Shown here: in pieces, positions 1 through 64,000 of the stretch
Numbering within the stretch: position 1 is the first letter of the stretch
Layout: each line of letters begins with the position of its first letter
Notes under the pieces: generated by a model
The model's input: only the letters and a program-made list of their open reading frames with translations
Databases searched by the model: none
What the model was told of the DNA's origin: nothing
NCBI GenBank assembly: GCA_032718865.1
Contig: JALUTQ010000005.1
Span: 1,240,001 to 1,304,000 of the forward strand
Origin: Tilletia caries
Lineage: Eukaryota; Basidiomycota; Exobasidiomycetes; Tilletiales; Tilletiaceae
Direction: 5' to 3'
Length of the DNA: 64,000 nucleotides
Program-made: the position numbers and the translations under genes

Positions 1-32
1 AGGTTCTTGACTGGAAACCCCGACCCGCTACC

Positions 33-2622
33 ATGTTCCGATCCGTCGCAACACCTCTCCGCGCCTCGGCGCGCATCACGGCGTCCTCGTCATCGGTCTC
101 CTCGCGGCTACCGCGCGCAGCTGTGGCAGCTTCCTTCTCCCAGTCCGCCACACAGCGCGCCACGGCACCTTCTCCGCCAGCTCCGGAGAAGCCGCTGCCG
201 GAGGTCACTCTCACCATCGATGGCAAGGTAAGTCTGACAGCTCCGTCCTTTGCGCAGAGAAGCGGCGCGAAATCAGCTTTGCACGAGGACTTAGGGACTA
301 ACCGTAATCTTACCCTTCGCAGACTGTCACCGTCCCTCAAGGCACGGCCCTCATTCAAGCGTGCGAGAAGGCAGGCGCACAAATCCCTCGTTTCTGTTAC
401 CACGACCGGCTGATGATCGCAGGTAACTGCCGAATGGTGAGTCCCTCTGAAATCGGCCCATACGTTCCACAGTTTTCCTTACTGAATACCGCATACATGC
501 GCCTTTTTCCAGTGTCTCGTCGAATCGAAGGGTGCACCGAAGCCGCTCGCTTCATGTGCTTTCCCTGCCATGCCCGGTCAAGTTATCACCACCGACTCGC
601 CCTACGTCGCAAAAGCGCGGGAAGGCGTTCTCGAATTCATGCTGAACAACCACCCGCTCGACTGCCCCATCTGCGACTGGGGAGGAGAATGCGATCTGCA
701 AGACCAGAGCATGCGGTACGGTTCCGACCGGGGTCGCTTCCACGAAATCAAAGGAAAGCGCGCTGTCGAGGACAAAAACTTCGGCCCGCTCATCAAGACC
801 GTCATGACCCGATGCATCCACTGCACTCGTTGCGTCCGCTTTGCCAACGACGTTGCTGGTGTGCAGGACCTCGGCACTTCAGGCCGAGGCAACAACCTAC
901 AGATCGGCACCTACATCGAGAAGACGCTCGACTCCGAGATGAGCGGAAATGTTATCGACCTTTGCCCCGTCGGTGCACTCACCTCCAAGCCCTACGCGTT
1001 CCAGGCCCGACCATGGGAGCTCAAGAAGACCGAGAGCATCGACGTCCTCGACGCCGTTGGGTCTAACATCCGTGTGGACTCTCGCGGCGTCCAAGTTATG
1101 CGCATCTTGCCCCGCCTGAACGAGGACATCAACGAGGAGTGGATCAACGACAAGACTCGCTTCGCATACGACGGCCTCAAGTACCAGCGCCTGACCACCC
1201 CTCTCATCCGCCAAGGTGACCGCTTCGTCCCTGCATCATGGCCTGAGGCCCTCGGAACCGTTGCTGAGGGACTCGCCGCTTCTGGGGCCAAGGGCGACGA
1301 AATTCAGGCTGTTGCCGGCGCGCTCGCCGACACAGAGTCTCTCGTCGTGCTCAAGGACCTGATCAACTCTCTCGGCTCGGACAACTTGGCCCTCGACATC
1401 GTACAGGGTGACGTCGCCCCTGCACACGGTGTCGACCTCAGGTCCAGCTATGCTTTCAACACTACCATTACCGGCATCGACCAGGCTGACGTCGTTCTCC
1501 TCATCGGCACCAACCCACGTCACGAGGCTGCCCTCATCAACACTCGTATTCGCAAGAACTGGCTGCACCGGAATGCCGACGTTGGCCTGATCGGAGAGAA
1601 GGTCGACCTCACGTACGAGCCCGAGCACCTCGGAACCGACGCTATCAAGGCCATTCAGAGCCTGACTGACGGCAAGACCGAGGGTGACTTTGCTAAGCTC
1701 TGGGCGAGTGCCAAGAAGCCAATGATCATCGTCGGATCCGGTGTGGCTGAACGGTCAGATGCTGGCCCTATCTTCAGCGCCATTGCCGGTTTGTTGGAGA
1801 AGAACAAGGATCGCATCCTGAAGTCCGACTGGAACGGTTACAACATCCTTCACCGGCATGCATCCCGCGTTGGCGCCTACGAGGTCGGTTTTGCCCCTCG
1901 CTCGGCCACTCAACCCGCGCCAACAGCCAAGTTCGTCTATCTACTCAACGCTGACGATGTCGTTCCCGAGACGGTCTCCAAGGACGCCTTTGTTGTGTAC
2001 CAGGGCCACCACGGCGACGCCGGCGCGCAGATCGCAGACGTTATCCTTCCCGGAGCCGCATACACAGAGAAGAGTGTCACCTATGTCAACACCGAGGGCC
2101 GACCGCAACTGACCCGGGCCGCCGTACCACCACCAGGCGCGGCACGCGAAGACTGGAAGATCCTGCGTGCGCTGGCCGAAGTCCTCGGTCTGCACGGTTC
2201 ACGGGCGGCGACTCTCCAGAGCGTGGACGACGTTCGGCAGCGGATGTACGAGATCTCGCCTGCGCTTGTGCGGTATGACGAGTTTGAGGGCGCGAGTGGC
2301 GAGGTGGACCGGTTGGCGGCGACGAGTTTGGCGAAGAATGCGGCGGCGGCGAAGAACGGTGGCGATGCTGGCCCGTTGAGCGGGAAAGTGGTCAAGAACT
2401 TCTATCAGACGGATGTGATCAGTCGGGCAAGTCCCACGATGGCCAAGGTGAGTAGTAGCTGGGCATCTGCTTTTTTCTTCCCTGACCCCCGACTCTTTGA
2501 TTGGCATACTGACACGACGACACCTCTTCAATTTTCAGTGCACAAAAGCATTCGTCGACAAGATCCCAGCAGACCAACTGGAGGCACCCCTAGGAGCGGC
2601 CAAGGCTGTATCGCTCGGCTAA
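33..2622 (+). CDS. NDUFS1: NADH:ubiquinone oxidoreductase 75-kDa subunit, mitochondrial complex I
   Basis: Electron-transfer subunit of the complex I peripheral arm, carrying iron-sulfur clusters from NADH toward ubiquinone. Four exons, 33-227, 323-436, 513-2447 and 2539-2622, all joined in phase 0, give 775 residues; introns start GTAAGT or GTGAGT and end CAG. The N-terminus is rich in Ser, Arg and Ala without acids, as in a mitochondrial presequence. Exon 2 brings RFCYHDRL and NCRM and exon 3 continues CLVES, forming the 2Fe-2S cysteine pattern. Next come [18 protein letters not shown] and RCIHCTRC with LCPVGAL, the 4Fe-4S ligands, followed by the molybdopterin-oxidoreductase-like C-terminal half. 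Length fits the family (about 700-750 plus presequence). The last small exon adds the C-terminus ending AKAVSLG. Identification is firm; the start is the first ATG and gives the presequence. Confidence 0.95.
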
Positions 2623-3855
2623 AGGAAACGGATCCGCTCATTCTTTCTAGAGGGGGTTTCCTTTCTCCCCGTCTCTGTCAATCTGATCTCCCCTCCCTCC
2701 GTCTCCTTTTCTTTCCATTCCAGCTCAATCCCAGCCACTTGTCATTCTACTCCCCTCTGATGCAAATTCAAGAAGAAAACGTAGAACTATCGTACGTGTT
2801 CCTTGGTGCCTCCTTTGTGCCTGGGAGAAGGAAGGCGTGAGGGGCGATGGCAGCGACGGCGGCGGCGCCATCGACTTCGACAATGACATGCTACTAGACG
2901 ATGAGAATTACGAGGCGGACGACGAGTGGCTGATCGCGCGTGTGGAAAAAGGGGAGCGGTTACACAAAGAGCGAACAAAGGGCGGGACGGCTCACATCGT
3001 GGGAGGACTGCGATAACGAGCTCGGTGACGGGGCTGATTTGTTCGAGCTTGCAGGCGTGGGCCGATGGGCGAGAGTGTGAGCCGACCACGAGTTGGATGG
3101 ATGTTTGACGGACAGGTATCTGGATGGATGGGTGGACGAGTGGATGGGGTCGACCGGCGCTGTGAGTTGTGAGAGGATGAGTGTTGCTCCTGATATGCAA
3201 TGGACGAAGGTATGGTCGCCTCGTTCACGACTGCGAAGATGATGAGGAAGGAGGAGAAGATCGTATCAGTACCGAGGGGAATGGGAGATGAAGGGCTCCA
3301 GGACTTGGTGGCTAGAGTGGACCAGAGCTGAAGGCTGGTGAGCTCGGCGGTGAGGCTTGAGGGTGAAGCTCGAGCCTTGTGCTTGACGAGGTTGGCGAGT
3401 GGAGATGCATGTGGGCGATGTGAATGGGGTGCATGGATGCTTGTGCGTGTGTGAGGATATGCGGGTCGTGCGAGACTGTTTGAGAGAGAGAGAGAGAGAG
3501 ATGTGTGAAGAAAAGAGGAGAGCATATGAGTGAAGGAGTGAGTGAGACAACTTCTCGTTGGTGTCTGCGACATGGTTGGGATCGATGGCGACCAGCTGCA
3601 GACGGAGAGAGAGAGAGAGAGGGCGGGAAGAAAGGAAGAGAGAGGGGAGGGACTGTGCTGCACTTCGGCACTGCTGCTTGGAAATACTCGAGCAGAAGCA
3701 TCGCCTTATGTACCTTCGCGATGAGTTCGCTTGGTTTGTATAGGAAAAAAAATGCATGAGCATGAGGGACGGGTGGAGGGGGAGAGGGATGAGGATGAGT
3801 GCAAAAATGTCACGGTGGTTGGGGGGTGAGGGATTGGGTGGGGAAAGAGTATTAC
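2623..3855. other. Low-complexity stretch, possible 3' part of a minus-strand gene
   Basis: This holds the NDUFS1 3' flank and then a CT/GA-rich stretch including a (GA)n run near 3481-3501 and another near 3607-3622. Minus-strand reading frames stay open but are dominated by Ser, Leu, Pro and His. A stretch at about 3200-3400 (minus) with peptide such as SSLTAELTSLQLWSTLATKS looks more protein-like and could be a downstream exon of the gene at 3856-4527. I could not build a continuous exon chain, so no gene is called here. Confidence 0.35.
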
Positions 3856-3923
3856 CTGTATTGAAGACGGGGATGAAGATGTCAGCGACCTGTATTGAAG
3901 GCGGGGATGAAGATGTCAGCGAA
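3856..3923. repeat. Two-copy 34-bp tandem repeat
   Basis: Two near-identical 34-bp units (3856-3889 and 3890-3923) differ at two positions. Read on the minus strand each unit ends CAATACAGGT, so each contains a CAG|GT splice-like junction. The duplication therefore doubles a potential splice site in the putative minus-strand gene. Confidence 0.8.
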
Positions 3924-4527
3924 AGCATAGTGGGTGGGTGTCCCAGGGCGTGAGGAGGATGGGGCAAGTGGGTGCCAGTGGACGTCGGACAGTCGGAGCA
4001 GCTGGACGAGTAGCGCGCGGTGTTTGGTCTTCGTCGACTTTGTTCTCGGTCCGGGAAGGACTCGTGGCAGGTGTGGCAGTCGCCAGTAGCCCGGGAAGTC
4101 CCTCGGTGACTTCGGCCGTCGGCGTACTTGGCGCAGAAGGTGTCGAAATGTCGAGACGCCTTCGTAATTGTGGCCACCATCTCGGAGACGGCCAAGCTGG
4201 TCTCGCTGGCGGACAGAGCGAGCAGCTGTAGCCTGTTGGCGGTGGCTGTGTTGCCGATGTCGGGGATCTTGCTATCGAAGGGGCTCTGTTGGGCAGCCCT
4301 GAGGATTTGGGAGTGAGAGGCTGCGAGGAGGAAAAAGAAGTGGGGGGGGGAGGGGGGAAGAAAAGTGAGCAGACCGGCTCATTATATAGCTTCGACGCAC
4401 CCAGATCCTCAGAAGGACACTCACATAGTTTCCGGAGCAGATCCTAAAGCACGCCCGCGGTCAGACCCAGTTCTCATAATGAAGCAGCAGAGAAGTTAGA
4501 ATCGGTACTTACACCTTGTAAGTGCAT
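3856..4527 (-). CDS. Putative small multi-exon gene, unknown function, 3' end unresolved
   Basis: No recognised family. On the minus strand a microexon at 4425-4443 is flanked by an AG acceptor and a GTGAGT donor and joins the exon starting at 4298. The join creates ATG across the intron (AT|G) followed by AAQQSPFDSKIPDIGNTA. The next 55 or so residues look alpha-helical and codon third positions are strongly C/G, as in the neighbours. An upstream exon 4514-4527 could instead supply an ATG at 4527 in the same frame. After about residue 65 the frame becomes low in conserved-looking sequence. A GT donor at 3855 ends the exon within a 34-bp tandem repeat. The downstream exons are not resolved. 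It could be a small regulatory protein or a non-coding transcript. Confidence 0.35.
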
Positions 4528-6097
4528 TCGGTGATGCTCCCTGTCTTTGCTGTTACTGTTGCTGGGGGTGGTTCATGGCCTGTGTTTGAGGAAGTGGGTC
4601 AAGGAGGGGGGAAAGGGGAGGGGAAAGGGGAGGGGAGGGATGGGTAGAAGAAAAGTGATGAAGGAGGGGGGAGGGAGGATGTGAGTTGTCGATTTCCTGG
4701 AGCTTTAAGTACGCGAACCGAACTCACCTGATACCTACATACTTCCCAGTGCTCAATGCCACATGCCCACATGCCCAGGCACAAGTTCAGACGTTGGGAT
4801 GTGGGCGTACCGAAGAAAAGCAGAGACAGACTGCTCTCCTGCAGGATGTGATCGAGATGCGAGGAAGTTGTTGACTGGCCGTCGAGATCGAGATTCGAGG
4901 CTCTGCGATTGGACCTGAGAGTTGGGACAGCGAAACCCTGATCGTGGGCGGCGGGCGTGCCTTGATAAGGACATAGCTACGCCACTATGCCTTCTTTCTG
5001 ATGCCTCACCCTGCCGCTGGGCCGACCAGCGCTCTGCTACGCCGTTGCTTCCAATCGATTGTCACGGCCCTGACTCTCCGGCTGGATCGGTTGCCATCGA
5101 CTCATGCCTCGTTTGGATCGGTGCGTTTGTTGATTGTCGCCACGTCCATCCCCATCGGTTGCCCTCTCCTTGCCTTGACGACGCCCAGCAACGAATTGCT
5201 GCGACCCTGCCTGTGAGAAACGGGCCGTATAGCAAGGAGAAAAGGTATGGGAGAAGAAAAGGTCAGCAGTCGACCTCCGTCGTGTGTGTCTGGAAGTGCA
5301 TGTAGAGTCAGTGGCGCAATGGAGAAGCATATACTGCAGTGCACCGGCAAGGGGGCGATGTCTGTGATCACTGTGAAGCTCTTCCTCTTGTGCGCGCAGG
5401 AAGTTTCCTGACCGGAACTTGATCGTCGTCGTTGTTCATGGTCGCCCTTCACCCTGGGAAACGAGAGAGCACACGACCGGCACTTGAAACAGTCAACAAA
5501 GCGACGGCCTCGTGGAAAGGGGCAGCTAGATGGGCCAGCAGGAGAGCTAGGAAGGTGGCCAGCGTGCTTCCATGGCGTTTTGCCTGAAGCCTGACCGACG
5601 GGAATACTGGAGAGGAAACGTTTTGTTGAGATGCGTCCAGATGTACGAGAACCGGGAAGCGGGAAGCTGGCATGTTCCTTCCAAGGACCTGTTGGACTGC
5701 CGACCGTTCCCGTCGCCCACGCGCAAGTCGGCGGAGCTGGTGCTGATCATTGTAGCTGTAGGTAAACGTCTCGGTATGCACACTTTGAGATTTGCGTTGC
5801 AGGGATGTGCAGATGTAGTAATACATAAGTGCGTGGTGGGAGCTTGCTTCGATGCCTTGAGAAGACCATATTGGAGGAATCTGAATGCCTGGTGCCTGGA
5901 GCTTGGATGCCTAATGCCTGTTGCCTGATGCCTGCTGCTGCTTGAGCTGGAACGAAAGGGCGGCCAAGGATGCCCGCCAAGATCGTTGAAGATGTTCTTG
6001 AAGATGGAAGTGCATGCCATGAGGAAATCGTCCGAAGGCGTGTTTAAATCGATGGATGTTGCCTGTTGGGGCCTTCATGATGATGGGAGCCTCCTTC
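4528..6097. other. Long intergenic stretch without a supported gene
   Basis: All frames are interrupted or lack recognisable domains. Minus-strand GTGAGT-like sites near 4725 may belong to 5' untranslated exons of the gene at 3856-4527. Around 5885-5940 a short TGCCT-rich imperfect repeat is present. The part next to 6097 is the 3' flank of the Edc3-like gene. I see no RNA gene. Confidence 0.5.
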
Positions 6098-8026
6098 TCA
6101 CCGGCCTGGCCCATAAACACCATCTCGCAACCGCCGCACAAACACACCCGCACTCTCTGCACTGAGCCCCATCGGATTCGCATACTTGGCCGGCAACGCC
6201 TCCTTCGCGTCCGCATCCGAATGCGCAGGTGCCGGCAACGCGCCCAGATATCGCATGTTCTTCAGTCTCGGAGCGGACGTCGGAGTCGGAGTTGGCGTGT
6301 TTGTTTTGCTGTGCGCAAAGGTGGTGGAGAGGCCAAAGCGGAGGGCACCGCTTGGCTCGCCGGGTCCCGTGGGACGGACTGTACAGGTGTATCGCCTTGT
6401 ACCCGCCGACGCGGTCGTGGTGGCTGAGGAAGGGGACGGCAGAACACGGCCCTCCTCTGCTGTGGCTTCCTTGACTTCGACACCGCCCAGCGCTTCGAGG
6501 ACGCTGATTCGTTCCAGTAATCTGGATACTTCGTCTTGTAGCTCTGCTACGGTATTACTGCTTTGACCCTTGGTCTCCTTTGTCGACAACGATGCCGATG
6601 CCGATGCGGACGACTCGTTCTCCAGCTTCAAGCTCGCTGCGGCTGGCGCCGCCGTCGTGACCGTTGTTGGTGGTGGTACAACCAAGGAAGAACTCGGGAT
6701 CAGAATCGACTCATCCTCGTCGTCCTCGGCCCTCTCATGGTCATGTTGCTGAGATATGCCGTTATTCGCAGCTGTCGTCTGCGTGGAAGATGACGGTGTG
6801 CCACCTATGGCCGAGCGGGCTGCACTGGCGAATCCGCTCATGCGCGCTGCTGCCGACGCCATGAGACTGTTGAGCAAGCCCTCGCCGTTCGTCGTGGGAG
6901 ATTCCGGGCCCGCAGTTGATTCGTCACCTAAGGGAGCCGAGGAAGAGGCAGATGGTGAAGAAGGAGCGCTGGCCCGCTTGGTTGCTTTCGCGCCTGCATT
7001 GTCGCCCTCCTCGTCCTCCTCTTCATCACCACTGGCAGTGGGACTGATGACCATCTCGTGAATGCCCAGCTTGGTCTGCCCGTTCTTCCGATGAGCAAGT
7101 CTTGAGCTGGCAGCGCCACCGTTGCGGCGGGGACTGCCGTTATATTGGTTGCTTGCCCCGCCATTATTGACGCCCTCTTCTTCCTCGTCCCCGCTCTCGA
7201 ATCTGGACGACATCGGGACGGCATTGCTTGGACCGACACCGTTAGGTCCTCTCTTGAGCGGCACGGCGCCAGATTGCCCGCCTCCGATGCGGTTATGAGA
7301 GACGAGGAGTGTATCGGGGTCGGTCTGATCTGCCCTCTGTGTTTTGCGAAAGCCAGACATTAAGCATCACCAAACACTGCAAGCGGAACAGCGCAGTCCT
7401 GGGCTTTGAAAGCTCACCCGTATTTCCTCCCAGATCTTCGCCTTGTCAAACGTCTTGAGTGCGCCTTCGAAGTCAAAGTCCTCCTGAAACCCAAGCTTGC
7501 TGGCTGGCTCGCCGGAGCCATTGGGACCGTCCCCTGCGTCTGCGGCGGCACCTTCTGCCGTTGTTGCCGATGCCTTCTTCTTCCTCCGCTCTGCGCGCCT
7601 CTTCTTGCTGTTGCCGGCGGTGCCAGCGGTGGCTGATGCTGTCGTTGTTGAGGAAGGATCTTGCTCCTCGTCAAGGGCGCGACTGTCGGCCATCGTCGGC
7701 GCAGTCTCCGCATGGAAATCGGCAGGTAATGGTTCCAGTGGCCGCATGAACGACGAGGAAGTAGCAGAGGTTGCTGATTGCGCGGGAGTTGGGAGCGGTC
7801 GCTGTTGCTGCTCCTCGTCATTGAGGAAGCGCATATCCTGGACCTCGTCGGCTCGGATGGAGAAGATGGCAGTTGTGCGATCGTCTCGGATCTGGAGTGC
7901 GCGCGTGGTCGGGTTGAGAGCGGTGATGGCGCCGGTGTAGGAGCCGCCGCTGGTCAGGCTCAGGTGGACGCGCTTGCCGATGAAGGGCGAGGGCGCCGAT
8001 GCTGTTGTCGACGCTGATGCTGACAT
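6098..8026 (-). CDS. Edc3-like LSm/FDF-domain protein (mRNA decapping factor) without a visible YjeF_N domain
   Basis: Likely scaffold of cytoplasmic mRNA decapping complexes (P-bodies). Two exons, 7418-8026 and 6098-7336, join in phase 0 through a GTGAGC...CAG intron to give 615 residues. The start ATG at 8026 gives MSASAST and leads directly into the LSm fold (about residues 14-70: IGKRVHLSLTSGGSYTGAI). An FDF box follows near residues 180-203 (LGFQEDFDFEGALKTFDK...IWEEIR). The spliced exon continues TDPDTLLVSHNR, which matches how the FDF region ends in Edc3 proteins and supports the splice. The remaining roughly 400 residues are mostly acidic/Ser-rich disorder with a short coiled-coil-like segment (VAELQDEVSRLLERISVLE). 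Edc3 normally ends in a YjeF_N dimerisation domain of about 200 residues; I cannot see it, so either it is lost, diverged, or this is an Edc3-related paralogue. Confidence 0.75.
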
Positions 8027-8618
8027 TGTGTGTGTGTATCTCTCTGTTTGCGTGAGGTTGATGGTGGAAGTCGTCCTCCTCATCGCAGGAGATGATCGAT
8101 GGTCCATGCACACTCCTTACCTCGACCCCCTCAGCATACAGACAACCATGTCCAGAGTCAATTGAAAGAAGTATGGCATAGTGGGAGAGATGCGGTAGGG
8201 AGAACCAGGCCAGAGGAGCGTGCTGACTGCTGACCCTTCCCTCCTTTCGCTCCAGGTCGATCCCAGACGCATTCTCGCTCATTCTTCATCCCTTCTTGCA
8301 TAACAAACAGCCATCATCGACATCCTTCTCACTGGGTACCAAGGGCAACAAGGACGGCGTCAATCTCTGAGTGCATCAACCTCTGCACTCGCCCTGGACA
8401 ACCTTTCGAGGATGGGTGGGGCCGAAACAGGATGGAAAAGGAGGGGCGGTCAACGCGAGTGAGATGAGATGGACAACGATCGAGATGGGGACCCTTGCAA
8501 GCAGACAAGCAGAAGACATCGCTCACTCGCTCATCTTTCCTTCCTTCTCTTTTCCAGGACCACGAACATCAGGCTGCCCTCCCTTTTTCCTTCAGCGCCT
8601 TCGTCCGGTCCAGCTACC
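8027..8618. promoter_or_regulatory. Divergent promoter region of Edc3-like gene and F-box gene 1
   Basis: The 592 bp between the two start codons hold both promoters. From about 8190 onward the sequence is the 5' flank of an inverted duplication whose other copy lies near 18674-19120, so the F-box promoter was duplicated with the gene. The second copy keeps a GTAAGT...CAG intron-like segment just before the start codon; the equivalent donor in this copy is changed, while the CAG acceptor remains. Confidence 0.6.
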
Positions 8619-9465
8619 ATGTCTTCCACTATCACATCCACTTCCTCTGCCTCCCCCCCTGCGGCCAACCTCTCCAACCTTCCTTTCGAGCTGATCAAGG
8701 CCATCTTCGAGCAGTTCGACGACTACTTCACCCTCCACGCTCTGCGTCGAACATGCAAGACTTTTAGGATGCTCATCGACAACGATCCAGTCTTCGACAA
8801 AGTCCTCTTTCGCAACCGGCCTCTCACAAACCCCGTACTCACCCTCGTCGACATCAGGAAGATGCGTAGCCTGGCACAGACCGAGAAGGAGATCGATGAA
8901 GATAGCAATCCACGGTTCTACGGGGACAACCCTCACATCAAAATTCATCCCATCCTCAGCCGGATTCGCTGGGACGTCTGCCTCGACGACGACGACGACG
9001 CCGACGACGAAGACGATGGCGATGACGATGACAGTACCTTCGAGGAGGTCTTCGTCGTCAATTCTGGGCTCAAGATGAAGGACGTTCCTCACATCCTGAA
9101 CGAGTGCGCGACCTGTCCGCCGGTCTCCGCTTTCGGCGTAGACCGCGAATTGTTCACCATCAACAAGTACAGCTGCGAAATCCCCTTCCCCCAGTCCGAC
9201 TCGACCAGCACTCCCCACAACAACCAACGAAAGCAGCAGCCTGCCCTTGTCCGGGACGTTGTCAAGTTCCTGCTTGAAGCCGCTGTAGGTGTGTACTTCA
9301 AACGCAACTACCGAAGCCTTCAGCGGATGGCTTTCGGCGGATTTAACGAGTACGTGAATACGCCCATGGACTTCAAGGCCACTTGTCAATGCGTTACCAT
9401 TAGGTGCGATGGATTGTTGCTCGATTTCAACTTCGAATAAGAATTCGCTATCTGTCCGTACCTGC
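8190..9465 (+). repeat. Left arm of inverted segmental duplication (F-box gene plus promoter)
   Basis: About 1.25 kb is homologous, in opposite orientation, to about 17870-19120. Similarity starts near GCGGTAGGGAGA and covers the upstream region, the start codon, the F-box coding sequence and a little past the stop. Several indels separate the copies, so this is not recent. Confidence 0.8.
8619..9440 (+). CDS. F-box protein, copy 1 of an inverted duplicate pair
   Basis: Probably a substrate adaptor of an SCF ubiquitin ligase. Single exon, 273 residues from MSSTITST at 8619; the same start is conserved in the paralogue at 17861-18673. The F-box lies at about residues 17-60 (NLSNLPFELIKAIFEQFDDYF, then LRRTCKTFR). 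Downstream are an acidic run of Asp around residues 122-145 and the motif HILNECATCPP shared with copy 2. The reading frame ends at TAA where copy 2 has a Cys codon, and homology at DNA level continues past this stop, so copy 1 is C-terminally shortened relative to copy 2. An in-frame ATG at 8469 lies upstream, but it falls in the region homologous to untranslated sequence of copy 2. The target of the ligase is unknown. Confidence 0.8.
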   Translation: MSSTITSTSSASPPAANLSNLPFELIKAIFEQFDDYFTLHALRRTCKTFRMLIDNDPVFDKVLFRNRPLTNPVLTLVDIRKMRSLAQTEKEIDEDSNPRFYGDNPHIKIHPILSRIRWDVCLDDDDDADDEDDGDDDDSTFEEVFVVNSGLKMKDVPHILNECATCPPVSAFGVDRELFTINKYSCEIPFPQSDSTSTPHNNQRKQQPALVRDVVKFLLEAAVGVYFKRNYRSLQRMAFGGFNEYVNTPMDFKATCQCVTIRCDGLLLDFNFE

Positions 9466-9801
9466 CAACGTATCTCCAACCTCCTGCACCACTTCTCAAG
9501 AAGCAATATCGAATCTGTGCTTTCTTTTCCGTAGGGGAGGGTGTGAGCAACGAAAGGTACTTTCAGGTGCGGGAAGAAGATGGTCTTCAAGATGGACCCT
9601 TCCTGACGGATCTCCCACTGTGCATGCAGGATAGGCCCAGAAAACTTTCCCCCCCTCCCTCTAATGCTTCTCAAGATCACTCCTCTGCTATGAGACAATA
9701 TCGTTCTTCGATGCGATGTATTTACAGTACAGAGGGCAACGGCCAGGCCGTCAGCAGCAGCGGCCCAACGCCCAGAGCCGAAGAGGAGTGGTAAAGAGGA
9801 A
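9441..9801. other. Convergent 3' flanks
   Basis: Untranslated tails of F-box gene 1 and of the FAD dehydrogenase meet here. No further gene or RNA is visible. Confidence 0.6.
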
Positions 9802-11643
9802 TCAGCTGTCGGACGACACCTTCGCAGCATCAAACGCAGAAGCCGACTCCGAAAGCGCCAACCCAGCCGCCCTGCCAGAGAAGATACATCCCGTCAAGAA
9901 CGTCCCCTCGAGCGCATTATGCCCCATCACCCCTCCACCCCCAAAGCCAGCGACCTCCCCCGCAGCATACAGCCCCTCCACGACCTCATGCAGCCCGCTC
10001 TTCTCCCCCGTGCGGATGACCCGACTCTGGAGATCGGTCTGGATGCCGCCGAGCGTCTTGCGGGTGAGGAGGTTCATCCGGATGGCGATGAGCGGGCCGT
10101 GTGCTGGGTCGAGGAGGGCGTGCGGCTTCACGACTCGCGTCAGACGGTCGCCCCAGTACGTCCGTGCGTTGTTGATGAGCATCATCTGTGCGTCCTTGCT
10201 GAACTTGTTATCCAGCTGACTATCCCTGTCCTCGATCACCTTCAGGATATCCTCGTATTCGACCTGGGCCCCTCCTTTACGTTCCTTCGCCTTGGCGTTC
10301 ATGCCGTTGACGAGCTCGCCGAGGGTTTCGGCCACTACGAAGTCATCCCCGTGCTCCATGAACTTCTTGACAGGTTCAGGCCCGTAGAGGAGGCGCTGTA
10401 GGACGAGCCAGATGGACTTCTGGGTGATGTCAGGGTTCTGTTCCGAGCCGCTGAGGGCGAATTCCTTGAGGATGATGGTCTTGTCGAGGATGAACCAGGT
10501 ATAGTCGTAGCCGGTGGAGCAGATGTATTTGAGGGTCGCCAGGGTGTCGCAGCCGGGGAAGAGCGGGGGTGGGAGTCGCTTGCCGGTGGCGTCGAGCCAG
10601 AGACTGGAGGGGCCGGGGATGACTCGGATACCGTGGCCTGGCCAGATCGCGTTCCAGTTGGTCAATCCTGCGTCAAAAGAAAGGTTGCCCAGTCAGCATT
10701 CTCACATGAAGCAGAGAAAAGGAGGGACCAGCTCACCTTCGGTATAGTGCCAGAATCGATCGTTGTTGACTAGCTTAGCGCCAGCCTGCTCGGCGATCTT
10801 GAGACCACGCCCATCGACATGCGCCGGAACACCCAGCACGAAATGTTCAGGCACCTTCCCACCGAGCTTCTCGACCGGCCACATCTGCTTGACCAACTCG
10901 AGATTGCCGCCAATCCCACCGGTCGCAATGAGCACCGCGCGACCCTGGAGTGTAAACTCGCCGACCGCCGTCCGGGATGACTTCTGACCGCGCAGAACGT
11001 CAGAAGGCTCCAGAATGGTACCCTTCACACCGACGACCCGTCCGCTGGCGTCCTGAAGGAGCGCATCGACCTGATGCCGGTACTTGAAGCTGACCAGATT
11101 CTTCTCCCGGGCCGCCTTAAGGACCGGATCGCGGAAGACACGCACGATGTCCTCGCCGGTACCGTATGTGATGTGGAAACGCGGGAGGGAATTCCCGTGC
11201 CCGCCCGCCTCGCCGGACCCGCGCTCTGCCCACCCGACCTGGGGCACGAAGCCCACCCCGACATTCTTAAGATACGTCCTCATGTTCTTATGCGCAAACT
11301 CAAGATAGGCCTCCGCCCACTGGCTCCCCCAATAATCCTGGTCCTCCAAGTCGTCGAACTGGGCCGAGTTGAACCAGTCCCGTCGGGCGAGCGGGAAGGA
11401 GTCCTTGATTCCCAAGCGACGCTGTTCGGGGGTGTCGATGAGGAAGATGCCGCCGAGGGACCACCAGGCTTGGCCGCCGAGGTTGGCTTCGGGCTCTTGG
11501 TCGATGATGGTTACGTGTTTGCCGGCGTTTGTGAGTTCGAAGGCGGCGACGAGACCGGCGAGGCCGCCACCGATGATGAGGACGGTGTTGGGGTTGTCAT
11601 CACCGTTTGCGGTGGGGGTGTGCTTTGCGTCGGTGGAAGCCAT
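9802..11643 (-). CDS. FAD-binding dehydrogenase (3-ketosteroid dehydrogenase / fumarate-reductase flavoprotein superfamily)
   Basis: Flavin-dependent oxidoreductase; the substrate is not evident. Two exons, 10737-11643 and 9802-10667, splice through GTGAGC...GCAG in phase 1 to give 590 residues. The start MASTDAK at 11643 precedes the dinucleotide-binding motif VLIIGGGLAGLVAAFELTNAG (about residues 19-39) and an acidic residue at the end of strand 2 (IIDQE). The second FAD motif near the C-terminus reads GLYAAGEVAGFGGGGVMGHNALEGTFLTGCIFSGR, typical of the family, with ATGGIGGN in the middle. Length fits bacterial and fungal KsdD-like FAD-binding dehydrogenases of about 550 residues. No signal peptide is visible. 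It is divergently transcribed from the mitochondrial S5 gene over a 389-bp gap. Confidence 0.88.
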
Positions 11644-12032
11644 TGTGGTGGGGACCTCGTATGGATGACTGCGAGAGCTGGGAAGGGGAGACTGGGCACG
11701 ACGTCCGCAGCGACAACGAGACTGGCGATGGCGATGGCGACGATGGAGGAAGCTGTTCAGCACGACCCAAGGTGGGACAGAAGCGCAGGCAGGTTGTGGC
11801 TTGTGGGGTTCGTCTCGGCTCCCGGCATCTGCTCTCCCACCCGAGCCCGGGGCAGATGAGATTAGATAAGCACTTTTCAAAAGTGATTCCAAGAGCGCGC
11901 GATGTTGAAAATTCGCTGGGAGAAGACGCGAAGAAAGCAAAGGCACACACGACCTTCGCTGGACTCGCAGCTGACAGTCATCTCGCACTCCGCCATCCTC
12001 ACTGCTCACGCCGCACGCACGCGAAAGAAAGA
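11644..12032. promoter_or_regulatory. Bidirectional promoter, FAD dehydrogenase / MRPS5
   Basis: The 389 bp between two start codons must contain both promoters. I see no clear TATA box or other named element. Confidence 0.6.
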
Positions 12033-13233
12033 ATGGCAGGCATCATCAGACTCGGGCCCGTCCTTGCGCGAGCGTCAGGGTCTGCACTGCGCGTCCCGGG
12101 AACAGGAGCAGGCGCTGTCCGCTTCGCATCGACTTCATCCTCAGACACGCCATCACCATCAGCAGAGGGAGCCCATTCATCAACATCATCAACCGCAGCT
12201 TCGTCCTCCTCTTCTTCTTCTTCTTCCTCCTCCTCATCGTCCTCACAAAGTCTACCATCACAGAGCTCAACCGCGCGAACGCCCTCCAGACGGGCCCCCC
12301 AACAACAACCCCGCTTCCCCGTCGTCCCCCTCAAATTCGACGAGGCCTCCCTAGCAACCTTCCCGACCCTGCTCACCCACCCGCACCCAATCCTCGACGC
12401 CGGCTCCCAATCCGAGTCCATCGACCCGCTCACAGGCAACGTCCGCTCCCGCCTCGTCTTCTTCAACGAGACCCCCATCTTCCAGGACTTCGGGAGCAAG
12501 ACCGAGGGCGTGATGCCGCCGTCGGCTGGTGCTGCTGAGGGCGGGGGGATGGAGCAGGAGGCGATTAAGGCGCTTTCGAATTTGACGCCGCTGCTCCCGC
12601 ATGAGATCTCCAGTCTGCACCGACACGTCCTGCTCGTGCGACGCGTGGTGACTATGCGCACCAAGGGCAAGCTTGCCAGCATGTACGCCCTCGTCGTTGC
12701 GGGCAATGGTCGTGGCCTTGTTGGCTTTGGGGAGGGGAAGGATGATAATGCGGGGAAGGCGGCGAGGAAGGCTTTTAATGAGGCTGTTAAGAATTTGGGG
12801 TATGTCCATCGGTGGGAGGGGAGGACCATTGAGGGAGAGGCGAGGGGGAAGTGGAGTGCTTCCGAGGTTGTTCTCAGGCCCAGGCCCACCGGTGCGTCTT
12901 CCATTCCTTCATTCATAGTTACCTTGTTCTTACAGAAGCTGACCCGTCTTTCTTACGTATGCAGGATTCGGACTCCGAGTACCCCCCGTGATCCACGCCA
13001 TCGCGCGCTCAGCAGGCCTCTCCGACCTCTCCGCCTCCATCCGCGGCTCCTCCAACCCGGTCAACGTCGTCAAGGCGACCATTGGTCTTCTCTGCGGCGG
13101 CACTGCGGCCCCGCCTGGACTGGGCGATGGTCTGGGTGGATCGTTGCGCAGGGGAGATCGCGGGCGCGGTATGCGGGAGCGGGACGAGATCAGTCGGGCT
13201 AGGGGACGGAGGATCGAGGAGGTCTTGCGCTGA
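12033..13233 (+). CDS. MRPS5: Mitochondrial small-subunit ribosomal protein uS5m
   Basis: Component of the mitochondrial 28S/37S ribosomal subunit. Two exons, 12033-12891 and 12965-13233, join in phase 1 (GTGCGT...GCAG) to give 375 residues. The basic N-terminus (MAGIIRLGPVLARASGSALR) is a likely presequence, followed by a run of 15 Ser residues. The S5 double-stranded RNA-binding region reads VRRVVTMRTKGKLASMYALVVAGNGRGLVGFGEGKDDNAGKAARKAF, and the second exon carries the C-terminal S5 fold (IHAIARSAGLSDLSASIRGSSNPVNVVKATIGLL). It is convergent with RSA3, with 155 bp between stop codons. Identification is firm. Confidence 0.93.
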
Positions 13234-13388
13234 TCTTCTTATCCCCTCCCCCTCCTTTTTCCACTTTGCTGGAATGTGCCCTTCCTTGTCTGATGTCTCC
13301 CACTGATCAACTCAAAACTAAAATAATTCCCTCCAAAGAGCATGCATGCATGTATGCGTATGAACGAGTGTGATGACAAGGAGAGATG

Positions 13389-14307
13389 CTATAGATCTGT
13401 GACAGAGGGCTTGCCGGTGCCGAGGGCATCAATCAGGAGAGGCAGTCTCGACGATGTCGGTGTCGGGTTGGCCAGTTCAGGTTCGCGCTGTGTAAAAGGA
13501 ATGATAAAGAAGTCAGTCAAACATGTCCAAGGTCGAGAGAAGAGTTGGAAGCATACACACCTGTCGCATGGCATCAAGCTCGTCACTGAACTGACTAGCA
13601 ACAGCCGTCATCCAAAGCGTACCAAAAGCCTCCTCCTGCCTGCTCCGATTCAACCTCATCGCCTCCTCCCTCTCCTCCTTCCTCTTCTTCTTCCTCTCCT
13701 CCTCCTCCTGTGCTTCTCCGCCATTCGCGCGAGACCGGTTCCGCTTCTCCTGTTGGAAGGCGGCGGTGCGTTGGCCGAACGTCGGGGAGGAGGGGCGGGT
13801 TAGGGTCGAGCGGGCGGCGGTGTGGAGGGGGGCGAGGGTGGTTGTGTGCAGGGAATCTTGGTGCTTTGTGGAGGTGGAGAGGAGGAGGTCGCCGTCGTCA
13901 TTCTCGTCTGCTGAGTTGGTGTCGGAGTCTGAGGACGAGTCTGAGTCGATGGGGGTGACGAGTCGTTGATGGGGCCTGCTCTTGTGTTGTGGTGTTGGTG
14001 CTGTGGATGAGGTCGACTTGGCTGGTGGAGAGTCGTCGTCGTCGCTGCTGTCGCTGTCGCTGTCGCTGCTGCTGCTACTTGATGAAGATGATGATTCGGC
14101 CTTCTTGTTCTTCTTCTTGGACTTCTGTTTCTTGGGGATGACCTTGACCTCGACTTCTTCCTCTGAGGATGAGCTTGAGCTTGAGGATGGGGATGAGGAT
14201 GAGGAGTCGGAGTCGCTGTGGATGGCAGTGCGTGTCTTCTTTGCCCTCTTGCGCTGTCGTTTCCTTCCTCCCCCTCCCCCTGCTGCTGGTGCTGCGTTGG
14301 GTGCCAT
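13389..14307 (-). CDS. RSA3: Ribosome assembly protein 3 (Rsa3-like), nucleolar 60S biogenesis
   Basis: Rsa3 acts in early large-subunit assembly in the nucleolus. Two exons, 13561-14307 and 13389-13487, join in phase 0 (GTGTGT...ACAG) to give 281 residues. The first 180 or so residues are a basic patch (KRQRKRAKK) and long Ser/Asp/Glu repeats, as in many nucleolar proteins. The conserved part is C-terminal: LWMTAVASQFSDELDAMRQ, then across the splice REPELAN, then RLPLLIDALGTG. This pattern (helix with LDAxR followed by LPLLIxAL) is that of the Rsa3 domain, and it only appears when the intron is removed. It is divergent from the F-box-like gene at 14650. Confidence 0.8.
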
Positions 14308-14649
14308 GCTTGCTGTGTGTGTGCTGCTGCCGAGTGTGATGCTGTCGAGCTCATCCTTGACCCTCTCGATCTCATCCTTCGTTCGACCTTCTCAACTTTT
14401 TTTGGGTAGTCACGTGATACGTGATCTGCGGGAGGAAATGAGTCCCGCGATATCCGAGGATCGGGCAATTTCGGGGGTCGCTCGCTGGGACCACCCCTCC
14501 TGCTCATATGCTCTCCTATCTTCCTTCCTTCCTTCCTTCCTTCCTTCCTCAGCTCGACATCGACAGCGACAACGACAGCGACGACGAGCTCGAGGTTGAT
14601 AGCGAGGTCAAGCTGACTGAGGACTGAGAACAGAACAGAACAGAACAAC
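14308..14649. promoter_or_regulatory. Bidirectional promoter with CACGTG box and (TTCC)n tract
   Basis: A CACGTG E-box palindrome lies at 14411-14416, followed closely by ACGTGATC. A (TTCC)n microsatellite spans about 14521-14549 and sits in the probable 5' leader of the 14650 gene. CACGTG is a frequent binding site for bHLH factors and Cbf1-like proteins; its role here is inferred only from position. Confidence 0.5.
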
Positions 14650-17556
14650 ATGCCTCGTCCATCGCGCCCGCTTCTCTCCTTCTCGCAGTCCATCTATCTG
14701 CTCATCACTCTCTTCCAGGCATACACCTATCTCGGACTCACCCTCATCCGCATCAAGGACGCTCTTCCAGGCAGAACTCATCTCTCATCATCGTCATCTT
14801 CTTCTTCAGCAAACAGAAGAAGAAGAGGAGCAGGAGCGGGCGGTCGCAGTCAGCTGCATTACCAAGACCACGACCACATCCTCGCTGCAGCGCAGGCAGC
14901 ACGCCTCACCCCAGAACAACTCCGACACGTCCTCGCCCTCCACCACGACGACACTGACAGCGAAGACGATAGCCGCGACACCACCACAGACTCCACTCGC
15001 TCCTTCCGAGGACACGCACATGCCTTACACGCCTACCACACCTTCCTCCACTACCAACGCACAGCGGGTCTCCAACCACAACTCACCGCCCGGCTGCCTA
15101 CGGAGCTCATCCACAAGATCCTAATCCATGCAGGCGTACCCGTTAAGCGCAAAGTACGCTCGCCGTATGAGCTCGCTGCATCGCCCGTCGTCATCCTCTC
15201 CCTCAACCGCTCGGTACATGCCGCGCTCCTGCCACGCATCTACCACTCCCTCATCATCGATCGGCCTACCCTCTTCCGCTCGATCCGGATCACTCTGTCC
15301 CAGCATCTCACCCTCGCTTCGTCCGACAAGGAGATCCAGCTGCCCGCGCCGGGAGTACACATACGCACTTTGCATATCGGATCCGCCCTCTTCGGCTCAG
15401 CCTCCAATTTCGCTGATCTCATGAACAGCGACGATGAGGAGGACGATGACGGCAATAACAACGAACATAATGATAATGGGAATGCTATCTTTGATCATCG
15501 ACGACAACGGGGTCGTAATGGACATTCACGCGCACGCTCGGCCAATACGGACGACACCACTGCCGACTCGGATGACGAGGAAGGGTACCTGCCCTCCCAC
15601 CTCGCCTCCCCCTCCGTCCTCTCCCGTGGCATCGAACAGATCCTCCTTGACGCGCCCCACCTGCACACCCTCTCCCTCGACCTCTACGCAGTCACCGCCC
15701 TCTTCTCAGGCCACCCGCGTCGATTCGCTTCCCCACGCGCACCACGCCCCAAGGTATTGCGCTGCGAATTGGCGATTCCGCAGAGTTTGGGACTCAAGTT
15801 GTTTAGGGACGTTCAGGCTGTTGAGTTGCTTTGTTTTGGGATCGATCAGGGGAGTGCGTTGGAGCTTTGTGCGGCTTTGCCCAAGGGGGTAACGGAGATT
15901 ACCCTCCGGTTTGTGAGGAGGCGGAGGACGTATGCTCCCCAGGGGACCGACAATAGGACAACTGCTGGGAGCGCAGCCTCGCGAGCACGCCAACTCGCCA
16001 CGCGATCCTTCTTCGGCCTCGTCGGACGTCTCTCCTCAGACGAACAGGAAGAAGACGAAGGCCAGGAAGAGGAGGAAGAAGCGGACGACTTCCACTCGGC
16101 GCACGAGGCGGAGGAAGCGGTGCGAAACCTAGCCGCGGCTGTGCGTGTCCTCCAGTACTCGGGTCGCTCGCCGGCGTCGTTTGCCTCACCTGCGCGGATG
16201 ACGAGTGCGTACTCGTCGAGCTCGCCTGTGCCGGGGGGTTCGCCTGCGTCGCATTATGTGCATTTGCCCCGGCTTGGGGTGGACGCGTCCGGTGGTGGGC
16301 TGGGAGTGGGTGTGGGCAATGGGTCGCCCTCCGTCACGCCTCGGAACGCACATGCCGTCTTGACTGGCTCGCCCGCCCGACAAACGTCCGCACTCCCCCT
16401 CGCTCCTACGACCCCACACGCCACCCCGCCCACTTACACCGCCTCGCTCTTCTCCAGCTCACCCTCGTCGGTTCCTGCCCCATCGAGCATGAGGGCTCAG
16501 CGCGTGAGCGAGTTCTTCCACCCGGACGCGGTGCCGCCGCCGAACTCGGTTATTCGGCTGCATTCGATGGACAGTATGGGGAGTAGTAGTAGCTGGTCGA
16601 GCTCAGAGGAGGAGGAGGATCTTGAGCTTGAAGAAGGGGAGATTGAGGAGGGGGATACGGATGCGGGCACTGCGGACTCGGGTGGGTCGTTGGGTCTGCT
16701 TGGGACCGGGGTGCGGAGGGTCTCGGAGGATGGGGGTATGGCCCCGAGGATTGAGGAAGAGGAATCGGAAGGGGATGAGGAGGACGTATCTGTGGGAAGT
16801 AGCACCATGCCGATGCCAATCCCTATCCCGCGAGCTACGCGTCGTCCGGCAGAGGGAAGCTTCTGGTCGGGCGAAGGAACGGGAGCAGGAGGGCCCATCC
16901 AGCGCAGTCCGACCAGTCGACGGACCCCACTCCAATCACAAGTCTTCCCTTCCTCCCCACACTCGCATACCTACTCGCACTCGCCTACCACCCCGCGCCA
17001 ACAACGCGCCGAGCTTCCTCGTGCTGGGTGTGGTATGGCACTCCCGCCCACAGCGGGAACGTTCTCCTCGTCGGCGATGGTACCCAGCAGCGCGGAGAAC
17101 ACCAACACCAACAACAACGCCAGCGGCGCGAATAACCTCCCTCCCGAGTTGACGCTCACCCACATCCGCGTCCTCGCCTGGCCCGGCGCGCTCTGGCGAC
17201 TCCGCCAACTCCTTCCGGACGCCCAGCGGATCGTGGATGAGCCGAGCGGAGCCCTGGTCGTCAGTGCCGGCAACGGTGGTGGGTCGACCACTACTTCCAA
17301 GATGACGAAAGGGAAGGGCAAAGCGAAAGCCACTCCTTCTCCGTCCCCTCGGACACATCCTATTCCCCTGGGTACGAGTTCTTCCCCTGGAGGAGGAGGA
17401 GGTGGGGGTGCGGGTGTGCCGCCGCTTGCGTTTGGACCGTTCCCTGCTTCGCTTGGGCTTGGGTTGGATAGTGTGCATGCGCGTGGGCCGCGGAGGGGTG
17501 TGCAGGAGCTTTGGAGTCGGTGGGCGCGGCAGCAGGCGGGTGGGTGTGCGATCTAG
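14650..17556 (+). CDS. Large F-box-like protein, function unknown
   Basis: Single exon, 968 residues, preceded by a repeated GAACA leader. Residues 10-35 (SFSQSIYLLITLFQAYTYLGLTLIRI) are hydrophobic and could be a signal anchor. An F-box-like motif lies at about residues 148-215 (LPTELIHKILIHAG, then VILSLNRSVHAALLPRIYHSLIIDRPTLFRS), the layout seen in many basidiomycete F-box-like proteins where the box is followed by a short solvent-exposed region and leucine-rich strands. The rest is mostly disordered, with acidic runs (EEEEDLELEEGEIEEGD) and Ser/Pro stretches, plus a short ordered C-terminal piece (LTLTHIRVLAWPGALWRLRQLLPDAQRI). No enzymatic motif is seen. It may be an SCF adaptor or only share the fold. 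Confidence 0.7.
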   Translation: MPRPSRPLLSFSQSIYLLITLFQAYTYLGLTLIRIKDALPGRTHLSSSSSSSSANRRRRGAGAGGRSQLHYQDHDHILAAAQAARLTPEQLRHVLALHHDDTDSEDDSRDTTTDSTRSFRGHAHALHAYHTFLHYQRTAGLQPQLTARLPTELIHKILIHAGVPVKRKVRSPYELAASPVVILSLNRSVHAALLPRIYHSLIIDRPTLFRSIRITLSQHLTLASSDKEIQLPAPGVHIRTLHIGSALFGSASNFADLMNSDDEEDDDGNNNEHNDNGNAIFDHRRQRGRNGHSRARSANTDDTTADSDDEEGYLPSHLASPSVLSRGIEQILLDAPHLHTLSLDLYAVTALFSGHPRRFASPRAPRPKVLRCELAIPQSLGLKLFRDVQAVELLCFGIDQGSALELCAALPKGVTEITLRFVRRRRTYAPQGTDNRTTAGSAASRARQLATRSFFGLVGRLSSDEQEEDEGQEEEEEADDFHSAHEAEEAVRNLAAAVRVLQYSGRSPASFASPARMTSAYSSSSPVPGGSPASHYVHLPRLGVDASGGGLGVGVGNGSPSVTPRNAHAVLTGSPARQTSALPLAPTTPHATPPTYTASLFSSSPSSVPAPSSMRAQRVSEFFHPDAVPPPNSVIRLHSMDSMGSSSSWSSSEEEEDLELEEGEIEEGDTDAGTADSGGSLGLLGTGVRRVSEDGGMAPRIEEEESEGDEEDVSVGSSTMPMPIPIPRATRRPAEGSFWSGEGTGAGGPIQRSPTSRRTPLQSQVFPSSPHSHTYSHSPTTPRQQRAELPRAGCGMALPPTAGTFSSSAMVPSSAENTNTNNNASGANNLPPELTLTHIRVLAWPGALWRLRQLLPDAQRIVDEPSGALVVSAGNGGGSTTTSKMTKGKGKAKATPSPSPRTHPIPLGTSSSPGGGGGGGAGVPPLAFGPFPASLGLGLDSVHARGPRRGVQELWSRWARQQAGGCAI

Positions 17557-17860
17557 GCCTCTCCTTCCGGCTCCCACTTTCCGCTTTGGAATCTTCCATC
17601 TTCCAGTTTACCTCGTCTCGTTCCACATTCACCCAGTTACCAAGTTCGTATATGTATACGCTTCTCTCTCCAGCCGTCTCCTTGTTCTTGTACCAAGTCT
17701 TGTTTGTTCCCGCGTCCTGTAAACTCTTCACATTCTGTACTCCTTCTATCTCTCTCTCTCTGTCCCACATTTGCCTCAGCTAGTTGACCATCTTCTTCAC
17801 AAACCGACGCTGTCATTGATTGCTCGCGCCCTCCCCTAATACGGAAAAGAAAGCGCAGGT
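17557..17860. other. Convergent 3' flanks
   Basis: CT-rich untranslated sequence between the F-box-like gene and F-box gene 2; no gene seen. Confidence 0.5.
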
Positions 17861-18673
17861 TCACCATTCGTGCCTTTCACAGATAGCGAACTCGCATTGG
17901 AAGTCGAAACAGAGCCACAAGCCTTTGCGCAAAACCTTGACCCTTGGAGAACCGATCTTGATGTCCGTGGACGGGGTAATGGGCTTCCTAGCGTTGTCTT
18001 CAAGGCATCGCTGGTGCAGGTCTTTAGATTTTTGAATCAGGCGCGAGATAACGTCCCGGACAAGGACAGGTCTCAGCCTGTCGTGGTCCGTGGTGAAAAT
18101 GCGGCGCAGGTCGTGCTGGAAGATGTTCGGTTCATAGTAGCCCGCGTAGTAACCCAACTCCAGGTCTACTTCGAAGATGGACGTGGGCACATCGAAGACG
18201 GGCGGACAGGTCGCACACTCGTCCAGGATGTGAGGAACGCTCTTCGTCTTGAGCCCAGAACCAACGATGTAGACGTCGTCATCGTCGATGAGCATGGCAT
18301 GCTCATCGACGTGCCAGCCGATCCGGCTGAGGATGGGATGGACTTTGATGTACGGGTTGTCCTCCGAGAGCCATGGATTGTCTTCGTACTCCTCCTCCTC
18401 CTCGGTCTGTGCCAAGCTACGAATCTTTCTCAAGTCGGCTCGGGTGAGTGCGGGATTCGTGAGGGGCCGATGGCGAAAGAGGAATTTGTCGAAGGATGGG
18501 TTGTTGTCGATGTACCACCTGAAAGTCTTGCATGTTCGACGTAGAGCGTGGAGCGCCAAGTAGTCGTCGCACTGGTCCAAGATAGCCCATATCAGCTCGA
18601 AAGGAAGGTCGGGGAGGTTGGTCGCAGCAAGGGAGGTAGGCGGAGTGAAGGTGGTAATGGTAGTGGAAGACAT
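17861..18673 (-). CDS. F-box protein, copy 2 of an inverted duplicate pair
   Basis: Paralogue of the gene at 8619-9440, in the opposite orientation. Single exon, 270 residues from MSSTTITT at 18673, the ATG equivalent to the copy 1 start; an upstream in-frame ATG at 18718 would add 15 residues that are not conserved. F-box residues about 20-60: LPDLPFELIWAILDQCDDYLALHALRRTCKTFR. Shared downstream blocks are FDKFLFRHRPLTNPALTRADLRKIRSLAQTE, HPILSRIGW and PHILDECATCPPV. The C-terminus runs about 10 residues beyond copy 1 (EFAICERHEW). Likely an SCF adaptor with a fungal-specific target. Confidence 0.8.
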   Translation of the reverse strand: MSSTTITTFTPPTSLAATNLPDLPFELIWAILDQCDDYLALHALRRTCKTFRWYIDNNPSFDKFLFRHRPLTNPALTRADLRKIRSLAQTEEEEEYEDNPWLSEDNPYIKVHPILSRIGWHVDEHAMLIDDDDVYIVGSGLKTKSVPHILDECATCPPVFDVPTSIFEVDLELGYYAGYYEPNIFQHDLRRIFTTDHDRLRPVLVRDVISRLIQKSKDLHQRCLEDNARKPITPSTDIKIGSPRVKVLRKGLWLCFDFQCEFAICERHEW

Positions 18674-19120
18674 GGCAGCTGAACCAGACGAAGGCGCTGG
18701 AATGGAAAGGGAGGGCAACCTGTGATGGTCGTGGTCCTGAAGAAGAGAAGAAAGGATGAGCGGACGAGCGACTTACTTCTGCATGCGAAGGGCCTATTCT
18801 CGGCCGTGTCCATCTCATCTTTCTCGCGTTGACCTGCGCTGCCTGCGCGCTTCTTTTCATCTGAGCGCCGCTCGGCAGAAGTTTAACGCCGGCCTCCCCC
18901 ATCCTCGAAAGGCTTTCCAGGGCGAGTGCAGAGGTTGGTCCATGACGCCGTCCTTGTTGACCTTGCTACCCAGTGAGGACGATTATTACCGACGATGGCT
19001 GTTTGTGTGCAAGAAGGGATGAAGGATGAGCGAAGAGTGCGTCTGCGATGGACCTGGAGCAAACGAAGGGAAGGGTCAGCAGTCACCACGCTCCTCTAGC
19101 CTGGCTCTCCCTACCGTAGC
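17870..19120 (-). repeat. Right arm of inverted segmental duplication
   Basis: Homologous in inverse orientation to 8190-9465, including roughly 430 bp upstream of the F-box start codon. In this copy the leader contains AAGTAAGT and a CAG acceptor consistent with a 5'-UTR intron. Confidence 0.8.
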
Positions 19121-19197
19121 CCCCAGGTCATGCCATACTTTTTCCGATTGGAGGTCGAGGTGGGAGTGTGCATGATGGGATCGGAAAAAGATTTGGA

Positions 19198-19234
19198 ACG
19201 CGTCACTTTTTTGAACGCGTCGCGTTGCACGCGT
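19198..19234. promoter_or_regulatory. Cluster of three ACGCGT (MCB, MluI cell-cycle box) motifs upstream of Chk1
   Basis: ACGCGT occurs at 19198-19203, 19215-19220 and 19229-19234, three copies within 37 bp and about 230 bp upstream of the Chk1 start. In fungi this motif is the binding site of MBF (Mbp1-Swi6 type) factors that drive G1/S genes. Its concentration before a DNA-damage checkpoint kinase fits cell-cycle control; the link is inference from motif and position. Confidence 0.6.
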
Positions 19235-19465
19235 TGCGTTGGCGCGTTGTTGGAAGCGCGTCTGGATGTTATGTATGAGCTGCGCGTCAAAGCAACACGC
19301 AACACTGAAAAGACCAACACTTCTCGAGCACGACTACGACCACCGTCTAGCACGCATACCATAGACAGTACGCCGTGCCTCAGCTCCTTCTCATATATCA
19401 TCTCACAGTCTCACGCGCAGCCCCAACCCCACCCCGCCCAGCAACGAGAAAAAAGTTTCTCACAA

Positions 19466-22400
19466 ATGCCAGTCCCGACCTCCTCCAGCGGCCTCGTCTA
19501 TGCGCGTCCCCTCGGCTACACCCTCGTCGCCCAAATCGGCGGCGGCGGCTTCTCCAAGGTCTTCCGCGCCCTGAAAGAAGAAGATGACCGCTACCCGATC
19601 GCAGCCGTCAAAGTGGTCTCTTTCGCGCCGCCCCCGCCGCCGACCGGGCGTTCGGCCGTAGGTTTTGACGCGAAGGGGAATCCGGTCCAACAGCAGCAGC
19701 AACAGCAGAGGCACCCGGTCGATCGACGCGCGTTGCAGAAGGAGGTGCAGATTCATTCGGTGTTGAAGCATTCGGCTGTGTTGGAGTTTATTGGGGCGGA
19801 GGAGTATGGGGGGAAGGCGAGGCCGGTACCCAGCAATACCGTGCCGGGGCTGTACATCGTGCTCGAGCTCGCTGCTGGTGGTGATCTCTTTGACAAAATA
19901 GGTAAGTACTACTTTCTTCCACGCGCTCTTTATTTTTTACGCGTCCTATTGTGCGCGGAGGGACGCGTAGCCAAGCCTGACACTTCTCTGCCCTTTCATT
20001 CCCTCGATTGGCCTTTGGTCTTCCATGCAGCTCCGGATTATGGGTTGGAGGAAGATCTGGCGCACTTCTACTTCCGGCAGCTCATCGGCGGGCTCGAGTA
20101 CATTCACAGCCAAGGCGTCGTCCATCGCGACATCAAGCCTGAGAACCTGCTTCTCGATGCTGAAGGTAAGCTTTGGTGGGCCTCCATTGGTCTGAATTTC
20201 TCCCCGTGATTGATTCTCTTCTCTTTCCGTTTCTGCAACTGCAACTGCGGCCTCTGTTCTACGAAATCCACAGGAAACGTCAAGCTTGCCGACTTTGGAC
20301 TGTGTTCCGTTTACAAGTACAAAGGCAAGGAGCGCGAGATGCACGGCGCGTGCGGAAGTTTGCCCTACATCGCTCCCGAGATGAACGGCAAGCCGTACAG
20401 GGGCGAGCCAGTCGATGTCTGGAGTGCCGGTGTCGTTCTCTTCGCACTGCTTGTCGGAAGTGAGTTTTGTCCCTGGCGAAGAAGGGGCCCTGCTGGCCGA
20501 ACCGCGTCGGGCTTTGAGAATGTCGATCGTAAGCTGACGCGATGGCTCCTTTCCTTTTTTGCAGATACGCCGTGGGACGAGCCGACGAGTAGGTCGCCTG
20601 AATACATGGCCTACCTGTCAGGCGAGCTGTTCCAATACGACCCATGGACGCGCCTTCAGCCAGATTCTCTTTGTGCGTATCCTCCCCATCTTGTGTCTGT
20701 TTCCTTACACTGCTCCTTTGCCTCTTCCAACGCCACATCACATCGCGCTCACGACTTTTACTTCTTACCCTCTATCTCTCTCCCTCCAGCCCTCGTTCGC
20801 AAGATGCTCCAACCCGACCCGTCCAAACGACTTCGCATCGAGCAGATCAAGAACCATCGGTGGTACAAGCGGGAGAACCGGTTCATCAGCTCGGCCGATC
20901 GATGCACCGATCCCTCCTTGCTTGCCGAACGGCTCTTGCACGGTCTCATGGTGTCCGGAGACATGCACGCCACTCTCAAGATGGAGCTGCACTCCGATGG
21001 GAAGAGGGCTGACGTTCCCGACGTGTGAGTTCTTGAAAGCGCGTGTACGGTCCGTTTGTCTTAGTGATTTCTGACTTGATGTTTGGTGGCCATGTTTGCA
21101 GCATATCGCATACCCAACCTGCAGACCACTTCGCGAGCCCTATCACATTTGGACCGAGCTTCCCTGCGGCGAAAGCTCCTTCCTCCAGCGACGACTGGTT
21201 CAACTCGAGGAACGTCCTGCCCCCGTCGTCCGCCTCGACGCTGGTTTCCTTCCGCGGTCAGAGTGGCGGTCTCAAGTCGCTCTCGTTGACCGATGCGGAG
21301 GCCCAGCTGGCTCGACTCAAGCGAGAGGGACCTACGCAGGGTGGGCCTCGATGGGGTGGAGCTGGGGCTGGCAATAGTACCGCGACGGAGGAGAGTGGGA
21401 TGAGTCAGTTTACGCAGACGTTCAACATGCTCGTGAGTTGCTTCAGTTTCTTCGGAAGGCAGATGATGTCGTGGCCCTGCTTTTACTGAATTTTCCTCTC
21501 CCCCAAATTGTCTCCCTTCCCCCTTCACTCTTTGCACAGACACAATGGTCCCCGTCCCTTGTGGCCAGCTCTGCTCTCCGCTTCAGCCCCGAGTTGACCC
21601 GTTTCTTCTCGAAGCGGGACGCTGCGGACGTCGTTCGCCACCTTGTCGGCATCTTGCAGGGCGGATCGGCAGGATCGCCGCTCGAACTTCGTGCTGAATC
21701 TTCTGCTGCGCCCGGCGCGCCGAAGGAGAATGCGACATCGACATCGACGGCCATCCTGAAGGGGATACAGATCTCGTTGGAGGGCTGCGTCGTCCAGCCT
21801 GTGGGAGGTCCTGTGCCGACCTTTTCCCGCTCTGATACTTCGCACACCCTGCCTGATCTGCAAGATGCTGATGGTGACTCGCAGATGGCTGCAAATACGG
21901 ACGCGGATCCGGATGTGAATGCGAATGCGGCCGATTCGCCGGGAATCACCCCTTCGTCCTCGGCGACGCTTGTCGCGCCTTCGCCGCCCTCTACCACCAA
22001 TGAGACCTTACCCGGGTCGGGACTCTCAACCCTCGAACGATCGACGTCAAACGAGACCCTCCGTGCTCCGTCGTCCAGTAGAGCAACAGGAGCGTCGGGC
22101 AGCAGCACGTCGACACTCTTATCGGTCCCACCTGTCGAGCTCGAGTACGTCGTCTCGCCCGCGGGTGCGCGGATCCGGCTGAGCACGATGGACCGACGGA
22201 AGTGTCCGCTCAAGGGCGAGATTGTCGTGGCGCCCTTCCGGGCTGTGCGTGCGCGTGCTGCGGAGGCGAACAAGGAGAAGAAGGACGAGGCTGGGGATGG
22301 GAAGACGGAAGAGGGTGAGGGCGAAGACGAGGGCGAGGGCCAAGATGAGGCGCCTCGTTGCGTGGTGATCTGGAAGAGGAGCAAGGGCAACCCGCTCGAG

Positions 22401-22466
22401 TGGAGGAGACTCTTCCGGACGGTCACTGCGGATGAGGAGTTGCAGTCGATGTTTGTCCGTGTGTGA
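19466..22466 (+). CDS. CHK1: DNA-damage checkpoint serine/threonine kinase Chk1
   Basis: Effector kinase of the ATR/Rad3 checkpoint, acting in the nucleus to block mitotic entry. Seven exons: 19466-19901, 20031-20165, 20274-20459, 20565-20672, 20790-21024, 21102-21432, 21540-22466, in agreement of phase and totalling 785 residues. Kinase motifs in order: glycine loop [14 protein letters not shown] lysine, [13 protein letters not shown], catalytic loop [17 protein letters not shown], and [43 protein letters not shown], which is characteristic of Chk1 (CGTLPYVAPE...TPWD). An insertion with a short Gln run sits between the ATP lysine and helix C. The C-terminal part contains [19 protein letters not shown] and ends in a KA1-like segment (PLKGEIVV...[21 protein letters not shown]). 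It is longer than animal Chk1 (476) because of disordered Ser/Asp-rich inserts. Confidence 0.92.
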
Positions 22467-22776
22467 GAGGATTGTTGAAAGTGAGCCCTTCCCTGAATCG
22501 CGATGCTCCTCTCTCTCTCTCTCCCCTTCCTTGAGTTTCCTTTGGCACCCTCTCTCCCTTTTTCCCTCTCCCTGTCTTTGCGATTTGCATGTCTGTCCTA
22601 CCTTCTCAGCACGACGTATACGTTCCCTTCCTCTTCCACCGTTCCGTTCGCATCTCTCTGCTCCTGCTCGTACTTAATGTCAGACCGTCCCCCTCCTGTA
22701 TCCCTCCTTACCACCATTCAAAGCAAACAAAATGACATGTTGATGGAATTCATTAAACTTGGGAGATATATCCATG
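22467..22776. other. Convergent 3' flanks
   Basis: CT-rich 3' flanks of CHK1 and of the coiled-coil gene; nothing else seen. Confidence 0.5.
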
Positions 22777-25700
22777 TCATGCCGGCAGCATCCGCCGTTC
22801 GTACGACGGTACACGAGCCGCCGCTGCAGCCACGCCGTACGAAGGTCGTCGTGCTCCTCCCGGTACGCTCACCCCCGCTCTAGCGCCGCCATAGCCAGAC
22901 CCAGACCTGCTGCTATTAGACGACAGCTCCGACAGTCTCCCGGTAACGACGGGAGCTCCACCCGAAGCCGATGAAGTCGCAGCCGAGGGAGGTCGCGATG
23001 GACGCCGCTGGTGGTCCAGCGACATCGAAGGCAACGGCGCCGGCCCTGGCCCCACGCTCATGCTCTCACTCATCTCTGCCACCGTCATCTCCCCCTCTAG
23101 AACAGCGCTCGTGCTCATGCTGCGGTTACTTTGGCCCATGCTGATACTGGACAGGCTGGTGCCGAGTGGACGGGCGTGCCGGGCGGCCACGATGGTCGAG
23201 CGCAAGGAAGTGGTGGAGCCTGAGGCGGCGGGCAAGGCGGAGGTGGAGGCGGAATAATGATCTGATCCCCTCACGACTGCGTCGAGGTCTTCGTCCGGTG
23301 TGGAGCGCTTGAGCGTGGTACGTGCAGCAGAAGCTGTCGTCGGCGCCGCACTCGAACTGCTGGTCCGGCCCATTGCTCCGCTCTCCCTCGGTCGGCTTGC
23401 CACCCGATCCCTGCCCAGGACATTGCCCCCATTCGTTCTACCCGAAGCAGAGGCAGGCGTCGGCGTAGCTGCCGCACCACCACCGCCCGCATACCGACTA
23501 GCCTCGACGCCGGACTTGCGCGCAGTAGCCGCACTCCGCAACACACCCGTCCGCGTAGAAGTCGAGGCAGCAGAAGACGCAAAGCTCTTTGTGGACGACA
23601 CGGAGGCCATGCTGGGTGTCGGGCTCGGAGCGACGGACCGCGACGGGGGCGGAGGGCGAGGACGCTCGAGGCGGGATGCTGCAGTTGAGCTCGCGTTGCT
23701 GATCCCACCCAGACTGGCTCGGCTGGCAGGACGCGCGCCCAAGACGGAGGCACGAGTAGCCGCCGTCGCGCTGGAAAGGGCCGCAGCGCCTAGACTGCTC
23801 CTGGCCCTCTTGATTCCATTGATCTGGCTCGAGCCCGTCGCTATCGATGCTAACGACGATGCACGCGACACTGGTGGGACATTCTCGTCGTTCACCGCCA
23901 CTCTGCTAGCCCTGCCAGCCACCGAGCCCAGACTCGCGCGCGACGACAGCCTCGGCTTGAGCGCGGCGCTCTGGTTGGCAGAGACACCGCGATCGCCCAG
24001 CGCCCGTCTGCTCGACTGACCATCCTTCACACGGAGCGCAGAAACTTCATCCCCAACCTCGCTCTCCTCCTCCTCCGTCTCCATCCCCATCTCCGTGGCG
24101 GACTCCTTCCCGCTCGACTCCGGATGCAGAGCACCATTCTTGTACCGACTGGCAATCCGACTGCTCGGGAGCGGCGTCTCCGTGTTGAGGATCATCGATT
24201 GCAGGACGGCCGTCGGAGGTCGGCGGCGGACTGTCACGGGGGGGTCGACCTGTTCGTCCCGATGTCTGTCACTCGCGCGTGGAGTCTTCATGCCCAGAGG
24301 CATCGCCACCGTCGTCATATTAGCAGTAGAGGTACGCCCGCTATTCCGCTTCAACAAGCTCAGCTCCTGTTGTTTCGCCGCTCTGCGTAAAGTAGGAAAG
24401 AAGGGGTCAATAAGCTGGCCCGGCCCATTCAAGGGGTCGGAGAAAGGCAGACCATAAGGGAGAAACTCACAAGGCCATTGCATAATTCGCATTCTCCTGC
24501 TCCATCCGATCGCGCACTTTGAGCAACTTGGCAATCTCCAGATCCGTATTCGCACTCTCCTTCTCGAGCTCTTTGATCCGCGAAGCCTGTAGGCCCACTT
24601 TGACCTCCGTCTCGTGGAGTTTGGCGGCAAGTCGTGCCTCCTCTTCATCGTCGGGAACCGGGATCGCCGCAATGAGCTGATTTCTCTCCTCCTCCAGGTC
24701 TGCTACGGCCTTGCGCTCCGTCTCCAGGTTGAACACAAGTCTCTCGATCTCTGCCTCGCGCTCACGCAAGCGCACCGCAAGCCCATGTACCTCCTCCCGT
24801 CCCCGTTCCTCCACCTCCCTCCGCTCCTCATCGAACCGGACATTCTCCCTCTGCGTCTCCTCAAGCTCCTTTCGCAGACCAGCAAGCTGCGCCTCAAAGC
24901 CTTCCTCCAGTCGTCGCCGGTACGCATCCGCCTGACTCCGGCCCGCGCTCTCCTCGGCAACTTGGACCTCGAGGACACTGACCCGTCGCTGTGCCAGGGA
25001 GAGCGTCTCAGCGAGTTCGTCCCGCTCCACCCGGAAGTCCTCGCGCTCTTGTCTCGCATTGGTAAGTTCGTGCTCAAAGACACCCTGCTCGTCGTTGAGC
25101 TCGTCCCGTTCGCTCTCGAGCTCCGCAACGCGCGTCTGGACGGTGGTATGGGCTTGTTCGAGACGTTCGAGCTCGGACGTCAGGATATCGAGCTCCGATT
25201 GAAGCGCGAGGAGTCGATCGGCACCGTCCGAAGCCGAAGTTGTGGGCTGATGCTCGCATCGATCTTGCATCGAGCTAACTTGGAACGCCCACGCCCGGAA
25301 CTTTCCAAAGAGCGACTCCATCCCCTCCTTCTCACCCTCACCCTCCCCAACCTCCTCCTTACCAACATCATCTCCCACCGCCTGGTTCGTCATCAGACCC
25401 ACAACAAGCCTCTTAACATTATCCTCCAACCCGACACGCTCCTCGCGTTCCTTCACCTGCGCACGCTCCGCAGCCTGAAGACGACGGAGCAAGTTGGCCT
25501 GCAAGGCCGCGTGGAGCTCGTGCATCTCCTGAACGAGTTCGGCTCCGTGTTCCAGTTTTTCCACCGTTCGGCCCGCGCCGTCTTCTTCTTCGTCTTCTTC
25601 TAGCTCGTTTTCTTGTAGTTCGAAGTCATCGTGGGTACCGAGATGAGCAAAGGCGGACGCTGCGGCTGTTCTGTTGCGCTGTGCGGCGCGTGTCAGTCGA

Positions 25701-27250
25701 GACAGACTGTTCTCGATCGACGACGGGAGCTTGTCCTCATTGTCCTCGTCCTCGACCTCGACCTCGGCGTCCCCCTCTCTCAAGTCAGCCGGTTCCTCAT
25801 CCCGGTCCACACTAAAGGACATGTCTCCGCTGAATAGGGACGGGAATTGGGGACGAGTAGAAGATTCTCGCACGAATCCTGTTCCGCTCAGGTTGGAAGT
25901 GCGGGTTGTATGGGAGGGTGTGGTCTGGAAGCTCTCCGCAGTGGCAAAGGTGCCTGTCCCGTTTGTGACCACTGTGCTTGGACTACTCGATCCCGCCGGA
26001 CTCTTGGCCCGGGCGAGTGATTGCACGGCGGGCGATTGCAATGGCAGGGAAAGGAAGGGTGCAGGAGAAGAAGACGACGCTGGGCCTAACAGTGGTGGCT
26101 GTTGCGGTACGGGTGTTCTGCTCAGTCGGAGAGGAGAGGAGTGTCCCTGCCGTGAGGAGGGACGCGACGGTGGGGGTGACCTCTCTGCCGAATCATCGGG
26201 ACCGTGGTGTGAATCGACGGAAGATTCGGTGTCGGTGACAATGACGACGTTTCGAAGTCTGGAGGGCGTATTAGCGACGCTGGTGTGACGGCTGGGCGAG
26301 ACGGATCTCCTGTTGCTCCTCAGTAACGCCGAAGAGCGTGCAGAGGGCGAAGGAGAGTCCGCAGGCGAAGGTGAAGGCAAGGACTCTAACGCAAGTTCAG
26401 ATACGGGCTCTAATTCGCGTGGAGTTTCGAGCGGAGAGGGCGACCGTCTGGGCGGGCTTCGGACCAGGGATCGGGAAGGAGGGGAGGACTCGGACGGAGG
26501 CGGACGAGCCCATTCGGACGATGTGTCGTGCTCTGGCGAACCAAGTCCATCGATCTCTGGATCTGAACCCGCACTGGTCTCGCGCTCGTGTTGTTGTGTC
26601 TGGCTCGATGAAGGTGGTGGTGCGAAAGTGACCGATTTAGAGCGAGGGGTGGCCATAGCATGGGCCTGCCGGAGCGATGAGGGTAGCGAGGGTGATTCTG
26701 GCATGTTATTACCGATCGCTCTCCTCGTGGTGTTTCCGGGCGTCTTGGGCATCTGTGAGATGCCGGTAAGATTAACGTCCTCGATGCGCTCCGTCCTGTC
26801 GAGGTTGTCGTATCGGTAGTGCTGGCTGAGAGCGACGGAGGTGGCGGTGTCTTCGTGATGCTGTGGGACGGCATATTCGAGATGTGCGAGTGCGTACTGT
26901 GCGCCTCGGAAGAGTTCGCTCTCGTTCAGGCTGATGACGGAGGCAGTCGTGTTGCCCGATCCTGCGGAGTCTGCTGTGCCGTGTCGAGAGCGCGACGGGT
27001 TGCCACTGTTGGTGATGTTGTCGAGCACTACGGATCCGGAGGGGATGCGTGTGGTAGGCGACTGATGGCCCGGTGGGAGCAGATTGCGGGACTTGGGCGA
27101 GTGTATGCTGATGCTGGATGCTGGCTCTGGCTGGATCCTTGGGGGGTAGACATCGTCGCTGCTGTTGTCGTCGAGAAACGAGTTTCCTTCCTGGATCGTG
27201 TCCAGCGACGACTCTGCACGGAGCGAGCCAGCGTATGAAGTGTATGCCAT
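22777..27250 (-). CDS. Large Ser-rich coiled-coil protein, probably cytoskeletal
   Basis: Two exons, 24471-27250 and 22777-24382, join through GTGAGT...GCAG in phase 2 to give 1461 residues. Residues 1 to about 550 are disordered and rich in Ser/Pro, with many proline-directed sites (SP, TP). A long heptad-repeat coiled coil covers about residues 600-940 (for example EMHELHAALQANLLRRLQAAERAQ, and ELESERDELNDEQGVFEHEL), crossing the splice with LLKVRDRMEQENANYAMAL|AAKQQELSLLKR. The rest is basic and Ser/Arg-rich with SRASL repeats, and ends PSYERRMLPA. This layout (disordered, coiled coil, basic Ser-rich tail) is common in microtubule- or spindle-pole-associated proteins, but I do not recognise the family. 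No motor or enzyme domain is present. Confidence 0.75.
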
Positions 27251-27894
27251 CCTTACTTCTGTGTATGTATCTATGGATCAGTGATGGTCCTCGTCCAGAT
27301 GACAGTGTGATCCACAGGCAAGGCAGAAAGACCAACACTTGGGATCGGGATCAACACCACGCGCGACGCGTCTCATATTTTCAGTCACGTGACTTGGGCA
27401 GATCTTGTTATCTAATCTTATCTCGGAAGGACAAGCAAATGCCGAGACCGATTACTTAAGCATTTATCCGTGCCGCGTCGAAATCTCAACAGCTCATCGC
27501 TCATCGCTCATCGTCTGCTCCTTTGCGCCGCCGGCCCTCGACCCTCGCACTCACTCACTCGCTCACTGCAGCATCGAGACCGCCGCTGCACGGAACGGAC
27601 TGCTCTCGCTGCACACCGCTTCCTGCCCGCTGCCTCCGATACCCGACGGAGCCCCGGCGCGCGCTGTCTCTCTCTGCCATCTCACTCACTTGTTCATTCC
27701 TTCTACCATATACATACGCCCTGCTGGTCCGTGTCCGAGCGGCTGGGCCTCAGTTCCTCATCTTCGTCTTTCGAACTCACTCTCCTTAAGCTTAACAGTC
27801 CTTCGACGCATACATATACAGTACCCCACGTTCCTTTCCCTTTCCCGTACTGTATCCTGCTCTCTCCCTACTTTACCCCCTTGCACTCGCCGCC
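27251..27894. promoter_or_regulatory. Divergent promoter region with GTCACGTGAC palindrome
   Basis: The 644 bp between the coiled-coil gene and the GH9 gene contain a perfect 10-bp palindrome GTCACGTGAC at 27384-27393 and one ACGCGT at about 27366-27371. The right half is CT-rich and probably the 5' leader of the GH9 gene. Confidence 0.5.
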
Positions 27895-29728
27895 ATGAAG
27901 GTCCTCGTGCCTGCTCTGGCTTCCCTCCTCGTCCTCCTGCACTCCACATCAGCACAGATCCCCGTCACAAACACCTACAATCCTCCCCCAGCATCATTCG
28001 GTCTCAACAAATCAGCACCGCAATGGAACAACGTCCTCGGGAACAGTCTCTTCTTTTACGACGCACAACGAGCCGGAAAGCTGCCCGCCAATTTCAGGGT
28101 ACAATGGCGCAATGACTCCGTCCTTCAAGATGGCCAGGACGTCAAGCTCGACTTGTCAAGCGGCTTCTTCGATGCGGGGAACATGATCAAGGTCACCCTG
28201 CCCCTCAGCTGGACCATGAGCCATATCATGTGGAGCGCAACCCTTTACGGACGCGGATTCGAATCCAGCTCACAAACCGCCTACCTCGACGAAGTGCTGC
28301 GGAACGGGCTGGATTGGCTCCTCGAAGCGACCTCTGTGAATACATCCATCGTTGTCCAGGTCGGCACGACTCAGGACAATTATTGGGGTGGAGATCTGTC
28401 GATTCCCAAATCTCGACCAAGCTACATTGTCTCCGCCGAAAAGCCAGGGACGGACGTGGTCGCCTCTGTTGCCGCCGCTTTCGCAGCTGGCTACCTTCTC
28501 TACTCCGGTACCGCCCTACCCCTGCGAGCGAACGGGGACAACAAAGGTGGAAGCGTCCCAAGCTCGCTACAAAATGTTACGTACGCACAAACCCTCCTCA
28601 CCCGCGCTCAATCCCTCTACGCCTTCGCCCAGACGGCCCAACCGCAACAGGTCGCCCAACGCGTCGTCCCTGCCCTGGACGACTCCTACCCTTCTTCCGA
28701 CTGGCGCGACAAGCTCGCCTATGCGGGCGCCATGCTCACCCTCGCCACCGGTGACGGAGTGGTGGCCAATCAGACACTGCAGCAGTATGCGGATATTTCG
28801 ATGCCGCAGATCGGTACTGCGCTCAACTGGGACGCTCGAGCGCCCGCGATTTCGGTCCTCCTTGCACAGGCTGCGGTACTTCATCCGAACTTGGGACTCA
28901 ACCTGACTCGCTTCCAATCGGATACAGAGGCCTGGCTCGATCCCTTCGCGAAGGGGTCAGCGTCGAGGGGCTCCTCCGTCTCCTTCACGCCCGGCGGACT
29001 GGCCTGGTGGCAAGGCTACAGCTCGAGTTCGTCTCTCAACCCTGCTATGAATGCCGCCGCGGTGGCCCTAGTCTACTCTGGATTCGCGACGGGAAACAAA
29101 GCGAGCACATATCTGTCCTTTGGGCACTCGCAGATCGACTACGTTCTGGGGAAGAACCCTATGAATGCGGTCTACATGGTCGGTCAGAGTCCCAACAGTG
29201 CCGAGAACCCGCATTCAGCCCTGGCTTCGGGTGGAACGGACATTGGCAATATCGGTACGTTTCCCCTCTTTCTCTTCTGCCTTTTATATCCCTATCTCCA
29301 ATTCACTCACCTCTTCTTTTTCGTTCGTACCTCGCCTGCTATCAGACAACAACCCTCCGGTTGAAGCACACGTCCTGTACGGCGCCCTCGTCGGCGGACC
29401 TGATCACAAAGACCGATACTACGACATCCGATCGGACTACATCCAAACCGAGCCCGCCCTGGACCTCCAAGCGGGCCTCGTCTTCCTCGCCGCGTCCCAA
29501 GTGGCCAACTCGACGGCGACCCAACCCTTCTACGTAGGACTGACGACGCCGCGTCTGCGGCCGATCAAGAACCGTAATGCGGAGGGCGGCAGTGGGATCC
29601 CGAAGTGGGGCCAGATTGCGATTGCGGTTGTGGTGCTTGTGGTTGTGTTTGTTGGTGGGGGTTGGATCGCTTGGTGGCAGAGGGAGAATTTGCGGTACTG
29701 GTGGCGGCACAAGCGGATGGGCCTTTGA
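27895..29728 (+). CDS. Glycoside hydrolase family 9 endoglucanase with C-terminal membrane anchor
   Basis: Likely beta-1,4-glucanase acting at the cell surface. Two exons, 27895-29254 and 29346-29728 (GTACGT...CAG, phase 1), 580 residues. A signal peptide is clear (MKVLVPALASLLVLLHSTSAQ). The GH9 fold follows with WRNDSVLQDG, GFFDAGNMIKVTLPLSWTM, VQVGTTQDNYWGG, SSDWRDKLAYAGAML, IDYVLGKNPMNAVYMVG and NPHSALASGG; after the splice YIQTEPALDLQAGLVFLAA carries the expected catalytic Glu. A transmembrane helix (IAIAVVVLVVVFVGGGWIAW) and a short basic cytosolic tail end the protein. Canonical GH9 enzymes have DAGD near the N-terminus for the catalytic base; here the fourth residue reads Asn. I cannot tell whether this is normal for the fungal subgroup. 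Confidence 0.9.
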
Positions 29729-30164
29729 GAAGCGGTTCTCCTTCGATCCGTGCTCTGGCGGGGATACACAAGAGGACTGGTTCCTTGCCTCCCTTGGTCC
29801 TTGCCCAACTCTCTGCTCGGCGCAACCTCTCTTTTCCTTTCCCCCCTCAAAAATCCCTTCCCATCCCATCCCCCCATCTCCCTGGCTCCCTCTTCACTCC
29901 CCTCGCTCTTTCTCTCTTTCTCTCTATCCCTCCCGCTCTATCTTCTCGGCCACAACGTACATAAATGTAGCAGTCTCTCTCACCTCACAGGACAGTAATC
30001 AGAAAGGCCTTGCCATGGTCCGCATCGTCTCTCGAACATTCTGGAATTCTTGAAATCTTGACATCAGCAGGATCACATCTTCTCGGAACAGCCAGCAACC
30101 TGTACCATTGCTAGCAGCACGACAACCATCACAGACCCATCTCTAGCAAGACATTCTTTCCGCT
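29729..30164. other. Intergenic, 3' flank of GH9 and COA6 promoter
   Basis: CT-rich 3' flank followed by a short promoter; no additional gene seen. Confidence 0.5.
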
Positions 30165-30645
30165 ATGGGACTCTTCAGCTCCTCCTCCTCCTCTTCCTCC
30201 TCCTCCACAACACCAGAAGCGCCCACCCGGGCCGAGCGCCAACAATGCTGGACCCACCGGGACGCCTACTTTGACTGTCTCACCGCGCACAAGATCGCCA
30301 TCCCACCAGGGACGGACATGTCCGACGGCCGCGGGCCTCCGTCGCTCACGCCGCGCGAGGCGGACAAGGCGAGGGCGGAGGATCCGTGTAGGAAGGAGCG
30401 GGATGGGTTTGAGGGGAGTTGTGCCAGGAGTTGGGTGAGTTTGTCAACTTTTTTCTCTTTCACTCTGGTGTGGGTTTGGTGTTGGCGTGCTGACGTTGAT
30501 TTGCCATTATGTGCGCGCGCAGGCGGACTACTTCCGGAAGAGGAGAGTGCTGGAGGAGAGGCAGCGGTTGATGTATGCTCAAGGGTCAGCGGCGCCGGGG
30601 ACATCATCATCAAAAGGACCGGCGGACAAGTTGCCCTCTAGATGA
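30165..30645 (+). CDS. COA6: Cytochrome c oxidase assembly factor 6
   Basis: Intermembrane-space twin-cysteine protein that helps deliver copper during complex IV assembly. Two exons, 30165-30434 and 30523-30645, phase 0 (GTGAGT...GCAG), 130 residues. After a poly-Ser N-terminus the CX9C pair (CWTHRDAYFDC) and the CX10C pair (CRKERDGFEGSC) are intact; this CX9C-CX10C arrangement is the Coa6 signature. The second exon begins ADYFRKRRVLEERQ, the expected continuation after CARSW. There is no presequence, as expected for a Mia40 substrate. Confidence 0.9.
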
Positions 30646-30997
30646 AAATCTATCGACCGTTACCACTCCCTCTTCATCGAAACTCCTGCGCGACGCCGAA
30701 CGCCGGCACCGGCGCAGTCGTTCTCTGCTGCTGGCTTGATCCTTGGAGAGCATGCAAGGCTGCCTGTCCACGGACGAGGGACGATCGATTCAGAATGTAC
30801 AAACCTCACCGCTTAATGCAATTTTTCCCACCCGAACAAGGACGAGGCGATGTTCCCTTGGCGCGCGTCGCTCGAGAGAGGCAGACGAGCCAGGGCCAGT
30901 CCTCCCCCTCGCCATCATGCCTCCGGGCGCGAGCTGCTTGTGTGTGTAATATTGCGTGAGGAAATGATCATGCGATCACTCCAGCATGAGCAAGTGC
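30646..30997. other. COA6 3' flank up to the mobile element
   Basis: No gene seen. The segment ends at the left copy of the GAGGCG target duplication. Confidence 0.6.
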
Positions 30998-31003
30998 GAG
31001 GCG
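30998..31003 (+). repeat. Target site duplication, left copy (GAGGCG)
   Basis: Same 6 bp as 36523-36528, immediately outside the terminal inverted repeat. Confidence 0.75.
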
Positions 31004-31240
31004 TATGGAGCGCCGAAGTGATCACCTTTTTGATTTGATTTCTGATCTTGATTCTTGACCACCACACCCACCACCACATCACCTCGCGCGCACATCAAGT
31101 TCTCTGCAAGGGTATGTATTACGGTTGCTCTAGGAAACTCTTCTCCCGGTCTGCTGACATCTCCTTCTCTTCTCTTCTCTTCTCTTCTCTGCTCATCAGT
31201 CTGCCACAGTGCCACCGACGACTGTCCTTGGCCTGCTGCT
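31004..31240 (+). repeat. Left terminal inverted repeat
   Basis: Identical to the reverse complement of 36286-36522. Contains a run of five TTCTC units near 31163-31190 and an AAGGGTATGT splice-donor-like site, so it may carry promoter and leader for the inward gene. Inward of it lies a GC-rich minisatellite of CGCTCGTCCCCGCC-like units to about 31410. Confidence 0.9.
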
Positions 31241-31598
31241 CGTCCCCGTCGCTCGCCCACCGTCGCTCGTCCCCGCCCTCGCTCGCTCGCCCGTCGCTCG
31301 TCGTCCGCCCGCTCGTCCCCGCCTCCGCTCGTCCCCGCCTGCGCTCGTCGTCTGCCTGCGCTCGCCCCCGCCGTCGCTCGCTCGCCCGCGCTCGTTCGTT
31401 CGTTTGTCTGACGCTGCCTCTCGTTCTTTCACGCGTGAGTAACAGTGTCATTCGTCTGCACGCTACCACTGGACGTATGGTCGCTGATTCCCAACTCCTT
31501 TTCCCCATCACTTTTCTCATTTAGCAGTCTATCTGTTAATTGCATCGGCCTGCGTTGGGCTGGTTTCTCTTCTCGGTCGCGCCTGCTTTACCATCACC

Positions 31599-33972
31599 AT
31601 GGAGGGGAACTCACGATCCCCTTGTGAGTATGGCACCAGAGGCGTGACCGGTGGGCGGCAACCTGTCGTACCTGCTCTTAATGCTGAACAATAATTTTGT
31701 CCTCCTCCCTTCATTTCTCATAACCCTCTTTCCCTACACACAGCCCCTTCGCATCATGTGCACGGCACTACATCAATCAGCCCGCGAGTGGTGAGTGCAC
31801 AGCAGCAACGCGTCTCCGGCGTCGTGCTCGCTGTGGGTTATGGCACTGACCCTTTCAACTTTAACTGTACGTTTGTTGCAGTCAGTCTCCAGAAGCCAGC
31901 TCGAATACTTGAAGCAGTCCGCGGAAGATGCTCGTGGGCTGCGGCAGGAGGTCACTGGGCTGCGGCAGGAGTTGATGTCGCTCCGCCAGCTGCAGACTGG
32001 GCAGCCCTCTCCCTTGTCTGCTCTTCCGTCTCGTGTTCCTCCTCACGTTACTGGGGGAAGGAGATCACGTTGAGGGTATGTATATCATAGTCAATCTACT
32101 ATATGGATTGACAGGCAGGCTACTGAACCCCAAACTCTCTTCATCTCATGCAGCGCTACGACCTCGACCTGGGCTCACCACCATCTCTTCCTCTGCCGGC
32201 TCGTCTTCCTCCGCTCCGAGCCAGCTGCGCGCGAGCACGAATTCAGGCTTCCGCGCCGCGCAGCTGCTGCGGAACATTGGGGCGAGTGGTCGTTCTGCTT
32301 CGTCCCTGTCTTCCGCGGCGTCGTCGCTGGGGTTCGCCTCAGCTACCAATCAGCGCCAGGGTTCTTTCAATCGGATCAAGCTCAAGAATGACAGCGTTCG
32401 TAAGACCTCTCCAATTCTCTTCCCCTCCCCAGCACTTTACACACTGTTTGGGACCAGTTATGCTGATGTTACCTACGTTCTATGGCTCGACTAACGCACA
32501 GGTCTAATACGTGCCTTGGTCGGGCGCCATCAGTCAGCGTGTCGCCACGCCCAACTTGCACATGGTGCTGGGTCGGTGGGACTGCGTGGCTACTAGTCCC
32601 AATCTGACTGCTGATTCGAGTGCAGATGACGTGTGGAATTTTGTGCGTCGCTCTTTCCCGAGGTTTGCCAAAGACATCGAGACATTGGGTTTCACGTACG
32701 TAGCAGCTGCACTAACACGCTTTCAGCTGCTGTCGGTCAGGATTGCTGATTCACCCTTCTCTACCTCATTTATCAGGTGGTGCAGTGCTTCCCCCCCGGC
32801 TCTGCGACTGTGGCAAGAACGGGACAAAGATGGAGCCCCTCTGTTCCCCACCGGAGCCGACCTCGCCGCCATCTACTCAGGCAAGCAGGCCTACGTGGTG
32901 GGGAACCGTGATGAACCCCCTGCTGCTCCTCCCTCTTCGTACCTCCCGCCTCTCGAGGTCATGTTCGACAGGTCGCGATGGGAGGGAGGGGGATCTGCAG
33001 CAGCTTCAGGTTCTCGGCCAGGCAAAGAGACAGGCAAGAACCAGTGCGAACATTGTCGCGTTCGTATGCCGCCCCACGTCCTCGCACATCACACCTGTGT
33101 CCGGTCTGACTACAAAGTCAAACACGAACCAGGTAGTGTGAAGCAGGAGCCAGGATTGTCGGGAGAGATGAACAATACTATTGACGACGCAGTGAGCTAC
33201 TTCCTTCTCCCTTTTTACGGTTCCAGCCCAAGCTCAAAGCTGATTCAAACTGCACTCTCTACAGATCTCTATTTCGAGCGGCGAGAGTGACCCTGATGTG
33301 GGTCGAATGGGGAAGGTGAGAGGAAAGTGGGGTGTCATTTCGTTCTGCTTTACTGATACTGTACACTCTACATTTGAAGGATACTTCAACCCCTCCTCTC
33401 TCCATCCCCTCTCGAGCGCGCCCGGAGATACGGAAGCGAAAGGCTCGAGGCAGTGAGGAAGGGGGGGAAGGCAGAACATGCGCGCCGCGCCCAGCCTAAC
33501 TCCACCGCCGGAAGCTCAAAGCTGGGCATGCTGGAGATTTGTCCAGTGTGCTGCAGCCGTCAAGCGCCAGAGCTTTTTCAGCGAGGCGGAGGAGGGAGAG
33601 GGAGATCCAGTTGATGATGTGAGGTTCTCTTCTCTTCATCACGATTCACGCAGATCGATTGATTACTCATATGTTGACATTCTGGATTACTGCTCTCCTT
33701 TGCAGTGGGTTCAGTGCGATGTTCCCGAGTGTCAGCAGTGGGTCAGTCCTTCCTTCTCCTCCAGGCTCCAGAGTTGCGCGCAGCGCGTGATTCTTGCGCT
33801 GAAAGTTCAATTGTTCCACATCAACTAGTATCACAAGGCCTGCTTGGTGTTCAGGCCCAAGAACGGCCGAAAGGATCCTCTTAAGCAGTACGAGAACCGT
33901 CCCAGAGATGGCTGTCTGTGGACGTGCGGAGCGTGTGTGACACTGGGTAGGAAGGCTGTTCGGCGTCATTGA
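31599..33972 (+). pseudogene. Element-encoded coiled-coil / PHD-finger protein, damaged
   Basis: Exons pieced together from MEGNSRSP at 31599 through a leucine-heptad stretch (SRSQLEYLKQSAEDARGLRQ) to an ordered block at 32511-33290 (for example FVRRSFPRFAKDIETLGFT and WQERDKDGAPLFPTGADLAAIYSG) that includes CEHCRVRMPPHVLAHHTC. The end is PHD-like: ICPVCC, then WVQCDVPECQQW spliced to YHKACL, then CLWTCGAC, matching C4HC3 zinc ligands; stop at 33970-33972. The first CxxC lies in a different frame from the rest, and a TGA closes the coiled-coil exon near 32072 before the only good GTATGT donor. These breaks suggest a decayed copy, although alternative splicing cannot be excluded. Partner of the integrase gene in the same element. 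Confidence 0.55.
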
Positions 33973-34012
33973 TGCGGTAGGTATTCTCTTCCCGTTGACT
34001 TCAGCCTCTACG

Positions 34013-35909
34013 CTACGCGTGGGAGTGTTCCACTGAACCTTCACCTTCCTGCCCCTCCGCTGCCTCTAGCAATTCGGAAACAACCTCCAAAACCTTGGTG
34101 TACCTTCCCAACCCCATGTCTTCACCAGGAGGCCACTGGAGTGGCACTTCCGCCTCGACCCATCCTCGCACGGCAGGATCCAGTAGCAGCGCCGGCAAAT
34201 CCCGCTCTACCGGATCCAGCACGACATGAGGATCATTCTCTCGCCGTTCCCTCCCTTCTCGTGCCACATCGTCTCCGTACTCCGCAAAATTTCTCAGAGC
34301 GTGCTGTCTGATATCCTCGGCAGCTTCCTCCTCTTCCAGCACAGCAGGTCGAGTCCGGAGGTCGAAACCCTTGCGCTCGGCTTCCAGAACACCTGGAAGT
34401 TACAAAATGATTCAGTATGTTGCAATCCCAACACCACTCTTCTCACTGACCTGCCGTGTGCATTTGCTGAGGACTCCAGTTGGAGCCCGCTGTCCGCACA
34501 GGATGCATGTTCCACACGTCTTGAAAGTGATCAAGTGCCTTGTTGAGTTGCGGCAAAAATACGAGATGAAGACACCACAAGGCACAAGTGAATGGAGCAG
34601 TTCACATCGAGAAGTTCGCTCTCTTCCATGGCCTGAAACAGGGCTTTGTATTTGGCCGTGGTCCATCGTTGAACATCGACCCACATCCTCTCGATGCGCT
34701 GATTACGGGTCGAAGGACCCTGAATGAACGAACCGCGATTGTGTCCTGATGAATGGATAAGAACGACGTCAGTTTGGCTTCATACTACGCGTTAAGTGCA
34801 GCATGAAACCTCATCATCTCACCTCGAGCTTCCTCCATCAACCTCATAACCTCCAGATTCTCCCCTCCGTGATCAGCCCTGACCCTACTCGGCCATCCCC
34901 ACCTCTCCGTGGCTTCGAGGAAGCAGTCGGCGACGGTGTCGGCGCGGTTGTTTGAGTTGGCGCGCATGAACGTGACCACCCGACTCTTCCCATCCACCCC
35001 CCATGTATGACGATCTTGTATTTGATGAGCTTATGATGCCCATCGATGTGCCAGAGACTGTTAACGAACGGGACGTAGTAATCCCGCCGCTTGGTCGTCT
35101 TCGCCCAGAGTGCCTGCACACGATGAGGATTGTTTGCTTGCAATGCCAGCCGCAAACGTGCGCGACTGACACTGACTCCAACTGCGCGTAACGCACCGCG
35201 CATTCCCCTCTCTCCAACACTCATGCCCATTTTATATGTAGATTCGATGGCCTAGAGTAGCACAGAGCAGAGGTGAGGAAATGAGGATGAGGCGAGCAGA
35301 ATCGAGATGGACAGGCAAGAGCATAAAGGTTTGTCAGCAAACATGGAAGACTAGCTGGTCTCTGGGTTGAATCATACTCACAGCTATCAAGTCCTCGTCG
35401 GAAACCATTGTGTCCCCCCTACGTACGAGCCCCAGTTTGCGCCGCCGTCTCCTCACAGTTATCGCAGAGACGCCCAACATTATCGAGATTGTTGCGTCGG
35501 TGAACTGAAGCTCCACGAGCTCGCAGAGGGTGTCGGTGTTGACGTTGAGTCGAAGCTGCCCTCGCGCAGTACGCTCCCACAATGCCTGCTGCCGCGTCTC
35601 GGGCATAGTCCGCTCCAACGTATCTAGCTCTTCTCGGGCAAAAAGCATTTTTCGCATGAGTGGATTGTATTGAGGGGATGGGAGGAGGTGGACGCACAAA
35701 GCCCAACCGTCGATCAGCTCTTGTAAGGCGAGCAGATGGGCCGGAATCATCATAACGTCTCTGCTGGGATCGGCAATGAATGATTCAAACGGGGCGAGAG
35801 CAGACGCAGTGTGACCGATTAAGTCTCGTATTTCAGTGGAGTGTAGAGGGTCGGTAGCAGCGGAGACATGAGGAGGCGCAGGAGGTGTAGATGAACCAGC
35901 GTCTTCCAT
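34013..35909 (-). pseudogene. Integrase-core (DDE) protein of the TIR element, frameshifted
   Basis: Four exons: 35382-35909, 34823-35251, 34451-34745, 34013-34392, with GTGAGT/GTGAGA/GTCAGT donors. Exon 1 contains a helix-turn-helix-like stretch (FTDATISIMLGVSAITVRRRRRKLGL). Exon 2 has WHIDGHHKLIKYKIVIHGG, then in a shifted frame DGKSRVVTFMRANSNNRADT and VRADHGGENLEVM; exon 3 has GSFIQGPSTRNQRIERMWVDV with the catalytic Glu. These are the D, D and E blocks of an integrase-core family common in basidiomycetes. The frame breaks in a six-G run at about 35000 and again near 34590-34610. Exon 4 is acidic and ends VEHSHA. Probably inactive unless the G-run is a sequencing error. Confidence 0.7.
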
Positions 35910-36285
35910 GGCTAGGGTGTGAAGAGTCTGACCAGACGCGCACGCGAGCAGGGCCGACGTTTTTCGACGATCCTTGCTTGCCCAGAAAGACGAGAAGGAG
36001 AGCAGAACCACACAGTGAAGAGCCCTGAGCCGGATCAATCAACAGAAACATAATCATATTCAGCAAACACTCATGAATGAACGCGCTGCCATAAATACTC
36101 ACCGCGGACGAGAGCCGAGAGGTCGACGGGCGAGTCCGGACGGAGGGCGGGCTAAGAGCCACACGAGGCGGACGAGCAGCGGCACAAGCGACGGCGGGCC
36201 GATCGACGGCCGGGCGAGCAACGAGCAGCACGAGCGTCGGCGGGACGAGCGACGGCGGGGCGAGCGACGGCGGGGACGAGCAGGC

Positions 36286-36522
36286 AGCAGCAGGCCAAGG
36301 ACAGTCGTCGGTGGCACTGTGGCAGACTGATGAGCAGAGAAGAGAAGAGAAGAGAAGAGAAGGAGATGTCAGCAGACCGGGAGAAGAGTTTCCTAGAGCA
36401 ACCGTAATACATACCCTTGCAGAGAACTTGATGTGCGCGCGAGGTGATGTGGTGGTGGGTGTGGTGGTCAAGAATCAAGATCAGAAATCAAATCAAAAAG
36501 GTGATCACTTCGGCGCTCCATA
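36286..36522 (-). repeat. Right terminal inverted repeat
   Basis: Exact inverse of the left repeat. It is followed inward (to about 36110) by the inverse of the same GC-rich minisatellite, but with different unit numbers, so divergence begins exactly in the minisatellite. Confidence 0.9.
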
Positions 36523-36528
36523 GAGGCG
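36523..36528 (+). repeat. Target site duplication, right copy (GAGGCG)
   Basis: Same 6 bp as 30998-31003, directly outside the right terminal repeat. Confidence 0.75.
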
Positions 36529-36607
36529 AGACTTCCCGACCGAGCTGCCATCTGTACGAGGTACACCACCCCACCGTCAACGTCGGAATCCCCAACCAAG
36601 TCGAATA

Positions 36608-38212
36608 ATGTCGTCAGCAGCAGCAGCAGCAGCAGCAGCAGGGCTCCTCCTCCGCGCGCCCGCCCGCTCGGCCGCCGCCGCCGCGGCGTCTTCGTCATCG
36701 ACATCACTACCAGGAGCGCTACTAACGGCGGGCAGCAGAGTGTCTTCGCGGGCTGCCCATGATCTCGTCATTAAGCGTAAGACGGGTAAACCGATCATCA
36801 AGAGTGGGCCTTATGGCGGCGGGCGGTGCGTGCTTTTCCTCCCCCCTCCCCCTCCCCTTGAGCTTTGATATTCGGCCCTCCTACTGATCAATGGTTAACC
36901 CCCCTTCGTTCGGAAAAAAACAGCTCCTCCGTCTCGGGCCACGTCGCGACCGTCTTCGGATGCACAGGCTTCCTCGGCCGATACCTCGTCAACCGACTCG
37001 CCCAGCGCGGAACGCAGGTGATAATCCCGTACCGCGATGAGGAAGAGAAGCGTCATTTGAAGGTGTTGGGTGATTTGGGACAGGTTGTGCCGATGGTGAG
37101 TTTAACACCCCTTCCCCCCGCGCCGCGTACAGGAGGTCGGTTTTTTGGGGCTAGAATGACTGACGCGTTTACTCTGGTTCTTGTTGGGACGTAATATTTG
37201 GGCGGGTGCTGTAGGAGTGGGACTTGCGCGATGACCAGCAAACCGAGGAGTGTCTCCGTCACTCAGACATCGTGTACAACCTCGTCGGCCGCAACTACGA
37301 GACCAAGTGAGTGTTCCCCTCCGACCCCTCCGATCCATTTCCTTGCCCTTTGGCCTTAACAATTCTGCTCAACTTTGCTCTGCAGGAACTTCAACTTCGA
37401 CGACGTGCACGTCAAGGGTGCCGAGCGCATCGCCCAGATCGCTGAAGCCGCCGGCGTCTCGCGCTTCATCCACCTTTCCCACCTGAATGCCGACCTGAAC
37501 TCGAAATCGGCCTTCTATCGGACCAAGGCCGAGGGTGAGGTCCTTGTCAAGCGCGCGTTTGAGGGCGCGACCATTGTCAGGCCTGGTCCGGTCTTTGGAC
37601 ATGAGGACCGATTGTTGAACTCGATGGCTTGTGAGTGTTCATCTTTCCTTTCTTGGGGATTTCATCGCACCTTTCCTACTTGCTCTGTGTCTGACTTCAT
37701 GTGGATCGTGATTTGCAGCATGGCCCATCACCTGGCACGTCAACTACGGCCGCACCAAGCTCCGCCCCGTCCACAGCCTCGACATCTCCCTCGCCCTCGA
37801 ACTCATGATGGACGCCGAAGAGACGACCATCGGCCAAACCTTCTCCCTCGCTGGGCCCAAGACGCAGACCGTGTCCGAGCTGATGAACCTGATCCAATCC
37901 CTGACGATGACCAAGCTCGTCCGTCTGGGCCTGAACATCCCCAAGCCCTTGCTGATGACCGCAGCCAAGGTGGGCGATCTGGCCTGGTGGCCGATGCTTA
38001 GCCCGGACGAGGTCGAGCGGCGGTACATTGATGACTATGCGGATGAACCCGGCACGAAGAGCTGGGCGGATTTGGGGATTGTGCCGGATGAGGTCGAGGA
38101 GGTTGCGATTACCTATCTGCGTCGGTACCGTGATCACCTCACCTTTGAGCTGCCGGTGGAACGGAAGACCAAGATGGGCAAGAAGCAGGCTGGGTACCGG
38201 ACCGTTCAATAG
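36608..38212 (+). CDS. NDUFA9: NADH:ubiquinone oxidoreductase 39/40-kDa subunit, mitochondrial complex I
   Basis: Accessory complex I subunit of the atypical short-chain dehydrogenase fold. Five exons, 36608-36825, 36924-37095, 37215-37306, 37386-37630, 37719-38212, with phases that agree, give 406 residues. The N-terminus is a poly-Ala and Arg/Ser presequence, followed by [23 protein letters not shown]. The nucleotide-binding motif reads [30 protein letters not shown], and [12 protein letters not shown] and [11 protein letters not shown] are typical of NDUFA9. Length fits the family (about 380-400). The start codon lies only 80 bp from the GAGGCG duplication of the upstream transposon, so the element occupies the promoter or leader. 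Confidence 0.93.
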
Positions 38213-38517
38213 AGGGGGGTTCACTCCTCAGTCCTCAGTCCTCGCTCCCCTTCTCCCTCGGGATGTTTCAATCTCTGGGGACAAAACGCTCCTTTCCGCC
38301 TCGTGCTGCCCGGAATACAATTACGCAGCGTCCTTCTGAAGTCATGCTGGTCTGACTTCGTGACTGCGGAGATGACATTTCGTGAGATTTATATACTGCT
38401 ACAGTCAGGGACAGCAGTGATGATGATGCAGTAACATGCGAGAGTGTGGGAGAAGGTCAAGAAGACAGCGTCCTCGAATAGCTGATGTCTGTAAGGTCAT
38501 AGAAGCTGGTACCCTCC
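38213..38517. other. Convergent 3' flanks of NDUFA9 and arginase
   Basis: No gene or RNA is visible in these 305 bp. Confidence 0.5.
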
Positions 38518-39631
38518 TTAGAGAAGCGTTTCGCCGAGAGCGCTGCGGATGAGCGAGCATCCGATCGCGACGGTAGCTTCGGCGTCGGTTGGAGAGAGTG
38601 AAGGGTTGACTTCCATCAGGTCCATGGCGACGAGGTTTCCCGTCTCGAAGATAGCTTCGCAGATGTAGTGTCCCTCGCGGAAAGTGAGACCGCCTCGGAC
38701 CTATGAAACGGTCGAAGGAATGAATGCATGAGCATACTCTTGGGGAAGAAATATCAGAAACAGGGGTTGAACTCACGGGAGTGCCAGTGCTAGCAGCGAC
38801 TGTGGGATCCAGCGCGTCGACGTCAAAGCTGAGATGAATCGGTCGCTCCCGCTTGCCCTCTACACCCCCATTCAAATGATCCAGGGCCATATCAACGACG
38901 CGTCCGATGCCATACCGATCGACCTCGTGCATACTAAACGCCTTAATGCCATTCTCGCGCAAAATCTTCTTCTCCGGCGCGTCGACGTCCCGAAGGCCAA
39001 TGTAGACGATGCTGTCTGGCTTGAGGCACGGGGTCGAAGGCAGCCAGTCGGTGAAAGGTTTGGTGTCGGTGCCGGGGAGACCCATGAGGAAGGAGACGGG
39101 GCAGCCGTGCAGGTTGCCGGTGTCTGTGGTGAGGGGGGTGTTGATGTCGGCGTGGGCGTCGACCCAGATTACGCCTGCGTTTGGGAATGCGCGCATCACG
39201 CCCGACACGGTGCCGAGGGCCTGATTTCGAGGATGAACGGAAGGACATCAGCTATCTTGTAAATGCGCGTCGGAAGGAGAAGAACTGCTACTCACCAAGC
39301 TGTGATCGCCACCAAGGGTAAGCGGCAATTCGCCCGCCAAGGCATGTCCAGCCACGATGTCGGCGACCGCCTTAGCAACGCCCGACACCGTCTTGGGCAG
39401 CTTCATCTTGCCGACATCGGGATCGTCCAGCAGGAGCCGGTTGACAGGGTCGAACTGGTTGTGGCCGTCGAAGCGGACGGAGTATCCGAGGTCCTCGATC
39501 TGTTTGACGAGGCCGGCCTCGACGAGGGAGATGGCGCCTGCTTCTACGCCTGCGCGGGGCTGGCCGCAGCTGAAGGGGCAGCCGATCACTGCGACCTTCG
39601 TGGGTGTCAACTTCTTGCCTGTCGAGCTCAT
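38518..39631 (-). CDS. CAR1: Arginase
   Basis: Hydrolyses L-arginine to ornithine and urea; manganese enzyme of nitrogen catabolism. Three exons, 39296-39631, 38777-39220 and 38518-38700, all phase 0, give 320 residues. Metal-binding blocks in order are GGDHSL (end of exon 1), [11 protein letters not shown] and SFDVDALDP; exon 2 ends TGTP and exon 3 continues [17 protein letters not shown], the expected arginase order. The substrate loop [12 protein letters not shown] is present. The C-terminus [23 protein letters not shown] is complete. No signal peptide, so cytosolic. Divergent from PRMT3, with start codons 262 bp apart. Confidence 0.95.
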
Positions 39632-39893
39632 CTTCAGAGTGCAGTCAGTGCGAGTTGGGAGTCATGGCCAACCAAGTTAAGGAGGCGGGCGATCTTCTGT
39701 CGTTCGCGGTTCGATGATCCGTGCATTACCGAACTCAAGTACCGCAGCGGAACCGTACCGTATCAGTACCGAAGTCCCGGGATCAACCGAAAAAAAGTTG
39801 AAAAGGCAGCGAGCATGGCCAGGAAGAACGCAGCAACAGCATCGCTCATCGCCAGTACACGCTACACACACACTGACTGATAGACAGACGAAG
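39632..39893. promoter_or_regulatory. Bidirectional promoter, arginase / PRMT3
   Basis: 262 bp between divergent start codons. It contains a GTACCG-rich stretch (three GTACCG/CGTACC occurrences near 39738-39770). Function inferred from location only. Confidence 0.5.
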
Positions 39894-42484
39894 ATGGTGA
39901 CCTCCAGCGCATCGACAGCGGCGACAGATGGCAGCGCAAATGCGGCCGCTTCTTCCCCAGCCTCGGCTCAGTCTCAGGGCCGCGGAAACGAGCTCCAGAA
40001 GGACAACATCGCCGACGATGACGACGACGAGGACGAGGATGACGATGACGACGATCAAGACTTCGGCGACTGGGTGGACGACGACGATGAGGGAGGTGAA
40101 GGTGGCCCGTCCTCTGCAGTCTATGCCGACGCAGACGCAGCATCGAAGCGAGGCCCCAAGACGCCCACCCACGCCCTCTTTCCCGATGTCCCAGGCCAAC
40201 CCCTCAAGCTCTTCTCCCGACCAGCAGCCGCGCTTCAGCATGCCAAGGAGAACGGCTGCGACTTCCGCGCGCTCGTGCGCAGCAAGTGTGAGTGTCTTGT
40301 TCTCTCTTGTGTTTTGGAGAAGGCGAGCTGATCTGGACTTTCTATGCGTTTTCAGCACTGGACGCGCTCCAAGTCATCCGTCTGCTCAACTATCTGAGGA
40401 GAGCTGCCTCGAAGGGCGCTTCTCTCTCGGCCGAGCAGATCAACGCTATCTCTGGCTCAGAACCATTTCTCAATGACGATGCAGAGCTCGCGCCTGTGCC
40501 CGGCTTCGAGATGGACGGACTTCTTCGTGAGTACATGCGGGCGCATACAGTCACGCATGTAGCTGAGTTTACTGAACTCTTTTCGTCCCAAAACTCCTCC
40601 AGAAATCGACTTCGACGATGACGACGACATTGCGCAGGATGGTACCGAAAGTAATACGCAGAAGGCATCAGGCGAACCTTCCCGCCCATCGACCTCCGAG
40701 CTCGAATCCGAACTACTCGCCCTCCGTCTGGCGTTCCAAGACCTGCGCGAGCGATATGCAGCCAGTATCGGTCTTTCCGACGCGGACAGGGCCGCTGTGA
40801 CCGAAGATTCGGAGAAGACAGTTGGCTCGTCGGGATCCAGCGTCAAGGGCAAGAATAAGCTCAGTCCCTTTGCGGGCGTGTCCCGGACTCATGCTCCCCT
40901 TTCGGCCAATGACAAGGAAGACGATCAGCATTACTTCACCTCATATGCGTCCAACGAGTGAGTTGATAGATTCAGTGCGTCCCCCTTCGCGTCTTTTTTG
41001 CTCATGTACTTCCTGTTCTTTAAATCACCAGCATCCACCAAACGATGATCAGCGACTCCGTCCGCACGCTCAGCTACGCCAAGTTCATCCTCTCCCCACA
41101 AAATTCCCACCTCTTCCGCAACAAGATCATCATGGACGTCGGCTGCGGATCCGGGATTCTCTCCCTCTTTGCCGCGCGCGCAGGGGCGGCCACCGTTCTC
41201 GCAATCGACGCCAGTGACATCGCGGATCGGACGGTGTTGAACGTGCAGGAGAATGGCTTTGGATCTGTCATCCGGGTCTTCAAGGGCAAAATTGAGGAGC
41301 TGGGTCCAGAGTTGGCTCCGTACGAAGGCAAGGTGGATGTCATCGTGTCTGAGTGGATGGGGTGAGTACATGCGATATAGCCACCTGCCAAGAAAAGGAG
41401 ATATTCTGATCGATCTGCTGCCTCCAGCTACTTCCTGATCTACGAAGCCATGCTGCCTTCCGTGCTCCATGCCCGAGACCTGTACCTCCGCAAACCCAGC
41501 AAAATCAATGCCGACAATGGCACCTCTACCGACGGCGGTATCCTTGCGCCCAGTCACACTCGTATGACGTTGGCGGGTGTGGAAGATGCTGAGCTACTCC
41601 ACGAGCGTATTCACTTCTGGGCCGACGTGTACGGCTTCAAGATGAGTGCGATGGCGAAGGGCTTGGCGGACGATGCGTATACGGAGGGTTTGAAGAAGGA
41701 GGCAGTCATTACCGATACGGCCAACATCTTTGTGAGCACTCCATCCTCTCTGTCTCCTGCGTCCATAGTTTGCCCTTGTTTGCTGACCTGGAAGAACATA
41801 ACCAGGACCTGCCTTTGATGACGATGTCGACGCGCCAACCCGAGTTTGAATCCACCTTCTCCCTCAAAGCGTCTCGGAAGGGCACGATGCACGCCTTCCT
41901 GTCCTGGTTCGACACCTGGTTCCTCCCCGCGCCGCTGTCCTCCTCGGGACTCTTCCCGCCCCAAGGCCGACGCGACACCGAAGGCGGCGAAATCCTGCCT
42001 GACCTGCCTCCCTGCCAGACTGCTGAACCCGTCCGAGCGGATGTGAGCGGGTTAGACGAGTCGTTGCGCGGGAATGCGGTTGTGCCTGCGAAGGAGGGTC
42101 AGGACGTAGAACAGGGTCCTGGCGAGGTCGTCAGTTTCACGACGGGCCCGGAGGGAAAGGAGACGCATTGGAAGGCTACTGCGTTCCTACTCAAGGATCC
42201 GATCGAAGTTGAGCAGGGTGAGTTAAAGGCGCGCTTCCACCTTCCCCGTTCTGTGCGATTATGTCCCCTGTCTTGAAGCTGAAGAATCTTTCACCTCGCT
42301 GTGGCGAACACACACTTTACCAGGGTCGACGATCACGGGTCGGATCAAAGTCACCAAGAGCTCGACGCACTCACGCGAGCTGGAGGCGGAGCTGCACTAC
42401 CTTGTGCAACATCCCTCGGACGAGCAAGAGGCCAAGGTTAAGCGGGTGCAGACGACGATGGTGCAGCACTTCGCGGTGCGGTGA
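39894..42484 (+). CDS. PRMT3: Protein arginine N-methyltransferase 3, type I
   Basis: S-adenosylmethionine-dependent arginine methylation; PRMT3 enzymes act mainly on ribosomal protein uS5 in the cytosol. Seven exons, 39894-40287, 40356-40526, 40603-40957, 41032-41361, 41428-41731, 41806-42217, 42324-42484, phases agreeing, give 708 residues. The acidic N-terminus (DDDDEDEDDDDDDQDFGDWVDD) and the helix with EIDFDDDDD and LALRLAFQDLRERYAASI resemble PRMT3. Catalytic motifs: MISDSVRTLSYAKFIL, VGCGSGILSLFAARAGA, SEWMGYFLIYEAMLPSVLHARDLYL (double-E loop) and HW near THWKATAFLL. The PRMT3 zinc finger normally has Cys-x-x-Cys; the matching stretch here reads ALFPD...ALQHAKENGCDF, so the zinc cysteines are gone. 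Confidence 0.92.
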
Positions 42485-43493
42485 GCTCTGTGATGAATGA
42501 GACGGTCTTCATCACGGCTCCGCGATCGGATCATACGTCGGCGTGCAGCGGCGTACAGCCGTGTCAAAATCTAATCGATTATCCCCTGCAGATGTATGTA
42601 TGCTCACTGCTTGGGAGATGATGGGAGGATTCAGGGAGGGGACTGAAGGGCATATCCATGCATGAAGGGAAAGCGAACGGAACCGATGTTTCGGACTGAC
42701 CCACTACATACTGGTCAGGCACATGGCACACCACTACTCTCTAACTTGGACGCTTATTTGCTGCGGGCGCAATACAAGCGTAAGACAAGTAGTATGCGAG
42801 ATCCCATTTTGAGCAGGCTTTGCAAGTTGCAACACCGCCCGCCGCCTGCTCATTATCGCCTCATCACGTCCACAGTAGTCCACACACACAGCACCGCTTA
42901 TAAGCCATAATAATGCTGCCACTTGCCAGCAGTGTCTGAGAACGTCGAGGTCGACTCCCGAGTCCCGGCTGTCGAGTCAAGATTAGTATACGAGGCTGCA
43001 CGGGCAGGATCCCGAAGTCCGAGTTCCGGACGCGAAGCAACGAGGTTTGCGCCCACCAACCTGTCCTACCTTTTCTCTTGTTCTTGCTCACTGCTTTTTT
43101 TCGCCCTGCTTCTTCGCGGTCTCATCGCCTCGCCGCCTCGCCGCCTCACCTATCACCGTATCACCTATCACCTATCACACTACTCCCATCGTGTGCCTGC
43201 ATATGTTCGCCTGCTGCACTGGGCAGATGTCTGCATTATGGCTGCAGAAAACCAGCCTGGGGACTGGGGAGACTCCTTGTCATGGCGCTTGGGGCTTGAG
43301 CTAACTTTTCTTGACCTGGTCCAAGTTTCTCTCTGCCCAGCAGTTACGTGCATGCTCGATGATTCCTATAAGAAGCAGCATGGGCAATCGCTAACCAGTC
43401 CTCCTCCTCCCGCTCATCGGTTCTGTCTGATATTTGATACCTCCTTTATACCCCCTTTCTCTCACGCCTACTTTTCCCTTGCTATCACTCAGA
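42485..43493. other. Intergenic, PRMT3 3' flank and promoter of GPI-protein gene
   Basis: No ORF with recognisable content. A short repeat of TATCACC-type units lies near 43145-43185, and CGCCTCGCCGC repeats lie just before it. The last part is the promoter of the 43494 gene. Confidence 0.5.
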
Positions 43494-44580
43494 ATGTTCG
43501 GCACTCCACGCATCAGCAGCATCTTCCTCCTCGCCTTGGGCACCGCCCTCGCGACCGTCACGGCCGTCAACGCCGAGACCGACCCCAGCCTGCCCGAACG
43601 CGTTCTGGTCGGCAAAGCCTCACTCAAGGCAGAGCTGTACAGTCGCGCCGACCCTCTCAACCTCTTCGGACTTCAGCGTCCTCGCCATGACCCCCGCGAC
43701 GACGTCGTGGGCCAGGTCATCGATCAGACAGTGGGCTTGGCTCGCGGTATGACGATGGAGGAGCGTCAGATTCGATGCACAAACTCGGGATATGGCCTGT
43801 GCCCTGATAAGTCCGGCTGCTGTCCAGTGGGCGGCCAGTGTTGCCCAGGCGATATCTGCTGCTCCAAAATCACCGGAAGCTGCTCCAGGGTGAGTTCGAC
43901 TGTGCCCCAGTGCTCTGCTGATGAAACTTTTTGGAAGCTTTGTTGCTGACCAGTCTTGGTTGGAACGGGATGCTGTGGATCTAGGTCTACGACCATTACG
44001 AATGCTGTCCCCCGGGAGTCAGCTGCAACGGCATCGACGGATGCGCGGTCGGCCGCCGTGCTTGCCCTAAAGACCCCGAAGGTGAGCATTCTATATTCCT
44101 GCCTACCTTGTCTTTTCTTTTGTCCAGAGTCAAGATGCTCATTAACTTCTCACATTTCCTCTTCCATTGCCTCTTCCATCTTCAGGGTGCTGCCCTTTCG
44201 GTTCGTCATGCGCCTATGGCTCCGACGGCAAAGTAAATGGGTGCAGTCGTTTCGCCAGCGGCAGCGGCAACGGCCCCGCCGGAGACACGTCGACGTTCAG
44301 TGTGATCAGCTCAACCCAACTCTTCACCTCATCTTCGATCTTCTTCTTCCCCACAACGACTGTCTCCTCTAGCTCTTCGAGAACCACGGACGTGCTGACT
44401 TTCAATGCACCATCGACGACTCCAACTACGACTTCAACCACGACTTCAACTACGACCACGCCTGTGTCTGGCGGCCTCCCTTTCCCTGTTAATGCCGCTG
44501 CACCTCGGGTTGGCAATGGTGCCTCTTTGGCCCTCACTGCTGTCGCTGTGGCCATCCTCGCAGGTGTTGTTGCGCTTTGA
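43494..44580 (+). CDS. Secreted GPI-anchored cysteine-rich protein, function unknown
   Basis: Three exons, 43494-43889, 43985-44081 and 44186-44580, give 295 residues. An N-terminal hydrophobic segment (ISSIFLLALGTALATVTAVNA) is a signal peptide. A middle domain has about 20 cysteines in granulin-like pairs (CCPVGGQCCPGDICC, ECCPPGVSC, GCCPFGSSC), built from all three exons, so the splices are supported by the repeating CC pattern. A Ser/Thr-rich stalk with alternating TTTST follows, then a C-terminal hydrophobic tail (LALTAVAVAILAGVVAL) preceded by a small-residue region, as in GPI-anchor signals. Likely a cell-wall or surface protein; the specific family is not recognised. Confidence 0.85.
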
Positions 44581-45400
44581 GAATTGGGACCCTGCGATCG
44601 ATCTTTCCCCGCTTGGAGAAGCCAGGCATCCCCTCTCCCTCCATAATGGGCTCAAATCTACGAATGCTTACGACCTTCATAATGTGCTATGTTTGCTTTC
44701 AGTCATTGGACAGCGAACGGAAGTTGCATTCAGTATTGCTGAAGCTGGGGACGATACGCCGACCAGTACTAGTTAGCGATGAACGGACGACAAAAGAGTT
44801 GTACATTTCCTCTCGAACAGAGCGACGCCAGGAGGAAAGAGCTGGGCAAACGAAGGAGACAGCGCAGGGGACAAGAAACTGTCTGTGAGGAGGAGTGGGG
44901 GCGGCCGGGCGCTAAAATGATTGGGAGGAAAGATGCGAGGGGGCGGCTGGCGTTTTGGTGTTCGCCTTCATGGAAAGGACAGTGAGAAAGTTCGAAGCTG
45001 AAAGGGCGAAGAAGAGTTGCCGCAACGAGCCGAAAGCGAGGAAATGAATGTGGTAAGAACGAGCCAAGTCGGACTTGGCAAGAAGATGATCGCGGTTTGG
45101 CGATGAGAGTAGTCGACACAGACCGACTTTTGAAGACGGCCGCTTGAGTATCAGAAAGGGTCCCGTAGCAGTAAGGTAGTCGAAGTAATGAATGGGAGCG
45201 ATGCCCAAACGACGGAAATCGAGTGCAAACCGGTTTGGAAAAAGAGTGTGGAGATGCAGCAGGCGCGCCTGAGTATGGCTTGCTTGAGCGTATGTGTCCG
45301 GGAGACGGTAGGGTAGAGAGAACAGTGCGAGCTGAACGATGGTGTTTCCACTGACATGCTGGAATGGAGAAACAACCATGAGGAGGAACGTTTCTCTCCG
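44581..45400. other. Intergenic, convergent 3' flanks
   Basis: Frames are open here on the minus strand but contain no recognisable motif and lack codon bias; nothing is called. Confidence 0.5.
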
Positions 45401-48400
45401 TCACGCCGTTGCCTGACCACGCATGAACGCGGCAGAATATCCCACACCCGGTGGACCACCCGGACGCGAGTTTACGCCCATCCCCGCCCTCGCACCAGCA
45501 GAAGACGGCGGGGAGGCAGCCGCATGATGCGCCGCAGCCGCAGCCGTCGTAGACATCAACAAGCTCATGCTACCCGCGCCCATCGTCATCGGCATCGGAC
45601 CGTTCGCATACGGGGGCGATTGTGATCCGTACGAGCTCGGATTCCGCTGTAGGCCTTGTGGCGACGACGGTGTGGATGATGACGGCGTTTGGGAGGGCGA
45701 AGGAAGGGTTTGGGCGCGAGCTTCTGCACTGGCTTGGAGGAAAGCTGCGAAGTATGGGCTCTCGACTCGTCCGCCTCGACGGGCAGTCCCGTTGGCCCCA
45801 ACGCCTGCAGCGCCCGATCCTTGAGCTCCGCCACTACCTGCATGTTGTTGTTGCTGTTGTTGATGCTGTTGTTGATGATGAGCTGAGGGGAGAGCATAGC
45901 CATGCGTATTCGGCGTGCCATTCGGCATAGACTGGCGATACGCAGAATCCCGCGGATCGGGAGCATAACCAGGTCCATTAGGGACAGCCGGAGGTGCACC
46001 GCCAGACCACGTCCGCTGACCCGAGCCCGATGCCTGGTCTGGCAACCTGGACGTCGGCAAAGGACTGGTCATCGACGCAGGCGACTGGACATACTGTCCC
46101 TGCGGCGCCTGTCGGACTGCCGTGTGTACGGGCGAGACGAGAGGCTGGGTCTGAACGTGGGGATGGGACAGCCCATTGCTGCTTCCTTGATAGCTGTACG
46201 GCGATTGCTGGGCTATTCTCGGCGGACCTCGGTACGAAGAAGGCGGAGAGGCCGAAGTCGGCCGTCCGGCATGACCCGGGCCCAATGGCTGACTGGAGGA
46301 CCGCGAAGCTTGTGAGGCATTCGACGGCATTCTGACGGGCTGAGAGGGGGCCATCCCTGACGGAGATGGAGATTGAGAGTGCCTGACATTGCCAGGTACG
46401 GCAGGGACCGTGCCCGTCCATCGTCCTTTGACGAATTCCTCGGCATCAACCACAACGCCATACACCGAGTTGGTCTCCCTAGAGGCAGCGCCAGCCATCG
46501 ACACGTATCGCTCAAACAGGTTGTTCCTCTCCTGCCTCACCCTGGCGCTCTTGCCCATAATCGCCTCCCACGGCGGCGGCGGTTTCGTCCACAAGTCTTC
46601 CGCCTTCGTTGGACCATCCTCGGCTCCTTCACCGCTGTTACCGATAGAGGCAGACGCAACGCCATTGGCCGGACTGGCCGGAATCGTGCCTCGTCTTGCC
46701 TGTGCAGGAGCTTGCATCGCATCACCACTTCGTTTCGCTCGCATATGTCTCCGATCCGAGGCGAAGTGATCCAAGAACTTCTGAGCGGGCACGATGCGGA
46801 ACTTGGGCCTGAGTCGGTCAGGAAGTTTCGGTCCCGACGTCGCTGCCTTGGCATCTTCGCTCGCCCCTCCGGCATTGGCGAAAAGGTTCAATCGCAATGT
46901 GGCGAGTGCATACATGTCAAACGGCACTGGTGTAGGCGGTGGAAGTCCATCAGGCCCATCCCCATTTCGCACCGTGGAGCTATTGGCTGCCGTCGCGCCA
47001 GGGACGGTGTACTCAGGCGGATACGCAAGCGAAGAATCATAGTCGTAAATCCACGTCTTGGAGACGTACGCGTTTGAGCTTCCTGCAAGCTCGTCCGAGT
47101 CAATGAGGAGAGAGCGTGACGCAGGTTGATACGAGTTTTGGGTGGCAGCTGCGAAGGCTGGCACGCTGGCGGTATTTGCGTTACCGGTGGGCAGGAATGC
47201 CGTTACCGCGACGAAAACATGGCTACAAGTAGACCAAAAAGCAAAGAGATACCCAAATCAGCAAGATTGCACCATCGATCGCTGGAGAAGAAGGCGAAAA
47301 ACAACTCACTAATCCCAAATGACAAGTCCGTCGCCTCGTCCAGCCTCAGCGCCCGCCCTCTGCGCAAACAGTGCCACATTCTGTCCTTCGTTCGACGCAA
47401 AGACGACATGGACAACCCACCGCAAGCCCATGTGGCGATACATCGACTCCCTCTCGCGTTCCTTGGGATCAATCACACCCGCGTTCGCGTTCGCCGTCGC
47501 TGGATCCCTGCTCCTGTCCATTCCGAACGGCGGACGACAGAGGAGAGATTGCGCAAGTCGGTATGCGTTTTCTTCACAGTAGCAGCTAGCATACAGTTGC
47601 GCCACAGGTGCTCTGGGGAAAGGCGGGGCCGGGGCGTTGAAGATGGTCGACATAGACGGGCCTGGCGACGCGTTTGGACTCGATGACGGGAGCGAAACAG
47701 GACTCGATAGGGCTTGGACAACACCGTTAGGGAGATGCGAAGGCGAACCCATGGACACTGATCGTGGAAGCTGAGGTTTGGATTGCGGCTGGGCAGCAGT
47801 AGAATCCGCTGGACGCATCTGCGCTGGCTGGACGGGCGCATGTACTGTCTGACCGGGCGCATGTATGGACCGCGATCGCTCGGCAGCCAGAGCTTTTGAA
47901 GCGATGGACGCCCGTTGGAACTGACTGTTGCTCCCCGTCCGAGTAAGCTGGGCTGTCTGATGCAACGACTCGGAGGCGACCGCGCGTCGAGGACTGGGCG
48001 ACGATGGCGCCGAGGTAGCACCACCCGTGTGACTCGCGCGTGTGCTCTGGCTGAGCGAGCGCGCAGGTACCGGGCCGGTGTGTATCGAGCCGGATCCGTA
48101 GCCTGCATATACTGGCTCGGCGGGAGGTTCTTTGCTCGCATGACCGTGGTAGCTGCTCACGGACGGAGGGGGACGATACCGATACTCCTTCGACTCTTCA
48201 CGCTCTCGTTGCTCGCGCGCTTGTGCCTGGGCCCAGCTCTCCTTGCCAGGTGTGATGGAGACCACTCGTTTGAGAGTGGTCCGGGCGGGGGTATTAGCGC
48301 TGTCCGAGCTGGCTGCTGGAGGCGGGCCCTTGTACGACAGGGAGCGGGATATTTGTTGCCGTTGCTGCTGCTGCGAGGCTGCGATGGCCTGTGACGCTGA

Positions 48401-49069
48401 AGATGGAGGTGCACGGGATAGAGTAATGTTGGGAGGAGGAGTCTGCTGCTGACCTGGCAGTAGCTGTGATTTGCTGAGCTGCTGCTGCTGCTGCGGTTTC
48501 TGCGGTGTCTGGACAGGCGAGGACATTGGGCGGCCGGATCGAAGCGGCTCCGAAGCGCTTGCGCTCTGCCTAGAGTCCCGCTGACGGAGACGTGCGCCTT
48601 GCTCTGCTGCGGTCATACCCGCTTTGGAAGTCGGTGTTTGAAACGGAGAGGTAGAGATGGCTTGGCTTCCTGTGGACGAGGCTTGGAGAGGCGCGGGCGG
48701 GACGTAGCCGAGTGGGAAGCTCTCCGGCTTCTTCTTACTGGGAGATCTGATCGGCAGGGGAGGCGCATCTGCCCATCGACTCAGGCGCGATCCTGTCGCG
48801 TCCGCTCCAGCAGAGGAGGACGAAGTGACCGAGCCCGGCGATCCTCCACCACCGCCGCTGCTGGAGCTGTTTTTCGATCGGAACAGACTTGGCCGCCTCA
48901 TCAGGCCTGACGATGGAGACGACGGCAGCGATTTGGCAGAGCTGTAGGAGGCGTCGGCGGGAGCCAGGTTGTCATCGCGGTCGTCGCCGTCTTTTGGGCC
49001 CCCGGCGCTGGACTTGGACCGGAAGCGAGCCTTCAGGGACGCGAAGGAGGACGAGTGCTTGAGCGCCAT
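45401..49069 (-). CDS. NTAQ1: Protein N-terminal glutamine amidohydrolase (NTAQ1) with very large disordered extensions
   Basis: Deamidates N-terminal Gln to Glu in the Arg/N-degron pathway. Two exons, 47310-49069 and 45401-47222, join GAT TA|C across GTGAGT...TAG in phase 2; 1193 residues. The family core is unmistakable: SCYCEENAYRLAQSL (catalytic Cys, near residues 496-498), VFASNEGQNVALFAQRAG, GDGLVIWD|YHVFVAV (catalytic His at about 588, made by the splice), TWIYDYDSSLAYP (catalytic Asp at about 648), then KFRIVPAQKFLDHFASDRRHM and WTKPPPPWEAIMG. Typical NTAQ1 proteins are about 200 residues. Here the core is preceded by about 490 residues rich in Ser, Gln and Pro, interrupted by inserts, and followed by about 350 disordered residues with Gln runs. 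All catalytic residues are present. Confidence 0.88.
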
Positions 49070-50071
49070 GGCGGGCGAGTGGGCGGGAGTCCAGAGCGTC
49101 CTTCCTCAGCGCTCAGCGCTCAGCCTTGGAGTGAGGAGCGAATAATTGCGACTCTTGTGTACAGTAAGTACTAAGTTCTGACTTCTCACTTTTGTAGTGT
49201 GCTCGCTGCTGTTGGAGTTGCGGGGGAAGCTTTCTTCGGGATTCGGAGTCGGAGTTGGCGGCGGCGTTGGCGTTGGCGTTGGCGGAGTCTGCGGGACTGC
49301 GGGACTGCCTGCCACCTTTGCCGGGGAGGAGGAGGAGGAGGAGGGAGAGAAGGAGCTGCAAGCTTCCAAGGTCGCCGTCAGACAGGCCACAGCACACTTC
49401 GCACACAGGGGCAAGCAGCAAGAGGTGGACAGGAGGATATGAAGGTGGAGAATGGAGGACCCCTGCCCTGCGGGTGCAGATTCTCCTCAGGGACCAGGGT
49501 CCGAGTTAACATGGAAGTTAGTAGTGGCGATCGTAGTCCAACACATCAATCAATCAGTCTCACACCACACTCATGATGGTGAGACTTGGTGCGCCTTGTT
49601 CGCTCAGTTCCGGTTCTCAGTGAGTATAACGTCCTGTGCACAGCGTGTGCAGTGAGGGTTGGGTTAGAGCACTTGGTGCTCGCACGTCGGTGCAAGTCCG
49701 ACCCGGAGCGTACCCGACTGCGATAGCCCGCCGGGCGCGGACTGCCACGACGTGAACCCCCCTCAGACGCACACGGTGAGCGAGAGCAGTGGCCGGTCGC
49801 ACTGATGAAATGGATGGAACATGGAAGTCTGTATTATATTGCGACTGCGATCTGGGATCTCAGCGGAGCGATGGATGAGTAGTGGGTGACGGGTGCCTGA
49901 CCGACGGGGGATGAAGTGAGATGGTGATGAGATCTGGTGATGAGGTGCCCTGGCGCAGTGGCGGATGGCGCCCGGCAAGATGGAAATGAGATGTCCTGCT
50001 CGCGTGCATGCCGGCTGCCGTGCACGAATGGAAAATGAGACGGCCGCACGGCGCCAAGCCCTCGATGGCCG
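49070..50071. other. Intergenic, NTAQ1 promoter to retroelement edge
   Basis: Contains the NTAQ1 promoter (with GTTGGC repeats near 49255-49290), a small structured element at 49649-49721, and unannotated sequence next to the tyrosine-recombinase gene that may include the element terminus. Confidence 0.5.
49649..49721 (+). other. 73-nt three-way-junction fold, tRNA-like in size
   Basis: GCAGT..GGGT at the 5' end pairs with ACCC.ACTGC at the 3' end. Inside are two perfect hairpins: GAGCAC-TTG-GTGCTC and GTCGG-TGCAAGT-CCGAC; the second resembles a tRNA T-arm. It lacks a proper acceptor/anticodon arrangement, so it is not called as a tRNA. It could be a degenerate tRNA, a tRNA-derived SINE head or chance. 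Confidence 0.3.
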
Positions 50072-51640
50072 TCAACCATAGAACAAATCGGCAGGGTCCA
50101 AGTCGCCAAACGTTGATGCCTGCCGCGCATAGATGTCGCGGAGGTACAGAAGGTACGCCTCCGATTGCCAGCCCCCGCGAGTCCGAATCTCATCTAGCTG
50201 TCGACCAGCCGTAAAGAAAAGGGTCGCTCCTCCGATCCGGAAGCAGTGGCCGGTGATCGGCTCGCGTTGAGCTGCTGCGAGCCACTCGTTGACTGTGCGG
50301 ACGAGAAAGCTGTCGGTGAGCTCCTGTCGAGAGCCAGATGTGCCGATGTATGAGAACGCGCCTATTGTGCTGGCGTCCTCGCCTTGACGTGGCGCGTTGA
50401 GAGCTTGGTGTCTGTGAACTGCCGCTACTGGGCATAATGATGGCATGTGACGCTGCTCGGGTGCGATGCGGTCAAATCCAGCGGTCCCCCGCACCTTCTC
50501 CGTGGGTAACGCCAAGATGACGGACGCAGGTCCTCCGACCTTGAAGGGAGGTTGATGAACAAGATGAGCCCACAGCGCACGATCGCTGGGCGGGTTGGAG
50601 GCACTGCGGACGGATACTTCGCCCGGTCGGCTCATAGAGAAAAACGCAAACAGAGCTGCTGCCGAAATGGCCGCGTGGGCATGATTGCCGGGGCGCACTG
50701 CGTCGGAAATGGCGACGATATCGTTGAGGCGAACAGGGCGTCGTTTATCGAGGGGCGGGAGACATTCAATTTTTGCCGCCTTCTTAAATGCCCGAGTCTC
50801 CGCCCGTTCGAAGGCCCACGGCATGCGTTGCGTCCGGTGCCAGAAAGCAAGCGCATAAGTCCGCTGCTCGAGAGTGGAGGCGCGCAACGTTGTCATGTCC
50901 TTGCGGAGGTACATGAGAAGGATGTTCGGTGCGATTGGGAAGCGAAAGGGGATGGGAAGGCCGAGATCTTCGCACCAGACCAAATACGCAATGATATGGC
51001 CCGCATATTTTGATCGCGTGTCGGAAGTGACGGACGTCCACAGCAACTGCGAGGCGGCCCGCGCCACGCTGAGCTCCGCCGAGCCGTGAGCCGCCTCCAG
51101 CAGATGCCGCGCCGGAGTCAGAAGCAGGGCGACTTCCTCCTTCGGTGCGATATCGCGCGCTGCGTCTGGGGTCATGGTGCAGGTGGGAACATTTTCGGGC
51201 CCCAACGTGGCCCATGTCATTGTTGCTGAGACCGGTTTGGCCGGGACCACGCGCGCCAGGGAAAGAGGACCGTCCGAGGTGGCCGGCACGGCAGAGAGAG
51301 CAGGAGCGGACCGGCGCGCACTGCTCGGGAGGGACGACGCAGAGGAAGCAGGAGAAGGGGAAAGAGCGGGGGATAAAGAGAGATGGGGCCGGCCTGCGGC
51401 AGCAAGAGTCTGTGAAGGAGCGCTGGAGGAAGAGATGAGAGACGATGTTGACGAACTTGCGCGCAGACGTTGGTCACGGCGAGTGGCGCCTGTGGGTGCG
51501 CGGGGAAGACGGGAGGACGGGGTGGGGTTGATGTCGTTCGGCTGCAAGGCCGTCTCTCCGCTCTCTCGTCGCGAACGACGCCGACGAGAGGCCTGCGACT
51601 GACTCATTGAGAAAGGGCGGCACCCTGGCTCTCTTGCCAT
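50072..51640 (-). CDS. Tyrosine recombinase of DIRS-like element
   Basis: Integrates the DNA copy of a YR retrotransposon by site-specific recombination. One open frame of 522 codons; an in-frame ATG at about 51607 (MSQSQASRRRRSRRE) overlapping the reverse transcriptase end is a likely start. The first 150 residues are basic, Ser/Pro-rich. The core-binding part includes TSDTRSKYAGHIIAYLVWCEDLGLPIPF, and the catalytic part has FSMSRPGEV (first Arg), GHCFRIGGATL (HxxR) and GGWQSEAYLLYLR (nucleophile Tyr). All catalytic residues of the family are visible and there is no internal stop, so the protein could be functional. Confidence 0.85.
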   Translation of the reverse strand: MAREPGCRPFSMSQSQASRRRRSRRESGETALQPNDINPTPSSRLPRAPTGATRRDQRLRASSSTSSLISSSSAPSQTLAAAGRPHLSLSPALSPSPASSASSLPSSARRSAPALSAVPATSDGPLSLARVVPAKPVSATMTWATLGPENVPTCTMTPDAARDIAPKEEVALLLTPARHLLEAAHGSAELSVARAASQLLWTSVTSDTRSKYAGHIIAYLVWCEDLGLPIPFRFPIAPNILLMYLRKDMTTLRASTLEQRTYALAFWHRTQRMPWAFERAETRAFKKAAKIECLPPLDKRRPVRLNDIVAISDAVRPGNHAHAAISAAALFAFFSMSRPGEVSVRSASNPPSDRALWAHLVHQPPFKVGGPASVILALPTEKVRGTAGFDRIAPEQRHMPSLCPVAAVHRHQALNAPRQGEDASTIGAFSYIGTSGSRQELTDSFLVRTVNEWLAAAQREPITGHCFRIGGATLFFTAGRQLDEIRTRGGWQSEAYLLYLRDIYARQASTFGDLDPADLFYG

Positions 51641-52854
51641 GGCGCGGCCCAGTTGAAGTCGAGGGAGGCGAACTGAGAGCAGTCACCTCGAGATGGTGCG
51701 TCGGCCGGGTTGTCTGCCGACGCGATGTACGAGACCGACATGGTGATGGCGTGCTCCGTCGCCATCTCCGCGATTGCCGCCAAGCACCGATTTGTCCAGC
51801 GGCTGCGCGACCGCCCCTTCCGCACCGCGTATACGACACCGAGGTTGTCCACCGCAAAGCGCACCACACATTCTTTTGCCCCGTAAGCCACGCTTGCCTG
51901 CAGAGCCAGACTCAAGCCCCATGCCTCCATTACCCCAATGTCAATCCCTTCACCGTCGATTACATCCGGAAGGGGCCAGAACTGGGCTCGTCCATCCAGT
52001 ACCACGGCGCAGCCGAGGTTGGAAGCGTCCGAGTAGACGATGTGGGCGAACGATGCGCTGGGAATGTGGAAGGTGCGGGCGAGAGAGGGTTGTTGAAGGA
52101 AAGACATCCATGCTTTGACCTCCACCCGAGCCGCTGTGGGAAGCGCCAAGCTGTGCCATGCGCAGGCCCGAACGAAGCGAGCCCGTAACGCATAGAGAGC
52201 GTTGAGCTGGGCTCGTCGCTCCACGAATACGGCGCATGTGTGAACCAGGGTGCCAAGGACACTGGAGACTTCGCGATAGGTGACGTGTGTCGGCTGAAGA
52301 AAGGCTGTCAGCTTGCGTAGGTACTTGTCCCGCTTCTCCTCCGTGAGTGCGACCGTGCCGGCGTCGAGATCCCAAACGAAACCCAACAGAGTGAAGCGTC
52401 GCGTCCAAGTGAACCGCTTTGTCGGGTGCACCTTCCAACCAAAACGCTCCACCTCCTCGTAGATCGTCGCCTCCGACGGCGGCCCATGCTCCGCATCGTG
52501 CAGGATCATGTGGTCGTCCGCAAAATGGCGAGCGCGGACGGAAGCGAAGCGATGCTCCAGCCACACGCACGAGACATCGCACAGTTGCCCAAAGATTGCC
52601 GACATTGTAGCGATCCCAAACATTCCGACCAACCAGACGAAGCATTCCTGTCCCACCATGAAGACGAACCGCCGTCGCTGGGCTGGCAGGTTTGGCACCT
52701 GCTGGTAGGCGTCGGCCAAGTCGTAGCCCATCACGACCGCTGTCTTCCCGGCTGTGGACAACAGCACCTGCAGGCTGCAATGCGAAAAATGTTGATATTC
52801 ATCCCACCGGCCTGGCTTTTGAGCCAGAGTGTTCCCCAGTTTTTTTGAGGCCAT
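51604..52854 (-). CDS. Reverse transcriptase / RNase H of DIRS-like element, N-terminally incomplete
   Basis: From MASKKLG at 52854 (the frame stays open to 53049) to the stop at 51604. Motif A reads VVMGYDLADAYQQVP, motif B GMFGIATMSAIFG, motif C RHFADDHM. RNase H follows with IVYSDASNLGCAVVL, VMEAWGLSLAL, VRFAVDNLGVVYA and SADNPADAPSRGD, giving all four acidic residues. The fingers subdomain that should precede motif A is missing; a CAG acceptor at about 52780 (minus) could mean an upstream exon. Overlap with the recombinase frame suggests frameshifting or reinitiation. Confidence 0.8.
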   Translation of the reverse strand: MASKKLGNTLAQKPGRWDEYQHFSHCSLQVLLSTAGKTAVVMGYDLADAYQQVPNLPAQRRRFVFMVGQECFVWLVGMFGIATMSAIFGQLCDVSCVWLEHRFASVRARHFADDHMILHDAEHGPPSEATIYEEVERFGWKVHPTKRFTWTRRFTLLGFVWDLDAGTVALTEEKRDKYLRKLTAFLQPTHVTYREVSSVLGTLVHTCAVFVERRAQLNALYALRARFVRACAWHSLALPTAARVEVKAWMSFLQQPSLARTFHIPSASFAHIVYSDASNLGCAVVLDGRAQFWPLPDVIDGEGIDIGVMEAWGLSLALQASVAYGAKECVVRFAVDNLGVVYAVRKGRSRSRWTNRCLAAIAEMATEHAITMSVSYIASADNPADAPSRGDCSQFASLDFNWAAPWQESQGAALSQ

Positions 52855-53073
52855 GAGTTTATAGAAATTAGAATATGAACGGGAAATGAAAAGTACCAAG
52901 AAACATGCATGTCTTGACTCTTGATGACTGATGTTGCTTAATGCTTGGTCTGGATATCTTAGACTCGAATTCTCAAAAGGCGTGCTCAATGCAGTGACCT
53001 GTCGGATGTGGATTGCATACCTAAAACAATGGCCCAGAAGCACAGTCAATCATTCAAATCACATAGACGCCCT

Positions 53074-53359
53074 CCGCGCCTCGCTCTCAGGGTAGCTTCG
53101 CTACCCTTCGAGCTCTCCGCAATGATTTTCCACACAAGACAGGTGATGAGCAGATAGACATAGAACTCCCCAAAGATGTAATGTAACATGTGTATTGCAT
53201 ACCTGATCGGTGACCCACAGGCCACAGTTGATAAATCGATATGGCCTGACGCTTACCGCGCCTCGCTCTCAGGGTAGCTTCGCTACCCTTCGAGCTCTCC
53301 GCCATGATTTTCCACACAATATAGATGATGAGCACTGAGCAGATAGAACTCCCCAAAGG
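53074..53359. repeat. Tandem units of 182 bp with perfect hairpin and LTR-start fragment
   Basis: A perfect hairpin, AGGGTAGC-TTC-GCTACCCT, occurs at 53089-53107 and again at 53271-53289, a spacing of 182 bp. Each unit continues with GATTTTCCACACAA, then GAACTCCCCAAAG, then a copy of the LTR start (TGTAATGT..., diverged in the first unit at about 53179). The second unit runs straight into LTR 1 at 53360. Confidence 0.75.
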
Positions 53360-54272
53360 TGTAATGTGATAGTGTATTGCGTACCTTATCGGTGACCCAC
53401 AGGCCACAGTTGATGGATCAATATGGACTGACGAGTAGTCAGTAGTCAGTAGTCAGTAGTCAGTAGCATTCTGGGGCACCATCACCTGGTAGATGTAGGC
53501 GTGTATCTCAAGCAACTTACCACTGGCACGACTTGTAAGTTTTAGGCAGGTCAGAGTTGAAGGTTGGTGAACGCTGGAGTAAGTTGGGCAGTTGGTAGCT
53601 GCGTGATCGTGATGCGTTCGTCAAAAAGTTGAAGACCTTTCAACTTTCTCGGAGGGTTTTGAGTTTTTGACTATGGCTATGAACTTCCTCGGAGGGTTTT
53701 TGACTTTTTGACTATGGCTATCGAAGGCGTGGGAAAAGTGGAGGTAGAAGACAGACAGAAACGGGCAACGAACGGCGGAAGGACGGCATGTGAACAGCAA
53801 ATTGCTATCTTCATAAAGAAAAACTGGGAGAAATCGAGAGCGTCGATGGATGCTTAGAACACGGACACCCAGGCGAAGTTTGAGAAGATTTAAAGGAGTT
53901 TTGAAGAATTTCATTCGAGGGATGTTGCAACACTTTTTCTCGGCCGTAAAAATCTAAGGGGCAGATATAAGTGAATATAACCCCCATACTAAAGTCTGGG
54001 GAATCGTCAGTCTCGTCAACTCTACTGTGCTGGACGAGGTCCATGTGGCTCTTATCTTATCGTATCTGTTCTCTTCCTCTTCCTCTTCGTTTCCTTTCCT
54101 TTTTCTCACACTCGCACTCCTCCGCATAGCAACACCAGTACCTCCACATTTCTCACGCTATCCTCTCTCCTCCTCATCTTTTCCCTTCCCGAGCTCATCC
54201 TTTGTACTTAGTCCTTTCTTCCTCGTCATTATACACTCTGCTTTTCACTCCATAATAGTCTTGTCTATTACA
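53360..54272 (+). repeat. LTR-like direct repeat, left copy
   Basis: 913 bp, TGTAAT...ATTACA, nearly identical to 56214-57132. The same 20 bp (CAGATAGAACTCCCCAAAGG) precedes both copies. It contains a run of GTAGTCA units near 53433-53465 and twin GGAGGGTTTTTGA motifs. Confidence 0.8.
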
Positions 54273-54399
54273 TGGTGATGAGAGTGGTTTCGCTTTGCTG
54301 AGCGAACGACGCAGGCCGAGTGACCCACACTTGCAACGCCCTGACCCCAGATCCCTCCCTTCTACTTTATTCATCATCACCCTCAGTTCCCCTTCAAGC

Positions 54400-54570
54400 A
54401 GCACTTTTCGGCGTGCAAGGCGGCCTAGACTGTTTCTACACCGGGCCACCCTCTCTCGCCTTTTCCGCTCACACCCGGCCATCTCTCCTCAAGCAACCAC
54501 CTTCGGCGTGCAAGGCGGTCTAGACTTTCTGCTGTTCGGCACTGTCGGGCCACCCTCTCTCGCCCAAGTT
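54400..54570 (+). repeat. Two-copy tandem repeat in the leader of the FHA ORF
   Basis: TTCGGCGTGCAAGGCGG and GGGCCACCCTCTCTCGCC each occur twice at about 95-bp spacing, between LTR 1 and the FHA start codon. Confidence 0.7.
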
Positions 54571-54704
54571 GCTGGCTCCTCCTCTACCGATCTCTACGCC
54601 TCTCCATCGCCTCAAGTTTCATTTCGTCTTCATCCTTCTTTCTCAGCCCTTCACCGCCCTACCGCCATTTACCTTCCTCACATTTTCTGCATCCACAAAC
54701 CACC

Positions 54705-56249
54705 ATGGCAGACAACAAGTCGACTATACAGCTTCGACTTACGCCTGTGTCCGTCCCCTTTGATCCCAAAACCTTCGCAATTCGACCGACGGAGAAAGTT
54801 CGAATCGATCTCGTCGGTGCGAGCACCTCCGTCACCCCTCCGCGTCCCGACAATGGCGTCTTTCCTTGTGCTGCGCTCGATAGGCACCCCGCACACATCA
54901 TCTCCAACGGTTCCTACTTCACGCTCAAGACTTCTGTGCTGGAGTCCAACAGCATCAAAGTCGACGGCTGCCTTCTGCACGATCACACACACACTCTCAG
55001 GAACGGCGAGATCATCGAGTTTGGCCGGGCGACATTCGTGCGACTTGATGAGGCTTACGACGAAGATGGCGATTACAAGTGTTGGCCCCTTTACAGCTTT
55101 GTACCCGCCATCTCGATGAAGGTTCACCTCACCTTTCCTCCACACTTCGACAGCCGTCGCGTCTGGACGGATCCATTCGGACCTCCGGTCTCTTACACTC
55201 CCCCGTCGTCCATCAAGCCTTCAACCGCTCTCTCTCTCACCTTCTCAAAACGTCACCCAGTTCCGACACCCGCCCGTGTACTCGATCACGTTCCACGGAT
55301 GACAGCTCCCTCGTCCTCCCCTCCACAAGCGTTCAAGGCTCCACAGCTTGCATCTGTTCCGGTTCTCGACCCTGCTGCTCCACACGGTACCAACTGGGCC
55401 GGGGTCGCACATCTCCTTGAGGAACTCCGCGCAGTCGCGCCTTCGCCGCGCTCGTCGTCTTCCTCTCCCCGGCTGTTGCCCTCGTCTTACGTCACACCAC
55501 TGATTGCGGACGCGTACTATCCACCCACTTCCGTTTCACCACCTGTCCCACTCGCGCGGCGTACATTCTGCTATGGCGACTTCGTTAGCACAGGTGGAGG
55601 AGCCCTTCCTGCTGAGCTTTCCGGCGCGCGTTCCAGCAAGCATGAGACCGTGGCGACATCGCTGAAATCCGAGCCAGACGCACCTCCGGACGCATTCCCT
55701 ACCGCATGCTCCCCCGAAGCGCATACCTCGCCCCGGACATCCACTCCCCACTGCGGGTCTGCTGTTGGGCCTCCGGACGATGATTATCGCAGTGGTCATC
55801 CAGCTTCTGCTCTCCGCTCTGCCCATCTCGCCGTATCCCGCGTCTGGATTGCCTGGAGGCACGCACGCCGGCAGATCCACAATTCGGCGGTGACTTCCGT
55901 TGAGATTGCGCTGGGACGTGTCCGTGCCGCGCTGCAGCAAACAAGGTCGGCGCCTCGCCCTAGTGCCATCGAATCAGTGCCTCTGGCGACGAATGGCGTG
56001 CGTACTCCTGCGAGCGTTTTCCCTCCACAGCCTCTGTACCATCCAGCTGCCAATGCTGTTCTCCCTTGTGCATCACAGCCGTGGACATGGCCTCCGTATC
56101 TCCCATATTCTCCACTTTACAGCCAGATCACACAACACCTGCAGCTACTGTTCGCTTCTCTTTATCGGGACTCTCCTGCGCTCGTTCCCATTCCAGATAG
56201 AACTCCCCAAAGGTGTAATGTGATAGTGTATTGCGTACCTTATCGGTGA
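54705..56249 (+). CDS. FHA-like domain protein inside the LTR pair
   Basis: FHA domains bind phosphothreonine peptides. Single open frame of 514 residues with a good start context (CCACCATGGCAG). The FHA-like region is residues about 25-110: RHPAHIISNGSYFTLKTS, then NSIKVDGCLL, then HTLRNGEIIEFGRATFVRL, which follows the FHA pattern of R-x-x-x-H, S/N-G-K-x-N-G and L-x-x-G-x-x-x-x-F-G, although the usual SxxH is DRHPAH. The remaining 400 residues are Ser/Pro-rich with helical pieces (HLAVSRVWIAWRHARRQIHNS). The last 12 or so codons and the stop lie in the right LTR-like repeat. It may be a captured host gene or a diverged structural protein of the element. The frame is intact, arguing for recent function. 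Confidence 0.65.
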   Translation: MADNKSTIQLRLTPVSVPFDPKTFAIRPTEKVRIDLVGASTSVTPPRPDNGVFPCAALDRHPAHIISNGSYFTLKTSVLESNSIKVDGCLLHDHTHTLRNGEIIEFGRATFVRLDEAYDEDGDYKCWPLYSFVPAISMKVHLTFPPHFDSRRVWTDPFGPPVSYTPPSSIKPSTALSLTFSKRHPVPTPARVLDHVPRMTAPSSSPPQAFKAPQLASVPVLDPAAPHGTNWAGVAHLLEELRAVAPSPRSSSSSPRLLPSSYVTPLIADAYYPPTSVSPPVPLARRTFCYGDFVSTGGGALPAELSGARSSKHETVATSLKSEPDAPPDAFPTACSPEAHTSPRTSTPHCGSAVGPPDDDYRSGHPASALRSAHLAVSRVWIAWRHARRQIHNSAVTSVEIALGRVRAALQQTRSAPRPSAIESVPLATNGVRTPASVFPPQPLYHPAANAVLPCASQPWTWPPYLPYSPLYSQITQHLQLLFASLYRDSPALVPIPDRTPQRCNVIVYCVPYR

Positions 56250-57132
56250 CCCACAGGCCACAGTTGATGGATCAATATGGACTGACGAGTAGTCAGTAGT
56301 CAGTAGTCAGTAGTCAGTAGTCAGTAGCATTCTGGGGCACCATCACCTGGTAGATGTAGGCGTGTATCTCAAGCAACTTACCACTGGCACGACTTGTAAG
56401 TTTTAGGCAGGTCAGAGTTGAAGGTTGGTGAACGCTGGAGTAAGTTGGGCAGTTGGTAGCTGCGTGATCGTGATGCGTTCGTCAAAAAAAAGTTGAAGAC
56501 CTTTCAACTTTCTCGGAGGGTTTTTGAGTTTTTGACTATGGCTATGAACTTCCTCGGAGGGTTTTTGACTTTTGACTATGGCTATCGAAGGCGTGGGAAA
56601 AGTGGAGGTAGAAGACAGACAGAAACGGGCAACGAACGGCGGAAGGACGGCATGTGAACAGCAAATTGCTATCTTCATAAAGAAAAACTGGGAGAAATCG
56701 AGAGCGTCGATGGATGCTTAGAACACGGACACCCAGGCGAAGTTTGAGAAGATTTAAAGGAGTTTTGAAGAATTTCATTCGAGGGATGTTGCAACACTTT
56801 TTCTCGGCCGTAAAAATCTAAGGGGCAGATATAAGTGAATATAACCCCATACTAAAGTCTGGGGAATCGTCAGTCTCGTCAACTCTACTGTGCTGGACGA
56901 GGTCCATGTGGCTCTTATCTTATCGTATCTGTTCTCTTCCTCTTCCTCTTCGTTTCCTTTCCTTTTCTCACACTCGCACTCCTCCGCATAGCAACACCAG
57001 TACCTCCACATTTCTCACGCTATCCTCTCTCCTCCTCATCTTTTCCCTTCCCGAGCTCATCCTTTGTACTTAGTCCTTTCTTCCTCGTCATTATACACTC
57101 TGCTTTTCACTCCATAATAGTCCTCTATTACA
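56214..57132 (+). repeat. LTR-like direct repeat, right copy
   Basis: 919 bp. Differences from the left copy include one extra GTAGTCA-type unit, changes in A-run length near 56484, and ATAGTCCTCTATTACA against ATAGTCTTGTCTATTACA at the end. The FHA ORF reads into its first 36 bp. Confidence 0.8.
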
Positions 57133-57471
57133 TCTACAGAGCACGCACGCGCTCACCGTCGGGAACAGGGTTTCCGCTCCCGTCTTTGTACTAACGTACT
57201 ATAGCAAGGAGTTGTGTGAATTGATGGAGAGAGGAAAGGGAAAGATACAATCGAGAAGGGAAGTGTTGCTCTAGAGAGGTGTTGGTCTCGAGTGATGATC
57301 ATGGCGTGATCACGAGAGTTGAGCCGAGGAAGCAGAGAAGGGAAGAGAACGGGAAGCGGAGGGAACGGGACGGAACGGAGCAGAGCGGAACGAAGGGAAA
57401 AGGAAGAGAAAGGAAAGGAATCGAGAAGAGAGAAGTGGAGGCAGAGTAACGGCCGATAGCCATATAGCACA
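57133..57471 (-). repeat. Probable 3' LTR of Ty3/Gypsy-like element 1
   Basis: Directly after the pol stop the minus strand reads GCGGCGGGGA, a polypurine tract, then TGTGCTATATGG, an LTR-type start at 57471. The sequence runs about 340 bp to the edge of the FHA element at 57132. It is rich in GTTCCGTTCC-type repeats. The partner LTR of this element is not found. Confidence 0.55.
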
Positions 57472-57516
57472 TCCCCGCCGCAGAAAGCCAACCGTCTCGG
57501 GTTGCAAGCGCATGAA

Positions 57517-60500
57517 TCAGCCAACCAAGCGGGAAAGGGCGTCGACATTGGAGTGTTTCCGGCCTGGTCGGTACTCGAATCGCAGCAAGTGCAGATGGGG
57601 AAGTAAGAGGGCTCGGCAGCGCGAAATGACCGGGCCGTACTGCGTAGCACCCGTTGATGTCAACATCTTTGACATGGGGAGATGGTCGGTGACAACAGTC
57701 ACGGGTACGCCTTCCAACAGGTGCGCCATTCGAGCGAAGGACCATGCCAGGCAGCACAACTCGAGCTCAGCGGCCACGAGCTTCTGCTCCGAAGGCGAGG
57801 TAAGTCGGGACTGAAATGCGATGGGACGTTCGCGGGCCGTTACTGATCTGCCGTCTTTCATCACCTCTCGGCATCCAGTGATCGGACCGTGCATCACTTC
57901 CTCCCATGACGGAACAGCACCAGCATGCACCACGCCGACATCGAAGTCACGCAGGCCCAACGGCGGGCGACGCTCGCGAGGACCCAGTGGTGGAGCGACG
58001 TCGAGCTCGTCCTCCGCATCATCACCCACGGCGACTTCATCAATCACGCCGGGCTCGTCGACCTCGGCAGCAGGAGCCGGTAACGGCACAGGTGGAGGAG
58101 AGCAGCGCTGCAGCGCGAAAGGGTCAGGTGAGCCAGGCAGAGGATCCAGTTGATCAATGCTGAACTCGTCACTGATACGCAAGTCGTCTGGTAGCACAAG
58201 GCGGACGCGATGCGGAGACAGGACCTCCCGCACAGTATATGGACCGGCCTTTCGCGCGTCGAGCTTCCCCTCGCCCAGTCCTGGGATCGGTCGATTTCCG
58301 AGTCGCACGAACACCTGGTCACCCGCATGTAGGACGGGAAGAGGACCGCGACGCGCATCGTAGCGACGCTTCTGCTGTGCGCGAGCGGAAGCAATCGCCC
58401 GGTACGCATCGGAGAGGCGTTCGGAGGCAGCAAGAAGGCGATCATCAAAGCCCTCCGCTCCCCGTCCGGCATCGGCGTCAAAGACCGCGTGCGCCAAGTC
58501 GGTATGAGCGACGAACACCAGGTCAAAGGGACGATGGCCAGTGGTAACGTTCGGGCTGCTGTTGAAAGCGAGCTCCACGGCAGGAACGACAACCCGATCC
58601 CAAGGCGCGTGCCCAGCCGCAGTCAAGGCGCGAAGAGCGGACTGGACAGTTTGCACGGTCCTCTCCACGAAGTTCGCTTGCTGGTGGTACGGCGTCGAAG
58701 GCTTCAGCTCTGCACCCAACGAACGCGCAAGGGCTTGCATCACTTGGCCCGTCAGCTTTGCCTCGCTATCCGACACCAAACGTCGGGGGCGCCAACCCAA
58801 ACGTAGGACGCGGTTGCTCAGAATGGCCGCGATCCCAGCAGCATCGATCGAGGACTTGCAAGGTTCCAGCATGATCAAACGCAAAAAGCCGTCAGCGATG
58901 AACAAAACTGCGTCGCGGCCGTGGGACGAGGGGAACCCCGAAACGACGTCGAGCGACACGTCTTCAAACGGCAGCCGGGGGTCGTGCTCGACATCCAAGT
59001 CTCCGACGCGAGGACGAGGCTTCGTCTTCAGGCAGAGCAGGCAGTGCGCCACCCACGCGCGGACGTGCTCGGCCAATCGTGGACGCCAGAATGACTTCGA
59101 CACGGCCAACAGCGTTTTGGAATAGCCAAAGTGACCGCCGCTCTCGTGCGCGAGTCGCAGAGCCAAAGGCAGTGCGCCGTCCGGTAGCGCCCATCGTCCA
59201 TCAACACGGCGAACCAGGACGCCATCCTCCACCACCCACTCGTCCGATTCATCAGCACCAGCCGCCTCCATGCGGCGGAGAAGAGGGCCGAAGTAGCGAT
59301 CGGCGAGCAGCCAGGACCGCCAGCGCTCTCGGGATACGGGAACGGGATTCGGAAGAGGGGAAGGCGCAGCCGGGTAAGCGGAGGGAGACAGCAGCTCCTC
59401 GTCGACAAACACCTGATGGAGGGCGGCGGCGAAAGCGGACTTGCTGGCGTCTACATACAAGACGTAGGGGCGCGTAGGGTCTGGATGAGCGAGCACTGGT
59501 GGGGTGGCGATGGCGCGCTTGAGTTGACTGAAGCTGCGCTCTTGGGCATCATCCCAGCTCACGAGCTCGCGATCGGCGTTCGTGGGGGTTCCATCAACGC
59601 GGACCAGACGAGACCGATCTCCGACCGATTCGTACCGCCACCCCTTTGTCAAGCTCGTCAACGGCGCGGCAATCTCGGCATACCCAGGAACAAACGCGCG
59701 ATAGTATCCGAACAACCCAAGCGCATGGTACACGTCTCGCAGGGTTCGCGGTCGGGGCAGCTCCTGAACGGCCTTGGCTCTCTCCTCCCACACGGCAACG
59801 CCGGCTCCGGACACCTTGCGCCCAAGAAGGGTGAGGCTTGGAACAGCGAAGGTGCACTTGGAGGGGGAAAACTTCAGGCCGATCTGCGATGCACTGGTCA
59901 GGATGGTCTCCAACGTGGAGAGGTGTTCCTCCAATGTCGCCGTCGCCGCTATAACATCGTCGATGTATATAACGGCCGTCTTCTATCGCAGCGATCCCAA
60001 CACTCGATCCATCAACCTTTGGAACACGGCGGGGGCGTTCTTGAGGCCGAAGGGGACTGTCTTATATTGGAACAGTCCCCGATGACACACGAACGCAGTT
60101 TTCCACCGGTCCTTCTCCGCGACGGGAAGCTGGTGGTATCCCCGAATAGCATCTAATGAACTAAACCAGCGTTTACCCTGCAGTGTCTGGCACACGGCGT
60201 CCGCGGTGGGGAGTGGATACCGGTCGGACACCGTGGCGGAGTTGAGATTGCGGTAATCGACGCAAAATCTCCACTTGTCGTACTGCTTCACCATCAGCAC
60301 TGGGTATGACACAGGACTCGCCGCCGGCTCAATCACATCCCAGGAGAGAAGCTGGTCTAATGCCGAGTCCATCTTCGCACGTTTCTCCGGGCTCGCGCGG
60401 CGCGGAGGTTCAGAACGAAGCTCGGTGTCTGCAACGATAGGGATCTCCATCGCAACACCGCGGATCAGCCCGGGGCGTCCATCCAACGCAAACGCTTCGG

Positions 60501-61026
60501 TGTGACGGCGAAGCAGTTCGACGACGGCGGGATGAGGGGCGCCGGTCGAGTCAACACCAACGCGGAAGTGGCCATCAACCAGGACGGCCTCAGCATCCCG
60601 GCAGAGCGCGTGAGCAGGGTCCTCAACGCCCTCGAAAAAGTCAAGAGGCTCAGCAGTGGTGTCATCCCGGCCCGTCTCTGGCTTCCATGCGTGCGGATCG
60701 GCAGCTGCCGTCCATAGATCGGCCTGAGGCAGGGGAGACCCGAGTTCGAATCGATCGTCGGAGGGCGATGACGAGGCGCGATCTCCGAGATGGACCAAGA
60801 CGGCGTCTGCGATGGGAGTGCGACGATCCAGGTGGACGGTGCGGGAGCTGTGATTCCCGATGAGGATATGCTTGGTGTCGCGGCCTCCCAGAGCAGCGGG
60901 GCCAGCAATCGTGACGGACTCGTCGTGACTGGTCATGAGCCGAGGATGGATCAAGTAGTCGACTCCCGACGCCAGGACTCCAGTATCGACAGGTATCCAA
61001 GCCATCGATCGAGCAGGCAGGCACAC
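57517..61026 (-). pseudogene. Ty3/Gypsy-like pol, element 1, with integrase nested in RNase H and one in-frame stop
   Basis: One frame from 61026 to 57517, broken only by TAG at 59983-59985. Domains in order: pre-RT linker; RT palm/fingers (WRFCVDYRNLNSATV, FSSLDAIRGYHQLP, FGLKNAPAVFQRLMD), the TAG, then VIYIDDVIA and the thumb (FGYYRAFVPGYAEIAAPLTSL); first RNase H part YVLYVDASKSAFAAALHQ (59409-59468); integrase with HHCC zinc (HESGGHFGYSK, CLLC), SLDVVSG, VSDSEAKLTG and HQQANFVERTV as the D, D, E; a GPY-like tail (RKAGPYTVREVLSPHRVRL); then the second RNase H part RERPIAFQSRLTS, AAELELCCLAW, VVTDHLPM and NVDALSR at the very C-terminus. Gag and protease are absent; the left flank is truncated. 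Confidence 0.88.
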
Positions 61027-61089
61027 TGCCGCCGTCGAGCAGAGCTGAGCTTCCTTGGCGAAGGGTTGGGGAAGGTGCTCGTGTATCGG

Positions 61090-61503
61090 TAGCGTGCCGA
61101 TAGGGTACTGACCTGCGGGGAAAGTACGAGTAAGAGGACAACGTCCAATAACCTTGAGACAACGTCTAAGGGGAACAAAGGCAACGCCAGAGTGTAGAGA
61201 AGAGAGTGCAGATGAATGTGGAATTTGAATGGATAACTAAGTACAGGGAGCTGTTATATACTAGAGAGCAGCTTGTTAGGACCGGGAGAGAGTATAGGGA
61301 GTTGTCGCGAAGGTGAGCGAGGGAAAGATGAGGAAGAAGGAGCGCACCGTTGCGCAACGATCTGAAGGCAAAAGTGGGAAGAGGAAGTGGAGCTGATCGG
61401 AGTGGCACGGAGTGGAGCGGAACGGAATCGGAACGGAACGGAGGGAAGTGAAGCCAAGAGAGAATTGAGAGAAAGAAGAGAGCACTGACCACCGTACAGC
61501 ACA
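61090..61503 (-). repeat. Probable 3' LTR of Ty3/Gypsy-like element 2
   Basis: After the pol stop the minus strand reads GCGGTGGGGA followed by TGTGCTGTACGG at 61503, the same tract and LTR start seen in element 1. It includes a TATATA motif near 61255 and GGAACGGAAC repeats. The inner end (about 61090-61160) is not certain, because element 1's truncated pol begins there. Confidence 0.5.
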
Positions 61504-61534
61504 TCCCCACCGCAAGATGACTGATCGTCCCGGA

Positions 61535-64000
61535 TCAGATCGCTGGAGGAAGTCTCGACAGAGCATCGACGTTGACGTGACTGTTGCCGGCGCGATGGAC
61601 GAAGCGCAGATTGGTCAAATGCGGAAGCATGAGTGCGCGACATCGAGAGATCGTTGGACCATATGGAATCGGTGTCGTCGAGGTCAACATCGAACCGAGG
61701 GGAGCGTGGTCGGTTACCACCGTCACCGAAGCACCTTCGAGCCAATGAGCCCAGCGCGAGTAGGCCCAGGCAAGGCAGCAAAGCTCCAATTCCGGCGCCA
61801 CCATCTTCCGCTCCGTGGCCGAGGTGAGTCGAGACAAGAACGCGACAGGACGCTCCCGAAGCTCGATATTGACCCCGTTGACCTCTATGACCCGATGGCG
61901 ATAGATCGGACCGCGAAGGGCATCCTGCAGCTCATCGTTCCCAGCAGACGAGACGACCCCCACCTGGAATCCTCGCATGCGGTCGGGCGGACGACGATCT
62001 CGAGCAGGGAGATCTAGCAAGGACGGAGACAGGTATGTGCCGTCGGCGGGGCCCACAGACTCGATCGGAGTGGAAACTGACGCGTCCTCTCCCTCGTCGT
62101 GCAAAGCAGGGAGCACAGGCGCATCCAACTCCTCGCGCGCGTTGACGAATGGGTCCGGAGAACGAGGGACGGCGTCGAGTTGCTCGACGCTGAACTCGTC
62201 GCCGATGGTAGAATCAACGCCGAGGTCGAGACGGACACGATGCGGCGACAAGACCTCGCTAATCCGATATGGGCCGGCCTTTCGTGGATCGATCTTATTG
62301 GTGAGTAGACCCGGAACTGGCCGATCACGGAGGCGGATATAGACTTGGTCATCAACCGCAAAGGGCGGAATGGGCTGACGACGTTTGTCATATCGACGCT
62401 TCTGTTCCGCCCGAGCAGCTTGGATCGCAATCCGCGCATCCTGAAAGCGTTCGTCCGCGACAGCCAACCGGTCGGCAAACGAAGACACGCCGGCATGATC
62501 GACGGAATCGAACACGGCATGGGCGGCGTCAGGGTGATGCACGAAGACTAGATCGAATGGGCGGAAACCTGTGACCGACGAGGGCGTCGCATTCATCGCC
62601 AGTTCGACGGTGGGTAGCAGACGGCGATCCCAGTGAGTACGATCCTCCGCACCCATAGCCTGCAGGACCTGCTGAACTGTTTGGATTGCGCGTTCCACAG
62701 CGTTGGCCTGCTGATGGTGCGGCGGAGAGGGTGTGAGCTCGGCTCGGAGCGACTTGGCCAGAGCCGACATCACGGCGCCGGTCATCCGGGCTTCGGAATC
62801 CGACACCAACCGTCGAGGGCGCCAACCCCATCGGAGAACACGGTCACTGAAGATCGCCGCAATGCCTTCAGCCGTCACCGAGCTCGAACACGGCTGGAGC
62901 AAGATCATGCGCGAAAAGACATCAAGAATGACCAGCACAGCATCGTTGCCCGCTCTGGAACGATTCAACCCGAAGAGCAAGTCGAGGCTGATGGTGTGGA
63001 ACGGAAACTGAGGATCATGGTCGACGTCCAGGCTGCCGACCTTCGGAAGGCGTTTCGTTCGCAGACAAACAGGGCAGTGTTTCACCCACGAACGAACAGC
63101 CACGGACAGCGAAGGGCGCCAGAAGTTCTTGGATACAGCAAGGTACGTCTTCAGAAATCCGAAGTGTCCTCGACGATCGTGCACTGACTTGAGTATTTCG
63201 GAAATTGCAGCCTCCGGAATCGCAAGACGATCATCGACGCGGCGCACCAAGAAACCATCCGACATGGTCCACTCATCGTCGGCGGAGCCATCCTCGACCT
63301 TCCGAATGATCGGAGCGAAATACCGATCGCTTCGCAACCAACTGCACCAACGCTCCTTAGCAATCTCGGGCGGAAGAAGGCCGACCGGCATAGCGTGGTG
63401 CACGGCAGACTGCAGAGTCTGTAAGCGCGGTGTAGCGGGCTCCTCGAACACTTGATGTAGGATGGCTGCGAAGGCGTCTTTGCTCGCATCAACATAAAGG
63501 ACGAAGGGACGATCAGGGTCGGGGTGAGCAAGGATCGGAGAAGTAGCGATAGCCTTCTTGATGGCATCGAAGCTGTCTTGCTGGGCAGCCTCCCACGATA
63601 AGACGACACGGTCGGCCGACACCGACGATCCCTCGGTATTCGTCAGCCGATAACGACCGTCGGATCTCGCGGAATACTTCCAGCCACGAGTCAACTGGGT
63701 CAACGGCGATGCGAGCTCTGCAAACCGTTTGACGAAGACACGATAGTACCCGAAAAGACCCAGTACGTGGTAGATTTCCCGGAGAGTTGTCGGCCGAGGC
63801 AGGTCGCTAACCGCCTTCGCTCTATCCTCCCAGACCGCGACTCCACCACCCGACACCTTGCGGCCCAGCAACACCAAGGAAGGCACGGCAAACGTACACT
63901 TGCTGGGGCTGAACTTCAGCCCAGCCCGAGTGGCATTCGCCAGTAGTGTCCCTAACGCCTGGACATGCTCGTCAACGGAGGTTGACGCCACGACGATGTC
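61535..64000 (-). CDS. Ty3/Gypsy-like pol, element 2, integrase nested in RNase H, continues past the window
   Basis: Open frame of over 820 codons with no internal stop, cut by the right window edge at the last Asp of the RT YIDD box (DIVVAST). Domain order is as in element 1: RT thumb (LGLFGYYRVFVKRFAELASPL), first RNase H part FVLYVDASKDAFAAILHQV (63451-63508), integrase (HDRRGHFGFLK, CPVC; SLDLLFG, VSDSEARMTG, HQQANAVERAIQ), GPY-like RKAGPYRISEVLSPHRVRL, then second RNase H part RERPVAFLSRLTS, APELELCCLAW, VVTDHAPL and NVDALSR (61535-61861). The two elements are clearly diverged in protein sequence, so the layout is inherited rather than a local rearrangement. Likely functional coding capacity as far as visible. 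Confidence 0.9.
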   Translation of the reverse strand, partial: DIVVASTSVDEHVQALGTLLANATRAGLKFSPSKCTFAVPSLVLLGRKVSGGGVAVWEDRAKAVSDLPRPTTLREIYHVLGLFGYYRVFVKRFAELASPLTQLTRGWKYSARSDGRYRLTNTEGSSVSADRVVLSWEAAQQDSFDAIKKAIATSPILAHPDPDRPFVLYVDASKDAFAAILHQVFEEPATPRLQTLQSAVHHAMPVGLLPPEIAKERWCSWLRSDRYFAPIIRKVEDGSADDEWTMSDGFLVRRVDDRLAIPEAAISEILKSVHDRRGHFGFLKTYLAVSKNFWRPSLSVAVRSWVKHCPVCLRTKRLPKVGSLDVDHDPQFPFHTISLDLLFGLNRSRAGNDAVLVILDVFSRMILLQPCSSSVTAEGIAAIFSDRVLRWGWRPRRLVSDSEARMTGAVMSALAKSLRAELTPSPPHHQQANAVERAIQTVQQVLQAMGAEDRTHWDRRLLPTVELAMNATPSSVTGFRPFDLVFVHHPDAAHAVFDSVDHAGVSSFADRLAVADERFQDARIAIQAARAEQKRRYDKRRQPIPPFAVDDQVYIRLRDRPVPGLLTNKIDPRKAGPYRISEVLSPHRVRLDLGVDSTIGDEFSVEQLDAVPRSPDPFVNAREELDAPVLPALHDEGEDASVSTPIESVGPADGTYLSPSLLDLPARDRRPPDRMRGFQVGVVSSAGNDELQDALRGPIYRHRVIEVNGVNIELRERPVAFLSRLTSATERKMVAPELELCCLAWAYSRWAHWLEGASVTVVTDHAPLGSMLTSTTPIPYGPTISRCRALMLPHLTNLRFVHRAGNSHVNVDALSRLPPAI

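What the first reader, a model, noticed from the sequence alone, without database searches (positions are those of the whole stretch)
57517..64000. Integrase nested inside the RNase H domain in two Ty3/Gypsy-like pol genes
In ordinary Ty3/Gypsy pol the RNase H domain is continuous and precedes integrase. Here the first RNase H strands with the first catalytic Asp (VDAS) end at AALHQV / AILHQV, a complete integrase with zinc finger, D-D-E core and GPY-like tail follows, and only then come RERPIAF, AELEL, VTDH and NVDALSR, which hold the remaining E-D-D residues and the usual RNase H end. The halves do not overlap and complement each other. The second element has the same order in a stop-free frame, and the two proteins differ at many sites, so selection seems to keep this layout. 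It implies a split RNase H that folds around an inserted integrase, or a processing scheme that joins them.
Basis: partly seen in the sequence, partly recalled or inferred. Interest (0 to 1): 0.92.

Follow-up and report, generated by a model that had tools for sequence, protein, structure and literature searches.

The report
Integrase nested inside retrotransposon RNase H
In a large family of jumping genes of smut fungi the enzyme that inserts the DNA copy is encoded inside a loop of a second enzyme that removes the RNA template, an order I did not find described, and copies that jumped recently carry it.

Summary
Confirmed and extended. Both window pols read RT – RNase H first half (catalytic D) – whole integrase – RNase H second half (E, D, D). 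Aligned to Ty3, 8 residues of RNase H (908-915) are replaced by about 530 that hold the integrase. The host appears to be Tilletia caries. Of half-RNase H matches in this genome with a listed integrase zinc finger nearby, 48 of 48 have it upstream; of complete ones, 49 of 49 downstream: nested and ordinary families coexist. Seven catalytic residues are kept in 97-100% of readable rows; both halves are under purifying selection. Element 2 is a recent insertion into element 1 (identical 422-bp LTRs, 5-bp duplication); another copy, L031, has identical LTRs and unbroken gag and pol. AlphaFold models suggest that the halves form one RNase H (one matching row in each of two lists). Proteins with the same second-half border occur in other Tilletia and, with a chromodomain in some, in Ustilago and Melanopsichium. 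Whether protease cuts the integrase out is open. Ten searches of an open-licence library listed no description of it.

The parts
57526..61081 (-). Element 1: pol from the PR-RT linker to the end of RNase H (L031 pol residues 252-1446); its 5' part continues on the other side of element 2
   Evidence: tblastn of L031 pol, 56% identity; the 5' part (pol 53-254, 45% identity) lies at L065 4554-3937
59983..59985 (-). In-frame stop in element 1 RT
   Evidence: end of frame 59983-61236, same frame as 57517-59982
59410..59556 (-). Element 1 RNase H first half, residues 142-190 of the 820-aa slice, catalytic D177, ends at HQV
   Evidence: Pfam RT_RNaseH_2 1-60/100 at residues 142-202; positions
58129..59394 (-). 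Element 1 integrase, about residues 196-617: zinc finger, D-D-E core, SH3 (GPY/F-like) tail; borders approximate
   Evidence: H2C2 residues 271-322, SH3_Tf2-1 553-613
57529..57831 (-). Element 1 RNase H second half, from ERP to DALSR
   Evidence: RT_RNaseH 27-89/105 at residues 714-776; positions
61082..61503 (-). 3' LTR of element 2 (422 bp)
   Evidence: 100% identical to L065 3514-3935 = C5:1307514-1307935
61077..61081 (.). 5-bp target-site duplication of element 2 (GCTCG), inside element 1 pol
   Evidence: same 5 bases next to the other LTR
63596..64000 (-). Element 2 RT end and connection
   Evidence: RVT_1 E 0.0037, below its cut-off; RT profile over L001, 641 bits
63449..63595 (-). Element 2 RNase H first half, residues 136-184, catalytic D171, ends at HQV
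   Evidence: RT_RNaseH_2 1-51/100; Ty3 857-907; positions
62156..63415 (-). Element 2 integrase, about residues 196-615: HHCC, D340, D401, E436, SH3; borders approximate
   Evidence: Ty3 and PFV integrase matches; residues
61856..62155 (-). Element 2 linker between integrase and RNase H second half, largely predicted disordered
   Evidence: pLDDT below 50 at model 527-587; linker dN/dS 0.19-0.68 in the six pairs where it can be computed
61553..61855 (-). Element 2 RNase H second half, from ERP to DALSR: E737, D764, D812
   Evidence: RT_RNaseH 29-90/105; Ty3 916-975; positions

Best explanation
A clade of Ty3/Gypsy-related LTR retrotransposons of smut fungi encodes its integrase as a nested domain in the beta2-beta3 hairpin loop of the pol RNase H. 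The chain leaves RNase H after beta2, makes a complete integrase on flexible linkers, and returns at beta3, so the two half-domains fold into one RNase H with its D-E-D-D site. RT, RNase H and integrase then do their usual jobs, with the integrase hanging from an RNase H hairpin. Shown: order, conservation, selection, recent insertion of copies with this layout, coexistence with ordinary families. Inferred from models: the single RNase H fold. Inferred without a test: that the joined protein is the working form. Origin (inferred): an integrase block with chromodomain moved once into the loop in an ancestor of the smut elements, and the Tilletia line lost the chromodomain.
Against: No biochemistry. 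VIA-align gives only first and last aligned residues, and the RNase H match is one row in each list. Linkers are long, disordered and weakly constrained, which would also suit protease sites. Both window pols carry lesions in this assembly. The first RNase H half was not seen outside Tilletia: there the listed proteins start downstream of it or lack it. Support for the nested RT clade is 0.839, not high. RHn has only 51 codons and its dS is above 1.2 in five of the eight pairs, so those ratios are rough.
Confidence: 0.65

Rival explanations
1. Protease cuts both linkers. Integrase leaves as a free protein, and the RNase H works as two chains (RT plus beta1-beta2, and a separate beta3-to-end fragment) held by beta-sheet pairing.
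For: Linkers flank the integrase on both sides, with low pLDDT (model 94-107 and 527-587); the second one changes fast (dN/dS 0.19-0.68). L031 has a protease-like motif upstream (DTGAS, read by eye). In ordinary Ty3 integrase is released by protease (recalled).
Against: The freed second half would have to find its partner in the particle. No cleavage site was tested.
Confidence: 0.22
2. The RNase H of these elements is inactive and RNase H is supplied in trans by the ordinary Ty3/Gypsy elements of the same cell.
For: Complete RNase H matches are as many as half ones in the same genome (71 and 70 of 150 scored).
Against: All four RNase H catalytic residues kept in 97-99% of readable rows; purifying selection on both halves.
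Confidence: 0.05
3. The layout is a rearranged or misassembled copy, or one element inserted in another's RNase H gene.
For: Element 2 really is inserted in element 1, but between PR and RT and not in RNase H.
Against: In 101 of 123 aligned rows both borders can be read and 418-576 residues lie between them; the window frames are open across the junctions; hits come from several Tilletia species.
Confidence: 0.01
4. The second half is a separately acquired RNase H piece and the first half a vestige, that is, a dual RNase H as in Athila/Tat or retroviruses with truncated copies.
For: Dual RNase H is a known way to gain a second domain in Ty3/Gypsy (PMC9040795, passages).
Against: The pieces meet at nearly one border (RT_RNaseH_2 ends at 50-60 of 100 in el.1, el.2 and P0208, and resumes at 50-55 in the relatives scanned), hold different catalytic residues, and are both conserved.
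Confidence: 0.04

Closest known systems
Ty3 (Saccharomyces), Ty3/Gypsy, Metaviridae
   Same: Each block of the window pol aligns with Ty3 Gag-Pol 7q5b: RNase H first part, second part and integrase; LTRs, gag and pol and 5-bp duplication as in LTR elements
   Different: In Ty3 RNase H is continuous (907 to 916) and integrase follows it; here about 530 residues with the integrase sit in that loop
Chromoviruses (integrase with SH3 tail and chromodomain)
   Same: H2C2, D-D-E, SH3_Tf2-1; a Chromo match after SH3 in 7 of 14 relatives scanned: P0204, P0205, P0206 (Ustilago, Melanopsichium) and the unnamed P0162, P0163, P0165, P0209; 4 of the 7 over the Pfam cut-off
   Different: The RNase H second half follows the chromodomain; the Tilletia copies scanned have no Chromo match
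Gmr1-like Gypsy elements
   Same: Ty3/Gypsy elements with a changed place of integrase (PMC3587641 and PMC2774666, passages)
   Different: There integrase lies upstream of RT
Dual RNase H elements (Athila/Tat, Odin, retroviruses)
   Same: Unusual RNase H architecture (PMC9040795, passages)
   Different: Two RNase H domains (tether and new one), not one split around the integrase
Ordinary Ty3/Gypsy families of the same genome (L033, L034, L043, L050)
   Same: Same domains, alignable RT
   Different: Continuous RNase H, integrase downstream

Membership tests
Ty3/Gypsy (Metaviridae) LTR retrotransposon | RT, RNase H and integrase of Ty3 type by sequence | tested here: met
   Best PDB match Ty3 Gag-Pol, E 9e-113 with profile A1, which includes RT columns of full-length rows; phmmer blocks
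Ty3/Gypsy (Metaviridae) LTR retrotransposon | Two LTRs, TG..CA ends, short target duplication, gag before pol | tested here: met
   Element 2: 422-bp LTRs, 5-bp duplication, gag match in L065; L031: 400-bp LTRs, gag 826-2406, pol 2370-6722. 2 copies examined
Ty3/Gypsy (Metaviridae) LTR retrotransposon | Pol order RT - RNase H - integrase with continuous RNase H | tested here: not met
   Integrase inside RNase H. So I call it a Ty3/Gypsy-related nested variant, not an ordinary member
Chromovirus clade | Chromodomain at the integrase C-terminus | tested here: not met
   No Chromo match in the window pols at E up to 1; present before the RNase H second half in 7 of 14 relatives scanned, 4 over the cut-off
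Gmr1-like elements | Integrase upstream of RT | tested here: not met
   Integrase lies downstream of RT
Dual RNase H elements | Two RNase H domains | tested here: not met
   Two complementary halves, one set of catalytic residues
Active RNase H / integrase enzymes | Catalytic activity of the nested protein | not testable with these tools
   Only residue conservation, selection and models

The most novel reading that the evidence does not exclude
The nested protein is never cut: a permanently joined RT - RNase H - integrase machine in which the intasome forms while integrase is still held by both ends in an RNase H hairpin, so that completion of DNA synthesis and integration are physically coupled. 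The layout is old, arising before the Tilletia and Ustilago lineages parted, in an element that still had a chromodomain.
Probability: 0.4. Interest if true: 0.85.

Novelty: new variant of a known kind. Interest (0 to 1): 0.76.

Why it matters
Domain order of pol is used to classify LTR elements and is explained by protease cutting between whole domains. A family in which one enzyme is threaded through another, kept under selection and recently mobile, departs from that rule. It makes direct questions testable: must integrase be freed, can RNase H work as two chains, and does tying integrase to RT-RNase H change timing or target choice. It is also a natural example of a whole domain tolerated in an RNase H hairpin loop, and a warning that annotation by domain lists (many of these proteins are public as 'hypothetical protein' or 'RNA-directed DNA polymerase') hides order.

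Tried and rejected
Rearranged or single-copy artefact: rejected. Second complete RNase H: none seen. A viral-contig scan with A1 gave 91 pattern matches and no relative; the tool says near records of the host may be left out. The first protein search was filled by Tilletia (172 hits, 120 shown; 118 of these carry a name and each name I read is a Tilletia; 52 not shown), so a short C-terminal profile was used to see outside the genus (84 hits; 14 hits). In all three only about 7,990 candidates sharing most words were scored. Folding from RT to the end gave a poor RT, so RT-RNase H packing was not read from it. The 50 Foldseek rows shown (of 901) are integrases and do not bear on RNase H. In the VIA-align lists (50 rows shown of 1000 each) the RNase H comparison rests on one row, 8r0s. 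Active-site distances were not measured. Rfam and tRNA scans of the window found nothing. The nested clade was not placed among named Ty3/Gypsy clades: no reference set was on hand, the tree is midpoint-rooted, and its ordinary rows come only from the 30 best RNase H matches and L033, L034. In one search motif orders of 120 proteins were computed, but only 40 rows and the 25 commonest classes printed; one search is the count relied on.

Full report
What is there. Against Ty3 Gag-Pol the halves map to residues 857-907 and 916-975 and the integrase to 1085-1432. Between HQV and ERP lie 531 residues in element 2 and 526 in element 1.

The host. Two contig lengths of the genome, C36 1,798,756 and C7 2,689,501, equal the N50 and largest contig reported for Tilletia caries TC1_MSG (PMC10684912, passages). 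The totals differ slightly (38.10 Mb in 40 contigs here; 38.18 Mb in 46 there), so the held copy may lack small contigs. The naming is my inference. The passages seen of that paper and of PMC9172201 give Gypsy counts and say nothing of domain order.

How common. In the same genome 150 RT_RNaseH matches were scored (of 315 candidates): 71 complete, 70 with only the second half, 9 neither. Of the half matches, 48 have a listed integrase zinc finger within 2.5 kb on the same strand, always upstream (median 1201 bp), and 22 have none listed. Of the complete ones, 49 have it downstream (median 481 bp), none upstream, and 22 have none listed (tables, each limited to 150 scored matches). So nested and ordinary families live side by side. 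For the RT tree, 64 loci had an RT match, 51 of these covered 200 or more positions, and 45 were left after dropping identical ones: the 24 nested copies form one clade (support 0.839), the 21 ordinary ones do not (midpoint root). The ordinary copies nearest to it there, such as L043 and L050, have an unbroken RNase H.

Is it kept by selection. Of 123 aligned rows (120 database proteins, P0208 and the two window frames), readable rows keep RNase H D 113/114, E 107/108, D 105/106, D 99/102, and integrase D 122/122, D 119/120, E 120/122; rows with a gap at a site (1 to 21 of them) are left out of its count. The zinc-finger residues are kept in 117-118 of 117-119 rows, save the second His, 116/117. 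For dN/dS, 27 loci were compared; 12 pairs had dS below 1.2, and the 8 of these with dS of at least 0.02 were split by domain. The first RNase H half gives 0.01-0.06 in six pairs and 0.27 in the two closest; integrase 0.04-0.08 in six and 0.34 in the two closest; the second half 0.02-0.23 in the five pairs that span it; the linker 0.19-0.68 in six, with one pair lacking synonymous change. The pairs share members, dS of the first half is above 1.2 in five of them, and pair L024-L030 has very uneven dS, which suggests recombination.

Is it mobile. Element 2 has LTRs of 422 bp, one in the window at 61082-61503 and one just outside, identical, with TG..CA ends and the 5-bp duplication GCTCG; the whole is 6854 bp. 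It lies within element 1's pol, whose 5' part continues beyond the far LTR. In this assembly element 2's pol has a stop and a frameshift upstream of the window, and element 1 has a stop at 59983-59985; these may be real or assembly errors. A further copy, L031, has 400-bp identical LTRs, a 5-bp duplication, and unbroken gag and pol frames with the nested order. L032 was fetched too, but no LTR pair was found around its nested pol in the stretch held, which counts neither way, as it may be cut or old.

Range. The named rows among the 120 listed are Tilletia (indica, controversa, laevis, caries, walkeri); T. horrida appears. A C-terminal profile found proteins with SH3, in several a chromodomain, and then the same RNase H second half from profile position 22-30, in Ustilago trichophora, U. 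tritici and Melanopsichium pennsylvanicum and in unnamed records. U. hordei P0210 is only a remnant (RT_RNaseH below cut-off, RNase H first half absent). Tilletia is in Exobasidiomycetes and Melanopsichium in Ustilaginomycetes. These outside proteins begin downstream of the first RNase H half or lack it, so full nesting there is inferred from the shared border.

Mechanism. Most likely the chain folds as one RNase H with the integrase on a beta2-beta3 stalk. Whether protease later frees the integrase is not known. Uncut RT-integrase fusions are recalled from avian retroviruses, which would make the uncut form less strange; the one search on this found nothing.

Print. No title or start of abstract listed concerned an integrase inside RNase H; searches returned nothing. 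The nearest are Gmr1 elements, with integrase upstream of RT (PMC3587641 and PMC2774666, passages), dual RNase H elements (PMC9040795, passages), and a fungal survey that mentions composite elements with inserted domains (PMC3248453, passages). The library holds open-licence papers only, so a description may exist elsewhere.

Noticed in passing
window 53335-57138 (+): A second LTR element beside the finding: LTRs of about 940 bp, 98% identical, probable duplication GAGCA, and a 606-aa frame (54429-56249) with no Pfam match at E up to 1; by eye part of it resembles an FHA domain (recalled, untested). 22 matches of this frame in the genome, several of them pieces of one copy.
   Followed up: partly
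window 53006-53433: Repeats spaced 182 bp, 83-92% alike, at and before the start of that LTR, one unit lying in the LTR.
   Followed up: no
P0162, P0163, P0165, P0204, P0205, P0206, P0209: Chromo match between integrase and the RNase H second half: the inserted block seems once to have been a whole chromovirus integrase. P0209 (28% identity, unnamed JGI record) is the most distant full row.
   Followed up: partly
L043, L050: Ordinary elements near the nested clade have a long charged spacer between RNase H and the integrase zinc finger (about 970 bp in L043).
   Followed up: no
L024 against L030: Very uneven synonymous divergence along pol (about 0.9-1.9 up to integrase, 0-0.07 in linker and second half): sign of recombination between nested copies.
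   Followed up: no
P0001: A database protein of 1319 aa identical to element 2 over the searched part is longer than element 2's open frame in this assembly (952 codons); whether it is another assembly or a gene model was not examined.
   Followed up: no
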